Virus record (IMG/VR): IMGVR_UViG_3300024492_000057
Coordinates: 1 to 64,000 of that record
DNA: 64,000 nucleotides
Source of the DNA: a virus
Strand: one strand, 5' to 3'
How positions within the stretch are numbered: the first letter of the stretch is position 1; each line of letters opens with the position of its first letter. Under the pieces are notes generated by a model, which made no database searches, was not told the DNA's origin, and saw only the letters and a program-made list of their open reading frames with translations. Below, in pieces: positions 1 through 64,000 of the stretch. The position numbers were made by a program, and so were the translations under genes.

Positions 1-2
1 GT

Positions 3-512
3 CTCGGTGCAATTTTGAGCTGTAAAAATTTGGGCCTTGAAATTATTGCTGACGGCGGTATACGTACTCCTGGAGATATCGCTAAAGCCCTCGCCGCTGG
101 CGCTAATGCTGTAATGTTGGGTGGAATGCTAGCTGGTACTGATGAAACTCCAGCTGTACAACACGAAATCAATAGATGGATTGAGGCATATCCCGATTAT
201 TCTAAAGAAGAAAATACTGAAGGTGCATTCGCATATATGAAACTAGATGGCGTTAAATATCGCGGATCTGCATCTAAAGAATCATACGAAGCACAAGGTA
301 AAGATGAATCGTGGCGCACAGCGGAAGGCGAATCGTTTAAAGTACCATATAAGGGAAGTGTAAATGATGTATTACAACGTATAGATGGTGGACTACGTAG
401 TTCATTTAGTTATGTAGATTCGTTTAACTTGAAGGAATTTCAAGAGAAGGCATATTTTGTTAAAGTAACGAATGCCGGGATTAAGGAGAACGGAGCACAT
501 GGAAAACAATAA
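3..512 (+). CDS. IMP dehydrogenase / GMP reductase family, C-terminal part (truncated by window edge)
   Basis: The visible 170 codons are the C-terminal half of a TIM-barrel purine-nucleotide oxidoreductase. Seen: the phosphate-binding stretch ADGGIRTPGDIAKAL, then AVMLGGMLAGTDE, then VPYKGSV and GGLRSSFSYV, the order found in GuaB/GuaC. The reading frame is open to the window edge, so the TTG at 15 is not a real start. The region between the barrel and VPYKG (YRGSASKESY...WRTAEGE) looks more like the short flap of GMP reductase, whereas the tail (NAGIKENGAHGK) recalls IMPDH, so the reaction (GMP to IMP, or IMP to XMP) is undecided. It opens a nucleotide-metabolism series continued by the deaminase, RNR, ThyX and dUTPase. 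The last 14 nt overlap the next gene. Confidence 0.85.
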   Translation, partial: LGAILSCKNLGLEIIADGGIRTPGDIAKALAAGANAVMLGGMLAGTDETPAVQHEINRWIEAYPDYSKEENTEGAFAYMKLDGVKYRGSASKESYEAQGKDESWRTAEGESFKVPYKGSVNDVLQRIDGGLRSSFSYVDSFNLKEFQEKAYFVKVTNAGIKENGAHGKQ

Positions 513-738
513 AATATCCTTATTGAATGGTAATGGTACATATTTAAATAATGAAGCTAATCTAATTCAAACTGAAATTAGAAATGTATTAGAACCTATT
601 ATAGCTAAGCATATTCAAACATACCATAATGGTGATCTAAAAATTATTATATTAGATTGTATTGATTGGATGTATACAACTTTAAGGGTTAATAATGAAA
701 TTCTTGAAACTACTAAAGAAGTTAAGAAATCTAAGTGA
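499..738 (+). CDS. hypothetical protein, 79 aa
   Basis: I do not recognise this protein. The start is placed at ATG 499, preceded by AAGGAGAACGGAG, rather than at the upstream in-frame ATG 472, which would overlap the purine enzyme by 41 nt without a ribosome binding site. The product begins MENNKISLLNGNG, is Asn/Ile rich and has an amphipathic middle (LIQTEIRNVLEPIIAKHI). It overlaps the deaminase by 44 nt. No catalytic motif is visible. Confidence 0.6.
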   Translation: MENNKISLLNGNGTYLNNEANLIQTEIRNVLEPIIAKHIQTYHNGDLKIIILDCIDWMYTTLRVNNEILETTKEVKKSK

Positions 739-1051
739 CCATCCGATGCACAAAATGTCATGCGTTATAGCAGACAAGAACCAAATCATAAGTATTGGAT
801 TTAATAAATGTAAAACTAATCCTAATAGTAAACATAAATATAAGATGGTTCACGCAGAATTAGCAGCCCTATTAGATAACAAGTTCACCGATCTAAAGGG
901 TTGTACAGCTTATATATACCGCGAACATCGAGATGGAACTCCTGCATTAGCACGACCATGCCCCAGTTGTATGCAAGCATTGCAACTTGCAGGAATCAAA
1001 AAAATATGCTACAGTGATACTGGAACTTTTAAAATGGAGGTAATTTGTTAA
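695..1051 (+). CDS. zinc-dependent cytidine/deoxycytidylate deaminase-like protein
   Basis: This 118-aa protein carries the deaminase zinc site: HAE at residues 53-55 (His ligand plus proton-shuttle Glu) and PCPSC at 88-92 (two Cys ligands). The N-terminal SDHPMHKMSCVIADKNQIISIGFNK has the usual arrangement before motif 1. Family members deaminate C, dC, dCMP or nucleic-acid bases. Neighbours in dNTP synthesis make (d)CMP or cytidine the likely substrate, but specificity cannot be read from sequence. It is shorter than typical phage dCMP deaminases (about 150-190 aa). The upstream ATG is kept because the fold needs the residues before MHKMS, which costs a 44-nt overlap with the preceding gene. 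Confidence 0.8.
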   Translation: MKFLKLLKKLRNLSDHPMHKMSCVIADKNQIISIGFNKCKTNPNSKHKYKMVHAELAALLDNKFTDLKGCTAYIYREHRDGTPALARPCPSCMQALQLAGIKKICYSDTGTFKMEVIC

Positions 1052-1242
1052 ATTTTATTGTAAAAACGCTACTATACGTATTCATTCTAAATCAAACCGA
1101 TGGTACTCTATTCTCTGTACTATTAACCGCAGCTGCTGTATTAGCTCTAGAACTATACTCATATAATGCCGGTGTAGAAACTGGTATGAATCTAGAACTT
1201 GTAAAGGTGAAAGATGGCACTGACCAAGAACCTCGTAGTTAA
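1045..1242 (+). CDS. small membrane protein, 65 aa
   Basis: Starts with TTG four nt after a GGAGG motif that lies inside the end of the deaminase gene. Two hydrophobic stretches are visible, about residues 3-15 and 24-41 (LFSVLLTAAAVLALELYSY), followed by a short polar tail. It is probably an inner-membrane protein with two passes. Function is unknown. It overlaps both neighbours and so is likely translated by coupling. Confidence 0.6.
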   Translation: MLNFIVKTLLYVFILNQTDGTLFSVLLTAAAVLALELYSYNAGVETGMNLELVKVKDGTDQEPRS

Positions 1243-1411
1243 CGTAATCAATGAAACTGAAGGTATTACTCTTACTATTAAAACTGTCTCAGTAGGAGAT
1301 AATGGCATTACTATTACAGGAGATCCTGGACTTTATAATATTGAAGAAGTATTAGCAGCATTAGAAGAATGTAAGAAATTCACTAGGAGTATTAATGAGC
1401 CGACGAGTTAA
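1214..1411 (+). CDS. hypothetical protein, 65 aa
   Basis: Unrecognised. ATG follows AAGGTGAAAG. The N-terminal half alternates hydrophobic and polar residues (LVVNVINETEGITLTIKTVSV), suggesting a small beta sheet, and the C-terminal third is helical and acidic (IEEVLAALEECKKFTRS). It overlaps the previous gene by 29 nt and the next by 17 nt. Confidence 0.6.
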   Translation: MALTKNLVVNVINETEGITLTIKTVSVGDNGITITGDPGLYNIEEVLAALEECKKFTRSINEPTS

Positions 1412-1664
1412 AGCAAAGAATCATAAATTCGATATTAGTACAGCCGAGCTTAGAGAACAGATTAAGCTAGCAGGATTAAAGGTACAGCCTAGTTATAAAC
1501 ATGAAGATTATATGTTCACCAGCTTCACAGCACCATATCCAGTAATGAAGCAATTAGATACAATGCTACATCACATTGGATGTACTCGCAGTTCTTTTAT
1601 TCAAACAATGATTACTAGGGCGTATGAACGGTTTAACCGGGGAGAATCGGCATTTGGAGAATAA
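1395..1664 (+). CDS. small basic protein with possible ribbon-helix-helix fold, 89 aa
   Basis: The N-terminus is basic (MSRRVKAKNHKF). The C-terminal part, SFTAPYPVMKQLDTMLHHIGCTRSSF then IQTMITRAYERF, has the strand-helix-helix rhythm of ribbon-helix-helix regulators: a strand, then a helix, a turn with TRSSF, and a second helix. This is a fold guess from pattern only. If correct, it would be a DNA-binding early regulator. No operator repeat was recognised nearby. Confidence 0.55.
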   Translation: MSRRVKAKNHKFDISTAELREQIKLAGLKVQPSYKHEDYMFTSFTAPYPVMKQLDTMLHHIGCTRSSFIQTMITRAYERFNRGESAFGE

Positions 1665-1848
1665 AGTTGTATACGCTGTATATTCACAATTTGAACCATC
1701 ATATAAATATGAACCGCAATTACAATCATTATGGTCAAATGAGCATTCTGCGAATATCGCAGCTAAAGCATTAGAAAATCGCGGTATATACGATCGAGTA
1801 TTCGTAGGTCACCTTCAATTAGATCACGAGGAACTATATGGAAACTAA
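1654..1848 (+). CDS. hypothetical protein, 64 aa
   Basis: The start is taken as TTG 1654, preceded by GGGGAG with 9-nt spacing, giving MENKVVYAVYSQFEPSYK. The in-frame ATG 1624 would add ten residues with no ribosome binding site and a 41-nt overlap. The protein looks like a small alpha/beta domain. Its opening VVYAVYS and the neighbour's LITYTLYS are similar, so the two may be related small domains. Function is unknown. Confidence 0.55.
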   Translation: MENKVVYAVYSQFEPSYKYEPQLQSLWSNEHSANIAAKALENRGIYDRVFVGHLQLDHEELYGN

Positions 1849-2041
1849 ACGACTTATCACGTACACCCTATATTCTCATAACTTATGGGAACCACATAAA
1901 TCATTTGATCCTAATATTACGGTAAAGGATTTTGGACGTAAAGTTTGGACTGAAATTCTTAAAGCAGATAAGATTGTATACGTTAACCCTAGAGGATTAT
2001 CTATTATCTTAAAGGATAAGAATGGCACAAAAAGTTATTAA
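1838..2041 (+). CDS. hypothetical protein, 67 aa
   Basis: Unrecognised small protein starting METKRLITYTLYSHNLW. It is basic and aromatic-rich, and predicted by eye to be mixed alpha/beta. It overlaps the preceding gene by 11 nt and the following membrane-protein gene by 20 nt, within a run of very small early genes of the kind phages often use for host takeover (inference from position only). Confidence 0.6.
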   Translation: METKRLITYTLYSHNLWEPHKSFDPNITVKDFGRKVWTEILKADKIVYVNPRGLSIILKDKNGTKSY

Positions 2042-2216
2042 TTTACTATTGATTATATCAATTATATTAAGTCATATATTTATGTATAAACTTGGAACTT
2101 CTGATCAATTTCATAAAGATAATAAAGAATTCTTAAAGTTATCTGAAACACATTTAATATGTATGAAACAGAATGAATTGATGCAAAAATTAATTCTTTC
2201 ATTTTATAAAAAATGA
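2022..2216 (+). CDS. small membrane-anchored protein, 64 aa
   Basis: One clear N-terminal hydrophobic segment (residues about 5-22, VINLLLIISIILSHIFMYKL) is followed by a charged helical tail. There is no signal-peptidase or lipobox motif, so an N-in, C-out anchored protein is likely. Function is unknown. Confidence 0.6.
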   Translation: MAQKVINLLLIISIILSHIFMYKLGTSDQFHKDNKEFLKLSETHLICMKQNELMQKLILSFYKK

Positions 2217-2228
2217 GAACGGAGAAAA

Positions 2229-2516
2229 ATGCCATACCTAAAAACAGTTGAAGAGATTAAACAATTCGCAGTAGAATACTGGCAAGACCGACTAGCTAAA
2301 TTCTTTCCAACTTCTCCAGGACCTACCAATACTGAAGTAGATATGTATACAGCAGGATATAATGCTGGACATGACGATGGGTTTGAAAATGGTATTGACT
2401 ATGTTGTATCCGGGGAAATGGCAAATAATGAAATGAAAGACTATAAAGACTATGTAGAGGCCGGAGAAATAACTGATGATGAGATGAAAGAGGATGCTTT
2501 AAAGGATACGTATTAA
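2229..2516 (+). CDS. acidic hypothetical protein with a short internal repeat, 95 aa
   Basis: ATG follows GAGAACGGAGAAAA. The first half contains aromatic helices (EEIKQFAVEYWQDRLAKFF). The second half has two near copies of a 12-residue unit (SGEMANNEMKDY and AGEITDDEMKED) and is strongly acidic. No family was recognised. The acidic, repetitive C-terminus would suit a protein-binding or DNA-mimic role, but nothing in the sequence proves it. Confidence 0.6.
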   Translation: MPYLKTVEEIKQFAVEYWQDRLAKFFPTSPGPTNTEVDMYTAGYNAGHDDGFENGIDYVVSGEMANNEMKDYKDYVEAGEITDDEMKEDALKDTY

Positions 2517-2713
2517 TGACTGATTTCCAAAAGAAGCGTCTCGACTATCTAATTAAAGCGGCAAGTAAAGGCGAATGGGTACAGTTAGCTAAAGGCGATA
2601 TAGAGATGCTAGAAATACAAAAGGATTTGTATGAACGTGTTTGTAATATCTATTGGAAGGGTTGGGAAGATTGTGAACTTAAAGCTAAACAAGACTTAAA
2701 TGAGAAAACATAA
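2516..2713 (+). CDS. hypothetical helical protein, 65 aa
   Basis: Starts at an overlapping TAATG junction with the preceding gene. It is mainly helical and charged (DFQKKRLDYLIKAASKGEW, then DLYERVCNIYWKGWEDCELKA) with two Cys not arranged as a metal site. Unrecognised. Confidence 0.6.
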   Translation: MTDFQKKRLDYLIKAASKGEWVQLAKGDIEMLEIQKDLYERVCNIYWKGWEDCELKAKQDLNEKT

Positions 2714-2909
2714 ATACTATAAACACGACAACTCAACCGATTTAGTCATTGAACCTATTAGAACTATCTGGTTAAAGAGTCCTGAACGACTTAAGGTTCA
2801 GGCTCTATTGTATACTTGTGCTTATGAAGGTAAGTTAATATTACAAGATAAATGTGAATGGACTATTCTAAAAGAAGATTGGAATAAGTGGAAACTATAT
2901 GAAAACTAA
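2700..2909 (+). CDS. hypothetical basic protein, 69 aa
   Basis: Begins MRKHKYYKHDNSTDLVIEP and is rich in Lys, Trp and Tyr. It overlaps the preceding gene by 14 nt and the next by 11 nt. No motif was recognised. Confidence 0.6.
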   Translation: MRKHKYYKHDNSTDLVIEPIRTIWLKSPERLKVQALLYTCAYEGKLILQDKCEWTILKEDWNKWKLYEN

Positions 2910-3111
2910 AGTATATTATAATTATCTATCAGATGGATTTCCTTTAACTGAGTTAATTCAAAATTTTAAGTCAACGAAATTATATGGAGTTACGTGGTTT
3001 AAGTCTAAAAAAGCAGCTTATAAAGACTTTATTACACAACAAAAATATGATTTTATTGGTAAAAATGAAAAGTTTAAATTAGTTAAAATGGAAATTAAAG
3101 TATATGATTAA
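2899..3111 (+). CDS. hypothetical protein, 70 aa
   Basis: Small basic protein beginning MKTKVYYNYLSDGF and ending with a strand-like FKLVKMEIKVYD. The gene at 8167 encodes a protein of the same length with a comparable ending ([14 protein letters not shown]) and a central Trp before an aromatic helix, so the two may be distant paralogues. Function is unknown. Confidence 0.6.
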   Translation: MKTKVYYNYLSDGFPLTELIQNFKSTKLYGVTWFKSKKAAYKDFITQQKYDFIGKNEKFKLVKMEIKVYD

Positions 3112-3502
3112 AGTAACATATGACTCAAATAATTCAGGTGGTGGTTGGTGGTTAGACGAAAAAGATTGGGACGCTTTAGAAGCTAATGGCTGGAAAGTAC
3201 ATTGGGGAAATAGATCATCTAAAGATCTTAAGAAAGGTGAAGAAACCTGGTTAGGAGCACTAGCTGTAAAAGCGTCTAAAGAATTTCCATCAGTTAGAGA
3301 TGCCATTATTGAGTTTGAAGAATTAACTGGAGAAAAAGCCACAGATGAAGGATGTAACTGTTGTGGACCGCCGCACACTTTCGAGTGGACTGACGAAAAC
3401 GGTAAATGGAATTATGCATCTGGAGAAGGATGTTTAGAATATCTTTACCCAGATGCGGATATTCCTAAAGACGTTAGAGAAGCTCTTGACAAAATGCGTT
3501 AA
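3104..3502 (+). CDS. hypothetical protein with Cys-rich CNCCGPPH motif, 132 aa
   Basis: Begins MIKVTYDSNNSGGGWWLDEKD and contains CNCCGPPHTFEW near residues 94-105, a cluster that could bind a metal ion. It is globular and acidic. A strong promoter for the downstream non-coding RNA lies inside its last codons, so it ends an operon whose read-through overlaps a new transcription unit. I do not recognise a biochemical function. Confidence 0.65.
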   Translation: MIKVTYDSNNSGGGWWLDEKDWDALEANGWKVHWGNRSSKDLKKGEETWLGALAVKASKEFPSVRDAIIEFEELTGEKATDEGCNCCGPPHTFEWTDENGKWNYASGEGCLEYLYPDADIPKDVREALDKMR

Positions 3503-3514
3503 TTTTGATATATT
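3486..3514 (+). promoter_or_regulatory. sigma70-type promoter for the 3.5-kb structured RNA
   Basis: TTGACA at 3486-3491, a 17-nt spacer, and TATATT at 3509-3514. The predicted transcription start is about 3521. The element sits in the last codons of the preceding gene and opens a 400-nt region without an ORF. Confidence 0.75.
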
Positions 3515-3520
3515 GAATTA

Positions 3521-3880
3521 TCAGGTGCAATGACTGCTGATATACCAGTTATAGTATATCATCCCTTTGTTTCGACGACAACGAGTTCCATCGTTAAAGG
3601 ATAAGAGCGGGGTAACTTCCCCGTAATAATTTCACGCCACTAGTGCAAACGACGACAGAGAAGCTAGGTGAAATATGGTCTGGTCAGCCATAGGCAGTAA
3701 ATGACTCCCTTTTAGAGATTAAGTTATATTAGAATTAACGTTCGAGTCGTTTAACCTGTAAATCGGGGTAGTAGACTAAGTAACATACGTAGGTTACTTT
3801 ATCGAAAGGCACCAGAAATGGGTGCTTATAGTGAGAAATGGTCATCACACTGGTATAACTTAATCTCGCTTAAGTTATAA
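3521..3880 (+). ncRNA. structured non-coding RNA, tmRNA-like candidate
   Basis: This gene-free stretch follows its own promoter. Seen: an 8-bp hairpin TGATATAC/GTATATCA (3538-3561); TTCGAC at 3571; hairpin CGGGG/CCCCG (3609-3623); a 7-bp stem ATTTCAC/GTGAAAT (3629-3674) enclosing TAGTGCAAACGACGA; an H-type pseudoknot (TATGG/CCATA at 3674-3692 plus GGTCA/TGACT at 3702-3706); and a tRNA T-loop-like TTCGAGT at 3741. Then come hairpins AGTAAC/GTTACT, GCACC/GGTGC and a 10-bp TATAACTTAA/TTAAGTTATA (3854-3879). Known: E. coli tmRNA has TTCGAC at nt 16 and resume codon GCA at nt 90 within TAGTCGCAAACGACGA. The TTCGAC-to-GCA distance here is the same 74 nt. Against: the acceptor stem is weak (CAGGT/ACCTG), no CCA is encoded, and the tag would read ANDDREAR then TGA. 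The boundaries are estimates. That it is a structured RNA is fairly secure; tmRNA identity is not. Confidence 0.55.
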
Positions 3881-3905
3881 ACTGTCAAATTTTTGGGAGG
3901 AAATT

Positions 3906-4082
3906 TTGAATAATCAACAAAAAGCATTTTTAATTCAATTAGGTATTATATTATTTTGTCTAGTGAATATGTTGTTATTAATTCAAGCAATAGTAACTCA
4001 AAATAATATTTACGGAATGTTTAGTTTAGGATTTGTAACTTTAACATTATTCAGTATTTATAAATCTCTAGGTGATAAATGA
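3906..4082 (+). CDS. small two-pass membrane protein, 58 aa (TTG start)
   Basis: Found by reading the gap. TTG at 3906 follows GGGAGG at 3895-3900. The product is MNNQQKAFLIQLGI..., with hydrophobic segments at about residues 8-27 and 37-51, and it ends with TGA overlapping the ATG of the next gene. The 10-bp hairpin just upstream could protect or regulate this message. Function is unknown. Confidence 0.6.
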   Translation: MNNQQKAFLIQLGIILFCLVNMLLLIQAIVTQNNIYGMFSLGFVTLTLFSIYKSLGDK

Positions 4083-4345
4083 AATCCTGGTTAGAACAAG
4101 TCGATGCTGCAAAAAAAGAGCTTTTAGAAAAGGATTTGAACAAAATTCAAGAGGAAACTGCATATAAATGGGCTGCTAGGTATGCAGCTGCTATAGAATT
4201 GATGCAAAATGAAGAAAGTGATGCAATAGCTCGCCTTTCATGGCGAGATGACGCTATAGAATATTATTCTGAAGCTGTAGAACATGCAGCCCAAGTTAAA
4301 GATGAAATGTTTTACTCAACTATTAGGATGTTAATCGGTAAATGA
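4079..4345 (+). CDS. hypothetical helical protein, 88 aa
   Basis: Almost entirely charged helix (MKSWLEQVDAAKKELLEKD..., then AARYAAAIELMQNEESDAIARL). It lies in a 4-nt ATGA overlap with the ribonucleotide reductase gene, so it is co-translated with it. No ATP-cone or Cys motif is present, so it is not an obvious reductase accessory. Unrecognised. Confidence 0.65.
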   Translation: MKSWLEQVDAAKKELLEKDLNKIQEETAYKWAARYAAAIELMQNEESDAIARLSWRDDAIEYYSEAVEHAAQVKDEMFYSTIRMLIGK

Positions 4346-6189
4346 ATACAAGCAATAAGCTTCTAAGCGATATTACAGCCTTCCGCACATACGCAAAATA
4401 CATCCAACATCTAGGACGCCGAGAAACTCTAGAAGAAACTATTAATCGTAACATGACGATGCATTTAGATAGGTTTCCTAAGCTATCTAAAGATATTGTA
4501 AAAGCATATACAAGAGTACACGATCTTAAAGCAATGCCCTCTATGAGAGCCCTACAGTTCTCAGGAGATGCGGTATTAAAGAATAACGCTAGACAATATA
4601 ATTGTTCGTTCGCTCATATTAAAGACGTAGAGATTTTCAGTGAAATCATGTTCCTACTTCTATCCGGGGTAGGGGTAGGGTATTCAGTTCAAAAACGTCA
4701 TACTTCTCAACTACCTAAAGTAACTCTCCCTAGAGAAGAAGGTAAATATGTAGTACACGATAGTATTATCGGATGGGCCGATTCATTTAATGCTTTATTT
4801 CAAGCATACTTCTATGGAAGAATTCGCCCGGTATTCGACCTCACTCCAGTTAGACCTAAAGGATCATATCTAGTGACTACAGGAGCTAGAGCGCCTGGCC
4901 CTGAACCTCTACGTAAAGCCCTAGAAGAAGTAGAGAAGCGTTTAAAGGAAGCTTTAGGTAGGCAATTAAAGCCTATTGAACTACATGATATTATCTGTAT
5001 TATGTCTGATGCTGTACTAGCTGGCGGAATTCGCCGAGCTGCTCTTATCGCGCTATTTGACCGAGACGATAATGAAATGCTCAAATGTAAGTCTGGAGAT
5101 TGGTGGGTAAAACATCCATACAGAGCTAGGGCTAATAATTCAGCTATTCTACCCACTCAAGAAGTAACTAAAGACGAATTTCTGCATATTTATACAATTT
5201 GTAAAGATTCTAAAGCCGGTGAACCAGGGTTTAGCTGGTCTAATAATTTAGACCTCGGATATAACCCTTGTCATGAAATTTCCTTAAACTCTAACCAATT
5301 CTGTAACCTATCCACTATTAACATGACCGAGATTAAAGATAAACGTGATTATCTTAACCGGGTATATACAGCAGCATTAATCGGGACGTTACAAGCTAGC
5401 TATACAGATTTCCCCTATCTACGTCCGATTTGGAAACAAACTACTGATCTAGAAGCGCTTCTAGGAGTTAGTTGCACTGGAGTAGCAGATGCTGGTAAAA
5501 TTGATCCTGAATGGTTAGAAGAAGGGGCTAAACTCGTTCTAGAAGTTAATGAGCGGTATGCTAAGAAGATCGGAATCAACTTAGCAGCTCGAACTACAGC
5601 GATTAAACCGGAAGGTACTTCTAGCTGCGTATTAGGCTCATCAAGCGGAGTTCATGCTCGTCACGGGGAGTTCTACCTAAGACGCATCAGAATGAATAAG
5701 AGCGATGCTCTTGGTCAATATCTATCTAATGTTATCCCAGAACTTGTAGAAGAAGATGTAACTAGTTCCACTGGATTAGTAGTAACTATTCCTCAACAAT
5801 CTCCAGAGGGAGCAGTTCTAAGGGATAACGAATCAGCGTTCGATTTATTAGATCGAGCTATTATGTTCAATCAACAATGGATTAATCCTGGGCATAGGTC
5901 AGGAGATAATAAACATAATGTATCTACTACTATATCAGTTAAAGACGAAGAATGGGATAAACTAGGGGAACTCCTCTGGAGAAATCGTAAGAACTACACA
6001 GGGATATCACTATTACCGTTTGATGGTGGAACATACAAGCAAGCTCCATTTGAAACTTGTTCTAAAGAAACGTATGAAAAATATTCTGAATTAGTTAAAG
6101 AAGTAGATTTAAAAGAGGTTAGAGAAGAAGAAGATAATACACAGCGAGTAGAACAACTTGCTTGTTCTGGAGGATTATGCGAGATTTAA
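4342..6189 (+). CDS. nrdJ: adenosylcobalamin-dependent (class II) ribonucleotide reductase, monomeric type
   Basis: Reduces ribonucleoside (tri)phosphates to deoxy forms using a B12-generated thiyl radical. Seen: NCS at the N-terminal disulfide position (YNCSFAHI), a glycine-rich loop LLSGVGVGYSVQ, the catalytic N308-P-C310-x-E312 (thiyl Cys and Glu) followed by FCNLSTIN (second disulfide Cys), the KPEGTSSCVLGSSSG nucleotide-site loop, and the C-terminal redox pair C608/C613 in ACSGGLCEI. At 615 aa it is shorter than the Lactobacillus enzyme (739 aa), with no extra N-terminal domain. It needs no separate beta subunit, consistent with none nearby. It supplies dNTPs to the polymerase together with ThyX and dUTPase. 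Confidence 0.93.
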   Translation: MNTSNKLLSDITAFRTYAKYIQHLGRRETLEETINRNMTMHLDRFPKLSKDIVKAYTRVHDLKAMPSMRALQFSGDAVLKNNARQYNCSFAHIKDVEIFSEIMFLLLSGVGVGYSVQKRHTSQLPKVTLPREEGKYVVHDSIIGWADSFNALFQAYFYGRIRPVFDLTPVRPKGSYLVTTGARAPGPEPLRKALEEVEKRLKEALGRQLKPIELHDIICIMSDAVLAGGIRRAALIALFDRDDNEMLKCKSGDWWVKHPYRARANNSAILPTQEVTKDEFLHIYTICKDSKAGEPGFSWSNNLDLGYNPCHEISLNSNQFCNLSTINMTEIKDKRDYLNRVYTAALIGTLQASYTDFPYLRPIWKQTTDLEALLGVSCTGVADAGKIDPEWLEEGAKLVLEVNERYAKKIGINLAARTTAIKPEGTSSCVLGSSSGVHARHGEFYLRRIRMNKSDALGQYLSNVIPELVEEDVTSSTGLVVTIPQQSPEGAVLRDNESAFDLLDRAIMFNQQWINPGHRSGDNKHNVSTTISVKDEEWDKLGELLWRNRKNYTGISLLPFDGGTYKQAPFETCSKETYEKYSELVKEVDLKEVREEEDNTQRVEQLACSGGLCEI

Positions 6190-6308
6190 TTATTATTGGA
6201 ACTATAACAGTATTTGCATTTATAGTATTAGGATATTTAATCGCAGCTGGAGGTTGTACTATATCTCCAGGTATTCATCCTAAACTACCTATAGTGAGTT
6301 GTAAATGA
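6177..6308 (+). CDS. small membrane peptide, 43 aa
   Basis: ATG 6177 lies inside the end of the reductase gene behind GGAGG, and its stop overlaps the ATG of the next gene. Product: MRDLIIIGTITVFAFIVLGY and onward, one hydrophobic segment (residues 3-22), then a short Cys-containing tail. The double overlap and good ribosome binding site argue that it is real. It is not a convincing lipoprotein, because the residue three before Cys is Ala. Confidence 0.5.
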   Translation: MRDLIIIGTITVFAFIVLGYLIAAGGCTISPGIHPKLPIVSCK

Positions 6309-6631
6309 TTTCCTGGAATGATCCTAGAGTATCACTACCTGACGATGGCGAAGTAGTAGCGGTTGTATACCGTCATTGGAAAGATAACAACAATCCAATG
6401 AGCTACGAGATTATGGTTGGAGAAACTTGTTATTCTAACTGTAAAAGATACGTTAGAGTTGAATCTAATGATATGACTGGCAAAGGTGGATGGTCTGTAT
6501 ATCTAAAAAATGCTAGCGGTTATGGAGATGATATAGGTATTGGGTGGTGTGATCCTAGTGAACTAGATTTACCTATTACCAACGAAGAATGGGTAAAAGA
6601 TTACGACGAAGATGACGATGAAACTACCTGA
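6305..6631 (+). CDS. hypothetical acidic protein, DUF551-like pattern, 108 aa
   Basis: The opening MISWNDPRVSLPDDGEVVAV and the later tryptophan-rich strands resemble the small DUF551-type phage domain (W...LP..G..V.V at the start, a W near the end), which has no known activity. The C-terminus is a run of Asp/Glu (DYDEDDDE). Family assignment is by pattern only. Confidence 0.55.
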   Translation: MISWNDPRVSLPDDGEVVAVVYRHWKDNNNPMSYEIMVGETCYSNCKRYVRVESNDMTGKGGWSVYLKNASGYGDDIGIGWCDPSELDLPITNEEWVKDYDEDDDETT

Positions 6632-6872
6632 ATATTCCCTTAAACAACCCTTACAAATACCTTGTAAAAACTCTAATGATGTGGTAGAATTTCCTATAGG
6701 TACATTAATTCAACCTATTTGGAACGAAGATTATATACCAGATCATGCTAAAGAGCTATTAGAAGAACAAAGACGATATATGTTTAATCAAGAATCCAAG
6801 TTGATTATGTGTATTATTGGTACTACTTGGTATCCTGTAAGAGAAGAAAATATTAGGAGAAGTGGTTGGTGA
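6612..6872 (+). CDS. hypothetical protein, 86 aa
   Basis: Unrecognised. Two in-frame ATG codons (6612 and 6618) are possible starts and neither has a strong ribosome binding site, so translation is probably coupled to the upstream gene. It contains a segment FPIGTLIQPIW and a C-terminal TTWYPVREENIRR that look like a small beta barrel. Confidence 0.55.
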   Translation: MTMKLPEYSLKQPLQIPCKNSNDVVEFPIGTLIQPIWNEDYIPDHAKELLEEQRRYMFNQESKLIMCIIGTTWYPVREENIRRSGW

Positions 6873-7111
6873 ATAAAAAAGAACGTAAACAAGTTATAGA
6901 TTTTTTACTTAAAATCAATTCTGAAGGTATGGAATATTATTTCAATGAATATATTTCACCCGCGAATATTGAAAAAAAGTATCCATTTTTACAAGATACT
7001 CCACTTATGACCGCAATTCGAGCGTATAAATCTGCGCACAGCGATTTAGTATTTGAATTAGGTAATTTAACTCAAGAATATGAAATTTCCCCGGAAGAAA
7101 TCGAATATTAA
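6869..7111 (+). CDS. hypothetical helical protein, 80 aa
   Basis: The start is taken as GTG 6869, 8 nt after AGGAGA. A TTG at 6866 is the alternative. It is helical and charged (KKERKQVIDFLLKINSEG, then TPLMTAIRAYKSAHSD). It ends at a TAATG junction. Unrecognised. Confidence 0.55.
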   Translation: MNKKERKQVIDFLLKINSEGMEYYFNEYISPANIEKKYPFLQDTPLMTAIRAYKSAHSDLVFELGNLTQEYEISPEEIEY

Positions 7112-7449
7112 TGAAAGCCACCGAAAAACAGATTAAATATCTTAAAAAACTGGGTATACCAACTAAAGGATTAACTAAGCAAGAAGCAAGTTCTATTATA
7201 TCTAAATATTACGGGAAAAATGTATATAGATGCCGTAATTGTAATGGTTTAGTGATAGAAAAGGATAATACGTTAGAATGCTGCGGATTTAAACAAAGAT
7301 CAAATACGTCAGGTAGATCAATAGAAATGAGAAGAACTATCTCATTAGGAAATGGATGTATTTCATCATTGAATGGAATAGTCGATTATATTGATGATGG
7401 AAATGGTAATGAATGGGCAGCTTGGGATGATGAGGATAATGAACACTAA
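7111..7449 (+). CDS. zinc-ribbon protein with N-terminal helical motif, 112 aa
   Basis: The N-terminus KATEKQIKYLKKLGIPTKGL then TKQEASSIISKYYG is a helix-loop-helix that I have seen in various phage and plasmid proteins (pattern memory, not a search). Residues about 40-58 have CRNCNG...LECCGF, a possible zinc ribbon. The tail is acidic. A nucleic-acid-binding role is plausible, but no specific function can be assigned. Confidence 0.6.
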   Translation: MKATEKQIKYLKKLGIPTKGLTKQEASSIISKYYGKNVYRCRNCNGLVIEKDNTLECCGFKQRSNTSGRSIEMRRTISLGNGCISSLNGIVDYIDDGNGNEWAAWDDEDNEH

Positions 7450-7631
7450 TGAACAAATTTCTTCCTGGGGATGAAGTAGAAGCCTTCGATTTAGACAACA
7501 CCCTTTACAAGGGAACCGTAGTTGAACAAAGAAATAATACTAAATATAATTATGTAACCGTAATTATTCATGTAGATAATAAAGATCAATTATTAGAATT
7601 TCCAATTGAAGCTGTGAGCTTAAGAAAATGA
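7449..7631 (+). CDS. hypothetical small beta-barrel protein, 60 aa
   Basis: FLPGDEVEAFDLDNTLYKGTV is the opening of an SH3- or Tudor-like barrel (GDEV...L...GTV), followed by alternating strands and FPIEAVSLRK. Such domains bind nucleic acid or proteins. It overlaps the kinase gene by 4 nt. Confidence 0.55.
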   Translation: MNKFLPGDEVEAFDLDNTLYKGTVVEQRNNTKYNYVTVIIHVDNKDQLLEFPIEAVSLRK

Positions 7632-8170
7632 AAACAACAGTCGTAAACATCTACGGAGCCCCTGGCGCGGGGAAGAGCACCCTCGCAGCAGAATTATATG
7701 CTGAAATGTCTAAAAAAGGCGAATCTGTTGAGCTTGTACGTGAAGTAGCTAAAGAATTCGCTTGGAAAGGGCAAAAGCTATCCAAAATCGAGCAAATTAA
7801 CGTAACTACAGAGCAAATGCTACGTGAAAGCTCGTTATACGGTAAAGTAAAGTATCTTATTACCGATAGTCCTATTGAACTAGGTCATTTCTATTGTAAA
7901 TATTATCACGGATCACATGCGCTTGAATATATGAGCGATTTAATGTATGGACTAACTGGAAGATCACGAGATACAAAGCATTTATTCTTACCTATTATTA
8001 AAGAAAGCTATACAAACGCTGGAAGATATGGCGATTTAAAAGAATCATTAGAAATTGAGGAACTATTACTTGAACGATTCGATAATACTCAAATGTATTA
8101 TAACTTATTAAGTAATAAAGAAACACGGTTAAAGGATGCATTGGAAATTATTTATCAGGAAAAACAATGA
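7628..8170 (+). CDS. P-loop NTPase, probable nucleotide kinase (AAA_28-like)
   Basis: Walker A is GAPGAGKST at residues 10-18, right after the first strand TVVNIY. A later LITDSP (about residues 78-83) has the Asp of a Walker B/DRY-type site. The rest is helical, as in P-loop kinases and AAA_28-type small ATPases of phages. At 180 aa it has the size of a (d)NMP or nucleoside kinase. The surrounding RNR and ThyX genes favour a dNMP kinase role, but the base-recognition residues are not recognisable. Confidence 0.7.
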   Translation: MKTTVVNIYGAPGAGKSTLAAELYAEMSKKGESVELVREVAKEFAWKGQKLSKIEQINVTTEQMLRESSLYGKVKYLITDSPIELGHFYCKYYHGSHALEYMSDLMYGLTGRSRDTKHLFLPIIKESYTNAGRYGDLKESLEIEELLLERFDNTQMYYNLLSNKETRLKDALEIIYQEKQ

Positions 8171-8379
8171 ATTACTACATAGTTAAAGATTTAAAATCTA
8201 AGAAATATCTAGTTAATGAAAATTTTGAACTATCAAAAAATATAAATCATGCATGGATTCATTACAATAAAATAGAAGCACGTTGGTTTATAAAAGATGC
8301 ATTTCATTATAATCCAAAAATTAAGAAAAAAGATTTCAAATTTAAAATTGTAAAGGTTAAGCTTAAAGAATGCAAGTAA
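8167..8379 (+). CDS. hypothetical basic protein, 70 aa
   Basis: Lys-rich protein [20 protein letters not shown] and onward, ending in strands [14 protein letters not shown]. It is similar in length and ending to the product of the gene at 2899, suggesting a small repeated phage family. It overlaps the kinase (4 nt) and thyX (10 nt). Confidence 0.6.
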
Positions 8380-8990
8380 AATACATACATTCAACCCCCA
8401 ATGGAGAAGCTTTAATTGCGTACTGCGCAAGGGTTAGTTCACCGAATCAAGATAATCCAGATTATGAAAAACTCCTAAAGTATCTTATAACCCATAAACA
8501 TTGGAGTCCTTTCCAAATGGCAACCCTTTGCCTAGAAATTACTACTTCTAGAGCAATTGCACAACAAATTCTACGGCATCGTTCGTTCTCATTTCAAGAA
8601 TTTTCACAACGCTATGCTCAAGCATTAGACGTAGAAATGTATGAAGCTCGGCGTCAAGACGTTAAGAACCGTCAGAACTCAATTGACGATCTACCAGATG
8701 ACGTTAAACAATGGTTTAAACAAGCCCAAGAAGATACCTGGGATGAATCATATAGCTTGTATATACAGGCATTAGATAAGGGTATTGCAAAAGAATGCGC
8801 TCGCGGATTATTACCCCTCAACACACAAACTCGCATCTACATGCATGGAACTATACGGGATTGGATCCATTATTGTGAAGTTAGATGCGATAAATCTACG
8901 CAGCTAGAACACAGAGAAATTGCGGAAGAATGTAAGAAGATATTACTTAAAGAGTACCCTGCAACCGGAAAGGCTTTGGGATGGGTATAA
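8370..8990 (+). CDS. thyX: FAD-dependent thymidylate synthase ThyX
   Basis: Makes dTMP from dUMP with methylene-tetrahydrofolate and FAD/NADPH. The signature RHRxxSxxxxSxRY is complete (R69 H70 R71, S74, S79, R81, Y82). At 206 aa it fits the family (about 200-250). It sits with class II RNR and, further right, dUTPase (which supplies dUMP), completing a dTTP branch that does not depend on host ThyA. It overlaps the release-factor-like gene by 10 nt, so the two are co-expressed. Confidence 0.93.
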
Positions 8991-9313
8991 AAAAGAAGTT
9001 ATGGTTCTCTATTACTGAGAAAGACTGCAGATTTATAGCTAAACGCGGTAGCGGTAAAGGAGGGCAAAAGAAAAATAAAACTTCTAACGCTATTCAATGT
9101 TTTCACGATCCATCTGGGGCAATGGGTGAATCTGAAGATGGAAGTATACAAAGCCTTAATAAACGTACAGCATTTCAACGTATGGTTGCTACTAAAGAAT
9201 TTCAAAGCTGGTTAAATTTAAAAATTGAAGCCGGTAAAGGTAATGTTGAAATTACAGAGGAAACAGATTTAGGTAATAAAGTAACTCGTAAATTAAGATT
9301 AGATGAAGTTTAA
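8981..9313 (+). CDS. stand-alone GGQ-domain peptidyl-tRNA hydrolase (release-factor-like, ArfB/PrfH-type)
   Basis: The protein is just the catalytic domain of class I release factors: [20 protein letters not shown] holds the GGQ (residues 27-29) that hydrolyses peptidyl-tRNA, followed by the usual N-K-T and the strand-helix ending in an Arg/Lys-rich helix. There is no stop-codon-recognition domain (110 aa against about 360). Known relatives of this kind rescue stalled ribosomes (ArfB) or act on damaged ribosomes (PrfH). The basic C-terminal tail of ArfB is not obvious here; the end is [19 protein letters not shown]. Overlap with thyX shows coordinated translation. The structured RNA immediately downstream and the tmRNA-like RNA at 3.5 kb hint at a rescue function during infection (inference). 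Confidence 0.82.
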
Positions 9314-9314
9314 A

Positions 9315-9343
9315 TTGACAATCTAATTAAATTGTAGTATTCT
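9315..9343 (+). promoter_or_regulatory. sigma70-type promoter for the 9.3-kb structured RNA
   Basis: TTGACA at 9315-9320, a 17-nt spacer, and TATTCT at 9338-9343. The predicted start, about 9350, falls in the 5' strand of the stem that closes the following RNA. Confidence 0.75.
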
Positions 9344-9347
9344 ATAT

Positions 9348-9603
9348 AAGTTCTTAAGTACCAGAGTTAAACTCACCATTAAAAAGCTATTAGGAGACGA
9401 AATAGATAACCTGCCCGACCCTACCAGCGGTAGATCAGTTGGGGTTTAAAGATTCTAAGACGTTAGAATTGACGTAGGTTGATTGAGTTTAAGAATGCTT
9501 TCTTTAAGTTGCGTGGTTGTTAATTGGGTAAAACCTACCGATGAGGACTTAGCGGGTTAACATTAAAGATCCGTTCGCCATAGACTAAAAAGATTGAACT
9601 TAT
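9348..9603 (+). ncRNA. structured non-coding RNA of unknown class (about 255 nt)
   Basis: There is no ORF in this 299-nt gap. Seen: 5' ATAAGTTC (9346-9353) pairs with GAACTTAT (9596-9603), closing the whole region. Inside, TTAAACTCA (9367-9375) pairs perfectly with TGAGTTTAA (9484-9492). That domain holds CTATT/AATAG, CCCGAC/GTTGGG enclosing CTACC/GGTAG, and a 7-bp hairpin ATTCTAA/TTAGAAT with loop GACG. A second domain has GTTAATT/GGTTAAC (9518-9558). TTTTAATT follows the closing stem. The promoter start coincides with the closing helix, as expected for a discrete RNA. It matches no class I know. A long structured leader for the metallophosphoesterase gene is the alternative. Confidence 0.6.
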
Positions 9604-9612
9604 TTTAATTAT

Positions 9613-10254
9613 ATGATTACTATAACGCACATTAGCGATACTCACCTGCAACCCTTCCCAGAGCTTCCAGAAGCCGATGTATTATGTCATACCGGAGATG
9701 CATTAAACTCTGGCAGCTTATCTGAACTAGAACAATTCCGTCAACAACTTCTTCAAATTAAAGATAAGTATGACCAGATTATATTTATTCCAGGTAATCA
9801 CGATAAAATTTTCGAAGCTACTTATCACTCAGCTAAACAATTCCTAGAACAAGAAGTTAATAATCTAACTGTATTAAACCATGAATCTTATGATTATAAG
9901 GGATATAAGTGGTTTGGAACATCCTTTCAACCGTTTATCGGCAATTGGGCATTCGGAGTAAGAGATAACCTAGATCTGTATGAGAAATATAGACAAATTC
10001 CAGTTGAGACAGAGATTCTATTAACTCATTGCCCGCCAAAGAGTATATTAGATTATCATCCTACACATAGTCACTTAGGATCAAAAGCATTAAGCTTAGC
10101 ACTAAAAGAACTACCGAATCTTAAAGCTCATTTATTCGGCCATATACATTGGTCGTACGGGCTTGACTATAAGAACGAAGTATGGTATTCTAATTCTGCT
10201 CTTTGTAATGAAGATTATGAAGTAGCTAATGAACCGAGGATAATTGAGCTATAA
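9613..10254 (+). CDS. calcineurin-like metallophosphoesterase
   Basis: All five motifs are present: D9-x-H11 (SDTHLQ), G28-D29, GNHD at 61-64, a later LLTHCPP, and GHIHW near the end. At 213 aa it is a single-domain enzyme. The nucleophile and two-metal site are intact. Substrates of the family range from nucleotides to phosphoproteins and DNA ends. No accompanying SbcC-like ATPase is nearby, so a nuclease partner role is not supported. The gene starts 10 nt after the structured RNA, without a strong ribosome binding site. Confidence 0.85.
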   Translation: MITITHISDTHLQPFPELPEADVLCHTGDALNSGSLSELEQFRQQLLQIKDKYDQIIFIPGNHDKIFEATYHSAKQFLEQEVNNLTVLNHESYDYKGYKWFGTSFQPFIGNWAFGVRDNLDLYEKYRQIPVETEILLTHCPPKSILDYHPTHSHLGSKALSLALKELPNLKAHLFGHIHWSYGLDYKNEVWYSNSALCNEDYEVANEPRIIEL

Positions 10255-10640
10255 TGTATACAAAACTAAATAAAGATAAGGTCGTCTATGTAGACGTAGA
10301 CGATACTTTAGTATTATGGGAGCCAGAAAAGTATCGTCATACGGAGGATGAAATTATCTGGATTACTGATGATACTAGACGATTTCCATTTTTACCACAT
10401 AAACGTAATATTAAGTTCGTTCAACAATTAAAACTTCAAGGATACGGAGTAGTTGTATGGTCTGCAGCGGGGTCTAACTGGGCAGAACATGTTATTAAAA
10501 ACCTTAAACTAGAAGATTTACCAGATATGATCATTAGCAAACCAGAACTATGTGTAGATGATCTATTAGAAGCTAATCGTATTATTAAGTCAATTGTATG
10601 GATTCATCCAGATTCAGGAGAGTTTAAAAGAAATGCGTAA
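10254..10640 (+). CDS. HAD-superfamily phosphatase-like protein, 128 aa
   Basis: VYVDVDDTLVLWEPEKY is HAD motif I (nucleophile and acid Asp pair). VVVWSAAG is motif II (Ser). IISKPELCVDDL carries the Lys of motif III and the Asp pair of motif IV. It is a compact, capless HAD of the sort phages carry near nucleotide genes, where 5'-nucleotidase or polynucleotide phosphatase roles are known. The substrate cannot be read from sequence. Confidence 0.8.
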   Translation: MYTKLNKDKVVYVDVDDTLVLWEPEKYRHTEDEIIWITDDTRRFPFLPHKRNIKFVQQLKLQGYGVVVWSAAGSNWAEHVIKNLKLEDLPDMIISKPELCVDDLLEANRIIKSIVWIHPDSGEFKRNA

Positions 10641-10923
10641 ATTATTAATATTATTAAGTTTCTTATCAGTTGGATGTAGTCCGTTAAAAAATGCTTCCTT
10701 AGAAGAAAGCGAAGAGTTCTATAAAAATCATATAGAATTTCGTATTACTCAACAAATAATTAGAGAAATTACAAGTAAAAACCTAGTTTCTAAAAACTGG
10801 GCTGAAATCTGTAGTAAAACTAGTAAGTGCTTAAAAAAAGCAACATACTTACATTATGATTATCACTTAGATCAACATAAGTGTTTACTAGCCGAGAATG
10901 ATAAAGAGGTAAGTTGTAAATGA
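10633..10923 (+). CDS. probable exported lipoprotein or signal-peptide protein, 96 aa
   Basis: The start at ATG 10633 gives MRKLLILLSFLSVGCSPLKN, a classical signal: two positive residues, a hydrophobic core, then VGC. The Cys fits a lipoprotein site, although the residue at -3 is Ser rather than Leu. The longer frame from 10594 lacks this logic. The mature part has further Cys pairs (ICSKTSKC, KCLLAENDKEVSC). Small phage lipoproteins often block superinfection or act as outer spanins. No partner is adjacent, so the role is open. Confidence 0.6.
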   Translation: MRKLLILLSFLSVGCSPLKNASLEESEEFYKNHIEFRITQQIIREITSKNLVSKNWAEICSKTSKCLKKATYLHYDYHLDQHKCLLAENDKEVSCK

Positions 10924-11093
10924 CTAAGGAACAACTACTCTACAATTTAGCTCAACAAATCTTCCTCAAAAAGATCCCATACGACTATCTAAACGATAAG
11001 TCTAAAAAGGACTATGAGAATAAGATGGACGATGCTATTGCAATCGCTAAATTATTTTTTGAACGAGTTGAAAAGGATGAACAGAACAACTAA
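10920..11093 (+). CDS. hypothetical helical protein, 57 aa
   Basis: Short gene read from the gap: ATG overlaps the preceding stop (ATGA), and it ends with TAA at 11093, overlapping the next gene by 17 nt. Product MTKEQLLYNLAQQIFLKKIP then an acidic helix. The double overlap and native codon use support it. Unrecognised. Confidence 0.55.
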   Translation: MTKEQLLYNLAQQIFLKKIPYDYLNDKSKKDYENKMDDAIAIAKLFFERVEKDEQNN

Positions 11094-11307
11094 ATTTAAT
11101 AACTTAACTAAGGAACTTCTAACTCATAAGTATCATTACTATATGAAAGATGATCCTATTATCTCAGATTATGAATATGATAAACTCGAACGTGAATGGA
11201 TTAGTCTAGGTAAAGAGTTAGGAATTAATATGGATGATTATCCTAATTGGATCGGGTTCGATGAAAATCATCCGCTAGCTAAAGAAGTTTTAGAGGAGAA
11301 CAAATGA
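11077..11307 (+). CDS. orphan LigA Ia-like domain protein, 76 aa
   Basis: LTHKYHYYMKDDPIISDYEY then DKLEREW matches the N-terminal Ia subdomain of bacterial NAD-dependent DNA ligase (YHYY.lDdPiISDaEYD.L.rE), which binds NMN of NAD. None of the adenylation core (KxDG), OB fold or BRCT is present, and no ligase gene is seen in the window. It may be a free-standing NAD- or ligase-related module, a partner for host LigA, or a remnant. The start is ATG 11077; the upstream frame from 11014 runs through the previous gene. Confidence 0.65.
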   Translation: MNRTTKFNNLTKELLTHKYHYYMKDDPIISDYEYDKLEREWISLGKELGINMDDYPNWIGFDENHPLAKEVLEENK

Positions 11308-11492
11308 AAATCGTATTAATGCTTGTAGTTATGACTAGTAATCCAAACAGTAAGTCAGTTTATACCGAATTCGATGCTATTGGATTTAAAGAAATGAATA
11401 AATGTAAAGAAGCATTAGATCCAATCATGAAGAAACTTACCGAACAGTTTGATAAAATTGAAGCTAAGTGTGTTGAAAGGGATGTTTATTAA
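11304..11492 (+). CDS. hypothetical protein, 62 aa
   Basis: Begins MKIVLMLVVMTSNPNSKSVY, a short hydrophobic start that could be a weak signal peptide or a beta strand, followed by a charged helix with two Cys. It overlaps the ligase-like gene by 4 nt and abuts the next. Unrecognised. Confidence 0.55.
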   Translation: MKIVLMLVVMTSNPNSKSVYTEFDAIGFKEMNKCKEALDPIMKKLTEQFDKIEAKCVERDVY

Positions 11493-11903
11493 ATGAAACT
11501 GCTTGTTGCCGGTAGTAGACATTTTAAATTCAGCACATTGTTTATACAAGGGCTAATTCAATCTATTTACGGACCACAATTACCCAAGTCTACTATTAGC
11601 GAAATTATTAGTGGAGGAGCTAAGGGAATTGATTGGCTAGGTAGACAATTCTCAGGTTCACAAGGTATTAATTACCGAGAATTTGGAGCTGAATGGGATA
11701 AACACGGTAAAGCTGCGGGACCTATTCGTAATAAGCAAATGGCGGAATATTCGGATGAATTATTGCTTATATGGGACGGAAAATCTAAAGGATCCGCCAA
11801 TATGAAGCAGGAAATGCTCAAATTGAATAAGCCAGTAATTGAAGTAGTTATTACTACTTATAACCTTCAAGAAGATCCAGAAGAGTTTGGACATTATAAA
11901 TGA
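11493..11903 (+). CDS. SLOG / DUF2493-like Rossmann protein
   Basis: LLVAGSRHFK at the N-terminus, SGGAKGIDWLG in the middle, then EWDKHGKAAGPIRNKQMAEY and LLIWDGKSKGSANM are the conserved blocks of the YspA/DUF2493-type SLOG family, a DprA/LOG-related fold thought to bind nucleotides or NAD derivatives. Members are common in phages and in putative nucleotide-signalling systems. No effector domain is fused. The enzymatic activity is not established for this family. Confidence 0.8.
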   Translation: MKLLVAGSRHFKFSTLFIQGLIQSIYGPQLPKSTISEIISGGAKGIDWLGRQFSGSQGINYREFGAEWDKHGKAAGPIRNKQMAEYSDELLLIWDGKSKGSANMKQEMLKLNKPVIEVVITTYNLQEDPEEFGHYK

Positions 11904-12775
11904 AGATTTCCAATAGCGCTCTCGATACTTATATTCTCTGTCCTCGGAAATTCTACTATCAGTACGTTGAACGCCTTAAAGCAGATGTTACAAAAACTCC
12001 CCTACTATTCGGTAGCGCAATCGATAACGCTTTAAACTACATCCTAGAATCAATCCGCGATAAAAAGGAATGGACCAAAGAAGAAGCTGAGCATATTTTT
12101 ATACAGAACATGAAAGCATGGGGCGGTTTAAATAAGCTAGAGTTCTTTAAGAACGAAGTTCCAAATGATCTAAAAGATACCATTGACCCGGATGATATAG
12201 GAGATCAGTGGAAGGTATGGGAACATATTACCGAACGTGGATTAAAATGTTTAGATGTATACATTAAAGAAGTGCTACCCCTCATAGACCAAGTTCTACA
12301 TGTACAGCACAAATTTGAAGTAAAGAATGAGGAAGAAGATACATTTACTGGAGTAATAGATTTCATAGCTAAACTTAAAGATGGACGTACTGTACTATTC
12401 GATAATAAAACAGCCTCAGCTAAATACAAAAAGAAAGCAGTAGTTGAAAGTCAACAGTTATCATTCTACATGGATCAGTTTCCAGAGATTACGCTAGCTG
12501 GGTATATTGTACTTATTAAGAACCCCGAAAAAGAAAAAGGAATGACTTATCAGATTCTAATAGATGAAATCCCAGAAGAGACAATTGCAAAATCATTTGA
12601 CTTACTTGAAAAAACATTGTATAATATAAAACAAGAAAAGTTTGAATGTAATTATAAGTCATGTAAAGCATTTGGAAAAGTCTGTGAATTTGAGAAGTTA
12701 TGTTCTTATGGTAGTTATAAAGGACTTATAAAGAATGAAAGAAAAGAAGAACCCCCTCAAAAAACTAAGGACTAG
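11900..12775 (+). CDS. PD-(D/E)XK nuclease, RecB/Cas4-like
   Basis: The N-terminal SNSALDTYILCPRKFYYQYV is the Cas4/RecB-type entry helix with Cys14, and FGSAIDNAL follows. The catalytic core is GVIDF (D154), then LFDNKTAS (D168-x-K170), then QLSFYMDQF (motif IV Gln/Tyr). Three or more Cys at the C-terminus (NYKSCKAFGKVCEFEKLC) with Cys14 can form the 4Fe-4S cluster of Cas4-type exonucleases. At 291 aa it is a complete enzyme. With the ERF protein 0.6 kb downstream it makes a plausible exonuclease/annealing recombination pair. Confidence 0.87.
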   Translation: MKISNSALDTYILCPRKFYYQYVERLKADVTKTPLLFGSAIDNALNYILESIRDKKEWTKEEAEHIFIQNMKAWGGLNKLEFFKNEVPNDLKDTIDPDDIGDQWKVWEHITERGLKCLDVYIKEVLPLIDQVLHVQHKFEVKNEEEDTFTGVIDFIAKLKDGRTVLFDNKTASAKYKKKAVVESQQLSFYMDQFPEITLAGYIVLIKNPEKEKGMTYQILIDEIPEETIAKSFDLLEKTLYNIKQEKFECNYKSCKAFGKVCEFEKLCSYGSYKGLIKNERKEEPPQKTKD

Positions 12776-12779
12776 GCAC

Positions 12780-12950
12780 ATGAGTATGAAAGTTGAAGAA
12801 AACAAACATAAATCTATTAAACAACGTGAACAGTTAGATGGATACTTGGAAGAAATTAATGAAGATGAACTAACTGAACTTTGTAAAAGAAATAAGAAAG
12901 CAATAGACGATTTCGATAATTATATGACTGAGCTTGACAAAAAGAAATAA
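12780..12950 (+). CDS. hypothetical charged helical protein, 56 aa
   Basis: The start chosen is ATG 12780, 8 nt after AAGGA and just behind the nuclease stop codon. ATG 12735 is an in-frame alternative deep inside the nuclease gene. The product is mostly Lys/Glu helix ending in MTELDKKK. The promoter for the next gene lies in its last codons. Unrecognised. Confidence 0.5.
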   Translation: MSMKVEENKHKSIKQREQLDGYLEEINEDELTELCKRNKKAIDDFDNYMTELDKKK

Positions 12951-12962
12951 TTGGAGTATAGT
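12934..12962 (+). promoter_or_regulatory. sigma70-type promoter, predicted leaderless
   Basis: TTGACA at 12934-12939, a 17-nt spacer, and TATAGT at 12957-12962. The expected start is about 12969, while the next gene's ATG is at 12971. The only GGAG nearby lies upstream of the -10 box and would not be in the transcript. Confidence 0.75.
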
Positions 12963-12970
12963 AATTATAT

Positions 12971-13153
12971 ATGAGTAACAAAGTAGCACTAGCAGTAACT
13001 AAAGACCCAGATGGTAAGTACCTTCTAGTAAAGGTGCCATTTAACCTAGAAGATGCAAACGTTGAGACTGTAGTTAAAGACGTACGTGAAGATGTAATTG
13101 ATCGATTTAAAATGACAGCAGCAGAATTATTTATGGGAGATAATGTTCAGTGA
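12971..13153 (+). CDS. hypothetical small protein, 60 aa, probably leaderless
   Basis: MSNKVALAVTKDPDGKYLLV then VKVPFNLEDANVETVVKDVR, a compact beta-alpha protein. The start is fixed by the promoter directly upstream, leaving zero to two nt of leader and no Shine-Dalgarno sequence. The gene at 19034 has the same arrangement. The strong promoter suggests high expression, perhaps of an abundant early protein. It also leads the ERF gene transcription unit. Function is unknown. Confidence 0.65.
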   Translation: MSNKVALAVTKDPDGKYLLVKVPFNLEDANVETVVKDVREDVIDRFKMTAAELFMGDNVQ

Positions 13154-13377
13154 ACCGAATTTTAAAGAATTTATTTGGTACTTTATTAGTAGTTACATTC
13201 TATGTAGCTATGTTTAGCCAACATTGGCTACTTGGTACTGTAATGCTTCTATCTCACATTGGATATGAAGTATTTAATCATCTTGAACAAAAAGAATTCG
13301 TAAAACAATATTTAAATCAATATCTACTAGTTGATGAAGATAAATCAGAACCCCCAGCCAGGGAAGGCAATTGTTAA
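13150..13377 (+). CDS. small membrane protein, 75 aa (GTG start)
   Basis: Hydrophobic from residue 7 to about 40 in two segments (LFGTLLVVTFYVAMF, then WLLGTVMLLSHIGYEVF), then a charged C-terminus. It overlaps the preceding stop by 4 nt. The end GNC is followed directly by the ERF leader. Function is unknown. Confidence 0.6.
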   Translation: MNRILKNLFGTLLVVTFYVAMFSQHWLLGTVMLLSHIGYEVFNHLEQKEFVKQYLNQYLLVDEDKSEPPAREGNC

Positions 13378-13390
13378 TTTAGAGGTAAAA

Positions 13391-14035
13391 ATGTCAGAAG
13401 TAAAACTAATTTATAAAAAAATGTCAGATGTAATGCGAGATGTTAAAGCTGTAACTAAAGATCAAAAAAATACAGCACAAGGCTTTAAATTTCGCGGTAT
13501 TGATCAATTCGTAAATGCTTTATATCCAGCGCTTACAAAACACGGAGTATTCATGACTCCCTTCTGTACTCATGAAAGTCATGAGCTAAAAGAAGTAGTA
13601 CGTAGTAGTGGTAAAACTGGTGTTGATAAATACGTAACTATTTATATGGCATATAATTTCTATGCTGAAGATGGTTCATATGTAACTGTAGGTCCAATTC
13701 CCGCCGAAGGACTAGACAGTGGAGATAAAGCAACTAATAAAGCTCTATCAGCTGCACTTAAGTATGCATTAATCCAAACCTTTAGCGTACCTACTGAAGA
13801 TATGGCAGAAGCTGACTTAGACAGCCCAGAAATCTCACAACCTCTACCTAAAAGCGCTACAGAAAAAGAAGTTAAACCTGTAGCTACCGCAGCTAAATCT
13901 TCTCTTAAAGAAGAAGTAACTACTCAACCTGTTAAAGTATCTACATTCCGTAAGAATAAGCCTAGCACCACATATGCCGAACAGCTAAATCCGGGCGGTA
14001 ATGGACCTAAAGAAAGCTCGGATGGTTGGGAATAA
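13391..14035 (+). CDS. erf: ERF-family single-strand annealing recombinase
   Basis: The start is moved to ATG 13391, 5 nt behind AGAGG, giving MSEVKLIYKKMSDVMRDVKA. The upstream frame from 13331 adds 20 residues that overlap the membrane gene. Conserved ERF features are visible: FKFRGIDQFVNALYPALTKH then GVFMTPF, and AEGLDSGDKATNKALSAALK then YALIQTFSVP, the characteristic G-D-...A...S...K-Y-A block. The C-terminal 60 residues are low-complexity with a DGWE end, typical of SSB-interacting tails. It anneals complementary ssDNA during recombination, probably with the Cas4-like nuclease upstream. Confidence 0.88.
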   Translation: MSEVKLIYKKMSDVMRDVKAVTKDQKNTAQGFKFRGIDQFVNALYPALTKHGVFMTPFCTHESHELKEVVRSSGKTGVDKYVTIYMAYNFYAEDGSYVTVGPIPAEGLDSGDKATNKALSAALKYALIQTFSVPTEDMAEADLDSPEISQPLPKSATEKEVKPVATAAKSSLKEEVTTQPVKVSTFRKNKPSTTYAEQLNPGGNGPKESSDGWE

Positions 14036-14036
14036 T

Positions 14037-14117
14037 ATGTCTGGCGGCGGTGGTGGAAAACCAGGTAAACCTAATGACAGTTCAATTTTAATAGGAATTT
14101 TAATCGGTGGGAAATAA
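14037..14117 (+). CDS. possible glycine-rich micropeptide, 26 aa
   Basis: ATG 14037 sits one base after the erf stop codon, with GGGA upstream. It reads MSGGGGGKPGKPNDSS and a hydrophobic ILIGILIGG, and ends overlapping the next GTG start. The arrangement resembles other coupled genes here, but the length makes chance possible. Confidence 0.3.
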   Translation: MSGGGGGKPGKPNDSSILIGILIGGK

Positions 14118-14601
14118 ACTAGATAAATTAGTCGTATCACAAGAACAAGCGGAAGCTGCAGATGCACTAGACAAATCTACGGTTGAGCAGGTATATAATC
14201 CTGCTGACGTAGAAAAACAGTTAGTAGCAGAAGAAAAAGCACGATTAGACGCATTCCTTCAGAATGAAGAAGAAATGTCACTAATGGTTATTAAACTACT
14301 GACTCCAAAATTCAGAGCAGCCGTAGATAAACTAGGTGCACGAGCTTCTAAACGTGTATTAAAATCATTAGTCGAGTATCCACTACATGATTATACACAT
14401 AAAGAAGGCGATGAACAGGCAGCATTTACATTGGGTAAATCATTAGGCGATGCTAAAATGGTACTAATGTATCATACGTATAATCAAAATAAAGATCAGA
14501 TTATCGAAATGGCCTTGCAAGATGCAGCAAAAAATGCTACCGTAGAATACGGTAACAACGAACAACAGAACGAAGATGAAAGGAAAGTAACTAATGGCTA
14601 A
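14107..14601 (+). CDS. hypothetical acidic helical protein, 164 aa
   Basis: GTG start. Entirely helical, with many Ala/Glu/Lys (KLVVSQEQAEAADALDKSTV; LTPKFRAAVDKLGARASKRV). It lies directly behind erf and its C-terminal half repeats Ala-rich heptads, so an accessory of recombination or replication is possible. No known motif is visible. Confidence 0.6.
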   Translation: MGNKLDKLVVSQEQAEAADALDKSTVEQVYNPADVEKQLVAEEKARLDAFLQNEEEMSLMVIKLLTPKFRAAVDKLGARASKRVLKSLVEYPLHDYTHKEGDEQAAFTLGKSLGDAKMVLMYHTYNQNKDQIIEMALQDAAKNATVEYGNNEQQNEDERKVTNG

Positions 14602-14863
14602 GATGAAACGCCGAGTGGTAGGTTCTATTTGTAAACCTACTGATGAAGCTAAAAAGAAGAATCCAAACGCAGTTGATTATATTAAAATGCGAGATAGCGG
14701 TAAGATCTACCGACTAGAGAGTCCAGCATATCAACTTAAATCACTAGAAGATGCAGTAGCTGCAGGTAAACTATCTGAAGACGTAGCAAACTCTGTACGT
14801 GAACGCATTGAAAAGATCCCCTCATGGGTACGATTTGAACTAGTAGAACTAGTAGAAGAATAA
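14594..14863 (+). CDS. hypothetical protein, 89 aa
   Basis: Begins MAKMKRRVVGSICKPTDEAK and includes VDYIKMRDSGKIYRLES, a strand-turn-strand like a small OB- or SH3-type domain, then a charged helix. It overlaps the preceding gene by 8 nt. A nucleic-acid-binding accessory is possible, but I do not recognise the family. Confidence 0.55.
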   Translation: MAKMKRRVVGSICKPTDEAKKKNPNAVDYIKMRDSGKIYRLESPAYQLKSLEDAVAAGKLSEDVANSVRERIEKIPSWVRFELVELVEE

Positions 14864-14870
14864 CAATTCT

Positions 14871-14931
14871 GAGGGTATGCAATCGCTTTAAATGGTAAGG
14901 TTTCTCCTCCCCCTACCAGCCCTCCCTTTTT
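14871..14931 (+). terminator. candidate intrinsic terminator before the HNH gene
   Basis: GAGGG (14871-14875) can pair with CCCTC (14920-14924), enclosing GGTA/TACC, and five T follow (14927-14931). The loop is large and the stem interrupted, so this is weak. The pyrimidine-rich stretch offers no ribosome binding site for the following gene. Confidence 0.35.
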
Positions 14932-14932
14932 A

Positions 14933-15382
14933 ATGATAATTTATTTAACAAAAGGTTTCTATACTTTAGTCGATAATGAAGATTATAGTTTTTTAAATCA
15001 ATATAAATGGTATTATAAAAACGGATATGCGGCAAGACATAATCCCGACAAATCTCCAAAGCATATTTTAATGCATAAACAAATATTAAATCAATCTAAT
15101 TTTATTGATCATATTAATGGAAATAAATTAGATAATAGAAAAAGTAATCTTAGAGTTGCAACTAAATCGCAGAATGCTGCCAATAGTAGAAAAAGAAAAG
15201 GTAGTTCTAAGTTTAAAGGTGTTTATTGGGATAAAAGTAAAAATAAATGGAAAGCAGCCATTGGATTTAAAAATAAAAGAATTACAATAGGAAGATTTTC
15301 TTCAGAACTAGAAGCAGCTAAAGCATATAATAAAGCAGCAATTGAATATTTCGGTGAATTTGCAAGGTTAAACAATGTATAA
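14933..15382 (+). CDS. HNH endonuclease with AP2-like DNA-binding domain (free-standing homing type)
   Basis: HNH core: the DHINGNKLDNRKSNLRVAT block (His/Asn metal site and N-x8-N spacing), about residues 60-80. The C-terminal KFKGVYWDKSKNKWKAAIGF followed by GRFSSELEAAKAYNKAAIEY is an AP2-type DNA-binding domain, the standard partner in phage HNH homing enzymes. The gene stands between otherwise tightly packed replication genes, has no good ribosome binding site and is AT-richer than its neighbours, all consistent with an invasion. It overlaps the next gene by 8 nt. Confidence 0.88.
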   Translation: MIIYLTKGFYTLVDNEDYSFLNQYKWYYKNGYAARHNPDKSPKHILMHKQILNQSNFIDHINGNKLDNRKSNLRVATKSQNAANSRKRKGSSKFKGVYWDKSKNKWKAAIGFKNKRITIGRFSSELEAAKAYNKAAIEYFGEFARLNNV

Positions 15383-15740
15383 AAATAATATCCAGTGGTT
15401 TCACGATAAACATCATAACCAAACGTTCGCGGTGGATGTAGACTTCACTAAAGAAGAATTAATTCATCTTCTAACTCAACCTCAAGAAGTTCAACGGTTG
15501 AACGTTAAAGTAGGTCAATCATTTGTACATCCAAATGATAACTACTGTAAGAAAACTGGACGAGAAGTAAGCACTGAACGACTTAAGCAACGTCGTTTAT
15601 ATCTATGTGCAATGTATATGGAAGATGATAGACGACTATACTTCATCTTTAACGATAAAGAATTCCTTTATAGATTTCGAGTAAGCCCAAATTCTAAACG
15701 AGTACATCTATTAGAAGTTTCTGAATATTACGAATTTTAA
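15375..15740 (+). CDS. hypothetical protein, 121 aa
   Basis: Aromatic- and charge-rich (WFHDKHHNQTFAVDVDFTKE at the start; RLYFIFNDKEFLYRFRVSPN near the end), with alternating strands. It directly precedes the primase-helicase gene, suggesting a replication accessory, but no domain is recognised. Confidence 0.6.
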   Translation: MYKNNIQWFHDKHHNQTFAVDVDFTKEELIHLLTQPQEVQRLNVKVGQSFVHPNDNYCKKTGREVSTERLKQRRLYLCAMYMEDDRRLYFIFNDKEFLYRFRVSPNSKRVHLLEVSEYYEF

Positions 15741-15758
15741 ATAAGAAAAAGAGGAGAC

Positions 15759-17696
15759 ATGCAATTGTACCAAGTTTTTAAAGAAGGTCTTTCTTCTAAG
15801 CCTAAATTTATTCCCTACCCCGGTGAACTTCCCACCTTAGACATTAACCGCGATTACTACATTTCCCTATTCCAATACGACGAAGCTCAACGTAAACTAG
15901 CTGAAACCAAAGGTTCATTAGCCGGTATTAAGGACACTACTACTGACAAGCTTTATTTCGACTTCGACTCGAAAAATGATCTTGAAGCCGCTCGTAAAGA
16001 TGCACTCACGCTTGCACAACGGCTCGTAGATCGTGGAGTAGACCCGGATGATATCCACGCAGCATTCACGGGGTCAAAGGGGTTCTCCGTTGAAATTAAG
16101 CTCAATAAACGCATCTCTAACGAACAATTCAAAGCAGCAGTACAAAAATTAGCTGGCGATCTTAAAACGTTCGATCATGTTGTAAGCGATCCTAATCGTA
16201 TTGTACGTATTGATTATACTCGTCATAATAAATCCGGCAATTTAAAACTACCACTAAAAGTATATGAGCTAGATGAATGGCCACTAGAGGATATTCTAAA
16301 TACTTCTAAGACAATTAAACACGTTGCCGGTTATACCCAGAAAATTAAACCTGTAGCGCTTCAAGACGATCTATTCATCATACCTCAAAAGAAAAAAGAA
16401 AAGGTTGAAATTACTGGAGATTTAGAAGAAGCTCTAGAACGTCTTCCTAAAGGTTGGAAGAATTACAAGTGGGCACTAGCTAGCGGTTTCTTTGAACCTG
16501 GCGAACGTCACAACGCTCTAATGGTAATCGCTGCTACCTGTAGAGGTCTAGGATACGACAAAGATACAGCTTACTATATCTGTAAAGCTGCAATGAAAAA
16601 GCAAGCAGCTCGAAGCGGATCCGATGAATTTCCTAAAGACGAGTTATACGAGAATATCATCGATAAGTCTGTATATTCTGATAACTGGGAAGGTGGACAA
16701 TACTCCCCACAGACTAACCCTTGGTTAAAATCCTATTGTGAACGAATGGGATTCGAAGTTAAGAAGGAAGAAGAAACTAAAGCTCGACGTATTCAAGATA
16801 TTCAAGACGAATTTAAGAATTTCGTTGAAAATATTGAAGAAAATACGATTCTAACCGGAATTCCTTGTCTAGATCAGGCAATGCCGATTACTATCGGAAT
16901 GAATTTAGGGATTGTAGGCGCTGCTAGCTCCGGTAAAACTGCATTGGCTCTAGAAATCCTTAAGAATACCAGTAAAGCTGGAATTGTATCTGTATTTGCT
17001 AGTCTAGACATGCATAGAAATCGTTTATTTGAAAAACTACTATACAAAACTACCGGATTAAGCAGAGGAGAGCTATATGCAAAAGTCCAAGCAGGAGAAA
17101 TCGAAGAAATTACCAAGAAAATCAAAGAAGATTATGCAAACGTCTGGTTTTACGACAGAAGTTGCCCTACAGTTGGTAACATTAGGGAATATATTGAGGA
17201 GGTCGAAGCTGAAACCGGGAAAAAAGTTAAACTCGTTATGCTCGATTATTTCGAACGAGTTAACTCAGATAAGTCAGAAGATACAGCAGCTTCAAAAGAT
17301 ATCGCAGGACAGCTCCAGGACGTAGTAAATGACTTCAACGTTGCAATGGTTACCCTTGTACAGCCTAACAAATTCAGTCTGGGGAGTGGACCCGACAAGC
17401 CAATTAAGAGTTACACAGCTATTAAAGGATCAAGCTTCTTATACCAATCCTTTCGTAGTATTGTCTCTATCTGGCGACCATTCTTTACCCCGGAAACCGT
17501 TGACAAAGACAAGTTTCTACAAATGGCGATCCTCAAGAACGACCTTGGAGAGCTTGGAATGTTTAACTTCGCCTGGTCAGGAAAACGCGGAGAAATCCGA
17601 GAAGTAACTGAAGAAGAAGAAGCGGAATTGAATTACCTATTAGAGCAGAAGAAAGCTGCTGAAAGCAATGCTAAATCAGAAAGTGGCTGGGAATAA
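15759..17696 (+). CDS. primase-helicase fusion: archaeo-eukaryotic-type primase plus DnaB-like helicase
   Basis: The N-terminal domain (about 1-200) has AEP primase motifs: LYFDFDS with D68/D70, FTGSKGFSVEI at 103-113 (motif II, with Ser where His is usual), and RIVRIDYTRH (motif III Asp152). A middle helical region (230-310) resembles PriCT-type domains. The C-terminal RecA-fold domain has Walker A GAASSGKT (387-394), Walker B LVMLDYF (492-498) and a Q-containing VTLVQPNK, as in DnaB/SF4 helicases. It primes and unwinds at the fork for the PolB downstream. Phages more often pair DnaB helicases with TOPRIM (DnaG-type) primases, so the AEP fusion is noteworthy. A good RBS (GAGGAGAC) precedes ATG. 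Confidence 0.85.
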   Translation: MQLYQVFKEGLSSKPKFIPYPGELPTLDINRDYYISLFQYDEAQRKLAETKGSLAGIKDTTTDKLYFDFDSKNDLEAARKDALTLAQRLVDRGVDPDDIHAAFTGSKGFSVEIKLNKRISNEQFKAAVQKLAGDLKTFDHVVSDPNRIVRIDYTRHNKSGNLKLPLKVYELDEWPLEDILNTSKTIKHVAGYTQKIKPVALQDDLFIIPQKKKEKVEITGDLEEALERLPKGWKNYKWALASGFFEPGERHNALMVIAATCRGLGYDKDTAYYICKAAMKKQAARSGSDEFPKDELYENIIDKSVYSDNWEGGQYSPQTNPWLKSYCERMGFEVKKEEETKARRIQDIQDEFKNFVENIEENTILTGIPCLDQAMPITIGMNLGIVGAASSGKTALALEILKNTSKAGIVSVFASLDMHRNRLFEKLLYKTTGLSRGELYAKVQAGEIEEITKKIKEDYANVWFYDRSCPTVGNIREYIEEVEAETGKKVKLVMLDYFERVNSDKSEDTAASKDIAGQLQDVVNDFNVAMVTLVQPNKFSLGSGPDKPIKSYTAIKGSSFLYQSFRSIVSIWRPFFTPETVDKDKFLQMAILKNDLGELGMFNFAWSGKRGEIREVTEEEEAELNYLLEQKKAAESNAKSESGWE

Positions 17697-17878
17697 TGGA
17701 ACCAAATGCAGCATTCGCTAGTATACTTATTCATGTTATTATTAAGGATATTAAAGAACAAACTGGACAAGAAGTTTCATATGAATTTCAAAAAGCTTGG
17801 ACAGATTTAGCTTATAATTTCATGAAACAAAGGTTCGATGCTGGTGAAGAATTAGGGAGATCGTATGAAAAGAAGTGA
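17696..17878 (+). CDS. hypothetical helical protein, 60 aa
   Basis: TAATG overlap with the helicase gene. It is helical (FASILIHVIIKDIKEQTGQE; FQKAWTDLAYNFMKQRF), possibly with one buried helix, and ends with GRSYEKK. Unrecognised. Confidence 0.55.
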   Translation: MEPNAAFASILIHVIIKDIKEQTGQEVSYEFQKAWTDLAYNFMKQRFDAGEELGRSYEKK

Positions 17879-18092
17879 AATGATTAATAAATTTGCAACT
17901 CTAATAGATAAATGCTCTCTACCCGGAGAATGGAACCATAAAGCATCGCTAGAAGCTGCAAAAGAACTTCTAGACCAATTAGAAGAAGCCGGAATGAATC
18001 CACCGACAAATGAAGCGAGAAGTTTTAAATTATTAGATTCTGGTGAAATGACATATAATGTTACAGCATGGGATCCTGAAGATGAAGCGTAG
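17865..18092 (+). CDS. hypothetical protein, 75 aa, paralogue of the next gene
   Basis: MKRSEMINKFATLIDKC, then AAKELLDQLEEAGMNPP. The next gene encodes the same layout (MKRSQIID... AEELLNQLEDLGMKPP), so the two form a tandem duplication. The GMxPP ending of the helix is typical of small phage proteins of unknown role. Confidence 0.65.
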   Translation: MKRSEMINKFATLIDKCSLPGEWNHKASLEAAKELLDQLEEAGMNPPTNEARSFKLLDSGEMTYNVTAWDPEDEA

Positions 18093-18306
18093 TCAAATAA
18101 TTGATATTATTTCAGATTACTTTATTGATTATTCATATGATATTAAATTTGGCGATGCTAATGCTGAATTAAGAGCAGAGGAACTACTTAATCAATTAGA
18201 AGATTTAGGAATGAAACCCCCTCTAACTAACTGTAAAATGGTAGAAGATACGTATAACGGAGGAACCAAACATGGACCAGTTGAGCATAAGTGGGATGAA
18301 GAATAA
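18082..18306 (+). CDS. hypothetical protein, 74 aa, paralogue of the preceding gene
   Basis: The start at ATG 18082 is chosen because MKRSQIIDIISDYF aligns with the start of the upstream paralogue. An ATG-free extension to 18058 would lie inside that gene. It has the conserved helix AEELLNQLEDLGMKPP. The C-terminus has diverged (VEDTYNGGTKHGPVEHKWDEE-like tail). Confidence 0.6.
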   Translation: MKRSQIIDIISDYFIDYSYDIKFGDANAELRAEELLNQLEDLGMKPPLTNCKMVEDTYNGGTKHGPVEHKWDEE

Positions 18307-18520
18307 AAAAGTCAAAGCTACCTCATATGTAAAATCTTTAGAACAAAGATTCGGCGGTAAATGGAAACTTAATCGGTCAGCTGGCCAATGGGAATGCGAT
18401 GATGACATTAGATATGTTTGTAATGTTTTAACTGGTACAGATTTTAATGGAGATTATACAGGGAATACATGTAAGTGCATGTATTTTAATGACGGCCGTA
18501 CACCAAAATGGATAGGTTAA
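18272..18520 (+). CDS. hypothetical Cys/aromatic protein, 82 aa
   Basis: ATG is 8 nt behind GGAGG. The C-terminal half carries CDDDIRYVCNVLTG and TGNTCKCMYFNDGR, four Cys that might bind zinc, with FGGKWKLNRSAGQWEC before. The second Cys pair (CKC) is unusual for zinc ribbons. Unrecognised. Confidence 0.55.
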   Translation: MDQLSISGMKNKKVKATSYVKSLEQRFGGKWKLNRSAGQWECDDDIRYVCNVLTGTDFNGDYTGNTCKCMYFNDGRTPKWIG

Positions 18521-18521
18521 A

Positions 18522-18695
18522 ATGAAATATAAAATTCATATTATATATTCAGGTCATGCAGATTTGCGTTATTATATAACTGATTACTATAATGCTTTTA
18601 CTTATGGATGTTCGTTTATAACTGATAAAAAAGAGTTATTTATTCCTTGGACAAACGTTACGCACATAGAGGAGTATCATGAAGAAACCAAATAA
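18522..18695 (+). CDS. hypothetical protein, 57 aa
   Basis: Found in the gap: MKYKIHIIYSGHADLRYYIT and onward, ending EEYHEETK. It is strand-rich and aromatic. It starts just after the preceding stop and overlaps the next gene by 17 nt, whose ribosome binding site (GAGGAG) lies within it. Confidence 0.5.
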   Translation: MKYKIHIIYSGHADLRYYITDYYNAFTYGCSFITDKKELFIPWTNVTHIEEYHEETK

Positions 18696-18993
18696 TATAT
18701 TCTTTGAAACATTCGTGGGAGAATTTGTTGAAATCGTTCAAGATTTCGAAATTACTCAATCTATATCAATTACAGACGATGGACCACAAGAATTACGAGT
18801 TCCTATGACCGTAGCTGGATTTGTAATGGATTGTGACGATAGGTTCGTATATCTAGGACCAGATGGTGAAAGTGTTAATCAGGCATTACCTATTAGCACT
18901 ATTAAACATATTGGTATTGTTGATGTAAAAGATCCGCTAGTTGAAGCTCTTGAAGATTTACCCGACCCAGAAGATAAGAAGAATTACAATTGA
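18679..18993 (+). CDS. hypothetical beta-rich protein, 104 aa
   Basis: An N-terminal strand FFETFVGEFVEIVQDFE, then MTVAGFVMDCDDRFVYLGPD and ISTIKHIGIVDV form a bent-sheet pattern like Sm/LSm or PilZ-type small barrels (pattern only). The C-terminus is acidic. It is the last gene before the second leaderless promoter. Confidence 0.55.
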   Translation: MKKPNNIFFETFVGEFVEIVQDFEITQSISITDDGPQELRVPMTVAGFVMDCDDRFVYLGPDGESVNQALPISTIKHIGIVDVKDPLVEALEDLPDPEDKKNYN

Positions 18994-18998
18994 AACAG

Positions 18999-19027
18999 TT
19001 GACAAAATCATCAAATTAAGCTATATT
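18999..19027 (+). promoter_or_regulatory. sigma70-type promoter, predicted leaderless
   Basis: TTGACA at 18999-19004, a 17-nt spacer, and TATATT at 19022-19027. The predicted start is about 19034, which is the A of the next gene's ATG. Confidence 0.75.
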
Positions 19028-19033
19028 TATATA

Positions 19034-19213
19034 ATGAATAAAAACATTGAAATCGTTCTAACTAAAGATCAATATGGTGTAACCGCTTCTAATAAAACTA
19101 AAGGAGTTATTGATTATTTCGATGATTCTGATGAAGGAAGGAAAGCATTCGTTCAATTCATGATTAGTGAATTCATTAATCAAGAAGTTGAAAATGGTGC
19201 TAAATATCGTTAA
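19034..19213 (+). CDS. hypothetical small protein, 59 aa, probably leaderless
   Basis: MNKNIEIVLTKDQYGVTASN then KTKGVIDYFDDSDEGRKAFV, a small alpha/beta protein. The longer frame from 18941 is rejected because the promoter lies inside it and the native start falls exactly at the predicted transcription start. There is no ribosome binding site. This is the first gene of the polymerase transcription unit. Function is unknown. Confidence 0.65.
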   Translation: MNKNIEIVLTKDQYGVTASNKTKGVIDYFDDSDEGRKAFVQFMISEFINQEVENGAKYR

Positions 19214-19215
19214 TT

Positions 19216-19398
19216 ATGTCAATGCGAATCTGTTGTGGAACCGACCAACACAAACCCCATAGACCAGACTGTGAACGCGAAATTGAATGGCGTAGGCGAC
19301 AAAATGAACGAGATAGAGAAGCTCGTAAACGGCAAGGACAAAACCGAAAAGGTCGTCAGCGTGGAGATAAAAGATCACCAAGCGACCCTATTTATTGA
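19216..19398 (+). CDS. Arg-rich Cys protein, 60 aa, overprinted on the polymerase N-terminus
   Basis: MSMRICCGTDQHKPHRPDCE then an Arg-rich helix (RRRQNERDREARKRQG). The Cys/His spacing could bind zinc. It overlaps the polymerase frame by up to 164 nt. In the overlap this frame uses A/T-ending codons typical of the phage (CGT, CGA, CAA, GAA, AGA), whereas the polymerase frame there is unusually rich in G/C-ending codons (GAG, AAG, GTC, GGC), which argues that this small gene is genuine. Function is unknown, though nucleic-acid binding is plausible from the basic tail. Confidence 0.5.
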   Translation: MSMRICCGTDQHKPHRPDCEREIEWRRRQNERDREARKRQGQNRKGRQRGDKRSPSDPIY

Positions 19399-20824
19399 AA
19401 ATAATGGCGAAGTTACTGAAAAAATCATCAAAAATCGCTTCTATGTCCTTGTACCTACACCTATTAGAGGATCGGTTAAACTGGGCGGAAATCTGTATTA
19501 CAAGTACGGATTACAGTTTTCGAAGAAAGATGAGTGGAATAAGTGTATTCAAGATCTCAGACGACGAAGAACCGATCTGTATGCCTGCTTTAATGAAAAA
19601 GAAGCACTATTAATTAAGGATGGAATCACTTATTTCAAGGGAATGAAGCATACCGAGCCTTCAATCCTATCATTTGATATTGAATCTACTGGATTATTTC
19701 ATAATAACGATTCAAAAGTTCTACTTATATCCAATACATATCGAAACCAAGGAAAAGTAGAAAGAAAGTTATTTGCCTATGATGATTATAATTCACAAGG
19801 CGAAATGCTTATCGCTTGGGCTAAATGGGTAAAAACTTGTAATCCGGCGATAATCTGCGCCCATAACGGTTATAGTTTCGATTTACCTTATATTAATTAT
19901 ATCGCTCAAAAAGAGGGAGTAGAATTAAAACTAGGACGAGATGATTCTCCGTTATATATTTCAGAAAAACCTTCTAAATTTCGAATTGACGGTAGCCGTG
20001 AACAAGAATACCACAAAGTAAAAGTCTACGGTAGAGAAGTTATTGATACATACTTCCTAGCCATTAAGCACGATATTGTCGCTAAAAAGTATGAAAGCTA
20101 CGGACTAAAGCAAATTATTAAAGCTGAAGGGCTAGAGAAAAAAGATCGAGTCCATTATGACAGCTCTCAAATTCGATTTAATTACACCAATCCAACCGAG
20201 TGGGAAAAGATTAAAGAATACTGTATACACGATGCAGATGATGCATTAGCTGTATACGATCTTACCGCACCTGCCACATTCTATCTAACACAATCAATTC
20301 CTAAACCTTTTCAAGCGATGGTTGAATCTGCAACAGGTTCACAAATCAACGTTATGATGATCCGAAGTTACCTTCAGGATGGTCATAGTATTCCTAAACC
20401 GGATCCTATGGAAAAGTTCCCTGGAGCTATTTCACTGGGTAATCCCGGTGTATATAATAATTGCTTAAAATGGGACGTAGCATCTCTTTATCCATCTATT
20501 ATCTTAACATATAAAGTATATGATCAAGATAAAGATCCTAATGGAAACTTCCTCAAGATTATAGAAAAGCTAACCGAAGAACGACTAAAGAATAAAAGAC
20601 TAGCTAAAGAAACCGGGGATCCTTATTACGAAGGATTACAGAACGCTCAGAAAATTGTTATTAACTCAGGGTATGGATTTTTAGGAGCTAGCGGATTACA
20701 TTTTAATTGTAGAGAAGCTGCAGATTTTATTACCGCTAAGGGAAGAGAAATTCTAACAACCGCGATCGAATGGGCAACTAAAGAAAAGTTTATTTGGGAA
20801 GCTACGGCGCACGATGACCTTTAA
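19235..20824 (+). CDS. family B DNA polymerase, N-terminal fragment (exonuclease, motifs A and B)
   Basis: Replicative polymerase. Numbered from GTG 19235: 3'-5' exonuclease motifs FDIES (D148/E150), HNGYSFDLPYI (N211, D216) and YCIHDADD (Y329, D333); polymerase motif A DVASLYPS (414-421) and motif B KIVINSGYGFLGA (K473, Y480-G481). It stops at TAA 20822 before motif C, which is in the next frame. A +1 slip on CTT TAA would fuse the two. The start is uncertain: GTG 19235, or ATG 19304, which still leaves a 95-nt overlap with the Arg-rich gene. The exonuclease looks active. No TPR1/TPR2 protein-priming insert is recognised. Confidence 0.85.
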   Translation: MEPTNTNPIDQTVNAKLNGVGDKMNEIEKLVNGKDKTEKVVSVEIKDHQATLFIENNGEVTEKIIKNRFYVLVPTPIRGSVKLGGNLYYKYGLQFSKKDEWNKCIQDLRRRRTDLYACFNEKEALLIKDGITYFKGMKHTEPSILSFDIESTGLFHNNDSKVLLISNTYRNQGKVERKLFAYDDYNSQGEMLIAWAKWVKTCNPAIICAHNGYSFDLPYINYIAQKEGVELKLGRDDSPLYISEKPSKFRIDGSREQEYHKVKVYGREVIDTYFLAIKHDIVAKKYESYGLKQIIKAEGLEKKDRVHYDSSQIRFNYTNPTEWEKIKEYCIHDADDALAVYDLTAPATFYLTQSIPKPFQAMVESATGSQINVMMIRSYLQDGHSIPKPDPMEKFPGAISLGNPGVYNNCLKWDVASLYPSIILTYKVYDQDKDPNGNFLKIIEKLTEERLKNKRLAKETGDPYYEGLQNAQKIVINSGYGFLGASGLHFNCREAADFITAKGREILTTAIEWATKEKFIWEATAHDDL

Positions 20825-21491
20825 ATTAGTAAACGCAGATACAGACAGTATTACGATATGTAAACCAGATGGTTCACCGTTCTCAGAAGAAGAACAAAAG
20901 AAGTATCTTGAACAACTAAACGCCTTATTTCCATCAACTATATCATGGGAAGATGACGGATATTATAAAAAAGTAGTAGTTTTAAAAGCAAAGAACTATA
21001 TCACTCAAACTCAAAAAGATAAAGTTAAAATCAAAGGTAGTGCATTAAAAGCCACTTCAAAATCCCCTGCGATGAAAGAAATGATTAATCGTATTATTCA
21101 ATCAATCTTGGATAATAAAAATGATTTTCAGGATATATACCATGAATATATTAAAGAAGCTTGTAATGTAAAAGACATTAAACGTTGGTCATCCCGTAAA
21201 ACTATTAGCGAAAAGACACTCAATTCCCAACGTACAAACGAATCTAAAATACGAGATGCTATTGAAGGAACTGAAATTGTAGAAGGTGACCGTTGCTGGC
21301 TATATTTCGATAAAGACGATAACCTTAAGCTAGCTGAACAATTCGATGGTAATTATAACGTTGACAAATTGCTTCAGAATTGCTACGATACTATATGGGT
21401 ATTCGAAAGCATATTAGATTGCGATACTCTATTTAAAAACTTTAAGCTTAAACGTAATAAAAAAGATCTAGAGGTATTATTAAATGGATAA
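20814..21491 (+). CDS. family B DNA polymerase, C-terminal fragment (motif C and thumb)
   Basis: Begins MTFKLVNADTDSITI, with motif C DTDS (D9, D11), the second catalytic Asp pair, then LKAKNYI (the KxKKY-type motif near residue 60) and a helical thumb. Alone it cannot polymerise, so it must assemble with the upstream fragment or be made by +1 frameshifting. Its ATG lies 11 nt before the upstream stop and has no convincing ribosome binding site. Continuity across the junction (HDDL then KLVNADTDS) has no missing residues, so the break is recent, programmed or a sequencing error. Confidence 0.85.
   Translation: MTFKLVNADTDSITICKPDGSPFSEEEQKKYLEQLNALFPSTISWEDDGYYKKVVVLKAKNYITQTQKDKVKIKGSALKATSKSPAMKEMINRIIQSILDNKNDFQDIYHEYIKEACNVKDIKRWSSRKTISEKTLNSQRTNESKIRDAIEGTEIVEGDRCWLYFDKDDNLKLAEQFDGNYNVDKLLQNCYDTIWVFESILDCDTLFKNFKLKRNKKDLEVLLNG
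20819..20825 (+). promoter_or_regulatory. candidate +1 frameshift site CTT TAA A in the polymerase gene
   Basis: The last sense codon CTT and stop TAA of the upstream polymerase frame are followed by A. Slippage of the Leu tRNA from CUU to UUU skips one base and continues AAA TTA GTA AAC GCA GAT, in the frame of the second fragment. This is the geometry of the prfB (RF2) site CUU UGA C. The AGGGGG-type stimulator of prfB is not seen three nt upstream, which weakens the case. Confidence 0.5.
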
Positions 21492-21705
21492 TATTGAAGC
21501 ATTACAACTTATAGTAGCTATAACTACATATTGTGAAGGTCCTGGACGTAATTTTGAACAAAGTATGTATATGACCCAAGCTGGAGCTTCAACTCATTGT
21601 TTTGAAAAAATATGGAAATGTGGACATAACGTAACAGATGCCTCAGTTATTTCACTACAAACACATAATTGTATAACTAAACATATTAATGGAAACATTA
21701 AATGA
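21484..21705 (+). CDS. hypothetical protein, 73 aa
   Basis: MDNIEALQLIVAITTYCEGP, then several Cys/His (THCFEKIWKCGHNV, THNCITKHING) that could hold a metal. It overlaps the polymerase fragment by 8 nt. Unrecognised. Confidence 0.5.
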   Translation: MDNIEALQLIVAITTYCEGPGRNFEQSMYMTQAGASTHCFEKIWKCGHNVTDASVISLQTHNCITKHINGNIK

Positions 21706-22013
21706 TAGACGCAACGAATAAAATGTTACAAGAAGTTATCACTGATATAGCTAAACAACAAGAGAATCTTATTCTAGAGCAACTAGGAGAATTAATCACT
21801 AGAGGACTATTAGTAGTTGAAAAAACTGAACCAGTATTAACTGGCGGATGGGAACGAGATAGAGACAAGTATACAGTTAAACTAGAACAAAAAATTCGAC
21901 TTGTATTAAAAGATCAAGAGTATATTGAAAAGCTTGAAGCTGAAAATGCTGAATATAAAGATTTAATTAAGCGTCTTAATGAAGCATTAGAAAGGCAATT
22001 AAAGAATGGATAA
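21702..22013 (+). CDS. hypothetical coiled-coil protein, 103 aa
   Basis: Helical throughout. The C-terminal half is a heptad-type coiled coil (LVLKDQEYIEKLEAENAEYK then DLIKRLNEALERQ). Overlaps of 4 and 8 nt with its neighbours tie it to the polymerase and diphosphohydrolase genes. Function is unknown. Confidence 0.6.
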   Translation: MIDATNKMLQEVITDIAKQQENLILEQLGELITRGLLVVEKTEPVLTGGWERDRDKYTVKLEQKIRLVLKDQEYIEKLEAENAEYKDLIKRLNEALERQLKNG

Positions 22014-22452
22014 AAAAGAAGTTGGCGTAAAAAACGATGGCGATAAACCCGATCTATCGCTAGTTCCAACAGAAGCTATCTTCGAAATGGCTAAAGCATT
22101 AACCTTCGGAGCTAAAAAATACTCACGTTATAACTTCAGAAATGGCATGGATATTTCTAGACCACTAGCAGCATCGCTACGTCATATCTATCAGTTTCTA
22201 GATGGTCAGGATATTGATGAAGAGACGCAATGTATACATCTTGGAAATGCAATGGCCGGATTAGCCATGGCGTTATGGATTTATAAAAATAAACCGGAGT
22301 TTGATAATAGGTATAAAAAACCTAAAGAACAGGAAGAAGAAGGTATTTTTCATTGTAGAAAATGTAATGAAGAGGTTTATATATCGGAAAAAGAATTTGG
22401 TAACCTTTCTGAAATTAAATCTGTACTTTGTAGTGATTGTTTAAACAAATGA
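22006..22452 (+). CDS. dATP/dGTP diphosphohydrolase-like domain (DUF5664/MazZ-type) with C-terminal zinc ribbon
   Basis: The first 100 residues show the conserved blocks: NDGDKPDLSLVPTEAIFEMA, then LTFGAKKYSRYNFRNG, then ASLRHIYQFLDGQDIDEETQ, then HLGNAMAGLAMALW. This is the N-terminal domain that Pfam, to my memory, names dATP/dGTP diphosphohydrolase (PF18909). All-alpha nucleotide pyrophosphohydrolases of this kind convert a dNTP to dNMP plus PPi. The C-terminal HCRKCN...LCSDCL is a zinc ribbon, an uncommon addition. In 2-aminoadenine phages a related MazZ makes dGMP for PurZ, but no PurZ or DatZ is seen in this window. A dNTP-pool role is the safer call. Confidence 0.72.
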   Translation: MDKKEVGVKNDGDKPDLSLVPTEAIFEMAKALTFGAKKYSRYNFRNGMDISRPLAASLRHIYQFLDGQDIDEETQCIHLGNAMAGLAMALWIYKNKPEFDNRYKKPKEQEEEGIFHCRKCNEEVYISEKEFGNLSEIKSVLCSDCLNK

Positions 22453-22838
22453 GTTATGAACTTAAATGGTTAGAAGGAGAACCTTCACTAATTAATGACG
22501 ATACTCTATACGATATCGATAAAGCTAAACAAAAGTACGAAGTAGTTCCATTAGATGAACTAGGTTGGTTAATTATCAATGATTCAGATCCATATGATAA
22601 AGGGGTTAAATACAGCGGTTGGATGAAATTTGCCGTGTTAACATTCGCTACCTCAAATTGTGATGGAAGTGAGGCTAAAGGCGCATTAATATGTCACGGA
22701 GAAGGACCAAGCGCTTCTCTTAGAGAATGTCGTCATACATACTGGGGAGAAGCTAGTAATGGATATCTATTCTACTTTCAACCTAAATTAATAACATTAG
22801 CATTTAAAGAATTAGAACGATTCTATGACTTCTATTAA
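22449..22838 (+). CDS. hypothetical protein, 129 aa
   Basis: The start is ATG 22449 in an ATGA overlap with the preceding gene. Globular, with tryptophan-rich sheets (DELGWLIINDSDPYDKGVKY, GWMKFAVLTFATSNCDGSEA) and a C-terminal helix. I do not recognise it. Confidence 0.6.
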   Translation: MSYELKWLEGEPSLINDDTLYDIDKAKQKYEVVPLDELGWLIINDSDPYDKGVKYSGWMKFAVLTFATSNCDGSEAKGALICHGEGPSASLRECRHTYWGEASNGYLFYFQPKLITLAFKELERFYDFY

Positions 22839-22998
22839 GCTTAAGCCAGGCGAAATAATGACATGTATACAATGTAATAAACGATATACCGCATCGGGAA
22901 GTTTATTAATGAATCCTTGTTACGAATGTGTTGAAAAGAATAAAAAAGATCCTAACCATGGTAAAAAACTAGGTAAAGGATTTAAACAATACGATTAG
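22825..22998 (+). CDS. small zinc-ribbon protein, 57 aa
   Basis: Found in a gap: MTSIKLKPGEIMTCIQCNKR then NPCYECVEKNKKD. Two CxxC pairs (CIQC and CYEC, about 18 residues apart) make a clear zinc knuckle or ribbon. The C-terminus is basic. It ends just before a promoter. A nucleic-acid or protein adaptor is likely; the precise role is unknown. Confidence 0.6.
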   Translation: MTSIKLKPGEIMTCIQCNKRYTASGSLLMNPCYECVEKNKKDPNHGKKLGKGFKQYD

Positions 22999-23001
22999 TA
23001 A

Positions 23002-23030
23002 TTGACAAATAGCTAGATATAGGTTATAGT
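23002..23030 (+). promoter_or_regulatory. sigma70-type promoter for the AAA ATPase operon
   Basis: TTGACA at 23002-23007, a 17-nt spacer, and TATAGT at 23025-23030. The start is expected near 23037, leaving a short leader with AGGAGA before ATG 23050. Confidence 0.75.
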
Positions 23031-23049
23031 ATTATTCTAGGAGATTAGA

Positions 23050-24021
23050 ATGGCAGGAAAATTCATAGTAAAACAAATTACAGATCTTAATAATATTGAA
23101 CTAAATCAAGAGATTCCTGAGAGTGACTATAGTACACTCACCAATGAGGGCAAATTTGTTCAATTAACTTACGTAGAAGAAAATAAAGAACCAGAACCAT
23201 TTAAAGTAACTCCCGGTATTTATACTGTATCTAGTAATATGATGGGACTTTTCCTAGAAAAAACGAAGTTCACTAGCGATAGTATTCTAGAAGAATTTGT
23301 TAATACTAAAGAAATCGAAGATAAAGCTGACTGCTTCTTTAGAAATGTACATAAATATAAAGATCTAGGATTCGATGTAGCTACTCGTAAAATGCTCGTA
23401 TTCGGACCTCCCGGATCCGGTAAATCTACTGCAATCGCTAAATTAGCTAATAAATACTCTAATCTAGGTGAAACTGCTGTAATCATCTATCCTACCGAAA
23501 AATATGAAGCTTTTCAAGTTAAAGACTTTATTAAGAGTTTTCACTACGAAGGCGTTTCTCGACTAATTTTAATTATGGAAGACGTAGGTGGTGTTGAGAT
23601 GGAAGAAGTACGCCGAGGAGCAGACGCCGGTCTACTATCATTACTTGATAATAATGAAAAAACTCTTAAGATTCCAACACTTATTATTGCTACTACTAAC
23701 TTTCCCGAAGTATTAATGGGAAGTTTAACGAACCGACCAGGAAGATTTGATGACAAAATCCGCGCCGGGTATCCCCCAAAAGAAGCCCGAATTAAACTTA
23801 TGGAGTTCTTCGTTAAACGAGAACTCTCACCTACTGAACAAAATGTATTGGCAACTAAATCTGCCGATGCGCTCTCTCCAGCCCATCTCAAGGAAGCACT
23901 CATTCGTTCAGTTATCCACGAAAAAACCCTAGAAACCGCGCTTAAAGAAATCACTAAGGAAATTGAAGAATATAATCGAGCATTTAAAGAATCTAATGGC
24001 GCGTTCGGATTAAATCGTTAA
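23050..24021 (+). CDS. AAA-family ATPase
   Basis: Walker A GPPGSGKST (119-127), Walker B RLILIMEDVGG (Asp/Glu near 177-178), sensor 1 LIIATTNFPEVL (Asn217) and the arginine-finger segment NRPGRFDDKI (228-237) are those of classical AAA proteins (Bcs1/proteasomal/FtsH type), here without a protease domain. The first 110 residues are a separate, unrecognised N-domain. It is 323 aa. It starts a strongly promoted operon with the zincin, exonuclease and dUTPase. A remodelling or DNA-metabolism motor is inferred. A clamp-loader role is not supported, since no sliding clamp is recognised. Confidence 0.85.
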   Translation: MAGKFIVKQITDLNNIELNQEIPESDYSTLTNEGKFVQLTYVEENKEPEPFKVTPGIYTVSSNMMGLFLEKTKFTSDSILEEFVNTKEIEDKADCFFRNVHKYKDLGFDVATRKMLVFGPPGSGKSTAIAKLANKYSNLGETAVIIYPTEKYEAFQVKDFIKSFHYEGVSRLILIMEDVGGVEMEEVRRGADAGLLSLLDNNEKTLKIPTLIIATTNFPEVLMGSLTNRPGRFDDKIRAGYPPKEARIKLMEFFVKRELSPTEQNVLATKSADALSPAHLKEALIRSVIHEKTLETALKEITKEIEEYNRAFKESNGAFGLNR

Positions 24022-24296
24022 TGACTTATTATCTTAATAAACAAAATAAACGACATTTTGCATTATATAGCCATATAGATTTTGTAAATTGGCAAGATTC
24101 AGGCGTAAACTGGGCAGAGATGATGCTCAATAAACGCTCAGAAATGCTCAATGAACAGGTTTCTAAGATTTCTCCACGCCGGGGTAAGAAAGAACAACAA
24201 CGCATTGAGGAAGAGATTACAGCGATTATAAACGATGAAATAGATCTATTCGACGTTTCTAATGAAACACTAGAAGAACTAGATGACGTTACATAG
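24021..24296 (+). CDS. hypothetical basic helical protein, 91 aa
   Basis: TAATG-coupled to the ATPase. MTYYLNKQNKRHFALYSHID, then Met/Lys-rich helices (SEMLNEQVSKISPRRGKKEQ) and an acidic end. It could be a partner of the ATPase because of the coupling. No domain is recognised. Confidence 0.55.
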   Translation: MTYYLNKQNKRHFALYSHIDFVNWQDSGVNWAEMMLNKRSEMLNEQVSKISPRRGKKEQQRIEEEITAIINDEIDLFDVSNETLEELDDVT

Positions 24297-24510
24297 CCTA
24301 TCAGATCTCCGTAAAGCTAAGATATTCGTTAAGGATCTTGAGAAAATCCTTAAATTAGTAGATGCATCAGAAGCAGCTCTGCGGAATTATGAGAAATATA
24401 GACCTGTAGCTCATATTTTAACAACTTTAAAAGAAGAGCGAATGTTCTTAGAAGTATTTCTAGAACAGAATAAAGCTATTGTAGATTCTAAAGGGAAGCG
24501 GTATAAGTAA
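24283..24510 (+). CDS. hypothetical helical protein, 75 aa
   Basis: All helix (LSDLRKAKIFVKDLEKILKL; TTLKEERMFLEVFLEQN), probably a small coiled-coil protein. It overlaps the previous gene by 14 nt and the next by 1 nt. Confidence 0.55.
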   Translation: MTLHSLSDLRKAKIFVKDLEKILKLVDASEAALRNYEKYRPVAHILTTLKEERMFLEVFLEQNKAIVDSKGKRYK

Positions 24511-24818
24511 TGGCAACAAACTGGAAAAAGAAATTAAAAGCTATTCCAGCAAGGGTACAAATTGCCCCTAAAGTTCATTATGAAGTTACCTGGCAAAAAG
24601 AGATATTAGATACTAAAGGTAATCACTTATATGGGATTACTGATCTAGATAATAAAATCATTACAATAAAAATGGGAATGAGCCCTAAATTAACAGTTGA
24701 AACCTATATACATGAAGTATTTCATGCATTTAGCCATGAATTTAATCTAGACTTAACCGAAAATCAAGTATTAGGACTTGAACATATAATACCTTATCTA
24801 GATGGACTATTTCAATAA
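24510..24818 (+). CDS. minimal zincin-type metallopeptidase, 102 aa
   Basis: YIHEVFHAFSHEFNLDLTEN contains H68-E69-x-x-H72 with a third possible ligand at E91. A preceding sheet ends GITDLDNKIITIK, the edge-strand arrangement of zincins. Small phage and plasmid proteins with this layout are known as minimal M-type peptidases (ImmA/SprT-like folds). The substrate is unknown. The neighbouring AAA ATPase could deliver substrates (speculation). Confidence 0.7.
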   Translation: MATNWKKKLKAIPARVQIAPKVHYEVTWQKEILDTKGNHLYGITDLDNKIITIKMGMSPKLTVETYIHEVFHAFSHEFNLDLTENQVLGLEHIIPYLDGLFQ

Positions 24819-24827
24819 AGGACAAGA

Positions 24828-25613
24828 ATGAAACGACCCAAGATACTTTTACTCGACATTGAAACTGCGCCCTTAACTGGATACTTCTGGCGATTATTTG
24901 AAGAACAGGGTGGAACATCTATGTTGGATGGGGATTGGTTCCTACTTTCCTGGAGTGCTAAGTGGTACGATCAGGATAAAGTTATGTATATGGACCAACG
25001 CAATGCTAAAGATCTAGAAAATGAAAAGAAAATTCTAATCCCACTAAGAGCGCTAATGGAGCAAGCCGATATTATTATTGGACATAATGGTGATCGTTTC
25101 GACATTAAACGAATTAATACCCGAATTCAATTCCATAATCTAGAACCATTAATTAAAGGCATAGATTATCGTACAATTGATACACTTAAAATTGCTAAAA
25201 AACACTTTGACTTTACTTCCAATAAACTAGAATACCTAGCAAAATTCTTAGGTTGTAAACAACGAAAAACTAAATCTAAAGTATTTCCAGGCGTTGAACT
25301 TTGGAAAGAATGCTTAAAACGAAATAAAGAAGCATTTAAAGAAATGGAAGCATATAATCGCCAAGACGTTCTGACTCTTCAGGATGTATATGATAAATTA
25401 AAAGCTTGGGATAGTTCAATTAACTTTTCCGTATTTAACGAAGGTGAACACGTATGCAGCTGCGGTGAAACTAAGCTTATTAAAAAGGGATTAACCGCAA
25501 CAAATTCAGGAGTATTTCAAAGATATAAATGCTCGAATTGCGGTAAACCACACAAATCCAAGATAAATCAATTAACTAAAGAACAAAAGAAAAAATTAAG
25601 GGAAGTAAAGTAA
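24828..25613 (+). CDS. DEDD-type 3'-5' exonuclease with C-terminal zinc ribbon
   Basis: Exo I LLLDIETAP (D10/E12), exo II IIIGHNGDRFDIKR (N-x-x-F-D) and exo III AYNRQDVLTL (Y-x3-D) make a complete DnaQ/PolB-type (RNase H-like) exonuclease. Residues about 208-245 add a zinc ribbon: CSCGETK...YKCSNCGKPHK. At 261 aa it is free-standing. The polymerase fragment has its own intact exonuclease, so this enzyme likely serves repair, recombination or RNA/DNA end trimming. It is followed by a TAATG overlap with the dUTPase gene. Confidence 0.85.
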   Translation: MKRPKILLLDIETAPLTGYFWRLFEEQGGTSMLDGDWFLLSWSAKWYDQDKVMYMDQRNAKDLENEKKILIPLRALMEQADIIIGHNGDRFDIKRINTRIQFHNLEPLIKGIDYRTIDTLKIAKKHFDFTSNKLEYLAKFLGCKQRKTKSKVFPGVELWKECLKRNKEAFKEMEAYNRQDVLTLQDVYDKLKAWDSSINFSVFNEGEHVCSCGETKLIKKGLTATNSGVFQRYKCSNCGKPHKSKINQLTKEQKKKLREVK

Positions 25614-26083
25614 TGGCCACTATTTATACAAATCCAACGAATTTTAAAGTAAAGGTTAAAAAACTACATGAAAAAGCAGTAATTCCTAAATACTCTAAAC
25701 CTGGAGATGCGGGATTAGATCTTACTGCGACTAGTAAATGTTACGAAGGCGATAATATTGTATACGGTACTGGACTTGCCATTGAAATTCCTGAAGGATA
25801 TGTCGGTTTACTCTTTCCTCGTTCTAGTTTATCTAAATACGATTTATCCTTAACTAATCACGTGGGAGTTATAGATTCCGGCTATCGTGGCGAATTAATG
25901 TTTAAATTCAAACACACAGAAGGCCACTACTTAATGGGAGAAAAAAAATACGATGAATATCTATTAGGTGATCGAATTGGGCAATTATTAATTATACCTT
26001 ACCCAAAAATTGAATTAGTTGAAACTAAAGAATTAAGCGATAGTGAAAGAGGTACAGGCGGATATGGGAGTAGCGGTCGGTAA
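25613..26083 (+). CDS. dut: trimeric dUTPase
   Basis: Hydrolyses dUTP to dUMP and PPi, keeping uracil out of DNA and feeding ThyX. All five motifs are present in order: DAGLDLTA, PRSSLSK, GVIDSGYRGEL, DRIGQLLI and the P-loop-like RGTGGYGSSGR at the C-terminus, which closes the neighbour's active site in the trimer. At 156 aa it is normal length. The C-terminal Gly-rich motif is intact although the next gene starts inside it. Confidence 0.95.
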   Translation: MATIYTNPTNFKVKVKKLHEKAVIPKYSKPGDAGLDLTATSKCYEGDNIVYGTGLAIEIPEGYVGLLFPRSSLSKYDLSLTNHVGVIDSGYRGELMFKFKHTEGHYLMGEKKYDEYLLGDRIGQLLIIPYPKIELVETKELSDSERGTGGYGSSGR

Positions 26084-26378
26084 AAAAGCTAAGCGAGAAG
26101 AAAACGAAATAGAGCGACTCGAAAAAGAAGTTAGAGAGCTAAAATCAATTAATCGCTCTCTGATGAAACAGTTAAAAAAATTAAGTAAAGGTATTCATAA
26201 AGAGGAGTATGAAGAAGCCCTAGAAGAGGTTCATACCCGTGGCAAGAAAAAAGAAGAACGAAGAGAACGAGAATGTCCCGAATGTTCCCGCAGCGGCGGA
26301 TTCCGAGAGATTGAAATCGCAGGAAGACGATTTGAACGCTGTGAACACTGTGGATATAAGTCAGGACGAATTAAATAA
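26064..26378 (+). CDS. coiled-coil zinc-ribbon protein, 104 aa
   Basis: The start at ATG 26064 follows AGGCGG inside dut. The N-terminal two thirds are a charged coiled coil (NEIERLEKEVRELKSINRSL). The C-terminus is a zinc ribbon CPECSRSGGF...CEHCGYKSG. The end overlaps the HNH-like gene, and A-ending codons in this frame through the overlap show it is truly coding. Probably a DNA-binding accessory; it is not a recognised family. Confidence 0.6.
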   Translation: MGVAVGKKAKREENEIERLEKEVRELKSINRSLMKQLKKLSKGIHKEEYEEALEEVHTRGKKKEERRERECPECSRSGGFREIEIAGRRFERCEHCGYKSGRIK

Positions 26379-26721
26379 AGAGCTAAAACGCTTTTTAATT
26401 CCAAAACTTAGATCAGCTAGCTATCGCTGGAAGTTTAGATCAGATGCTATTAAAGCAGCCCGTAAATCCAGAGGCATCTACGAATGTGCCATGTGTGGTT
26501 GCGAAATGAAAAACGGCGAATTTAAAGCAGATCATATCGATCCTGTAGTACCTATTGAAGGATGGGATGGATTAGATTGGACGTTATATATTAAACGTAT
26601 GTTCGTACCAGCTAGCGGATTTCAGATCATTTGTACCTCCTGCCATGATATCAAGACCGATACAGAGATTACTCTAAGAAAAATGTATCGTGAGAAGAAA
26701 AAACAAGCAAAAAAGACTTGA
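26341..26721 (+). CDS. HNH-type nuclease domain protein
   Basis: Core: CAMCGCE, then KADHIDPV, then CTSCHDIKTDTE. These are two CxxC-type zinc pairs flanking the D-H of an HNH (ICEA/5-methylcytosine-restriction-like) nuclease; the third motif is an H-D rather than a clear second His/Asn. The start is uncertain. The frame is open back to GTG 26239, but that stretch overlaps the zinc-ribbon gene by 140 nt with G/C-ending codons foreign to this phage. GTG 26341 or 26350 is therefore preferred. It could be a Holliday-junction or packaging-type nuclease, or a homing enzyme. Confidence 0.65.
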   Translation: MNTVDISQDELNKELKRFLIPKLRSASYRWKFRSDAIKAARKSRGIYECAMCGCEMKNGEFKADHIDPVVPIEGWDGLDWTLYIKRMFVPASGFQIICTSCHDIKTDTEITLRKMYREKKKQAKKT

Positions 26722-26746
26722 CATTTATTATACCCTATAGTATAGT
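26718..26746 (+). promoter_or_regulatory. sigma70-type promoter for the exported protease / spanin operon
   Basis: TTGACA at 26718-26723, a 17-nt spacer, and TATAGT at 26741-26746, with the start near 26753. It lies at the stop codon of the HNH-like gene. Confidence 0.78.
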
Positions 26747-26757
26747 AATATAGACTC

Positions 26758-26779
26758 AAAAGAGGCATTCGCTTCTTTT
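26758..26779 (+). promoter_or_regulatory. 5' leader hairpin with T-rich 3' arm
   Basis: AAAAGAGGC-ATTC-GCTTCTTTT forms 9 pairs including one G-U and is followed by TAATAAAA. It begins about five nt after the predicted transcription start, so it is either a 5' stabilising hairpin or an attenuator. The A/T-rich stem makes efficient termination doubtful. Confidence 0.5.
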
Positions 26780-26804
26780 TAATAAAAACAATGAAAGGTA
26801 ATTA

Positions 26805-27647
26805 ATGAAACTATTAGTATTAGCAGCGCTTGCCGCTGTTACAACCGGCGCTGCAGTATTTACTGTAGATCCATTTAATAAATCTGCTCCAACCTCCACC
26901 AGCGAAGTTGTAGTAAATTCAGCAACCGTTCCTGGTAATATTACAGATGCTCGTCTTAAAAAGACTGAAGCTCCGTTTTCAGCTGAAAAGAAGATCGTAA
27001 AGGCTGTAGTAAATCCAAAGCGAGTACTTTATCTTGTAAATGAAGTAGATTTTGGAACTTCTCAGTTTCTTTCTAATGAAATTAAACGTCTCCAAAAAGA
27101 GTCTAATGAACCAATCTGGCTTCTTCTAGATAGCCCTGGCGGTTCTGTTCTAGATGGTGCAACGCTTATTAGCGAAATGGAAGCATCTAGCGCTCCTGTA
27201 CATACCGTATGTACTCGTCTATGCGCATCTATGGCAGCTATGATCCATTCATATGGTAAACAGCGTTATATGCTCGATAGAGCTATTTTAATGTATCACC
27301 CAGCATCAGCAGGCGTACAAGGTCAAGTACCTAATATGCTTAGTCTTCTAAATACAATTAACCGCTATACAGACAAAATGGTAGCTAATATCGTTAATCG
27401 TAGCTCTCTATCTTTAGAAGAGTACGAAAAACTTGTAGCATATGAACTCTGGATCGATTCTGAAGACGCTGTAAATAAAAAGCTCACCGATTCTATTATC
27501 AACCTTAATGTAGCTGCATATCCCGATCAGACCGAAGAAATTCTTACAGAAGACACTCCCCCTGAAGAAGGTAATGGTCTAGTATATAAGCTTATCTCTC
27601 CACATACCAACCTCTGGCAGCGTAATGCTCGAAAAAATCAAAAGTAA
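26805..27647 (+). CDS. exported ClpP-like serine protease
   Basis: MKLLVLAALAAVTTGAAVFT is a Sec signal or N-terminal anchor, and the mature domain is a ClpP/crotonase fold: SPGG at 110-113 (oxyanion), CASMAAMI with Ser142, LMYHPAS with His165, and WIDSEDAVNKKLTD supplying the Asp region. The Ser-His-Asp set thus appears intact. Known ClpP works in the cytoplasm with AAA partners, and SppA-type enzymes work in the membrane or periplasm, so export of a single-domain ClpP-like enzyme is unusual. It heads an operon with spanin-like genes, suggesting an envelope job (lysis timing, exclusion or signal-peptide clearance). A role as prohead protease is unlikely because of the signal and the location. 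Confidence 0.78.
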   Translation: MKLLVLAALAAVTTGAAVFTVDPFNKSAPTSTSEVVVNSATVPGNITDARLKKTEAPFSAEKKIVKAVVNPKRVLYLVNEVDFGTSQFLSNEIKRLQKESNEPIWLLLDSPGGSVLDGATLISEMEASSAPVHTVCTRLCASMAAMIHSYGKQRYMLDRAILMYHPASAGVQGQVPNMLSLLNTINRYTDKMVANIVNRSSLSLEEYEKLVAYELWIDSEDAVNKKLTDSIINLNVAAYPDQTEEILTEDTPPEEGNGLVYKLISPHTNLWQRNARKNQK

Positions 27648-27906
27648 TATACAATTGATTATAGGTGGGCTAGTGGCGATTTTGTCGCTAGCCTTCTTAT
27701 TTGAACGTCAAAAGCGTAAAGAAGCCGAAGCTATCGCCGATAATAAAGAAGTTCTAGATGAACTTAATAAAGGCGATAAGCAAAAAGCATCAAATGACGG
27801 TCAATTACAAGCTGAAGAAGTTAAACGTGAAGAGATTAGAAAGGAAGCTGAAGATGCAAAAGCTGATGATAGCTCTGATGCTACTGACTTTCTCCGCAAA
27901 CGCTGA
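27625..27906 (+). CDS. inner-membrane spanin-like protein, 93 aa
   Basis: N-terminal transmembrane helix at about residues 9-26 (IQLIIGGLVAILSLAFLF), then a highly charged coiled coil (KRKEAEAIADNKEVLDELNK...KREEIRKEAEDAKAD). This is the architecture of i-spanins, which span the periplasm and fuse membranes at lysis. The next gene, starting inside it, encodes a secreted protein, as in overlapping Rz/Rz1 pairs. No endolysin is adjacent. Confidence 0.6.
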   Translation: MLEKIKSNIQLIIGGLVAILSLAFLFERQKRKEAEAIADNKEVLDELNKGDKQKASNDGQLQAEEVKREEIRKEAEDAKADDSSDATDFLRKR

Positions 27907-28117
27907 CCAAGATACTGAAGAATATGGACGGTGCATTGAACAATATCCATGTGATTTAGATGGTAAAAGCTTACATCACCTTCCTAAAAAAGAACGCGAT
28001 CGTATCTTAAAATGTAGATTAGATCGTCATCTTAAATGCTCAGTACCAGATGAAGAAACAGGTTATGTTCTAGATCCAGTATATGAATGGACTAAAATTT
28101 ATGGAGAATATCTATGA
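27854..28117 (+). CDS. secreted Cys-containing protein, possible outer spanin partner, 87 aa
   Basis: The start at ATG 27854 (6 nt behind AAGGAAG) yields MQKLMIALMLLTFSANADQD, a Sec signal with cleavage after ANA. The longer frame from 27758 is not used. Mature Cys residues (RCIEQYPCDLDG, KCRLDRHLKCSV) could form disulfides in the periplasm. It overlaps the inner spanin-like gene by 53 nt in another frame. It is not a lipoprotein, so assignment as o-spanin is tentative. Confidence 0.55.
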   Translation: MQKLMIALMLLTFSANADQDTEEYGRCIEQYPCDLDGKSLHHLPKKERDRILKCRLDRHLKCSVPDEETGYVLDPVYEWTKIYGEYL

Positions 28118-28506
28118 AAAAAATACTAACTCTATTACTCATTCTGGCTCAACCGGCTTATGCCGGTAACGCAATCAAAGTACATACTGGCGACGTAGTT
28201 ACTAAAGAGTTCAATGAGGGTACTTTACTAGATAAAGAACAAGCCGAACGCATTAAAGATCAATTGATTGAACGAGATGCGTTTGAAAAAGAGAATGCAT
28301 CTTATAGGAAGTCTGTAGATCTATATAAAAACAATGAAGTTATTCTATCTAATCAAAAAGACCTACTTCTTAATCAAAATATCAAGTTGACCGAGACATT
28401 AAACGATCAACGAGATATGAGCGAATGGACCAAGATTGGTTACTTTGTATTAGGAATAGGCATTGCCGGATTAGCGGTGTACGGTGCAGGACAACTCCGA
28501 AAATAA
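28114..28506 (+). CDS. exported protein with coiled coil and C-terminal membrane segment, 130 aa
   Basis: MKKILTLLLILAQPAYAGNA is a good signal peptide (AYA cleavage). Residues 35-105 are a coiled coil (ERIKDQLIERDAFEKENASY), and the last 20 residues include a transmembrane helix (IGYFVLGIGIAGLAVYGAG). A unimolecular spanin-like or envelope-spanning role is possible. It overlaps both neighbours. Confidence 0.6.
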   Translation: MKKILTLLLILAQPAYAGNAIKVHTGDVVTKEFNEGTLLDKEQAERIKDQLIERDAFEKENASYRKSVDLYKNNEVILSNQKDLLLNQNIKLTETLNDQRDMSEWTKIGYFVLGIGIAGLAVYGAGQLRK

Positions 28507-29212
28507 GCTCAAACAATCTGCTCATACTCTGGAAACTGACGAACTTCTAAAGCTATTAGAAGAAACTGAAGTTAAAACAGACGAACCAGTTCAATTTGAA
28601 GATGACGTTCTAAACTTTATAGCAACGTTTACTATTGAACCCGGAAATGAGAAGATTAAACAACATACTTTATATCTAATTTATAAAGCATGGAGTCAAA
28701 ATCCTTTAAAAAAGATGGTATTCCTCAATAAAATGAGGAATTACTTTGAAAGTTGTCAAGTATCCGGGAGCGCAGGATACTTAATTAATCAAAACGCAAT
28801 TAAGTTAACCCACTCAGCCTATAAATACTTTTCTAATAGGAATATTAGAATTAATAGTAAAGCATGGGCTAAGCACTTTGAAAATTTCCTTAAATTTCAT
28901 GCATTAGATAAGGGTAATTTCTGGATTCATCAGGAAATATTATATTTTATATACGATAAATTCTGTTATGCAACTGGTTTAGCTAATCATTCCAGCAAAC
29001 ATTTCAGTAAACCGACGTTCTTTATCTATTGTCAATTATATTTACCAACTAAGAAGACCAAAAAAGGTATATTATATGGAGTTACCGATAATATACAGAA
29101 CTTCTTTCAAATAGGTCAACTAGAAAGGATGCAAAAAGAGTATGAAAAAGAAAAGAAAAAACCGAAGAAGCGAAAGCGAAAGACCAAATCTAGAACCAAG
29201 GCTCAATCTTAA
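28484..29212 (+). CDS. hypothetical basic protein, 242 aa
   Basis: GTG start inside the preceding gene. The N-terminal acidic segment is followed by a helical body with YKAWSQNPLKKMVFLNKMRN and AYKYFSNRNIRINSKAWAKH, and a strongly basic tail (KKKPKKRKRKTKSRTK). The layout suggests a DNA-binding protein with a lysine-rich arm. I do not recognise a family. The basic tail is encoded partly in the overlap with the next gene. Confidence 0.6.
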   Translation: MQDNSENKLKQSAHTLETDELLKLLEETEVKTDEPVQFEDDVLNFIATFTIEPGNEKIKQHTLYLIYKAWSQNPLKKMVFLNKMRNYFESCQVSGSAGYLINQNAIKLTHSAYKYFSNRNIRINSKAWAKHFENFLKFHALDKGNFWIHQEILYFIYDKFCYATGLANHSSKHFSKPTFFIYCQLYLPTKKTKKGILYGVTDNIQNFFQIGQLERMQKEYEKEKKKPKKRKRKTKSRTKAQS

Positions 29213-29609
29213 AACTCGTTATGACCTATACGATCAAGATTATCTACACAAACTAAGCCCAGAAGAGTTAGATTGGCTTAATAAGTTTAATAAAGAGTAT
29301 GTATCTGCAGACCTAGATACAAAAAACCCTAGAAAAAACTTTCATAAGAACAAAAAACTTAAAAAAGATTGTTATGATAGGAATAATGCTCGAAATCGGG
29401 ATATATTAACTAGAGCTAAAGCTTCAAAACAATTATTACCGTATGAAGATTTAGAAGAAGAATCTCAAAATAAAGAATATGAAGATTATTTAATCTCCAA
29501 AATGGATGAAAAAGACGCTAGAGAAGCGATCGAATGGCTAGCAGATGAGCTTGAAAAAGACGAAGAAAAGCTTGAAAGTAATTTAATTAATGAACAAAAA
29601 AAGGAATAA
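29142..29609 (+). CDS. conserved-looking phage protein of unknown function, 155 aa
   Basis: The body YDLYDQDYLHKLSPEELDWL then NKFNKEYVSADLD, and KLKKDCYDRNNARNRDILTR, reads like a small family I recall from other tailed phages, often near packaging genes (memory only, no name). It is basic at the start and very acidic at the end. It overlaps the preceding gene by 71 nt, and its end overlaps the first leftward gene by 23 nt. It could be a terminase- or scaffold-associated factor. Confidence 0.6.
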   Translation: MKKKRKNRRSESERPNLEPRLNLKTRYDLYDQDYLHKLSPEELDWLNKFNKEYVSADLDTKNPRKNFHKNKKLKKDCYDRNNARNRDILTRAKASKQLLPYEDLEEESQNKEYEDYLISKMDEKDAREAIEWLADELEKDEEKLESNLINEQKKE

Positions 29610-29889
29610 TCTGCATAACGAAAAGGGTTAATCCACCTAAAGCAGATATAATAACTACGGCATTTCTAGCAAATTGAGAATCTTTTTCTAATTGAGATAA
29701 TCTAGAACTAACTTCAAGTTCAAATAATTCCATACGTTTTTCAGCAGTAGTAGAACGTTGTTCATGACGTTCAACTACAACATTCTGACGAGTTTGCTCT
29801 TCCGCCATAGCATCTAGCTTAGCCTCAACTCGCTGTACATTATCATGAACTTTTTCAATAATTTCTATAACTAATTCTGTTTTATCCAT
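29587..29889 (-). CDS. coiled-coil protein with C-terminal membrane anchor (XhlA-like; possible holin component)
   Basis: Residues 1-70 are a coiled coil (IIEKVHDNVQRVEAKLDAMA). The last 25 (NAVVIISALGGLTLFVMQII) form one membrane helix. This is the layout of XhlA-type hemolysin/holin accessory proteins and of some virion-tail membrane anchors. It is the last gene of the leftward operon and converges with the rightward arm with a 23-nt overlap of the two stop regions. Confidence 0.6.
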   Translation of the reverse strand: MDKTELVIEIIEKVHDNVQRVEAKLDAMAEEQTRQNVVVERHEQRSTTAEKRMELFELEVSSRLSQLEKDSQFARNAVVIISALGGLTLFVMQIIPFFVH

Positions 29890-29891
29890 AA

Positions 29892-30194
29892 TTATTTCAT
29901 CAATCTAAGTAATTCTGCTACTTCTTCAGGCGATAATTCACTAACTTTACGTTCAGCTTCAACTTCTCCTGGACTTAATTGTCTTACCCCAGGATCTGAT
30001 TCTAATATATTTAAGTTAGGTTCACTTTTTAACACAAGTCCTTCAGGAGGTAAGCTTTCTAACGGCGCACGTTCACGACGTTTAGCACTTAAATCCGCAT
30101 AATTACGAGCGGCATCTTGAGCAGCCTCTGGATAAGGTTGATCTTCAATATCCGGGGTAGCTCGCATACCTTTAAGAAATTTAAATGGATGCAT
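29892..30194 (-). CDS. hypothetical acidic protein, 100 aa, virion region
   Basis: Begins MHPFKFLKGMRATPDIEDQP. It is proline- and glutamate-rich and ends with LSPEEVAELLRLMK. It overlaps the ejection-type protein gene by one base (TAATG). Probably a minor virion or assembly protein by position. Confidence 0.55.
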   Translation of the reverse strand: MHPFKFLKGMRATPDIEDQPYPEAAQDAARNYADLSAKRRERAPLESLPPEGLVLKSEPNLNILESDPGVRQLSPGEVEAERKVSELSPEEVAELLRLMK

Positions 30195-32092
30195 TACTTG
30201 TTTTCCTCATTTTCACTTAAGAACTCACGATAATCTGGATCCTGCATTAGTGCAAATAGAACAGCATTCTTAGCGCTTTCATTCTTATTAGCTAAAGCCT
30301 GCTCTAACTTCTCTCCATATAAAGCTGCACCTTTAACATTAGAAGTTTTAAGCTTCTGAGCTACACCTTGTAGTTTATCAAATGGATAACTAAACACTTT
30401 CTTAGTTAATTCAGCAGGTTTAGAAGTTACAATTTGACCAGCCTTTTGAGCTAAATTGTATCCAGTGCCTTCACCAGAACCCACAATCTGACCCCACATG
30501 GTTCTAGATAGACTTTCATGAGGTTCAATACCTTGAGCTTGACGAAGAACGGCCATTCTATCGGCTAATTTAGACCATTTACTGCCAACTTGTTCAGCAG
30601 TTCCACCTAAAGCTTTAACAGCTTCTGGACTAGAGGCTTCAATGTTCTTGAGATTAACGATCATCTCCTCTAATCCAGCTCTAGAACCTTCTACAGTAGG
30701 AGCACCAGGCATACGAGCCTTACCAAAAACATCCTTTAGTCCTTTATAAAGCTCAGTTTCACGATGTTTAAGGCTACCAAGCATCTTTGTACGCTTGTCG
30801 GCAGGTAATCCCGGTTGAAGGGCAACTTCAGGAACCATCTCTCTAAATTGGGCGAACTTAGAAGCAGCTTGGGCGTATTCAGGAATTTCACGCTTAAGAG
30901 CAACATCTAGAGATTTACCTAATTGTAATCCCTTCTGACGGGCAATATTAGCTACGTCACTAGACATACCTTGTAAACGATCAGAAAGATCATAAAAGGT
31001 ATCTTTTAAAGCTCTAGCTTCAACTGGAGTTAAATCTCCGCGAGCTTCTGGAGCTAACTTCATTAATAGAGCTTTAGATTTAGGATCAACAGTCTGTAAT
31101 AATACAGGATTATCAGCAAAGATCTGAAATAGATCATCTGAAGCGGCTTTAATTTCAGGATCTATATTGATGCGCTTAGTAGAATTTTCTAAGGAAGCAC
31201 CGACAGCTTCACCTAAAGCCTTATCAGCGGCTAAAATTTCGTCGGTAATTGTACTTGGAATTTCTTGAGAAAGCTTAGCAACTTTAGCTTTACCGGCAGA
31301 AGTATCAAAATGAACACCTTCTTTACCCATTTCATAAGCTTCACCTAGCTTACGGGTAAAGTCGAATTTCTTAGGAATATCTGAAGCACCTTCAATTAAA
31401 GCTTTTCCACCAACCGCACCTGCGCCTAAAAGAAGACCTGCACCAGAAGCCATTCCAGCACCGGATACTATATCCATAGCCAATTCAGCTGGACGAGAGA
31501 TATCCGCCTCGGAAGACCACGCCCCATATAGAGCACCAACTGGAGCAGCTTCTATAGCACTAGCAACACCCTTACCGGCGATTTTACCAGCAGTACCACC
31601 AGCTTGACCAGCTAAAAATCTAGCGGCAGCTGGAGATAATTTACCAGCGGCACCAACTAGCTTAGCACCGCCTAAACTAGGCATAAGAGGAACTGTAGCT
31701 AATCCACCGGCAACCTCTCCGCCCATATAAGCAAGAGGAGATTCTTCAGCTAATTTCTTATTAGCAGCTTCACGTAATTTCTGATATTGACGCCATTTAT
31801 CAGGAACACTGAGCATATCAGATTTCCCAGTTAGGAGATCCGCGCCAACATCAACCCCAGCACCTAATTCGTCGGAAAAGCCCATTGTAGCGCCTTGAGC
31901 AGCGCCTGCAGCCATTGCTGGAGCAGCTTCAACGAATCCTTGAGAACCACCTTGAAGTGCTTTACCAATTTCAGGACTAACGAATGGAATAGAAAAAGAC
32001 GGAGGTTGAATCTGCTGTTTACGAAGCTGATCTTGATACTCTTCTTCTTCAAGTTGAAGTAATTCTAATTCTTCATCAGTAGATAAAGGCAT
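30194..32092 (-). CDS. internal virion / DNA-ejection-type protein, 632 aa
   Basis: An N-terminal Gln/Glu helix is followed by long Gly/Ala stretches (AAPAMAAGAAQGATMGFSDE; GMASGAGLLLGAGAVGG) that could insert into membrane, and then a helical body. This mix is typical of podovirus ejection proteins released into the cell envelope at infection. It is last in a row of four such large genes. No transglycosylase motif is seen in it. Function is assigned from composition and position. Confidence 0.6.
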   Translation of the reverse strand: MPLSTDEELELLQLEEEEYQDQLRKQQIQPPSFSIPFVSPEIGKALQGGSQGFVEAAPAMAAGAAQGATMGFSDELGAGVDVGADLLTGKSDMLSVPDKWRQYQKLREAANKKLAEESPLAYMGGEVAGGLATVPLMPSLGGAKLVGAAGKLSPAAARFLAGQAGGTAGKIAGKGVASAIEAAPVGALYGAWSSEADISRPAELAMDIVSGAGMASGAGLLLGAGAVGGKALIEGASDIPKKFDFTRKLGEAYEMGKEGVHFDTSAGKAKVAKLSQEIPSTITDEILAADKALGEAVGASLENSTKRINIDPEIKAASDDLFQIFADNPVLLQTVDPKSKALLMKLAPEARGDLTPVEARALKDTFYDLSDRLQGMSSDVANIARQKGLQLGKSLDVALKREIPEYAQAASKFAQFREMVPEVALQPGLPADKRTKMLGSLKHRETELYKGLKDVFGKARMPGAPTVEGSRAGLEEMIVNLKNIEASSPEAVKALGGTAEQVGSKWSKLADRMAVLRQAQGIEPHESLSRTMWGQIVGSGEGTGYNLAQKAGQIVTSKPAELTKKVFSYPFDKLQGVAQKLKTSNVKGAALYGEKLEQALANKNESAKNAVLFALMQDPDYREFLSENEENK

Positions 32093-33831
32093 TATTGCTC
32101 CATTGCTTTCTTAGCTTTAAGTTCTTCAATTCTAGCTTTACGTTGTTCTGGAGTTAATCCACTTTTACCAACTGGTCCACTAGGAGGAGTTTTAGCATTC
32201 TCCCTAGTCTTTTGACGGAAAAGATATGGATCTACCATTTCAATTTCTTCATCAGAAGCACCAAATGACTTCTTTAAACGCTCACGCTTACCCATTAGAA
32301 GTTCGTTATACTGAGCAGTACCGCGTTCAGCCATATGCTTAGCAATCGTAAACATCTGTTTACGGTAGCTAGGATCCATCATACCACCCTGACTTCTATT
32401 TAGGATAGCGCCCTTAAGCTGCTGAGGCCAAGACATACCAGCACGAGCTAGTGCAATTTCGCCTTCTCTTACTACAGATTCAGGATCTAATGCGCGGATA
32501 AAGCTATAAAGAGCAGCAACGTCTTGAGGACCGCCCTTTTCAAAATCATTATAACTCATAGTAGCTACTGCATTTTCCATCTTTTTAAGAGATAGATATT
32601 CTTTATCAGCAGCCTTAGAATAATCGTCTAGAGCTTTAATCTTCTGTTTTTCTTTTTTAGCATCTTGAGTGCCAGCTAAACGCATTTGCATCTCTTGTAA
32701 ACGAGCTGCACGATTTTCAGCTGCCATTTCTCTGCGCTCTTTTTGAGAATTTTTCTGATTATAAATATTAGCTAATTGAGGAAGTTGACGCTCGATATCA
32801 GCAGCTGAAGCATTTCCTTTAATTTCAAAGCCCATAGATTTGGCTAGTTGTCTATAACCTTCAGATTGAGCGCTTTTAGGATCTTCTTTTTCAAATTGAA
32901 CTTGGTCTTTATATTGACTGATTAAATTATTAGCCTGTTGTCTAAAGGCATTACCCTCAGACCCAAAATTAGCGCCTGCTGGACGTTGAATCCCGGCAAT
33001 ATCATAAGAAGTTACAGAGGAATCCCTAAATCCAGCTAAAGTATTTAAAAGATTAGCTCGATCTTGAATTTGCTGTAAACGCTCTAATGAAGCAATAGAA
33101 GGAGCACTTCCAAAATCAACAACTGTTGGTTGATCAGACTCCACTTGACGTTCAATAGCAGATGGAACTGAAAGCTTTTGAATTTCTCTTTTGATTAATT
33201 TTTCTTGTTCAGTTTCAGGAACATCTACTTCAGAAGGAGCAGTTGCATTAGGAGATTCAGTTGATGCTCCTTGTTTCAAAGCTTGAGTTTCTCCATTACC
33301 ACTATTCATTGCAGCAAGACCAGCCAAGCCTATACCCGCAGCAACTTTACCCTTATTAGCAGCAACCATTTCCTGATATTGCTGTAATTTAGCCTTTAAA
33401 GATTCAGGATGAGTTAAATCTGCGTTCTTTAATTTATCATCTAAATTAGAGACATTAAAAAAATCTTTTGACTCTAATTCAATTGTTTTAGGAGAGGCTG
33501 ATATAGCAGGTACTTGCCCGCTAGATAACGCTGGTAAATTCTTAGGTTCATAAGGAACCGGAGGACGAGAAATAGGGCCAGCTTCACCGAGAACGAATCC
33601 TTTATCTTGAGGACCACCAACTAATTGAAAGTTTGGGTCTTCCGGTAACTTAATTACTTTCTCTTCAGGAAGTTGAATACTGCTAAGCTGATCCCTCAAA
33701 GTAGGATTATCTAATTGAGCGCCGCGCTCAGCAGCTTCTTTAGCTAATTGACGATTAACAATATCGCCCTCTTCTTTTTTAAGAAGGGGAAGCAATTTTT
33801 TTAAATATTCAAGTTTTTCTCTATTAGCCAC
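32092..33831 (-). CDS. internal virion-type protein, 579 aa
   Basis: Largely helical. It has an N-terminal LEYLKKLLPLLKKEEGDIVN, a central Gly/Ala segment (KVAAGIGLAGLAAMNSGNG) and long charged coiled coils (KKEKQKIKALDDYSKAADKE). It follows the 358-aa gene with an 8-nt overlap and abuts the next by a shared base. Probably part of the internal core or ejected complex; there is no enzymatic motif. Confidence 0.55.
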   Translation of the reverse strand: MANREKLEYLKKLLPLLKKEEGDIVNRQLAKEAAERGAQLDNPTLRDQLSSIQLPEEKVIKLPEDPNFQLVGGPQDKGFVLGEAGPISRPPVPYEPKNLPALSSGQVPAISASPKTIELESKDFFNVSNLDDKLKNADLTHPESLKAKLQQYQEMVAANKGKVAAGIGLAGLAAMNSGNGETQALKQGASTESPNATAPSEVDVPETEQEKLIKREIQKLSVPSAIERQVESDQPTVVDFGSAPSIASLERLQQIQDRANLLNTLAGFRDSSVTSYDIAGIQRPAGANFGSEGNAFRQQANNLISQYKDQVQFEKEDPKSAQSEGYRQLAKSMGFEIKGNASAADIERQLPQLANIYNQKNSQKERREMAAENRAARLQEMQMRLAGTQDAKKEKQKIKALDDYSKAADKEYLSLKKMENAVATMSYNDFEKGGPQDVAALYSFIRALDPESVVREGEIALARAGMSWPQQLKGAILNRSQGGMMDPSYRKQMFTIAKHMAERGTAQYNELLMGKRERLKKSFGASDEEIEMVDPYLFRQKTRENAKTPPSGPVGKSGLTPEQRKARIEELKAKKAMEQ

Positions 33832-34900
33832 CGAAACCGCCGCCCATTTTAGACCAGTTACCGCCGAAAGACCAGCCCTTTCCGGTTACGTCTTCACTAT
33901 CAACATCAGTAGAACCTTTTCCAGGATTTAATTCGCCACCGCCGCCGCTAGTTTTAGAAGGAGCTTTTCCATACATCATTCCAACAACATTCCAAATCGT
34001 ATCATCAAAAGCTTTACCTAAAGCGGCTTGAGATTGACCTCTAGACATAGCTTGTTGTAATCCAGCTTGACCATATTGTTGTAGAGGATTTTGATAAGAT
34101 TGAGCATAAGCTAATTTATCTAGCCAATTCTGTCGCTGACGTTGTAATTGATTATATTTCTCTTGATTGGATTGTCCAACATTTTGATTAGCAATAGATT
34201 GTTTATTAGCTAAATTAGCAGCTTGAGCTGTATTCTGAGACGCAACATTCCTCTGGTTAATACCCATTTGATTCTGAACATTAAAACGTTGCATCTGATC
34301 CATTGCGCTAGCTCGCGCCGACTCTTCTCCATAATCTTGATTGCGAAGATTACTAGCCATACCAGACTGTTGAGCAATAGCTTGTAAAGCACGTTGAGCT
34401 GCTAGAGAGCTAATTCTATCGCCTTCTTCAGAAGCACGATCTGCAGCAGCTTGAGAAGCTCCTAGACGAGCAGCAATTTCAGCCCCGCCACCAGCCTGAC
34501 CGCGAGCAGCTAGATTTTGGATAATCTGTTGTTGCTTAGCTTCTAGATCTTGCTGAACACCCTGACGAGCCTTACGCATTTCTGCGGCTTCATCGGGAGT
34601 AAGTCCAGCTCTACCATATTGAGCCATTTGCTGAAGAGCTTTAACTTGAAACTGACGAGTACCCTCATCGCGTTTAATGTTCTTAAATTCAGTTACAGAA
34701 TCTTGTAAAGCTTGTTCAAGCTGAGGAGTTAAGATTCCAGCCTGTTGGTATTGATCCAGAATTAATAAAGCGGATTGATCAGGAGGCATTCCAACTTTAT
34801 CAAGCTTATCAATCATCGCTGATATAGATGCTTTCTGAGCATCATATCCACCAGATACTGTATCTTGCCCTCTTAAGCCACCAATTAATTGACCAATCAT
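33824..34900 (-). CDS. Gln/Ala-rich internal virion-type protein, 358 aa
   Basis: The middle is rich in Gln, Ala and Asn (QIIQNLAARGQAGGGAEIAA; MGINQRNVASQNTAQAANLA), and the C-terminus is Gly-rich (GKGWSFGGNWSKMGGGFGG). It resembles the Q/A-rich ejection proteins of podoviruses (compare T7 gp14-type size). Function is by analogy only. Confidence 0.55.
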   Translation of the reverse strand: MIGQLIGGLRGQDTVSGGYDAQKASISAMIDKLDKVGMPPDQSALLILDQYQQAGILTPQLEQALQDSVTEFKNIKRDEGTRQFQVKALQQMAQYGRAGLTPDEAAEMRKARQGVQQDLEAKQQQIIQNLAARGQAGGGAEIAARLGASQAAADRASEEGDRISSLAAQRALQAIAQQSGMASNLRNQDYGEESARASAMDQMQRFNVQNQMGINQRNVASQNTAQAANLANKQSIANQNVGQSNQEKYNQLQRQRQNWLDKLAYAQSYQNPLQQYGQAGLQQAMSRGQSQAALGKAFDDTIWNVVGMMYGKAPSKTSGGGGELNPGKGSTDVDSEDVTGKGWSFGGNWSKMGGGFGG

Positions 34901-34912
34901 CCTTATTTTCCT

Positions 34913-36400
34913 TTAAGCTTTCTTCTTAAGCTTTCTAAACGTTTTAAACTCTTTTTCAAGATTTTTTAAATTCTGTTCATGAGCTAAACGATCTGCTTCA
35001 TTCTTCTGCATTTGTTCTAGACCTAATTTAGCTCTAGCTAGGTATTGATTCTGAAGATCTGACTCACTAGCATTTAATGTTCCAGTTTGGAACTGATCGG
35101 CTAATTGACCGGTTTTAGCCCAATTTAGAGCTTCATCTAAATTAACAGCATCGCCACGCATTCCGGTAGCTTGAGAATAGGCGGATTTAATTAAATTCTC
35201 CATATCTTTATTGCTACCAGCTATTTCACCAACAAGCGGACTCTTACTAAATCCAGAGCCAACTTCAGAAATATTCTTTAGATGTTCACGCTCTTGTCCA
35301 ACGCCAGATTCATATGCACGACGCTGTTGTTGGATTGCTTCATTTAGATTAGCAATAGAACTTACAGCAAATGGATTTTCAGCTAACTTACCAGCAACTT
35401 CAGGCTGAGCAGTATATTGTTGTAGAAGCTTAGCTTGCTCAGTTCCACTCATAAACTGACCACCGAGTTTACCGAGCATTTGAGCTTTAGCTAAATCAGC
35501 TTGAGTTTGAGCCGCCTGTTTTGTATTATAAAGTTGATTAATTGAAACATAGGGAGAAATGTCAGCTCCGAAAAGAGTAGATCCTTCACCTAGAACACCA
35601 CCAGAAACAGTCTTAAGGTTATTTAAAGTAGCTTCATCTAGTTCAATAGGCGCTTCTTCAGTTCCCGGTTTACCAATCTTATTCAAAATATCCTGATATT
35701 GAGCCTGTTGAGCAGCTAATTGAGCAGCCATAGCTGCATCATAATCACTAATTGATTGACCAAGTTTACCTTTAGTTGATTCAGCAATCTGACGAGCTTG
35801 ACCTTGTAATTCTTTACCTTGTTCGGTAGCTGCAGTAATTTGACGCTCAGCTTCAGATCCTACACCAACAGTTCCAGCTCTAGCCTGACGAAGCTGCTGT
35901 TGACCGGTTTGACCGAGAAGCATTTGATCAAGACGCTGTTGACCTGCTGAATAAGTTGGACGACCTTGCCCTACATAACGTTGTAGAAGACCAAAACGAC
36001 CAGCCTGAGATCCACCAGCGCGAGCTAATGATTCAGCTTCCTGAGCCCTAGCTCTAACTTCATCCGCGTTCTGGACACCGGTAGGACCTTTAAACTCTGC
36101 GCCTAGAACGTTTTGAACGGTTTTAACATCTTCGTCGCCAGTTTGACCAGTTGCTCCCTGGATAATCTGACCGGCACGTTGTTCTTGTTCACCCAAACGG
36201 GCCTTTTCTTCGCCAATTTTCTGCTGAAACTGCTGACCAGCTTGAGAAACAGCTCCACGAGCCTGTTGACCAGCCTGTTGAACACCAGATGCAACAGTTT
36301 GACCTAATTTATTAGATCTATTAGACTGTAAATACCTACTGAGGTTGGTAAATCCAGATCCAGCTTGATTAGGTTTAATTGTGGGAGGTAGAATAGCCAA
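34913..36400 (-). CDS. Gln/Ala-rich coiled-coil internal virion-type protein, 495 aa (TTG start)
   Basis: TTG 36400 is preceded by GAGGATATAAC, and reads MAILPPTIKPNQAGSGF. It is almost wholly Gln/Ala/Gly helix (QAGQQARGAVSQAGQQFQQK; AAMAAQLAAQQAQYQDILNK). It is the first gene after a TTAACAACTATATATT element, so it starts the ejection-protein transcription unit. No catalytic motif is visible. Confidence 0.6.
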   Translation of the reverse strand: MAILPPTIKPNQAGSGFTNLSRYLQSNRSNKLGQTVASGVQQAGQQARGAVSQAGQQFQQKIGEEKARLGEQEQRAGQIIQGATGQTGDEDVKTVQNVLGAEFKGPTGVQNADEVRARAQEAESLARAGGSQAGRFGLLQRYVGQGRPTYSAGQQRLDQMLLGQTGQQQLRQARAGTVGVGSEAERQITAATEQGKELQGQARQIAESTKGKLGQSISDYDAAMAAQLAAQQAQYQDILNKIGKPGTEEAPIELDEATLNNLKTVSGGVLGEGSTLFGADISPYVSINQLYNTKQAAQTQADLAKAQMLGKLGGQFMSGTEQAKLLQQYTAQPEVAGKLAENPFAVSSIANLNEAIQQQRRAYESGVGQEREHLKNISEVGSGFSKSPLVGEIAGSNKDMENLIKSAYSQATGMRGDAVNLDEALNWAKTGQLADQFQTGTLNASESDLQNQYLARAKLGLEQMQKNEADRLAHEQNLKNLEKEFKTFRKLKKKA

Positions 36401-36412
36401 AGTTATATCCTC

Positions 36413-36428
36413 AATATATAGTTGTTAA
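36413..36428 (-). promoter_or_regulatory. TTAACAACTATAT element (proposed late promoter), site 1
   Basis: On the minus strand TTAACAACTATATATT, 12 nt upstream of the TTG start of the 495-aa virion gene, with GAGG in between. One of five copies, all in leftward-arm intergenic positions. Confidence 0.6.
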
Positions 36429-36439
36429 ATTTTCAACAT

Positions 36440-36853
36440 TTACCTAATTGCAAGTACTTTCACCCTATACAAAGCATTAGCTTGTAACCCTGTGATATGA
36501 TTGATAATTATTTGCTGATCGGTTTCAGTATAATTAATAAATACACCAGACGTAGGATATACAGAACTATTCGATAAATTATCTGCTTTTATAACAAATA
36601 ACCCCTCAACTCGATCAGTAGTGCTCTTTTTAATAATTGTAGATGTTAAAGGCTTACCATTAGCATCAACTTGTACATCTAACTCCTTGATAGTACTAGC
36701 GATATTATCTTTAAACGTTAATTTACCATTTAGAAGATCATATAATACTTCAATACCATAGTTTAATGAAACTGAAAGGGTTTTAATTAACCCCTGATAC
36801 TCAGTAGGATAATCCTGTTCATAAATTCTACGAAAATTAGGCAACCTAGCCAT
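36440..36853 (-). CDS. hypothetical virion-region protein, 137 aa
   Basis: MARLPNFRRIYEQDYPTEYQ, then beta-rich segments (DRVEGLFVIKADNLSNSSVY, DQQIIINHITGLQANALYRV). It lies directly behind the nozzle-like gene and its start overlaps that gene's end. Likely a tail or connector component; unrecognised. Confidence 0.6.
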   Translation of the reverse strand: MARLPNFRRIYEQDYPTEYQGLIKTLSVSLNYGIEVLYDLLNGKLTFKDNIASTIKELDVQVDANGKPLTSTIIKKSTTDRVEGLFVIKADNLSNSSVYPTSGVFINYTETDQQIIINHITGLQANALYRVKVLAIR

Positions 36854-39800
36854 TATCGATAGCTCCGCTCACTGAGTTGAGTTTCACCGATTAAGCTAAT
36901 TCCATATAACGCCCATTTCTCACGAGCAACTCGATGATTAAAACGTACTAACATGTAACGGCAACGTTGACAATTGCGAGGAATATACGTACGAATAGGA
37001 GCACCGTGACTAGCGCCGCCAAAAAACCCATTACCAAAATCATTGAATCCGAAAATACCATTACCATCAGCAATTAGTTCAACTTCTTCAAATTGCGGTA
37101 GTAAATCCGTTGCAAAACTGATAGTGGCTTGAGTAAAAGCTAAGTTATCAAACATAACCTGAGCATCTCTCATATGTTTTAGAGAAACTGGATCTCCACC
37201 GAAAGTATTTGGAGAGTAAAGTACATCACAATCAATAGATTTATACACTTTAATATCGCCAAGTACTAAAGGGATCTCATTAGAGATAGTAATACGCTCA
37301 GCAACGATATTTACATCAGTAATTAATACTTCTTGTAGCTTTGTTCCACTAAGAGACATATAATTAGAGAACGCTACAACACTATCTAGGTTTAATTTAC
37401 TAATTAATTGATTATAACATACCTGATGATCAGCAAAATCAGTTACAACGGTAGCAAAACTACCCGCAGTACCAGCAGTAGTTACAGTAAACCCGGGTTG
37501 AACTGTAAAGGTATTGGCCCCAGTAACAGTTACTGCATACTCACCATTAATACTTGGAACAGAATTAGTTCCAGAAATAGAAACAATTCTTCCGGTAACT
37601 AATCCATGACTAGCAGAAGTAATAGAAACAGTAGATCCTGTTGAAATAGCAGTAATAGACCCACTCAAATCATCGATAGATGCTTCATAATTTGTAAACT
37701 GGAGGGAATCTGTATCTAATTTCTGAGCTAAAGCTAATAATTTAGACCGAATACTATCGCCGGTAACTGCTTCTAAATCATCAAAGTAGTCATTAGATGT
37801 ACCTGGATCTAAATCTAGCTTCTTTAGGAGCATATTATAATCATATAATGATACAGTCTGCTCTTGAACTAGAACATCATTATCAGCAACGTTAGTAACG
37901 TCATTAATATTAAGTACCGTATTAGTGAAAAGAGATTCTAGTTCTAAATCGTAATCACGATCGGCATGATCTTCACGAGTGAAATTCTTACGCTCTTGCT
38001 CAATGAAGTTAGTATCGCCAGCTCCAACATACATTTTATCGTCAGCAAAGTTAATTACACCGCAAACAAAGTCCTTATCGATAGTGGACCACGCATTAGT
38101 TAGAGTATTATACTTATAACCTTGCTTAGCATACGTATCTGTAGTCTTTTTTACTGTAAAAACTGTATATGATTTATCAGAATCATATCCAATACCCCAA
38201 GTTGCAGTTGGAAATGATGTATATGATGAAGAGGCTAGCGGTAATAAATCAATGTCAATTGGGCGAGATACGTTACTAGTTCCAGATTCGGTAATAGAAG
38301 CTACACCTTCATCTGTCCAACCATAAATAACGTTACCTACAGCATCAATACTATCGGCGGCAAGAAGTTTAGTGCTACCATCAAATAATGCTAAGTTAAA
38401 AGGAATAGATTCGCCTGAAATTCTATAAATTCCATCTTCTTTAAATACGAAAAGACTGTCGCGAAGAGGAAAAATGCGAACAATTGCTCTATCTTTAGCT
38501 CCAACATCGAAATAATTGAGGATTGGAACTGCTTCAGGTTGTTGAAATTTAGAATAATAGATGCGGTTAGGAGATTCTTCATTAGAAGAAGATTCAACTG
38601 AAGTTGCTGGAATTACTCCACCAACAGTACCAGCTACAGTAACGGTTACATTAACCCTAAAAGTAGTAGAGTTTACATAAGTAATCTGTCTATATCCATC
38701 GATATTAGGAGTAGAGTTGCTTCCACTAATATAAACGTAATCTAAATTAGTTAAACCGTGAGCTGCAGAAGTTACTACAGTCATAGTTGAAGGTGAACCA
38801 GTAGTAATAGATGAAATCTGTATAGTAGGAGCAAAAGTTGGATTAAAAGATGCTCCAGTATTAGAATTATTAGTTACAATACTAAATTCACCGATATCTA
38901 ATCCACGACCTTCAAATACCATCTTACCAGGAACTTCCTGAGCACCAGAAGTATAGTATACATATACATTCTCGCTAGCATTCTTATTAACTACCCGAGT
39001 TAAACTTTGAGCAGTTTCTTGAACAGCAATAGCAGGAGAGATATTATCAGATAGAAGAATCTGCTTATTAGTAGCATTTTCCCCTACGCCCTGATTAGTC
39101 ACAGTAAAACTAAATCCAGTAGTACCATCTACAGGATCAGTGGTTTCTCCTACCCCCGAAAGCGTTACAGTTACAACATCTAAAGCATTAGATGCATCAA
39201 AATAGTTAGAAAGACGGTTAAAAGCATCGCGAGTTTTCTCAGCAATTTGAGTTGCGGTATCGCTAGCATCGGCAATAATTTGTACTAATTGTCTACCGCC
39301 AGCGGCAGGAGCTACTGCAGTGCCAATTTTATACCAAAAACGGAATAATTGACCGTCTTCAGCGCTATTAACATCAAAATAATCTGCAGTTCCAGAAGCA
39401 GCCAACGTAGAACCTGCATCGCAATCGATTGTAAATACTTCAGCTTCACCGATTACAAAGGTATAAGTATTATAACTAGATTCAGTCGCGATTGTAATAG
39501 TTGGGGTAGTTCCATTATTATAATCTTCAATCATACTCTGAACACCAAGAAGACTTACATCTTTACGGTGACGAGTATAAGTATTAGCATAAAATACGCT
39601 ATTTTTAAATACGTTTATATCTTTAGCGAAAGGAGGAACGTCATTAGCTTGAAGAATCCCCTCTCCAGTAGATGCGTTTGTATAAAGGTTAGCTCCTCTA
39701 AATGCATCTGGAACTATATCTTCTATTTCAACTTGAGAAACAGCTAATTCAGCTGAAGTTGGAAAAGCTTCATATACAAGTTGTAATTCATCATTAGGAA

Positions 39801-41151
39801 ATACATCAGTTGAAAGAACCTGTACTCCCGTTGCGGAAAATACAGCCGAGCGATAAACTTGAAAGAAATAATCTGAAGTAATATCTTCAGGAATTGTAAT
39901 TTTTAAATCAACATTAGATGCCGTTGTAACATCTAATACATCAATATAAGTAGTAGATACGGTATTATCGATTACAGCATTAGGCTCAGCAATTAAAGCC
40001 TCAATAATAAGAGTAACGTAATCTTGTAATTCAACTAATTCCGCATTAGTAGGAGGAGTTCCAGGAGCAGTTGGCTGAGCAATAGCTCTATATGTATTAG
40101 ATACAATAGTAGCACTACCAGAAACAGTAACTGCACCAGTAGCAGCAGTATTAAAAGTTATTTGAGTTGAATTTACTGAAGCTACAGTTTGAGCACCGTT
40201 TAAAGTACCAGTAGCAGGAGAAAATCCAGAAAGATAGATGGAAGATCCGGCTGAAACATAAAGAGAAGGATCACCAGATGCGAATGTAACTGTACACACT
40301 CCAGAAGAAATAGTAGCAGTATCAATTTCTAAAGGAGCACCGGTAGGAGTACCATCATTATCTGCATATAGAATATCATTATCGATCTTAGATACTAGAG
40401 AAATTAAATTAGTTCTAAGTTCAGCCGCACTAGCGGTTAAATCTAGTTTTAAAGTATTAACATAATTCTGATCACTGATCATTGATCCAGAACGACCAAT
40501 ATCATCTAGAGCACCCAAAAGATGCATATAATCAGGAATTAGAAGATTTAGAAGAGGATTATATACTTCAATTCGCTGAGAAGGAGTTCCTAGAAGAAGG
40601 TTATTATTGGCGTCTTTATAACCCCAAACTACCCTATAAGCAACAGCTGAATCTTGAGTTAGAAATCCGGTCTGATTACCATATTCATATGAAGCTGCAC
40701 CAGCAATATCAACAGCTTTAACAGCTCCAGCATTAGTTATATAATTAGGTGCAGTAGAAAAATCACTAGCAGTTTTAGCTGAAATCTTTTTAATACCGGC
40801 AGAAGTGGTTAGATATAAATTACCATTAGTTTCAACTGATTTAATTCTTAAACCAGATTCAGTTTCAGAAATAGTACCAGAGAAACTAGAAAAATTACCT
40901 TCACCATCGTCAAATTGAAGAGTTGAAGCATAATGACGAAGGATTCTTCGTTTATAATTTAAAAGTTGTTTAGCTCTATCTGTAGTAGAACCAAAAGAAT
41001 TACCATATAGATTGAATCCACGACGGGGCTCTACAACATTATCTCTAAGAATATTAACATTCTTAGCTACAGACAGAGAACCATCTGGAACATCTAATTG
41101 ATTAGGTTGAGTATTTAACCCAAGAGCCTTTAAATTAAAAACAGAAGGCAT
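36853..41151 (-). CDS. large beta-rich tail nozzle-type protein (T7 gp12-like position), 1432 aa
   Basis: It begins MPSVFNLKALGLNTQPNQLD and then AKNVNILRDNVVEPRRGFN, the opening usual for podovirus tail tubular B proteins (a list of parameters at the start of the chain). It contains three related 65-75-residue beta modules: one near residues 270-350 (VCTVTFASGDPSLYVSAGSS...IYLSGFSPATGTLNGAQTV), one near 830-900 (MTVVTSAAHGLTNLDYVYIS) and one near 1190-1260 (VSITSASHGLVTGRIVSISG). A propeller-like middle is suggested by RIFPLRDSLFVFKEDGIYRI. It follows the adaptor gene by 2 nt, as in T7-like order. Confidence 0.72.
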   Translation of the reverse strand: MPSVFNLKALGLNTQPNQLDVPDGSLSVAKNVNILRDNVVEPRRGFNLYGNSFGSTTDRAKQLLNYKRRILRHYASTLQFDDGEGNFSSFSGTISETESGLRIKSVETNGNLYLTTSAGIKKISAKTASDFSTAPNYITNAGAVKAVDIAGAASYEYGNQTGFLTQDSAVAYRVVWGYKDANNNLLLGTPSQRIEVYNPLLNLLIPDYMHLLGALDDIGRSGSMISDQNYVNTLKLDLTASAAELRTNLISLVSKIDNDILYADNDGTPTGAPLEIDTATISSGVCTVTFASGDPSLYVSAGSSIYLSGFSPATGTLNGAQTVASVNSTQITFNTAATGAVTVSGSATIVSNTYRAIAQPTAPGTPPTNAELVELQDYVTLIIEALIAEPNAVIDNTVSTTYIDVLDVTTASNVDLKITIPEDITSDYFFQVYRSAVFSATGVQVLSTDVFPNDELQLVYEAFPTSAELAVSQVEIEDIVPDAFRGANLYTNASTGEGILQANDVPPFAKDINVFKNSVFYANTYTRHRKDVSLLGVQSMIEDYNNGTTPTITIATESSYNTYTFVIGEAEVFTIDCDAGSTLAASGTADYFDVNSAEDGQLFRFWYKIGTAVAPAAGGRQLVQIIADASDTATQIAEKTRDAFNRLSNYFDASNALDVVTVTLSGVGETTDPVDGTTGFSFTVTNQGVGENATNKQILLSDNISPAIAVQETAQSLTRVVNKNASENVYVYYTSGAQEVPGKMVFEGRGLDIGEFSIVTNNSNTGASFNPTFAPTIQISSITTGSPSTMTVVTSAAHGLTNLDYVYISGSNSTPNIDGYRQITYVNSTTFRVNVTVTVAGTVGGVIPATSVESSSNEESPNRIYYSKFQQPEAVPILNYFDVGAKDRAIVRIFPLRDSLFVFKEDGIYRISGESIPFNLALFDGSTKLLAADSIDAVGNVIYGWTDEGVASITESGTSNVSRPIDIDLLPLASSSYTSFPTATWGIGYDSDKSYTVFTVKKTTDTYAKQGYKYNTLTNAWSTIDKDFVCGVINFADDKMYVGAGDTNFIEQERKNFTREDHADRDYDLELESLFTNTVLNINDVTNVADNDVLVQEQTVSLYDYNMLLKKLDLDPGTSNDYFDDLEAVTGDSIRSKLLALAQKLDTDSLQFTNYEASIDDLSGSITAISTGSTVSITSASHGLVTGRIVSISGTNSVPSINGEYAVTVTGANTFTVQPGFTVTTAGTAGSFATVVTDFADHQVCYNQLISKLNLDSVVAFSNYMSLSGTKLQEVLITDVNIVAERITISNEIPLVLGDIKVYKSIDCDVLYSPNTFGGDPVSLKHMRDAQVMFDNLAFTQATISFATDLLPQFEEVELIADGNGIFGFNDFGNGFFGGASHGAPIRTYIPRNCQRCRYMLVRFNHRVAREKWALYGISLIGETQLSERSYR

Positions 41152-41153
41152 TA

Positions 41154-42377
41154 TTAAATCCTTCGGCGTACGCCCATACGTCCATAGCTAAGAAGACTTT
41201 TACGTTGATTAACTTTAGGAGTAGATCCATCAACGCGATTATCTACAAGAGTACCTTCAGCACGTTTAATATCGCCGATTTTAGCTACGGAAATTTGTAA
41301 ACCTTGTAAATCACCTTGAGCAGCTAGAATTCTAGAACCAACACGCTCAGCTAATCCATTATGAAGATCCGGTGGAATCATTGGAATAATACATTCGTAT
41401 TGTTCACAAATATAATCGCCAATTTCAAATCCTTCTGGAATCTGATCAGCATCGAATAGTATAGAATTAGTTGAAACTGAGCCAGAATTTAGAATAACGT
41501 CTTTAGCTAATAGCTTATGACCCGGTTTAGTTTGTAGAAAGTCTACAGTTAGACCTTCAACATAATGATCTGATAGATCTTCTGTAAATTGAATAGCAAT
41601 TTGAGAAGAAACAACCATTCCCGTTGAATTAGATTCAAATTCTAGATCTAAATCTTGATATTCAATTGCAACTACTGCAGATGAACCGTTAGAGGCATTA
41701 TAAGTTCCATCAGTATTAATAGCGGTAACTAAATTAGCAGCACTTAAAATTGAAGAAGCACCAATTTGAAACTCTAATGCATTGGGGGAACCAGCTACTG
41801 CAGTGAAAACTAAATTACCGATGGTTAAAGTATTTCCAGCTACTAGATTAGCATTATTAACTGTAACATTCTTAACAAAAGCTTCACTAATTGCAGCTCG
41901 TTCATTAAGAACTAACTGATTAGGACGAAGGAAATAAGTAAAACGTAAAGAACCGGTAGGTTGTGAAATATTAAATGGAGCTAGTACTACATCATTATTC
42001 TCAATATAATACTTCTGCATTAAATTGATTGTAGAACTTTCACGCTGCCAATACGATTTATCATCTGGATTAATTCTAGTCATCTCAAAAAGATTACCAT
42101 TATTATCCACATAAAAAATATCACGCAATTTCATTCCCATAGCACGCTCGGGAATTGGATAACGTTCTACATTAGATTGTAATTCAACATCTTCAGAGTA
42201 TACAAAATACTCTTCATGATATTGAAGAATATCAGGAACTTGACTGATCATTAATTCTTCATTAGCAAATGAAAGAATATCTGTTTCAGTGAAAGTTCTC
42301 TGATTTAAAGGAACTGCAATCTTACGCTTTACAGCTTCGATCAGCTCCGCAGAAGTCATCCACGGCTTAATGCCCAT
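41154..42377 (-). CDS. head-tail adaptor / tail tubular A-like protein with beta insertion, 407 aa
   Basis: The N-terminal SAELIEAVKRKIAVPLNQRT then FTETDILSFANEELM is the helical opening of podovirus adaptors (gp11-type). FYVDNNGNLFEMTRINPDDK and LRFTYFLRPNQLV follow. About residues 170-270 are an inserted beta domain (FVKNVTVNNANLVAGNTLTI onward), making it twice the usual length. The C-terminus is basic with SYGRMGVRRR. It would join the portal to the nozzle protein encoded next. Confidence 0.7.
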   Translation of the reverse strand: MGIKPWMTSAELIEAVKRKIAVPLNQRTFTETDILSFANEELMISQVPDILQYHEEYFVYSEDVELQSNVERYPIPERAMGMKLRDIFYVDNNGNLFEMTRINPDDKSYWQRESSTINLMQKYYIENNDVVLAPFNISQPTGSLRFTYFLRPNQLVLNERAAISEAFVKNVTVNNANLVAGNTLTIGNLVFTAVAGSPNALEFQIGASSILSAANLVTAINTDGTYNASNGSSAVVAIEYQDLDLEFESNSTGMVVSSQIAIQFTEDLSDHYVEGLTVDFLQTKPGHKLLAKDVILNSGSVSTNSILFDADQIPEGFEIGDYICEQYECIIPMIPPDLHNGLAERVGSRILAAQGDLQGLQISVAKIGDIKRAEGTLVDNRVDGSTPKVNQRKSLLSYGRMGVRRRI

Positions 42378-42394
42378 TGGTTATCCTTTAATTA

Positions 42395-42781
42395 TTACTC
42401 GCCAGCCTTCATTTTAGCTTTTAGAGCTTCTAATTCAGCAATTTTTTCATCAATTTCTTCAGGAGTGCAGTCTTCCATCTCTTTAAGAAGATCACTCATA
42501 GGCTCTTTTTCATTTCCAAGAACCTTCATTTTTTCTAGATCAGCGCCCATTTCCTCTTCTTCGCCACCTTCAACAAGATCTTCAGCCTTTTCAAGACCTT
42601 CCTTAAGACCTTCAGCACTGTCAGCAGCGACAGTTACCTTTTTAGCAGGAATTTTACCACCAAGAAGAGCACCAGCCTGACGACTCATCTCTTTAGCAAT
42701 GCCCATTTTAGCTTCTTTTTCAAGAGGATCTAGTTTCTTACCCTTTTTATCAAGTTTCTGCATTAGTTTTTCTTTTAACAT
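42395..42781 (-). CDS. acidic/basic helical protein, 128 aa, virion region
   Basis: The basic N-terminal helix (MLKEKLMQKLDKKGKKLDPL) changes to a very acidic middle (EGLEKAEDLVEGGEEEEMGA) and ends in a coiled coil (EIDEKIAELEALKAKM). It could be an assembly factor. It is wedged between the repeat protein and the adaptor. Unrecognised. Confidence 0.55.
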   Translation of the reverse strand: MLKEKLMQKLDKKGKKLDPLEKEAKMGIAKEMSRQAGALLGGKIPAKKVTVAADSAEGLKEGLEKAEDLVEGGEEEEMGADLEKMKVLGNEKEPMSDLLKEMEDCTPEEIDEKIAELEALKAKMKAGE

Positions 42782-42782
42782 A

Positions 42783-43238
42783 TTATCCTTTCAAGATAGT
42801 TGTAAGCAACATTCCAAGAGTTGAAATCGCCTGTAAAACAATACAAGCTTTAATAACTAATGGAATTTCTTTTAATTCAAGTTCTTTGATTATAACCGGT
42901 TTCTCAATTTCAATAATTCTAACTTCCGTACTAACTACTGGAACATCAACTCTTTCATACTCTTTAACAATAACTGGAACTTCAATCTTTTCAACTTTAG
43001 TATGAACTTCAGAAATAATAGTTGGAACAGAAATTTCTTTAATCTCTGTTTTAGTTATAATTTCAGGAACTTTAATAACTTCAACCTTAGAACCAAGCTC
43101 TCCGGTCAAGTTCAAATTTTCAACTTTAATACCATCTACAATAGAAACGCGCCAAGCAGCTTTCTCAACATCAAATGTTGCATTATCCATTTGATATTGG
43201 TCTAAATTAGATGGTTTAATTGAATGAACGTTATCCAT
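42783..43238 (-). CDS. beta-repeat protein with C-terminal membrane helix, 151 aa
   Basis: Residues 45-125 consist of a repeating unit of about 11-14 residues with the pattern [IV]-x-[VI]-P-x-[IV]-[IV]-x-[EK] (KEISVPTIISEV, EKIEVPVIVKEY, ERVDVPVVSTEV, LKEIPLVIKA). The final 20 residues (CIVLQAISTLGMLLTTILKG) form a membrane helix. The extended repeats could make a beta-spiral stalk that holds the protein to a membrane or virion. Small phage proteins of similar pattern are known to me only as hypothetical. Confidence 0.6.
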   Translation of the reverse strand: MDNVHSIKPSNLDQYQMDNATFDVEKAAWRVSIVDGIKVENLNLTGELGSKVEVIKVPEIITKTEIKEISVPTIISEVHTKVEKIEVPVIVKEYERVDVPVVSTEVRIIEIEKPVIIKELELKEIPLVIKACIVLQAISTLGMLLTTILKG

Positions 43239-43241
43239 AAA

Positions 43242-44798
43242 TTATACGCTAGTAGTCGTTGCTCTGAACTTGATAGTAGCTGAGCTAAATCCTGAAATGT
43301 TACCAATTGAAGCGCGCACTTGACCGGCAGCAGTAATATCAAAAGTTAAACCAGAGATAGAATCTCCGGTAAATAGCTCCGACATTTGCCAATCAGATCC
43401 ACGTTGAATACCCATTAGTTCATATACTGCGAATTGATCGGTAGTTGCATCAACTAATACTGAAACCTGAGCTTTAAAAGAACGAACAGTAGCATTAGCA
43501 AAAGCTAAACCAGTAATTACCTGGTTAGCAGTATTATTAGCTAATCCAGTAAAACTAGATTCATTAATATCACCAGCGGAGGCAACCGAAATTCCTGAAA
43601 GGAAGTTCGCTCTAGTCATCTTACGTAGAGCACCAGCTGAGTTATCATGAATTAGAATAGCATCAGCATTATCAGCAGATGTTTCAGCGGTAGTACCACT
43701 AATATCTACTGAAAGATTACGGGTAGTAGTAATATCACCACCACCAGTTAGACCAGAATTAGCTCCAGTGGCGATTTGAACCGTAGAATGATCAACGTGT
43801 TCGTTAGCTACGAAGTTATTAAGAGCATCGTGATCTACGCCAGCAGGAAGAACAGCAGCCGTAATTGTGTTAGCACCATCATTATAGGTAAAATCTACTG
43901 ATGCACTATCAGTTAGAGCACTACCTACAGCATCTTGGGCACGTTCATCTGTAAAATAAAGATTAGTACCTTCAGAAATGTTAGTAGTAGTTAATGATAC
44001 TGCGCCAGTTTGACCGTTTACTGAAGAAACAGCATCGGTAGTATCTGCCTTCTCCCAAACTAGAGAAGCATTGAGAATTGCATAATCCCCAACATCGAAA
44101 GAAATATTACCTGAACCAAGATCTTGAGTACCAGCAACACTTACGCGATAAACATCGCCGATTGAACCGACACCATCAGCTAATGTAGGAGAGTTAGTAG
44201 AAGCATTCCATGTACCCTGGTACTCCATAATGGCATTAGGAAGCTGAGCAACTGGAACCTTACCGCTACCGTCGAGAGAAGCGTAACCGTTAGCTTGACC
44301 CTTTTCGGAGGTAGATTGTTTAGCATTTAATTGAGTCTGAATTGCAGAAGTTACACCAGAAACATAACCTAGTTCTGTAGAAGTTACAGAAGAAGCACTA
44401 ATTACTCCAGAACCATCAGACTGTAATGCACGAGAAGCTGTAAGAGCTGCTAGTTTAGAAAGAGCAATTGCAGCTGAAGCATTAATATCCGCATTAACGA
44501 TTACGCCAGCTTTAATTGTTAGACCAGCAGTAGCATCGGCATCAATATCGCCAACTGCAGCAGTATCAACCGCTGCTGAAACGTTAGATCCATTACCAAC
44601 GATTAAATTACCATCGTTAAGAGTAAGACCAAGAAGAGTTAATGCTTGATCAGGAATTTCTTGCCAACCACCATTAACATATTGCTTTACTACGTTATCT
44701 GTAGTATTATAGTAAAGTGTACCATTCTCAATCCCTGAAGGATCCGCAGCTAGTTGAGCGAGACGAATTGCATTACCATACTTTAGAATATCAGCCAT
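43242..44798 (-). CDS. tail fibre protein, 518 aa
   Basis: The N-terminus ADILKYGNAIRLAQLAADPS then GIENGTLYYNTTDNVVKQYV is a short anchoring motif seen in many fibre proteins. Long stretches of trimeric-fibre repeats follow (TELGYVSGVTSAIQTQLNAK, VSSVNGQTGAVSLTTTNISE, LTGGGDITTTRNLS). The tip domain is beta-rich. It likely mediates receptor binding. TELGYVSG-type motifs are shared with the 924-aa fibre, showing module exchange between the two. Confidence 0.75.
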   Translation of the reverse strand: MADILKYGNAIRLAQLAADPSGIENGTLYYNTTDNVVKQYVNGGWQEIPDQALTLLGLTLNDGNLIVGNGSNVSAAVDTAAVGDIDADATAGLTIKAGVIVNADINASAAIALSKLAALTASRALQSDGSGVISASSVTSTELGYVSGVTSAIQTQLNAKQSTSEKGQANGYASLDGSGKVPVAQLPNAIMEYQGTWNASTNSPTLADGVGSIGDVYRVSVAGTQDLGSGNISFDVGDYAILNASLVWEKADTTDAVSSVNGQTGAVSLTTTNISEGTNLYFTDERAQDAVGSALTDSASVDFTYNDGANTITAAVLPAGVDHDALNNFVANEHVDHSTVQIATGANSGLTGGGDITTTRNLSVDISGTTAETSADNADAILIHDNSAGALRKMTRANFLSGISVASAGDINESSFTGLANNTANQVITGLAFANATVRSFKAQVSVLVDATTDQFAVYELMGIQRGSDWQMSELFTGDSISGLTFDITAAGQVRASIGNISGFSSATIKFRATTTSV

Positions 44799-44801
44799 TA
44801 T

Positions 44802-45356
44802 TTAACTCCATTGTTTAAGTGAATATTTAAAACTTGCATTAGTTCCGGTATTAGTTGTAGTATACGTTAAATTAACGTTACCTAGAGTAACTGAAACTCC
44901 TAAAGTAACACCAATTGCAGCTAATTCTACATAACCATTATCCGCAATTGAAGCACTAGTACCATCTGTTACTAATAAAACTCTTCCACAGCGAACATTA
45001 GTACCGCGAAGTATGCTATAATCTACAAAAGTGAAAGGATTACTAGCTGCAACATATGAAAAAACAGTTCCACTGCTATTATCTGTTAAAGTAACTGGAC
45101 CTTGAAGATTTAAAGCTGCATCTTGAATGTTAGAATTAGCAATTTGAGCGCGAATTCCATCTGCTTGTATACTTAGATTTACAATCTTATTATTAGCGGC
45201 TGCAGAAGCTGCAGATAATTTAACATCACCAGTTACGTTAGTTCCGCTAACCGCAAAGTCAATAGAATTAGTATCAGTAACCCCGGTTAGAGTTCCACCA
45301 CTAGAACTTCCCGTTAAATCAAGAAACCCAGTTAGGGGGTTAAACTTTACGCCCAT
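44802..45356 (-). CDS. short fibre-like virion protein, 184 aa
   Basis: MGVKFNPLTGFLDLTGSSSG is an N-terminal anchor typical of fibre-associated genes, with GGTLTGVTDTNSIDFAVSGT and beta-rich sequence after it. It is the start of the fibre gene group and lacks a large tip domain. It could be a fibre adaptor or cap protein. Confidence 0.6.
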   Translation of the reverse strand: MGVKFNPLTGFLDLTGSSSGGTLTGVTDTNSIDFAVSGTNVTGDVKLSAASAAANNKIVNLSIQADGIRAQIANSNIQDAALNLQGPVTLTDNSSGTVFSYVAASNPFTFVDYSILRGTNVRCGRVLLVTDGTSASIADNGYVELAAIGVTLGVSVTLGNVNLTYTTTNTGTNASFKYSLKQWS

Positions 45357-45613
45357 TATACTACTCTTTCAACTACGTCTACATTATCATGAGAAGCATT
45401 GTCATAAGTAACACGAATTGTATAAAGTAAGGTAGATCCATCATAGTATTCCCAATCATCTACCGTCGCGGATACGGCAGTACGCTCAATCTTATGACCT
45501 AATTTACCAGCAACGAATGAACCTACAGCGAGGGTCTTCTCTTCTTTATTATAAACTCGTTGAATAATCTGAGTTTGATCAAATTCTGAAGGAGATTTAG
45601 TTGAATCAGACAT
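45356..45613 (-). CDS. hypothetical virion-region protein, 85 aa
   Basis: MSDSTKSPSEFDQTQIIQRV, then VSATVDDWEYYDGSTLLYTI. Polar and beta-rich. The gene at 59209 carries a similar QILQRGFDE start motif (here TQIIQRVYNK), suggesting a shared short virion-binding peptide. It overlaps the holin-like gene by one base. Confidence 0.55.
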   Translation of the reverse strand: MSDSTKSPSEFDQTQIIQRVYNKEEKTLAVGSFVAGKLGHKIERTAVSATVDDWEYYDGSTLLYTIRVTYDNASHDNVDVVERVV

Positions 45614-45855
45614 TATTTAACCTCTTCTTTAACTTGTTCACCTAATTGAGCACCTTTAGAAGATACCCAAGTACGACCAAAATGCAATCCTGCGCAGGCC
45701 ATAAACATTTCAAAAGTCATACTTGTAGATTTTACTACTCCAGCCATTTCTAAACCAGAAGCAGCCCAACAGATAACAGCAGATACAATCACAAGCGTTA
45801 AGCTTACTGATTTATCTGCATTCTCTCGTTTAATCCAAATATGGTTAAGATCCAT
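45613..45855 (-). CDS. candidate holin, 80 aa, two membrane segments
   Basis: TM1 at about residues 19-40 (LTLVIVSAVICWAASGLEMA), TM2 at about 47-63 (MTFEMFMACAGLHFGRTW), and a charged C-terminal tail KGAQLGEQVKEEVK. Size and topology fit class II/III phage holins, and holins often lie next to fibre genes. No endolysin is adjacent, so it could equally be a virion membrane protein. Confidence 0.55.
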   Translation of the reverse strand: MDLNHIWIKRENADKSVSLTLVIVSAVICWAASGLEMAGVVKSTSMTFEMFMACAGLHFGRTWVSSKGAQLGEQVKEEVK

Positions 45856-45856
45856 G

Positions 45857-48631
45857 TTAGTTACTTATTTTAGTAATTGTAAAATACGTTCTAGCATTAG
45901 CGCCATCAACATCACCATCGGTGTGAGGTCTTACAACATCACCAGCATTTAAATTAATAGTTGCAGTTACAGCAGAATAACCACCAGATGGAATAAATGT
46001 AATTCCTCTAAGACCATCGCTATATGCTAGTGAACTAGAATTTGTTGTTAATAATGAACTATTAACACTAATTCCACAATTAGAAGGTCCTCCACTTTTA
46101 CTATCAGCAATAGTTATAGCATAGACACCAGTTTCATTGATTGTTAATGATGCTCCAGCAGTAGCACTATCAGCATAAGTAATTGCGGGGCCCACATTTT
46201 TTCTAATATTAGAATAGCGACGAATTTTAGTATTAGTAGAACCATGACCATTAGCTGTATCTAAATGTATTTCACTACGAGGAGCAGTTAATGTACCTGA
46301 ACTTGTAGAAGTCCAACCAGCTACGGGGAAAATAATAGGACCAAATGCAAAACTACCGCCACTAGCTTGCATACTTGATACAACAGTTTTCTCAAAAGTT
46401 GTATTAGATCCAGACGAACCTGCCATATATAGATTAGCAGTATCTGATCCGTCATAAAAAATTACAGGAGATACGTTAGTATTTAAAAATGAACCAGTGC
46501 TAAATAGTTCATAAGACACACCGATTGAACGGTGATTAGAACCCATTTTAGCGGAATCAATTCTAATACCGTCAGGAAGAGCTAATGAACCGACTGCAGC
46601 TGAAACTGTACCAGTAGTAAAGAATCCCTGTAGATGAATTGAATCACCTACACGTTTATAATACCATGAATTATTACTTACAGTACCAAATCCCGCACTA
46701 GGAGTAATGGTAATAGGTGACCAATCGCTTAGAGAAAGAATTGGAGAAGTTCCGCCGCCTGAAGACCAGCCGGAGATTGGGACAATTGCCTGGATAGATT
46801 GCTCGATTCCATTTGCGGTAAGGGAACTTCCGGTTACTTTTGTTAGTCCACCTGATCCTCCGCCCGCTTGAACTCCAAAAGTTACATAACTAACATTAGA
46901 TTCAGCTAAAACTTCAACAAAAGAAGCTCCAGCTTGACCTTGAACAAAATGGCCAACGCCTCTAATTGCTGGAAGCTTAGTAGAATCAGAAACAAGCGAG
47001 TTCGGTAGAGAAATACGAGCTTCAGTAGCTGTAGAAGTTCCAGAAGTAAATTTACCTGTAATTTCTACAGAATCACCAACTCGTCTCCACCAAAAACTTT
47101 GAGTACTTACAGTACCAAATCCCGTAAATGTGGGAGTGTAGCTCTGCCAATCGCTCATGGGTACGTTAGCTTGAGCAATATCAGGAGCTAATACAACGTC
47201 ATCAAAATAAACATCTACTGCGCCAGTATTAGAAGCACGAGCAATATGTAAACCAACTCGAATTTGAGCAGTAGAAGTATTAGTAATTAAAGTACATACA
47301 ACTCTACCAGAAGATCCACTAATTCCACTAACTACTGTTGGCGCAATTAATACACTATTAGTTACATCATAAGCATAAGGAACAAAATCAGAAGCTGAAA
47401 TAGTTCCAGACGTAGTATAGGGGAAAGATAAAGTAAGAGCTTGACCGCGATATGCAGTAGGAATATTAACTAGACAGCTAACACCTTCACCTTGACGAGT
47501 AGCACCAGATGAAACCGTCATCTTAAATGATGCAACGCCATTAATTTCGTTAGTTGTATCACGAGTTATTGTAGTATTAGGAGAACCGCCGGTCATATCT
47601 ACCGGAGTAGTTGCAGCAGCATCAGCATAAGCTGCCCAATCACCAACCGTTGCTTCAGCATTATAATTATCAGTCTTATCTGCTGCCCAGTTATTAGCGG
47701 CAGTATTGAGAAGCATTAAATTAAGAGAAGCAGTAAATCCGGGACCACCAGATCCTACTTCAGACTCTAATCCAGCACTATTAAGCTTATAAAGTTTACC
47801 ATCGGATTTGAAATAAGTTTTATAGAAACCAGCAGAAGGATTAGATGGGGTAGAAGCTTGATCATCCCAAGTTACAATATCAGTTGTAGGAGTATTTACT
47901 GTAGGAGATGTTAGAGTTTTATTAGTAAGAGTTTGAGAATCAGAAGTACCAACTACAGAACCAGTTACACCGTGAACACCGGATGAAGCGCTAGTATGAG
48001 TAGTTAAAGCTGACGATGTAGCACGAGTATCAACGTCTGATTGAAGTTCATCTAGAGCGCCTTGTACATCAGTTGCAGCGAGGTTGCCAGAAGGTACGTT
48101 AGAAATTGCTGAAGCATCGTGAGCATCTGTAGCATCACCAATATGACCTTGAATATCACCATCTAGTTCATTAATTGCAGCTTGTACGTCTGTAGCTGCA
48201 ATAGAACCAGCTGGAACGTTAGAAATAGCAGATGCATCATGAGCGTCTGTTGCATCGTTTATATGGTTATTAAGATCTGTAGTAGATGCTTTAGCATTTA
48301 GTTGAGTTTGGGCATCTGAAGTTAATCCGCCGATATATTGAAATTCAGTATTGGAAACGGAACCATCGGCAATCTTAGCTGCATCGATAGCAGCAGCAGC
48401 TTTAATATCGGCATTGTCAATGTTACTAATTGTATTAGAATCAGCATCGATCGTTTTATTAGTAAGGGTAGCTGAATGTGCTTCAGTTACAACTGGAGAT
48501 GCGCTTGTTCCATTGTGGTAATTGAGTTTCCCAGAACTATCAAGTACTTCCATCTCTCCTTTAGAGTCAATAGCTGTACTAGAGACAGGGATTAAACCAA
48601 GAGCACGAAGAAATTTCCTAATATTTACCAC
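45857..48631 (-). CDS. large tail fibre protein with duplicated domain and C1q-like tip, 924 aa
   Basis: The N-terminus NIRKFLRALGLIPVSSTAID is followed by fibre repeats including two near copies of a 39-residue block (DATDAHDASAISNVPAGSIA and DATDAHDASAISNVPSGNLA, each then ATDVQ). A carbohydrate-binding-module-like beta domain follows (about 330-510). Then come two tandem related domains of about 130 aa (each with GFGTVS...RVGDS...G.F..GT...LP). The C-terminus GVYAITIADSKSGGPSNCGI resembles a C1q/TNF-type jelly roll. It is the main receptor-binding candidate. Confidence 0.78.
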   Translation of the reverse strand: MVNIRKFLRALGLIPVSSTAIDSKGEMEVLDSSGKLNYHNGTSASPVVTEAHSATLTNKTIDADSNTISNIDNADIKAAAAIDAAKIADGSVSNTEFQYIGGLTSDAQTQLNAKASTTDLNNHINDATDAHDASAISNVPAGSIAATDVQAAINELDGDIQGHIGDATDAHDASAISNVPSGNLAATDVQGALDELQSDVDTRATSSALTTHTSASSGVHGVTGSVVGTSDSQTLTNKTLTSPTVNTPTTDIVTWDDQASTPSNPSAGFYKTYFKSDGKLYKLNSAGLESEVGSGGPGFTASLNLMLLNTAANNWAADKTDNYNAEATVGDWAAYADAAATTPVDMTGGSPNTTITRDTTNEINGVASFKMTVSSGATRQGEGVSCLVNIPTAYRGQALTLSFPYTTSGTISASDFVPYAYDVTNSVLIAPTVVSGISGSSGRVVCTLITNTSTAQIRVGLHIARASNTGAVDVYFDDVVLAPDIAQANVPMSDWQSYTPTFTGFGTVSTQSFWWRRVGDSVEITGKFTSGTSTATEARISLPNSLVSDSTKLPAIRGVGHFVQGQAGASFVEVLAESNVSYVTFGVQAGGGSGGLTKVTGSSLTANGIEQSIQAIVPISGWSSGGGTSPILSLSDWSPITITPSAGFGTVSNNSWYYKRVGDSIHLQGFFTTGTVSAAVGSLALPDGIRIDSAKMGSNHRSIGVSYELFSTGSFLNTNVSPVIFYDGSDTANLYMAGSSGSNTTFEKTVVSSMQASGGSFAFGPIIFPVAGWTSTSSGTLTAPRSEIHLDTANGHGSTNTKIRRYSNIRKNVGPAITYADSATAGASLTINETGVYAITIADSKSGGPSNCGISVNSSLLTTNSSSLAYSDGLRGITFIPSGGYSAVTATINLNAGDVVRPHTDGDVDGANARTYFTITKISN

Positions 48632-48641
48632 TTATTACTCC

Positions 48642-49127
48642 TTAAGTCTGTTCTAAAGCTCGGGCTTCAAAGGTGATTTTACCACTATGAGAAGCTCCAG
48701 AAAGCGCTGTAGTTGAAAATTGAATTTGACCATTATCGGTCATATTAAAGCTAATTTGAGCACCACCGCTAGTTCTAACTTGGCTAACAGTCCACTTAAA
48801 TCCCACTGAGTTATTAGGATTATAAACCGCAATAATATCGCCAGCTTCATCTGCATTAGCTAAAGTAGTTTCACGATATACTGCATATCTAATAAAAACA
48901 GCTCGAACGTTAGAAGTTGAAAATGATAATGCCGGAATATCAATATTAGAAGCTGTATTATATGCATCTAATGAAAATGATTGAGGAGCTACGTCAAATG
49001 CTCCACTAGTAATAGCCAATTGCTCAGCTACAGCCTCGGCAAAAAGAATTACAGCGGGAGCCCAATTAGGAGAAGTTCCGCTATCTGGAAAATCGATTAT
49101 TGTCGAACCAATAGTAATTTGAGGCAT
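48642..49127 (-). CDS. virion protein, 161 aa, first gene after the late element (near-leaderless)
   Basis: MPQITIGSTIIDFPDSGTSP, then beta-rich (ALSFSTSNVRAVFIRYAVYR; SGASHSGKITFEARALEQ). The ATG lies only 3 nt after TTAACAACTATAT, so the message has almost no leader and there is no ribosome binding site. Because it starts the fibre unit, it might be a fibre-base or decoration protein. Confidence 0.6.
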   Translation of the reverse strand: MPQITIGSTIIDFPDSGTSPNWAPAVILFAEAVAEQLAITSGAFDVAPQSFSLDAYNTASNIDIPALSFSTSNVRAVFIRYAVYRETTLANADEAGDIIAVYNPNNSVGFKWTVSQVRTSGGAQISFNMTDNGQIQFSTTALSGASHSGKITFEARALEQT

Positions 49128-49130
49128 CTA

Positions 49131-49143
49131 ATATAGTTGTTAA
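49131..49143 (-). promoter_or_regulatory. TTAACAACTATAT element (proposed late promoter), site 2
   Basis: Minus-strand TTAACAACTATAT lies between the capsid terminator and the ATG of the next gene, which follows 3 nt later. The position right after a strong terminator is the best evidence that the element starts transcription. Confidence 0.65.
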
Positions 49144-49160
49144 AATATTTACAGAAAGCT

Positions 49161-49190
49161 GAAAAAGAAAGGGGAGCCCGAAAGCTCCCC
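49161..49190 (-). terminator. intrinsic terminator of the capsid gene
   Basis: On the minus strand GGGGAGC-TTTCGG-GCTCCCC (7 G/C-rich pairs) is followed by TTTCTTTTTC. It begins 27 nt beyond the capsid stop codon. This is the clearest terminator in the window. Confidence 0.85.
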
Positions 49191-49217
49191 CATCTATTTG
49201 ATATTGTTAACTAATTA

Positions 49218-50444
49218 TTAGGTAGCGTTAACAATTGCGTTGATGAGAGTGCTCTTACCGGGAGCGCAGCAGAATACTGCTTGGTCGGTATAGAGACGAA
49301 GCTCATAGCCAGCAGAGTTTTCGAGATCGCGGAAGAACTCTTCACCCTGACCAGGACGCTTGAAGGAAACGTCTTGGGAACCAACACGCATCCAGTCTTC
49401 TAGATTTAGAAGGAAAGCATAACCCTCTTTGATATAGATAGAAGGATGAATTTCGATTTCACCGTTCTGGCTATGGAAAAGAATGGATTTAGCACCCATT
49501 TCAGCCTTTTCCTTAGAGTAGCTACCATCGTAGCGACGTAGAGCGGCTTGATCGTTCATCATGTTAGACCAGGCACGTGGATTTACGAAAGCCACGAGCT
49601 TACCATCTTGACCCTTTTCTACGCCACGAGCAGCAGCAAGATTTAACTTGTTGAAGCTAAGGGCAGCAGAACCAGCTGGGTAGGTATTACCTTTGAAAAG
49701 GTTATACTGAGCAGCACTGATATTGAAAAGAGTACCAGTGTTGGTTAGGATCTTGTGTACGCCAGGGAATTCGTTACCATAAGCACCTTTATGCCAAACA
49801 ACGTCACCTGAAACGAGGGTGCCAGGGTTAGCATTGAGGGTAATAGTACGGTTATCCATGTCTACAGAAGAGATAGTGAACTCACCTTTAGAGGTAGCAC
49901 CAGAGCTATCGCGGATTTCGATAGGCATTCCTTCACCACCAGCCCAGATACCAGGAGCCCATTCAGCAGTCTGAATGGTTACAACAGTACCAGAGTTGGA
50001 AGCTACTACACCATAGCCCATCTGACCATAGAACATCTCGATTTCGAGCTTCTTGGTTACAGAACGGAGCATGTTGCTTACAAGATACTTGGTAGCATCC
50101 ATGAAAGCTTGCTTGCCACCTTGAGCAGCGCGGCTAGCAGCAGTATAACCTAGAACTGAACGAAGCACGAGGGGATAACCACGTACTTGAGCGTCCTTAA
50201 TTACACCAGCAACAGGGCTGTTAAGGTTGAAAGCATCTTCATCAGAAGAGGCGAAAGTTACACCATGCTCAAGACCAAGGATTACAGGCTGGTGATAGAG
50301 GTTACCAGGCTGTTTATCTTTAGGCATGAACTTAACAAGATTAAGAAGCTTCACGCCATCTGGAATGAGATCCTCGATCTTATCTGCATAGTTTTCTTTG
50401 AACATCGCATTCAAAGAACCGGAAAAAGTATTATTAGCGGCCAT
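49218..50444 (-). CDS. major capsid protein
   Basis: At 408 aa, directly downstream of the scaffold and decoration-type genes, with the strongest terminator in the window behind it. The sequence (NTFSGSLNAMFKENYADKIE; VKLLNLVKFMPKDKQPGNLY; LVLRSVLGYTAASRAAQGGK) resembles HK97-fold capsids of podo- and siphoviruses, with an N-arm, a spine-helix-like AFMDATKYLVSNMLRSVTKK and beta-rich P-domain. Codon use is richer in G/C-ending codons than elsewhere, in line with very high expression. No delta domain is seen, as expected with a separate scaffold. Confidence 0.85.
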   Translation of the reverse strand: MAANNTFSGSLNAMFKENYADKIEDLIPDGVKLLNLVKFMPKDKQPGNLYHQPVILGLEHGVTFASSDEDAFNLNSPVAGVIKDAQVRGYPLVLRSVLGYTAASRAAQGGKQAFMDATKYLVSNMLRSVTKKLEIEMFYGQMGYGVVASNSGTVVTIQTAEWAPGIWAGGEGMPIEIRDSSGATSKGEFTISSVDMDNRTITLNANPGTLVSGDVVWHKGAYGNEFPGVHKILTNTGTLFNISAAQYNLFKGNTYPAGSAALSFNKLNLAAARGVEKGQDGKLVAFVNPRAWSNMMNDQAALRRYDGSYSKEKAEMGAKSILFHSQNGEIEIHPSIYIKEGYAFLLNLEDWMRVGSQDVSFKRPGQGEEFFRDLENSAGYELRLYTDQAVFCCAPGKSTLINAIVNAT

Positions 50445-50468
50445 TATTTAGTCCTTTCTTAAATTAAA

Positions 50469-50918
50469 TTATTCAGCTACTACGTACTTAACAATTAAGC
50501 AAGCATCGAGGTTAGCAGCAGATAGATCTACACCAGTGTCACAATCGAGAACGATTTTATCACCAGCAGCAGTGATACCGTCAGTATCAGCAAGCTTGCA
50601 AGTATCAACACCATGAGCAGTTCTACGGATTAGTTGAGCAGAGAGAACCTTACCAACAGGCTCTCCTACTTTAATCATAGCTGAAAATAGACCGTTAGCA
50701 TCGTTTTGAGCGACAAATGATGGAGTACCATCGCTAGCATCTAGAGCAGCAGTAATTTTGTTAACACCTTCAGTTCTTAGGAAAAGAACAGCAGGATCAT
50801 CAACGGCAACAACAACGCTAGCGGGCGTGGCATTACCAGTAATAGCGAGACGAAGACATAGTTCTTGCACTTTTAGCTGTGCATTAAGAACATGCTCGTT
50901 TTTAGCAGAATAAGACAT
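50469..50918 (-). CDS. probable capsid decoration / head protein, 149 aa
   Basis: Immediately upstream of and co-transcribed with the capsid gene. It is small, alanine/valine-rich and beta-rich (ITGNATPASVVVAVDDPAVL; DKIVLDCDTGVDLSAANLDA), with ribosome binding site GAAAGG. Position and size fit a capsid cement protein; the sequence alone does not prove it. Confidence 0.6.
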   Translation of the reverse strand: MSYSAKNEHVLNAQLKVQELCLRLAITGNATPASVVVAVDDPAVLFLRTEGVNKITAALDASDGTPSFVAQNDANGLFSAMIKVGEPVGKVLSAQLIRRTAHGVDTCKLADTDGITAAGDKIVLDCDTGVDLSAANLDACLIVKYVVAE

Positions 50919-51039
50919 TTTTTAAATACCTTTCTAAATTATTATTATTAAACCTATTTATTTGCCAGCGCCAACGCCATTTAAAGTGTTCCTCGCCCAT
51001 TTGGTTACGAAGAAGCCGCAATAGACAGCACTATGCATT

Positions 51040-51052
51040 AAACAGTTGTTAA
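51040..51052 (-). promoter_or_regulatory. TTAACAACTGTTT element (proposed late promoter), site 3, degenerate
   Basis: Minus-strand TTAACAACTGTTT, with G in place of the third A/T of the second half. It lies 122 nt upstream of the decoration-type gene, giving a long leader for the capsid message. Confidence 0.5.
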
Positions 51053-51104
51053 TTATTTTTCAGTTTATATATCTTTTTTAATTGACTTTTTCTAAGTATT
51101 TGAA

Positions 51105-51656
51105 TTAATAGAATTTTTTATATCTAATCTTCCAAGACTCATTTTCATAAGTCCCATCAAAAGAGTTTCGTTTAAAATTGTTTTCAGATTTTGTTAAATA
51201 TTGAAGATTCCACGGAACATTCAATCCGCTAATATTCTTACCTTGAAGTGGAATTATATGATCCACCACTGAATCAACTGGGCAATTTTTATAAATTTGT
51301 TCTATCTCATTTAAATATTTTTTAAAGTTTCTATTATTTCTATTTAATTCTTTAAGTCTTTCTTCCGATCTAACTTTTCCCGGATTCTCTTTTCTCCGTT
51401 TTTTCATATAGTTAGACATATAATTAGAGTTTTCTTTTCTCCAATTTATTAAATAATCATTTATTTTATTAGAATTTATCTTGCGATAATTATTCTTTTT
51501 CTCTTTATTTTTAAGTTTATATAATTCTCTATCTCGGGTTAAACGAGATTCTCTATTAGCATAATAATATGCTAAATTATACTCTTTAGTTCCAGACTTT
51601 AACTCCCCGGCCTCTAAACGACCGAGGAGGTCAGAAATTTCTTCTTTAGTTTTCAT
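51105..51656 (-). CDS. HNH endonuclease (homing type) inserted between scaffold and capsid genes
   Basis: CPVDSVVDHIIPLQGKNISG then LNVPWNLQYLTKSENNFKRN is a complete HNH core (His-His, Asn, Asn). The first 110 residues are Lys/Asn/Tyr-rich helix (NKEKKNNYRKINSNKINDYL), as in phage HNH enzymes of the T4 MobB/HNH type. It is AT-richer than the flanking structural genes and separates scaffold from capsid, a normally tight pair, so a recent insertion is likely. Confidence 0.85.
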   Translation of the reverse strand: MKTKEEISDLLGRLEAGELKSGTKEYNLAYYYANRESRLTRDRELYKLKNKEKKNNYRKINSNKINDYLINWRKENSNYMSNYMKKRRKENPGKVRSEERLKELNRNNRNFKKYLNEIEQIYKNCPVDSVVDHIIPLQGKNISGLNVPWNLQYLTKSENNFKRNSFDGTYENESWKIRYKKFY

Positions 51657-52621
51657 TAAACCTTAAAAAAATCTTTATATGATAGTTTCTCTTTAGGAGT
51701 TTCATCAGTTTTAACTGAATTACCAGTTTCAACTACCTTAGTTCCAAGAGCTTTTTGAGCAGCCTGAGCTTTAGCTACACGACGCTTACGTAGTTTATTA
51801 ATAACTTGTTCACCAAGAAGACCTTCAATAGTTTCCTCATCAAGAGAAGCAAACATCTCTTTAAGGTCACTATTCATCTCTTCGCGAACAACGTCTACTA
51901 CGTCATCTGGAGTAACATCATGACCAGCTTCTAGAGCCACGAGCATATAATCTGCCATCTTTTTAACAGTATATGGAGTTTTAGGTAGCCCAGACTTATT
52001 AAGAGCCTGTTCCATCTGAGTATCATACTGTTGGAAAGCTTGTTCTTGTAGACGAGCTAGTTCTTTCTGTTTAAGCTCTTCTTTTTCACGCTCGCGCTCG
52101 GCTCTAATGGCCTTAAGTTCATTCTCAAGGCGCTCTTTTTCAATTTGTTCGGGTGATTTCTTAGCTTGTTCAAGCTGTTTATTGATATAATCTTCAATAA
52201 CTTGGTCAGGATTCATTCCTAGCTCTTTAATAGCGGCGAAGGGATCTTCACCTAGAGCTTTCATAAAGGCACTTACTTGTTTTTCAAGTTCAGCCTTCTC
52301 TTGAGCGCGTTTTTGACCGAGTTTAGACATTTGAAGCTCACGTACAAGACGCTCTTCATCATCTAAATCGATTTCTTCTTCTAATTCTTTACCATCAACC
52401 TTAAGTTTTAGCTTTTTAAGACGTTTTTCAACTTCTTTAGCCTTTTTTTCCTCTTTTTTAGAAAGTTTTTCATCTTTTTTCTCACCTTCATTAGAAGAAT
52501 CTTCGAGTTTAGCCTCGATTTCTTGCTCTTCGGGGGAAAGTTCAGCACTTTCTACTTTAGGTTGTTCAGTTACAGGGGCGGCAGGAGCTGCAGGAGCAGC
52601 ATTTTGTACTACTTCAGACAT
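51656..52621 (-). CDS. scaffold protein
   Basis: Of 321 aa, almost all charged helix: an Ala/Pro N-terminus (NAAPAAPAAPVTEQP), Lys/Glu coiled coil (EEKKAKEVEKRLKKLKLKVD; ERLENELKAIRAEREREKEE) and a basic C-terminus with LRKRRVAKAQAAQK and a final SYKDFFKV. This is the composition and position of podovirus scaffolds, which assemble the procapsid by binding capsid through a basic C-terminal helix. No protease domain is fused. Confidence 0.78.
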   Translation of the reverse strand: MSEVVQNAAPAAPAAPVTEQPKVESAELSPEEQEIEAKLEDSSNEGEKKDEKLSKKEEKKAKEVEKRLKKLKLKVDGKELEEEIDLDDEERLVRELQMSKLGQKRAQEKAELEKQVSAFMKALGEDPFAAIKELGMNPDQVIEDYINKQLEQAKKSPEQIEKERLENELKAIRAEREREKEELKQKELARLQEQAFQQYDTQMEQALNKSGLPKTPYTVKKMADYMLVALEAGHDVTPDDVVDVVREEMNSDLKEMFASLDEETIEGLLGEQVINKLRKRRVAKAQAAQKALGTKVVETGNSVKTDETPKEKLSYKDFFKV

Positions 52622-52719
52622 TTTTTACCTTTCATTCCATCCTTACGGGTAGGAAATCAGTGATTTATCCAGGGAATTCTGGGTAAAATCAATTATTTAG
52701 CTAAATTCCTAGCTTAAAA

Positions 52720-53058
52720 TTACTGACCTTGAGAACGACGACGGAGAAATTCGGCCTTCATTTGCATTTCTTCACGACGTTTAGCTTCTTCAGGAGAAAT
52801 TGGTTGAGGAGGAGAATAAAACGGCATTCCAGTTTCAGGATTAATGCTATTAGCTCTAGCTTTTTCAATTGAAGCGCGAATAGCTAGTTCAGCATCAGCT
52901 TCTGGATCCGGTTTAGGTGGAGTTATATCCATATTAAATTCAGGTAGATAAGGGTTTCTAGAAGACCCCGGAGTTGCGGGATCACCAGTATTTTCCCTAA
53001 TACTCTTTTCAACTAAAGCTCTCCGCTCTTGGGGAGTTAAATCTTCAAATCTCGGCAT
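52720..53058 (-). CDS. proline/Arg-rich hypothetical virion-region protein, 112 aa
   Basis: MPRFEDLTPQERRALVEKSI, then a proline-rich middle (NMDITPPKPDPEADAELAIR) and a Met/Arg C-terminus. Upstream of scaffold by about 100 nt. Unrecognised; possibly an assembly factor. The 98-nt gap to the scaffold has a 9-bp imperfect hairpin (TTTATCCAG/CTGGGTAAA at 52661-52684) and nothing else I can name. Confidence 0.55.
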   Translation of the reverse strand: MPRFEDLTPQERRALVEKSIRENTGDPATPGSSRNPYLPEFNMDITPPKPDPEADAELAIRASIEKARANSINPETGMPFYSPPQPISPEEAKRREEMQMKAEFLRRRSQGQ

Positions 53059-53150
53059 TATTTCTTCTCCTTTTTCTTAGGTTTTTTCTTACCTGAATAA
53101 GTTTCCTTCATCATAGGCTTTAAGACATTAAATGTATTATATGCTGACAT
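53058..53150 (-). CDS. short basic protein, 30 aa
   Basis: Read from the gap: MSAYNTFNVLKPMMKETYSG then KKKPKKKEKK. Start and stop both overlap the neighbours as TAATG, and the next gene's ribosome binding site AAAAAGGAG lies inside it. The Lys-rich tail would suit a DNA- or capsid-binding peptide. Confidence 0.5.
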   Translation of the reverse strand: MSAYNTFNVLKPMMKETYSGKKKPKKKEKK

Positions 53151-53476
53151 TAGCCCCTCTTACCTGAAAGATAAACACTTAAAGCGCCAGTGCTAGAAGT
53201 GAAATCATAAAATACACGAACATAACGGTAATGAGCACGATCAATATTAACTAAATCTTGACCAGCAGCTCCACCAGCAGCTTGAGTATCGATATTTACA
53301 AAATTAGACCCATCATTAGATGCTTGGACTATAATATTTCCAGCAGGAGTTCCTGTCCATATTGAATGAACTGCAAACCCAATAAGTTCAGAAATATCAA
53401 TAACTTCAGAGGTTAGATCTTCATCCATAACCTCAGCATTAAAAAGTCGTTTATTAATTTGAAATAAAGGTAACAT
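53150..53476 (-). CDS. hypothetical beta-sandwich virion protein, 108 aa
   Basis: LLPLFQINKRLFNAEVMDED, then VHSIWTGTPAGNIIVQASND and HYRYVRVFYDFTSSTGALSV, a beta sandwich like fibre or head decoration domains. It is the first gene behind the TTAACAACTATTT element, with AAGGAA as ribosome binding site. Confidence 0.6.
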   Translation of the reverse strand: MLPLFQINKRLFNAEVMDEDLTSEVIDISELIGFAVHSIWTGTPAGNIIVQASNDGSNFVNIDTQAAGGAAGQDLVNIDRAHYRYVRVFYDFTSSTGALSVYLSGKRG

Positions 53477-53485
53477 AGATATTCC

Positions 53486-53653
53486 TTAAATAGTTGTTAA
53501 AAAAAGATAACTTAGGAGAATTAAGTTACCACCGAGGCTTAAAATGAGATATTTCTTTAATTTATTATTTTGTAATTGGTAACGATTTTGTTTAAAAGTT
53601 AAAACTTGATTTTCTTTATTTTCACTTTTATTTTTAAAACTTAGCTTAGCCAT
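53486..53653 (-). CDS. small membrane protein, 55 aa
   Basis: Read from the gap: MAKLSFKNKSENKENQVLTF..., then LIKYLILSLGGNLILLSYLFL-like hydrophobic C-terminus (residues about 35-52). The ATG overlaps the preceding stop (TAATG), and the last codons run through the late element. Possibly lysis related, but there is no positive evidence. Confidence 0.5.
   Translation of the reverse strand: MAKLSFKNKSENKENQVLTFKQNRYQLQNNKLKKYLILSLGGNLILLSYLFLTTI
53488..53500 (-). promoter_or_regulatory. TTAACAACTATTT element (proposed late promoter), site 4
   Basis: Minus-strand TTAACAACTATTT ends 12 nt before ATG 53476, and the ribosome binding site AAGGAA begins right behind it. It overlaps the 3' end of the 55-codon membrane gene. 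Confidence 0.6.
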
Positions 53654-54123
53654 TATTTATTACCCATTAAAGTATTTATTATATCTTTAGGATTTATAAG
53701 ATATTTAACTTTATTAAAAGTATAACCAATATCAGATAATAATTCACATATTAACTCTGAACAAATATAACCTTTTAAATCATTAAAATGTAGAGTTTGG
53801 TTAGAAATATCATATAAAAAAATTTGAATTAGTTGATTTGTCGAATATGGTTGTCCGGCCAGGTCAATACATTTCTTACTAAATTTGATAAAATGTTCAT
53901 TATCAATATCTATCACTATTTCTTCAACAATTTCATTATCTTTTAAAAAATTATCATATGCAATAAAATGAACCATTCCATGAGAAGCTTGATATACAAT
54001 ATCTCTATTTTGAGTTATTAAATGCCACTTAACAAATACATGTGAGTATGGAGCACCTATCCACCACCTAATTAATTTCGATCCTAATTTATTATTTCTA
54101 GATGCTCCAATAGTAATTTGCAT
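53653..54123 (-). CDS. permuted NlpC/P60 (YiiX-like) papain-fold hydrolase
   Basis: APYSHVFVKW gives H28, and KGYICSELICELL gives Cys121. His before Cys is the order of circularly permuted papain-like enzymes (YiiX/LRAT type), which cleave amide or acyl bonds in cell wall or lipids. At 156 aa it is a single domain. It lies among virion genes, so a wall- or membrane-opening step at entry or exit is plausible. The third catalytic residue is not certain. Confidence 0.72.
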   Translation of the reverse strand: MQITIGASRNNKLGSKLIRWWIGAPYSHVFVKWHLITQNRDIVYQASHGMVHFIAYDNFLKDNEIVEEIVIDIDNEHFIKFSKKCIDLAGQPYSTNQLIQIFLYDISNQTLHFNDLKGYICSELICELLSDIGYTFNKVKYLINPKDIINTLMGNK

Positions 54124-54126
54124 ATA

Positions 54127-54750
54127 TTAATCTTTAACTTCATGTAACCAAAGATTACTTGAAATATATTTTGTACTTTGTCCATTATTAGTATATTGGC
54201 ATCTAACAACCATTCCAAGATATAAATCTGCGTCATAATTAGATGTATTTTCGTACTCGCCAGAAGGCATTTCTACATTAAAACCAAATTGATTAAGTTG
54301 ATAATTTGAACCAGGGGCACCTGAGTAAGTATTATTAGTAGTATCTAAGACATAGTAATTTATAGTATCGCCCAAATCACAACCAAAAATCTCAGCCCCT
54401 GAGAATTTACATGTATTATAAGGAACAATAAAGTCAATATTAGTAGTTTGCCCTGCTACAATAGTTGCATTTACCCCGTGAACTCTCTTATATAACTTTT
54501 TACCATTGGGTAGAGTTTTAGCTGCAAATGGTTGAGCAGTTGAGGTTATTTTCTTATTTCCCAATGATTTATAATTACTATTGAAATCTATATAATCTGC
54601 AGTTCCTGCTACTAAATAAGATTTAAGAATAAATCCAGAATAAGTAACATAAACAGCATATGCACCATTAGGTTCTAAAGTATAAATCCACCCAGATTCC
54701 GTGGATGTAATAAAAGTTTTGAACTCTGTCCAACTTATTTCTACAATCAT
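54127..54750 (-). CDS. beta-rich virion protein, 207 aa
   Basis: MIVEISWTEFKTFITSTESG, then YTLEPNGAYAVYVTYSGFIL and further strands with conserved-looking NYQLNQFGFNVEMPSGEY. It overlaps the 721-aa gene by one base. Likely a receptor-binding or head-fibre accessory. It is strongly beta, with no enzymatic residues visible. Confidence 0.55.
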   Translation of the reverse strand: MIVEISWTEFKTFITSTESGWIYTLEPNGAYAVYVTYSGFILKSYLVAGTADYIDFNSNYKSLGNKKITSTAQPFAAKTLPNGKKLYKRVHGVNATIVAGQTTNIDFIVPYNTCKFSGAEIFGCDLGDTINYYVLDTTNNTYSGAPGSNYQLNQFGFNVEMPSGEYENTSNYDADLYLGMVVRCQYTNNGQSTKYISSNLWLHEVKD

Positions 54751-56915
54751 TACGCTTCTCCAAATACAGCAGACGCTGTTGCTGAAACTGTACCATTAGT
54801 AGCTCTAGCTCCAATACTAATCACATCATCTGTTGACATAATCATGGCTAATTCTTTAGTATTAATAAAGATATTTGACGACTTAGATAGGGCGATGGTA
54901 TATAGAACCTCCCCTCCAGTTACAACTCCACCAGTTGAAGTTGTCATTACTGGAGTATCTTCATCTATTTCACTCCATAATACAGGGTTAGCAAAAGTTG
55001 GATTTAATCTAATTTCAAAGACGACAGGGTTTGTTGCTTCAGATGCACAAGTCACTGATTGTAACATAGAGTCTGTTATAACTAACAAATTATCAGCTAC
55101 CGATATTTTCTTTAGTGCTACCACATTCGTTAGAGAAGTTCCGATACCGCCAACACTACCGAACGTAGAATGAATCTTAGTTGGAAAATCTGCAATATTC
55201 TCATGAAATCCCGACATAGATGCAGAGTAAACGCTTAGATTTGTCGTGCTTCCAGCACTTGCCGCAATAATTCCTAGTTTAAATTCTGGAATATCAAGAG
55301 ATGGTGTAGTATTCGTATTAGAGTAATGAATATCATGAACTTTTAAAAGCACCCCAGTTTCAGGATTCTCTATAAAGAAACTTAACATACCATAACCTAA
55401 ATATTGATATTGAACTTGGAATACATTTCCCTTTGTTGGATCGAGGATGAACGGTGAGTGGTCGTCACTTCCAGATAGTAAAGTATGATGATTCCAATCT
55501 TCTTGATAATACCATGTATCCACAGCATTTGTTCCTGCCCCAACTTGAGAAAAGGTTCCAGCCAAATTTCCAGTTGATGATACTGAATATGTTCCACTTT
55601 TAGCACCAATACTTGTAGCTTGGAATATTATTGTTGCTCCAACATTATACGCATTCCAGCCAGAAGGCAATGAACCATTAGCAATTTCATAAGCATTCTC
55701 TTCAATAGAACCGTTATTAGCTGATCCTGTTGCTGTTACGTTATATGCTACACCATTCAATGTGACAGTAACGGTTTGGGATGATGTTGCTCTCTGAGTT
55801 AATGTTAACTTTCGTATCTCTGGTCTACCGCCAGTTCTATAGAGTATACCGAACTGAGTTCCATTATAACCAAAAGTTAGCTCATTACCGATATTAAATA
55901 GTCCTGCCCTTTGTATACTATTCGCCACAGGAGTAGTGAATCTCGCAGTAAATCTACCCAAAGATCCAATGCCCGGACGATAAGACATAACCTTTTTTGA
56001 ACGAATAACTCCATATCCACCAACGCTAGTACCGCAACTAACTTTAAATTCTCTCCCTGGATTATTGTCTATATAACCAGCAAAACTACCTGTACCTGAT
56101 GTATATGTTTCAGTGATTCTCTCTGGAGTTCCTTTAAATGCACTAATATTAATATAAGGACATAATTGGGCTACATTTAATGCTCCGAAAGCAGTTTTAG
56201 TTAGGTCTAAACTTAATCCTTCATTATCACCTAAATTAATATTATGATAATCACCGTCTGGAGTTTCACCAACTAGTACAGCTCTTACCAATTCAGCATC
56301 ACTATAATCAGTAATTTCGGCGGATAAATTAGTAGTTAGGTGTGACTTACTCTGTGTACCAAGTATTGTTTGCAGAGCTACAGTGGCAGTAGAAACTCCA
56401 TTATTAGTAAGTTTTACTCTTACATATTTGGCAATTCTAGCCGCTTTATGAGGGGTTCCAGTATTGGCTGTAATAACAAAAGATAATGCTCTATGAACCG
56501 TGCTACCATCTGTAGAGAACTCTATTAAAAGCGTTGCATTCTGTGTGATGTAAGTCATTACATTAATATCAGAATAATTAGTAACATTTTCCCAAGTTCC
56601 AGTAAACGTTGCAGATGAAGCTAAATTTGAGTTAGAACTATTATATGTTGAAACCTTATCATTAGAGAGGATATTTACATTAGACGGAAAAATACCTTTT
56701 AATAAATCAATACCATCGGAAATAGATAAATCATTAGAACCATCATTTACAATAACATCACCAGAACCAACATTAGTAATAATGTCACTAGATGCTGCCC
56801 ACAATAAATAATCTTGAGCAGGAATTGTATATTGTGTAGGAGAAGCAGGAAGTGATATTCCTGTATCAGAAATATTAATAGGACTTCCAGTTTGATTTTT
56901 TAATATTTTAGACAT
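54750..56915 (-). CDS. large beta-rich virion protein (fibre or head-fibre type), 721 aa
   Basis: The N-terminus SKILKNQTGSPINISDTGIS then LPASPTQYTIPAQDYLLWAA is a common capsid- or tail-anchoring block of head-fibre proteins. A long jelly-roll-like body follows (FKVSCGTSVGGYGVIRSKKV; FTARFTTPVANSIQRAGLFN). It could be a surface adhesin that binds polysaccharide. No depolymerase active site is recognised. Confidence 0.65.
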   Translation of the reverse strand: MSKILKNQTGSPINISDTGISLPASPTQYTIPAQDYLLWAASSDIITNVGSGDVIVNDGSNDLSISDGIDLLKGIFPSNVNILSNDKVSTYNSSNSNLASSATFTGTWENVTNYSDINVMTYITQNATLLIEFSTDGSTVHRALSFVITANTGTPHKAARIAKYVRVKLTNNGVSTATVALQTILGTQSKSHLTTNLSAEITDYSDAELVRAVLVGETPDGDYHNINLGDNEGLSLDLTKTAFGALNVAQLCPYINISAFKGTPERITETYTSGTGSFAGYIDNNPGREFKVSCGTSVGGYGVIRSKKVMSYRPGIGSLGRFTARFTTPVANSIQRAGLFNIGNELTFGYNGTQFGILYRTGGRPEIRKLTLTQRATSSQTVTVTLNGVAYNVTATGSANNGSIEENAYEIANGSLPSGWNAYNVGATIIFQATSIGAKSGTYSVSSTGNLAGTFSQVGAGTNAVDTWYYQEDWNHHTLLSGSDDHSPFILDPTKGNVFQVQYQYLGYGMLSFFIENPETGVLLKVHDIHYSNTNTTPSLDIPEFKLGIIAASAGSTTNLSVYSASMSGFHENIADFPTKIHSTFGSVGGIGTSLTNVVALKKISVADNLLVITDSMLQSVTCASEATNPVVFEIRLNPTFANPVLWSEIDEDTPVMTTSTGGVVTGGEVLYTIALSKSSNIFINTKELAMIMSTDDVISIGARATNGTVSATASAVFGEA

Positions 56916-56924
56916 AAGCTTCTC

Positions 56925-57413
56925 TTAAGGAGTTAAAGTACCTTTAACAATTAGTCCACATAAAACATTTTTAGCGCTTCCAGAACCAATTTTAGCTGCA
57001 ATTTGTTTTCCATATGCAACAGAAACATTTGTTGATAGACTTCCACTCCTAGCTGCAGTTATAGTTAATGTAGTTAAAAGAGTTAGATTAATTTCATTTC
57101 CATCATGAGAATATAATTCAACCGTATAAGTATTTACATCCTCATTATTTGACCATATTTCAGTAATATAAGCATTATATAATGAAATATTTCTACCAGC
57201 TTTATTACTTGGAACAGTTTCATTTAATAAATATGTACTAGCTGGTATATTACCAGATCTACCGAAACTAAATCCTGGGCTAGCCGAAGATGCGGCTGAG
57301 CTTTTTAATTCATCAATTGCAGCTTGAACATCAGTCGCAGTTAGCCCACTAGTAGTATTATCATACGGAGTTGATTTAGCTACTTCAGATTGAAAAAATG
57401 GAGATCTACTCAT
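56925..57413 (-). CDS. virion protein, 162 aa, fibre-module N-terminus
   Basis: The N-terminus contains GLTATDVQAAIDELKSSAAS, the same ATDVQ[AG]A[IL][ND]EL module as in the 924-aa fibre, then a beta domain (NIPASTYLLNETVPSNKAGR). The shared module implies a common attachment or trimerisation function. Confidence 0.6.
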   Translation of the reverse strand: MSRSPFFQSEVAKSTPYDNTTSGLTATDVQAAIDELKSSAASSASPGFSFGRSGNIPASTYLLNETVPSNKAGRNISLYNAYITEIWSNNEDVNTYTVELYSHDGNEINLTLLTTLTITAARSGSLSTNVSVAYGKQIAAKIGSGSAKNVLCGLIVKGTLTP

Positions 57414-57721
57414 TATCCAATCTCTTGTATAATAGCAGTTGACGAACCAGTAGCAGTTATAAGAAATATCGCAACAGAATCTCCAAACGGTAAAGATGCC
57501 ACTTGATTTTTAGCTAATCGAATTCCTGTAGAAGAAGTTACTCCAGAAGGTCCATAATAAATATCATTATTACCGCGATTTTCTATTATAATCATCTGGC
57601 GACCATTTAATGTTGATCCACCAACCTTAGCTTCAGTTTGTGAAGTTGTAATGTTAATAGATGCTGCTAAATAATTGGAATTATTTACATCATCGAATTG
57701 ACCTGATTGCGAAATTCCCAT
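57413..57721 (-). CDS. hypothetical beta-rich virion protein, 102 aa
   Basis: MGISQSGQFDDVNNSNYLAA, then RQMIIIENRGNNDIYYGPSG then VTSSTGIRLAKNQVASLPFG. The same IENRG/VQNLGSK...IG..VT...GI.L..G pattern ends the 405-aa virion protein nearby (RILVQNLGSKKVYIGDASV), so this is a free-standing copy of that domain. Confidence 0.6.
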   Translation of the reverse strand: MGISQSGQFDDVNNSNYLAASINITTSQTEAKVGGSTLNGRQMIIIENRGNNDIYYGPSGVTSSTGIRLAKNQVASLPFGDSVAIFLITATGSSTAIIQEIG

Positions 57722-57939
57722 TATTCTTTAGATTTCTTAGATTTAGAAGACTTAATAGGCTCTTCAGTTTTTACAATAGAAACTGGAGGTTGTTTTAATT
57801 CATTTAGGCGTTTAACCCAAAATTCAAATAAACGAAAGAAGGCGAGCGCTTCCTCGCCTTCCATCTCGAACTTACCCCGGCGCAATAGCTTAAGCGTATT
57901 TTCAATAGCAACGATTTCAGGGTTAAGTTGTTTATTCAT
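57721..57939 (-). CDS. hypothetical protein, 72 aa
   Basis: MNKQLNPEIVAIENTLKLLR, then GKFEMEGEEALAFFRLFEFW and a basic tail EPIKSSKSKKSKE. Helical; it may be a small chaperone or assembly factor between virion genes. Unrecognised. Confidence 0.55.
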   Translation of the reverse strand: MNKQLNPEIVAIENTLKLLRRGKFEMEGEEALAFFRLFEFWVKRLNELKQPPVSIVKTEEPIKSSKSKKSKE

Positions 57940-57945
57940 ATATTA

Positions 57946-59163
57946 TTAAGCAAGCTCCATTACACGAACGTCTTGACCGGCAGTACCAGAAATTGCATGA
58001 AGATTGATACCGGGACCAATATCCAACTCAATAGATCCGCCAGCAAAAAGTTCAATACCACTAGCAGTAGTTACGCTAGCATCGCCAATATAAACCTTCT
58101 TAGAACCAAGATTTTGAACAAGAATTCGTTTACGGTTAGCTAGATCAGTTGCAGCTAGATCGGTTGCAGAAGTTCCAACTGAAACAGCAGCATATGCCAT
58201 AGACTGATGAGTATCATTCATCCATAGACGACCTAGTGCATCAGTCTTAAATGATTGATAATCACCACTAGCTGAAGTTGAAGAAGCTAATGTATCTTGA
58301 CGTACTGAAAGAGTATAAAGACCAATATCCCCAGATGAATGAGCTGAATCTTCAGCATAATCACCGGGCATATCAATACTAGCAGCTACTCTAAGTTCAC
58401 CGGCAGCATTTACTTGAAGTGGCGAATAATCACCATCTGTTGAAGTTAATGAACCACCAGCATCATTACGAACTACTAGACCAAGAACACCAATATCACC
58501 AGAAACATGAGCTGAATCTTCAGCATAACCAGTAAGGCTACCAGGAAGCGAAAGAACATCAACCTGTAAATTACCATCTACGTCAGTCTTAATAGCTTGA
58601 ACGTTAGTTCCATCATAACCAGCAATTACTGCTTGGTTAGTTGGGAGTGATCCACCATCAGCTGCGCTAAAATTAACAGCCACCTTCATAATACCAGCTG
58701 AAGTTACAGCAATTGGAGAATAATCCCCATCAGCAGACGTCAGTACAGCATTACTATCGTTTCTAACACCAAGAATGAAATTACCGAGAGCACCTGAAGA
58801 ATGAGCTGAATCTTCAGCAAATTGACCAGGCATACTAGCAATATCAACGTCACCGATGTTATTATTACCAGAAGGAAGAGCAGCAGTTACAGCAACTTCA
58901 GCCTGACCAGAAGCAGTAATTGATAGAGTTTCAGTACCATCAGAAATGGCAATGTTATCTTGGGCAGCATCCAAATCTCTGATATCAAGATCTGTTGCAG
59001 TTACAACTAGACTAGTGTTAATAATATTAACATCTAATCCATCTTTACCGCCGACATTGGTATGAGTAAGCTCAGTACCATCGGCGCTAATTAGATATGA
59101 ACCAACGTAGTCAGAATTAGCTGCGTCTGCTGGATCAAATACTAATTTATTTTTATTAATCAT
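57946..59163 (-). CDS. virion protein with three DSAH...GDY repeats, 405 aa
   Basis: Three tandem repeats of about 60-75 residues are present, each with (A)EDSAH.SG..G...L.VR.D..AS.TS..GDY..(F/I/L)...A.G.(L/M). One instance is YAEDSAHVSGDIGVLGLVVR. The N-terminal IRDLDAAQDNIAISDGTETL and C-terminal LVQNLGSKKVYIGDASVTTA flank the repeats. I recall this repeat in virion proteins of other tailed phages. Late-element control and high-quality ribosome binding site (AAAGGGGAAA) suggest an abundant structural protein. Confidence 0.7.
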   Translation of the reverse strand: MINKNKLVFDPADAANSDYVGSYLISADGTELTHTNVGGKDGLDVNIINTSLVVTATDLDIRDLDAAQDNIAISDGTETLSITASGQAEVAVTAALPSGNNNIGDVDIASMPGQFAEDSAHSSGALGNFILGVRNDSNAVLTSADGDYSPIAVTSAGIMKVAVNFSAADGGSLPTNQAVIAGYDGTNVQAIKTDVDGNLQVDVLSLPGSLTGYAEDSAHVSGDIGVLGLVVRNDAGGSLTSTDGDYSPLQVNAAGELRVAASIDMPGDYAEDSAHSSGDIGLYTLSVRQDTLASSTSASGDYQSFKTDALGRLWMNDTHQSMAYAAVSVGTSATDLAATDLANRKRILVQNLGSKKVYIGDASVTTASGIELFAGGSIELDIGPGINLHAISGTAGQDVRVMELA

Positions 59164-59199
59164 TTATTTCCCCTTTATTAAAAGCATCATTGCTTTCAT

Positions 59200-59212
59200 A
59201 TATAGTTGTTAA
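59200..59212 (-). promoter_or_regulatory. TTAACAACTATAT element (proposed late promoter), site 5
   Basis: Minus-strand TTAACAACTATAT, whose first TAA is the stop codon of the upstream 179-aa gene. A 36-nt leader with a 6-bp hairpin (AAAGCA/TGCTTT) and AAAGGGG leads to ATG 59163. Confidence 0.6.
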
Positions 59213-59748
59213 CTCCATGTAATTATTTCTAAAACCTGAGTATTTTTATTAGCTTGGAAATACATTGTCAATGATGAAGTTAAATTCAAATTATCTTCAA
59301 TATACTCAGAACCAATTGGAATTAATATATAATTTGTTCCAGATTGACCAGAAACGTAAGCAATATTTAATTGAGCATTTCCGCGAATCTTAACACAAAT
59401 ACGTTTAGTACCAGCGGGAATTGAAAAACTCTGCTCAACAGCAGCTGTAGGTATGCTAATATTTGTAATTACTGGAGTATTTACAGTAATATCTAAATTA
59501 GCAACATTAACATCTAATGCTTCTTTAGACCCAATTGTAGTTACTGTAACTTTCTTAGAACCATCTTCATTGGCAATAGCAATATTATCGCCATCTGCAG
59601 CATCTACTTCAACCTCTACTTCAGTATCTACAGCAGTTACAGTAACTTGTGCATCTACACGATGACGATCTGTAGATTCGTCAAATCCTCGTTGAAGAAT
59701 TTGATTGGAATCTAATTGACCGGCATTTAGATTAGTAGGAGCTGGCAC
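59209..59748 (-). CDS. virion protein, 179 aa (GTG start)
   Basis: GTG follows AAAGGATTAAATT. Beginning MPAPTNLNAGQLDSNQILQR, it shares the DSNQILQRGFDESTDRHRV start and the VDAADGDNIAIANEDGSKKV style with the 405-aa repeat protein downstream, and then has a beta-rich tail. The two proteins probably act together at the virion surface or neck. Confidence 0.6.
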   Translation of the reverse strand: MPAPTNLNAGQLDSNQILQRGFDESTDRHRVDAQVTVTAVDTEVEVEVDAADGDNIAIANEDGSKKVTVTTIGSKEALDVNVANLDITVNTPVITNISIPTAAVEQSFSIPAGTKRICVKIRGNAQLNIAYVSGQSGTNYILIPIGSEYIEDNLNLTSSLTMYFQANKNTQVLEIITWS

Positions 59749-59751
59749 AAT

Positions 59752-59904
59752 TTAATCCTTTAATAAAAAACAAGCTAAAAGTAAAATATTAAAACTTAAA
59801 CTAACGAAAAACAAAGGCGCAAAATAGTTAAAAGCCGCTGGCTTAAATCGAACTTTACGATTATTTTTAGACTTAAATTGTATAATCTTACAGTCATTTT
59901 GCAT
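59752..59904 (-). CDS. small membrane protein, 50 aa
   Basis: Read from a 145-nt gap: MQNDCKIIQFKSKNNRKVRF then a hydrophobic stretch (YFAPLFFVSLSFNILLLACF). The ATG overlaps the stop of the transglycosylase-like gene (ATGCAAAATGA), and its last codons carry the next gene's ribosome binding site AAAGGA. The topology is basic N-terminus inside and one helix. Possibly a lysis accessory. Confidence 0.55.
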   Translation of the reverse strand: MQNDCKIIQFKSKNNRKVRFKPAAFNYFAPLFFVSLSFNILLLACFLLKD

Positions 59905-60340
59905 TAGAAAGTACTCTAAATTTACGAATTCTTTCAGATTTTTCTAATTCTTTAGGCGTAGGTTTAGAATATTGACCATAAAGCCATTTATGAGCTGCAA
60001 CGTCTTCTGGATTATTTTTAAGTAATTTACTCGCTAGGGTTTCAGCTAAGCGCTTTTGAAGTTCTGGATTTTGTTCGAGTTTTTTCTGAACGTCCTCTTT
60101 AGGCATATTCTGAAGTTCATTTACCGAATATTGTCGATCTAGGTCTTGAGCGGTTAAAGGCATTAATCCATAGTTACCAACCGCAGCAGTTCCCTTATGC
60201 ATTCCGGCTTTCATTGGAACATGTTCAGTATTCTGCCCACTATTACTTTCTAACTCAGCAATTTTCTTTAGAAATTGCTGTAATTGATCAGCTTTATATT
60301 CTCGAACATCCATGTAATTAGGAGTTTTATAATCGTCCAT
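59894..60340 (-). CDS. lytic-transglycosylase-like virion protein, 148 aa
   Basis: KKIAELESNSGQNTEHVPM supplies the catalytic-Glu context (E31, in the E-S-x-x-G pattern of SLT enzymes), and AVGNYGLMPLTAQDL (GLMP at 58-61) is the second SLT motif. The domain is short, so the third motif (AAYN-type) is not visible. It would cut peptidoglycan during DNA entry or assembly. It lies directly behind the portal gene with a 1-nt overlap, implying a virion protein rather than an endolysin. Confidence 0.65.
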   Translation of the reverse strand: MDDYKTPNYMDVREYKADQLQQFLKKIAELESNSGQNTEHVPMKAGMHKGTAAVGNYGLMPLTAQDLDRQYSVNELQNMPKEDVQKKLEQNPELQKRLAETLASKLLKNNPEDVAAHKWLYGQYSKPTPKELEKSERIRKFRVLSNAK

Positions 60341-62379
60341 TAATTACTCACGTTTCCCATAGACTGTTGTTGAAGTTCAGGATTAGGTAATACTCCAGCA
60401 GGAACTTGAGGCATTTCAGGATTCTGCTTATTTCCTGCTTCAGCTAATTCAGTTTTACCTTGTTGAGGAGGTCCACCCTGAGGAGGTTGCTGCCCTGGTT
60501 GACCGGGAGGTCCCATAGGAGGAGCGGGCTCCATCCCGGGAGGGGGAAGGGGTTGCTGACCAGTTAACATTAATAGTCTAGGATCCGTATTAGTTAACAT
60601 GTCAATATGACCCTGTAAGTGATCCATAACAATACGAGTTACCTGTGGATTCATGCGAATATCTGGATCATCAAGAACGGCTCTATGTTCTTGAATATGG
60701 AATGCATGTAAGTCAGTAGGTGCAACAATTGGGTTATTACCTTCAGCTAACCACTCATTCTCACGACGAACTAGAAGTTGCTGACTAATATCACCTTCAA
60801 ACATTAGATCTAAGCGCCCAGTATTAAGTACTTGGAAATATTGAGTAGGATCCTTAATAATACCCATCTGCATCATTTGCTCAGCCATTTGAACACGACC
60901 GGCAATTGTACGAGAAAGGGGGTTACCAATATCTACTACAACACGATTAATAGATTGAAGATCTTCTCCAGTAAATTCCTTAAGAAGCATCTTGTTATTT
61001 TTACCAACAAGAGCAGCAACTTTCGGAGTATTTGCATAATCTTTAAGAATCTGAATAATAGCAGTGCCGGTATCTTCTACAAGACGAACATAAGACTGCT
61101 GAAGACCAGAAACGAATTGAAGCGCCATAGATTGAACTAGAGCAAGAGCAGCTCCAGACTTAAGAGAAGCTTCAGGTTGACCGCGTGCTACTGAGTTAAC
61201 TCCCGAAATAGTTTCAGCAGATTGAATTAACATATCTAGAAACTTAAATACTTCTGTAGGAGTTTCAGTTAAGTTTAGAGGCTCAGGTTTACTATTACCT
61301 TCAATAATATTCATTGAACCATGTAGACTATCAATAGAAATATCAGAACCACGTTGAACGAATAGGTTCTGAACACCGAACGCGCTCTGGTTAGTCATAA
61401 TGGTTGAATATAGACCATCAATACCCTGTTGAATTGGAAATACATCAAACATTGGTGAATAACCATAAGGAGTTCCAAGGATTTCACCAGCAGATACGCG
61501 GAAAATAGGCATTAGACGGTAAGGAAGTGGCGTATCGAGCATTACGGTTTCGGTGTCGGCAAAAAGCATATACCGACCTTGAGGCATACTTTCAGTCTTT
61601 TTATGATAAAACTCATATACAGGAATATCATCAGTATTATCATTGGATAGAAGAGCCATACGATAAATGGAGTTATCTGATTTAGAAGGAATACCCTTAA
61701 GATTGTCGGCTAGTTCAGGATATTTAGCCATGAGATCAAAGCGATTTTTAAAGGTGCGGATCATATACCAGTCAAGCTTATGAGACTCGCGGGATCCATC
61801 GAACACTACATCGAATGGTGAAAGATTAGTAAATTCAATCTCCCCTTCTTTAATTTCAATACCATTTTCATCGATATCATATACATCACCAGATGTAGCA
61901 TTCCACTCCATCTTAATGAACCCGGCACCTAAAATAATAGCCATCTCAACTGCGGTTTTAAGAGCATCCTCAAGATGCTTTTCACGCATATAATAATCAA
62001 GAATACCATTAGCTAAATATGTTTGAGCAATTGATTTATAATCACTATTAATTGCACGAGCTTCCATCGTAGGACGGGAAGACGTAATCATCACAAAGAT
62101 ATGCTGTGCAAGGTTACGGAAGTGATTTACGTGTAAACTTACTAATTCTTCCTGTTCACCAGTAAAACTAATCTGATGACCCCCACCTACAGATACTTCA
62201 AAACAGCCGTGGTATACTCGCCACATTCTAGCAAGTTTTTCAAGGTAGAAGTTAGCTTCTAATACGTTATAGAATGACTTAGATTTAGCTAAAAGGATTG
62301 AAGCAGTTTCTTTAGCATCTTTAGCAGCAAAGTAAACTGAAGTATCGCTCATTCCTAACATATTTGATTTATTACTCAT
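60340..62379 (-). CDS. portal protein
   Basis: It is 679 aa, immediately after terminase. Helical wing and stem segments with the long conserved-looking N-terminal half (KAKETASILLAKSKSFYNVL-type start; MITSSRPTMEARAINSDYKS; GAGFIKMEWNATSGDVYDID) match podovirus/siphovirus portals, and the C-terminus is a Pro/Gly/Gln tail (PPPGMEPAPPMGPPGQPGQQ). Twelve copies form the DNA channel and bind terminase. The low-complexity tail is about 60 residues and may face the inside of the head. Confidence 0.85.
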   Translation of the reverse strand: MSNKSNMLGMSDTSVYFAAKDAKETASILLAKSKSFYNVLEANFYLEKLARMWRVYHGCFEVSVGGGHQISFTGEQEELVSLHVNHFRNLAQHIFVMITSSRPTMEARAINSDYKSIAQTYLANGILDYYMREKHLEDALKTAVEMAIILGAGFIKMEWNATSGDVYDIDENGIEIKEGEIEFTNLSPFDVVFDGSRESHKLDWYMIRTFKNRFDLMAKYPELADNLKGIPSKSDNSIYRMALLSNDNTDDIPVYEFYHKKTESMPQGRYMLFADTETVMLDTPLPYRLMPIFRVSAGEILGTPYGYSPMFDVFPIQQGIDGLYSTIMTNQSAFGVQNLFVQRGSDISIDSLHGSMNIIEGNSKPEPLNLTETPTEVFKFLDMLIQSAETISGVNSVARGQPEASLKSGAALALVQSMALQFVSGLQQSYVRLVEDTGTAIIQILKDYANTPKVAALVGKNNKMLLKEFTGEDLQSINRVVVDIGNPLSRTIAGRVQMAEQMMQMGIIKDPTQYFQVLNTGRLDLMFEGDISQQLLVRRENEWLAEGNNPIVAPTDLHAFHIQEHRAVLDDPDIRMNPQVTRIVMDHLQGHIDMLTNTDPRLLMLTGQQPLPPPGMEPAPPMGPPGQPGQQPPQGGPPQQGKTELAEAGNKQNPEMPQVPAGVLPNPELQQQSMGNVSN

Positions 62380-62382
62380 ATT

Positions 62383-63849
62383 TTATTTCCTTTTTCCAAA
62401 AACTTTATATAAAGCAGCAACAGATTGAGAACGACGTTGATCTCTAGCAAATTCCGCATTCTTAACAAATAAATCTCCACCACCTAAGTCATAATTTGCG
62501 GGGTACGGGTTCTTACTATATGAAATTGCTCTAGTCATGTAAATTAAAGCATCTACGAAATCATAATGACCATTATCAGGCGAACGCCCAAACGTTTGTT
62601 TATTTTTAGCTGATGACCATTTAACGTTATCTAAATGACGAATTAAATGCTTACAACGTGGATTTATAATGATTTTTCCACCACCAAGAAGAGAACGCAT
62701 GTTATTAATCGCCGCTTCCTTATCATCTTTACGGGTAGATGAAAAGCTAACTTGACCATGAGATTTTAAAGCAATCTCTTGAGTAACAATTAAATTAATA
62801 TCTGATACTCTAAGATATGGTTTTTTAACTTCATTAGTTAGCGGATTAACCCAAAGTTCTTCCTCTTTAGCTTTAATCATATCGGTTAACTTACCGATAT
62901 TCATATCTCTTTTAGAGAAATCCGCTTCTAGTTCATCTTCAATAATAATCTTATTAGCCCGGAAATCATAATAACCAAAAAGTACAGCAGTTAAATCAAT
63001 TGCACCTAAATCCATTGCAACGTAGCTATCAAAGTAAGGAGGTCTAGGCCACTCTCTAATAATTATACTTTTAAGCTCATCTGTGAATTCTGGAATTACA
63101 GCAATAGACTCATCTTTAATTAACTCGCACATACACTCTCTACGAAATCCAATATCTTTTTCACGTAGAGGATATTCAGAAATATATTGTTCTACTTGTT
63201 CGGGAGTTAATCGAGGATTATCATATAGAGTCTTCTTAATAAGAGTACCCTGTTCCATTGCTCGTTCAATATAAGCAATGAAATCATGGTCCATATTCTG
63301 AGGAGGAGTTCCAGCTAATAGGATCTTACCGTTAGTGGTAAGAGTAGTAGGAAGTAATACAGATTTAATAGCATAGTCTAAACTAGATACGTCCTGAGCC
63401 TCATCGATAATTGCAATATTGGCACTACCACCGCGAAGCTTATCTACATTCTTATTCTCGGATCCGGCTAGCTGTAATTCTGCCCCATTAGGGAAGTAAT
63501 AAATAAAGTCTTGAGTTTTAAACTCAGGCTGTAATTCTTTAGGACAAGTTTCAAGAAGATCGCGAATAAGAGGACGAATATTAGTTTGTACCTGTAAACG
63601 AGTAGGAGATACAAACTTTACAATAGCTTTAGGATTCTTTAAACAAACTTCTAGAGCTAATACACAAAGGGTTCTAGTCTTACCGGAACGGCGAGCAAGA
63701 AGCCAAGTTTGAATCTTATGATCAGATTCATGGAATAGCTTATAAAGTTCTTTCTGATTGCGATCAAGAAGCCACTGAAGCGAACCCCTACGCCATAGCT
63801 CGGCAAGAGCTTCGGATTTACTAACTTTAGGAGTTGCCTTTTCAGCCAT
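62383..63849 (-). CDS. terL: terminase large subunit
   Basis: The ATPase has a Walker A variant LARRSGKT (51-58), a Walker B NIAIIDEAQD (144-153) and coupling motif AGTPPQ (179-184). The nuclease has D280 in YVAMDLGAID, the region around RVSD350 and D430/D433 in GHYDFVDALIY. All are in the RNase H-like order, and 488 aa is normal. It packages DNA through the portal encoded next, with which it is spaced by 3 nt. The presumed small subunit lies at the window edge. Confidence 0.92.
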   Translation of the reverse strand: MAEKATPKVSKSEALAELWRRGSLQWLLDRNQKELYKLFHESDHKIQTWLLARRSGKTRTLCVLALEVCLKNPKAIVKFVSPTRLQVQTNIRPLIRDLLETCPKELQPEFKTQDFIYYFPNGAELQLAGSENKNVDKLRGGSANIAIIDEAQDVSSLDYAIKSVLLPTTLTTNGKILLAGTPPQNMDHDFIAYIERAMEQGTLIKKTLYDNPRLTPEQVEQYISEYPLREKDIGFRRECMCELIKDESIAVIPEFTDELKSIIIREWPRPPYFDSYVAMDLGAIDLTAVLFGYYDFRANKIIIEDELEADFSKRDMNIGKLTDMIKAKEEELWVNPLTNEVKKPYLRVSDINLIVTQEIALKSHGQVSFSSTRKDDKEAAINNMRSLLGGGKIIINPRCKHLIRHLDNVKWSSAKNKQTFGRSPDNGHYDFVDALIYMTRAISYSKNPYPANYDLGGGDLFVKNAEFARDQRRSQSVAALYKVFGKRK

Positions 63850-64000
63850 TATTCAACCAGCTTTAGAAGTTCAGCTTCAGATACAACTTCTACTGTAGCC
63901 TGAAGTGGTTTATCTTTAGCTGCTTCTTCTTTTAAAATTCTATTATAAAGCTCAACGCGCTTAGCTTCGTCAGTATCTAATTCACGTTCAAATGATGCAT
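63849..64000 (-). CDS. probable terminase small subunit, C-terminal part (truncated by window edge)
   Basis: The last 49 codons of a leftward ORF that runs off the window: ASFERELDTDEAKRVELYNR... then VEVVSEAELLKLVE, with a TAATG overlap with terL. It is helical and acidic. Position directly before terL and the helical end fit TerS; there is too little sequence to confirm. Confidence 0.55.
   Translation of the reverse strand, partial: ASFERELDTDEAKRVELYNRILKEEAAKDKPLQATVEVVSEAELLKLVE

Follow-up and report, generated by a model that had tools for sequence, protein, structure and literature searches.

Analysis of a 64,000-nucleotide stretch of viral DNA (the window), which represents most of one 67.8 kb virus record, identified a family B DNA polymerase (PolB) gene divided into two overlapping open reading frames (ORFs) between polymerase motifs B and C (Table 1). 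The gene is likely to be truly split, and to work as two chains produced by the ordinary translation of overlapping genes. The same junction was interrupted in 23 other homologous loci, and the loop between motifs B and C is most likely a recurrent site of gene fission and a hot spot for mobile elements.

Table 1. Features of the split polymerase gene and of a free-standing endonuclease gene in the window.
Feature	Position	Strand	Basis or remarks
Large half of family B DNA polymerase	19304..20824	+	506 aa from ATG 19304
Large-half domains: N-terminal domain, 3'-5' exonuclease, motifs A and B	19304..20824	+	
Motif A, DVASLYPSI	20474..20500	+	sequence; invariant D390/S393/Y395/P396
Motif B, KIVINSGYG	20651..20677	+	sequence; invariant K449/N453/S454/G457
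Approximately 31 nt extra relative to the 10-residue loop of intact relatives	20792..20822	+	alignment; ends inferred
Small half of polymerase	20814..21491	+	225 aa; own ATG; motif C and C-terminal palm/thumb
11-nt overlap ATGACCTTTAA	20814..20824	+	small-half start, large-half stop
Motif C, DTDS	20838..20849	+	sequence; invariant D511/T512/D513
Free-standing HNH endonuclease with AP2 domain	14933..15382	+	Pfam; replication gene cluster, not at the cut

The frame of the large half ends with CAC GAT GAC CTT TAA, and the other frame reads AAA TTA GTA AAC GCA GAT ACA GAC AGT (KLVNADTDS). Family B polymerase Pfam models matched both ORFs; the first matched the exonuclease and positions 117-202 of the polymerase-domain profile, and the second matched positions 222-348. 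The 3'-5' exonuclease motifs, DxxSLYPS, KxxxNSxYG and DTDS of a family B polymerase are all present, and every residue that is invariant across 44 sequences is retained in the two halves. The preliminary description of this DNA had placed the break at CTT TAA, with the exonuclease and motifs A and B upstream of it, and both points were confirmed. It had also let the downstream frame begin at motif C; the motif is indeed present, but the frame has an ATG of its own within the overlap, which had gone unmentioned. An alternative start for the large half (GTG 19235) would yield 529 aa; ATG 19304 agrees with the aligned start positions of the relatives.

The Shine-Dalgarno match ahead of the small-half ATG was weak and distant (GGGAAG, approximately 14 nt upstream). 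Of 97 same-strand neighbouring gene pairs in the window, 59 overlap, four of them by exactly 11 nt, and the polymerase junction thus resembles any other gene boundary of this genome. The small half alone matched no phage record at 1e-5, and a search of viral contigs for the identical junction sequence found no second copy of the allele. Nothing else in the record matched the profile of family B polymerases.

A structural model was built as one read-through chain using an alignment of intact relatives, and as such it locates the cut and says nothing on the assembly of two chains. The model was a confident PolB (mean pLDDT of 92.4) with a family B fold (Z of 25-32 to solved family B polymerases over ~650 residues), the closest structure being an archaeal-type PolB (Z of 32.4, rmsd of 3.6 over 652 residues). 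The pLDDT fell below 50 only at residues 494-501, the junction itself, which lies between a helix (residues 469-491) and the strand of motif C (residues 506-511). This places the cut in a flexible loop adjoining the active site, between the helix that follows motif B and the beta strand of motif C.

Relatives were collected by scanning viral contigs, using both single sequences and alignments, and by one scan of prokaryote genomes. This yielded 71 distinct homologous loci, the window included, each with both polymerase parts. The gene was one ORF in 45 loci, split at the same junction in 24 (with the window) and broken elsewhere in two. This one loop is where 24 of the 26 broken genes are interrupted, a position far beyond chance. 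The two exceptions (L028 and L141), broken in the motif A and motif B regions, look like sequencing indels. The closest relative (L055; 65% and 59% identity) is intact. The two ORFs together correspond to one ancestral protein, with intact orthologues in the relatives, and the outgroup isolates were likewise intact. Two of the relatives sit in contigs of 73 and 81 kb belonging to Bacteroidia/Bacteroidales MAGs, and the nearest isolates are Salinibacter phages; the host is likely a member of the Bacteroidota.

An endonuclease gene was present between the halves in seven of the 24 split loci, either of the GIY-YIG family (L003, L176, L188) or of the HNH type (L013, L022, L027, L130). Other sequence occupied the cut in nine (L004, L006, L007, L023, L042, L074, L102, L104, L124), and the gap between the halves in the 16 non-overlapping loci measured 32-1013 nt. 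The halves overlapped by 4-14 nt in the remaining eight (the window, L008, L010, L012, L034, L080, L110, L187). In each of the 24 split loci, the small half begins at a start codon that lies 8-12 codons ahead of DTD (ATG in 23 cases, TTG in one). The split of the L042 group recurs in separate contigs of four metagenomes, and that of the L080 group in two.

Two of the split loci showed a further arrangement. In L102 (4995-10670; IMGVR_UViG_3300019458_000004), the exonuclease region of the polymerase contains an intein that has LAGLIDADG parts, several small ORFs lie inside the usual cut ahead of motif C, and a second cut after motif C holds a GIY-YIG gene, giving a total of three polypeptides and the intein. 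In L008 (4663-5196), an HNH endonuclease gene lies directly behind the small half and overlaps its stop codon, while the cut is free of an endonuclease.

Exactly 10 residues separate the WA helix from DTD in all 31 short-loop intact genes, including L055, and 33-100 residues do so in the other 14; a loop of 11-32 residues was present in none of the 45. In the window, the helix is followed by TKEKF and a tail, IWEATAHDDL, that runs to the stop, and the other frame contributes MTF and KLVNA. TKEKF and KLVNA together make up the standard 10 residues. The additional ~31 nt are flanked by TTTA repeats, have a GC content of 52% versus 36%, and supply both the stop of the large half and the new ATG. 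A search for their source within the window gave a longest match of 10 nt, equal to that of shuffles, and no endonuclease remnant was recognisable in the 31 nt. The extra sequence may be a scar that a lost element left behind, or simply an insertion.

The flanks of the loop also differed between the classes of gene. An xG directly after the WA helix was found in 17 of 22 split genes, 13 of 14 long-loop intact genes and none of the 31 short-loop intact genes, and a [HYN][ND]F-like turn ahead of motif C in 17/22, 12/14 and 4/31, respectively. Long-loop intact polymerases with split-like flanks were observed in L009, L031, L038, L041, L045, L048, L050, L052, L092 and L146. The flanks of the window are of the short-loop type, unlike those of most other split genes, and for this reason its split seems, by sequence comparison, to be recent and independent of most of the others.

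An error of sequencing or assembly, by which the true gene would be one frame with a loop ~10 residues longer that a small indel error has split, is unlikely. The allele comes from a single record, its closest relative is one ORF, and L028 and L141 show that such errors are present in the data set. However, those two error-like breaks lie elsewhere in the gene, and the break in the window lies exactly at the split site of 23 other loci, with the ATG placed where other split genes have theirs. Furthermore, the loop is ~31 nt longer and not merely shifted, and no intact relative has a loop of the intermediate length. In the comparison with relatives that the preliminary description had proposed, the closest relative is intact, and split relatives recur at the same loop without CTT TAA.

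A programmed +1 frameshift on CTT TAA A, which had been suggested as a means of producing one full-length polymerase, is very unlikely. In the bacterial release factor 2 gene (prfB), CUU followed by a stop (CUU UGA C) is the site of a programmed +1 frameshift, and the window shows the same slip arrangement of CTT, a stop and a product that continues in the +1 frame. However, the window has no Shine-Dalgarno-like run just upstream of the CTT (GCGCACGATGAC) that could act as the stimulator does in prfB, and the stop context is TAA A rather than TGA C. The second ORF has its own start codon. Joining of the frames had been said to leave no residues missing, and none are lost, but the product would have ~10 more residues than the 10-residue loop of the 31 short-loop intact relatives. 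CTT TAA was found in none of the 23 other split loci, whose last sense codons and stops vary, and the 16 loci with 32-1013 nt between the halves could not be joined by any frameshift. The resemblance of CTT TAA to a slippery site is best attributed to chance.

A tree of 68 rows was built without the loop columns. The split/intact state changes at least 12 times on this tree, with nine changes forced by well-supported branches. With a length of 0.28, the end branch of the window does not exceed that of its intact sister L055 (0.30), and there is thus no sign of decay. A gene cut next to its active site can be a pseudogene, but it is extremely unlikely that the polymerase is a dead remnant and that another enzyme replicates the genome, given this branch length, two open frames of 506 and 225 codons, the retained invariant residues and the lack of another family B profile match in the record.

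Post-translational joining of the halves by a split intein, or their joining by an intron at the RNA level, is hardly credible. Split inteins join the split PolB of Nanoarchaeum (PMC4104785) and are predicted in phage MIJ3 (PMC6892783), and L102, of the same clade as the window, carries an intein elsewhere in its polymerase gene; however, the ~15 residues after the WA helix and eight before DTD are too few for intein parts, and a Pfam scan of the polymerase ORFs of the window identified no intein domain. Because the two ORFs overlap, an intron is for practical purposes excluded.

The two-subunit polymerase, also among the options of the preliminary description, gained support from the 23 other loci with the same split, 16 of which have sequence between the halves. 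In the two-chain polymerase, ribosomes would terminate on the large half at TAA 20824 and initiate on the small half at ATG 20814, as they would at the majority of gene boundaries in a genome whose genes overlap so tightly. Both chains would fold together non-covalently into one polymerase, and the broken loop would be left as two free tails. Invariant active-site codons adjoin the loop, which would be a target of homing endonucleases; this may be why it has been invaded and cut repeatedly. The single record and the intact closest relative count against the two-chain reading, as do the failure to find a second copy of the allele, the lack of a recognisable endonuclease remnant in the 31 nt and the weak, distant Shine-Dalgarno match. 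An endonuclease gene is present in the cut of seven of the 23 other split relatives and absent from that of the window, and the window was therefore not filed as a proven endonuclease product. While the fracture of phage genes by homing endonucleases is already known, the literature searched yielded no description of the repeated splitting ahead of motif C seen in this clade.

The sequence around the cut differed between two otherwise nearly identical phages. In L024 (on the same contig as L003) the cut is occupied by a GIY-YIG gene, and in L020 (on the same contig as L006) by a 113-aa ORF. The two are 93-98% identical on either side, but gave no DNA alignment across the ~1.2 kb surrounding the cut. 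At the junction, protein identity drops from >90% to ~30%, and it reaches 100% again ~75 residues further on. Judged from the sequences, this tract, centred on the cut, appears conversion-like and fits the trace expected from co-conversion at a homing site, although ordinary recombination could also be its source.

The motif B/C loop may, tentatively, undergo a reversible cycle in which an intact short loop is invaded and split, the endonuclease is lost, the halves come to overlap and the gene is later re-fused; we regard this as possible rather than probable. The intact long-loop genes (33-100 residues) share their flank features with the split genes and not with the short-loop genes. Four of the 14 keep a methionine just ahead of motif C, which is possibly an old start codon. 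If the cycle is true, one active-site loop would be a readable record of the fission and fusion of an essential enzyme.

Split phage polymerases were previously known from a few single cases. Here, in a single clade of uncultivated phages that probably infect Bacteroidota, the same active-site loop has been cut many times. Endonuclease-bearing, endonuclease-free, overlapping and intact versions coexist, so that the way in which invasion leads to a stable enzyme of two subunits becomes directly testable. The loop also marks a point at which a compact PolB is split in nature, and annotators should note that breaks of this kind need not be errors.

Among the ORFs of the window that were scanned, the HNH/AP2 gene (Table 1) was the sole such Pfam match. 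It lies just upstream of the gene that precedes a DnaB-like helicase gene (15759-17696). The window also encodes a small release-factor-like protein of 110 aa with an RF-1 domain and a GGQ motif (8981-9313, + strand), and a second, separate polymerase-type exonuclease (24828-25613, + strand; PHROG 403, DNA polymerase exonuclease subunit).

Fractured genes were reportedly the subject of work by Dassa et al. in 2009, and a number of split enzymes can be compared with that of the window. The split PolB of the Methanobacteriales is likewise cut just before motif C. This enzyme, which is archaeal whereas that of the window is from a phage, also comprises two chains, neither of which suffices for activity (Kelman, Pietrokovski and Hurwitz 1999; PMC4104785), and its split has been ascribed to faulty intein excision (PMC4104785). 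In Aeromonas phage Aeh1, NrdA is split by the endonuclease gene mobE (PMC2988022); it is similarly an essential phage enzyme, divided by a free-standing HNH endonuclease gene and still functional, but is a ribonucleotide reductase and not a polymerase. Pseudomonas phage MIJ3 has a split PolB with an HNH gene in the cut and a predicted split intein (PMC6892783), and its halves would be joined by the split inteins, of which the window has none. The T4-related Aeromonas phages 25 and 44RR encode a family B polymerase in two adjacent genes, gp43A and gp43B (Petrov, Ratnayaka and Karam 2010, reviewed in PMC2988022), with a GIY-YIG gene in the cut of phage 25, whose 43A and 43B halves co-purify and show polymerase activity (PMC2988022), a precedent for the two-chain reading. 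In phage 25, 43A ends and 43B begins before motif B, and the cut falls in the fingers, after motif A and ahead of motif B, whereas the cut in the window lies between motifs B and C. The polymerases are only distantly related, and the one or two cases in those phages contrast with the many recurrent splits in the clade of the window.
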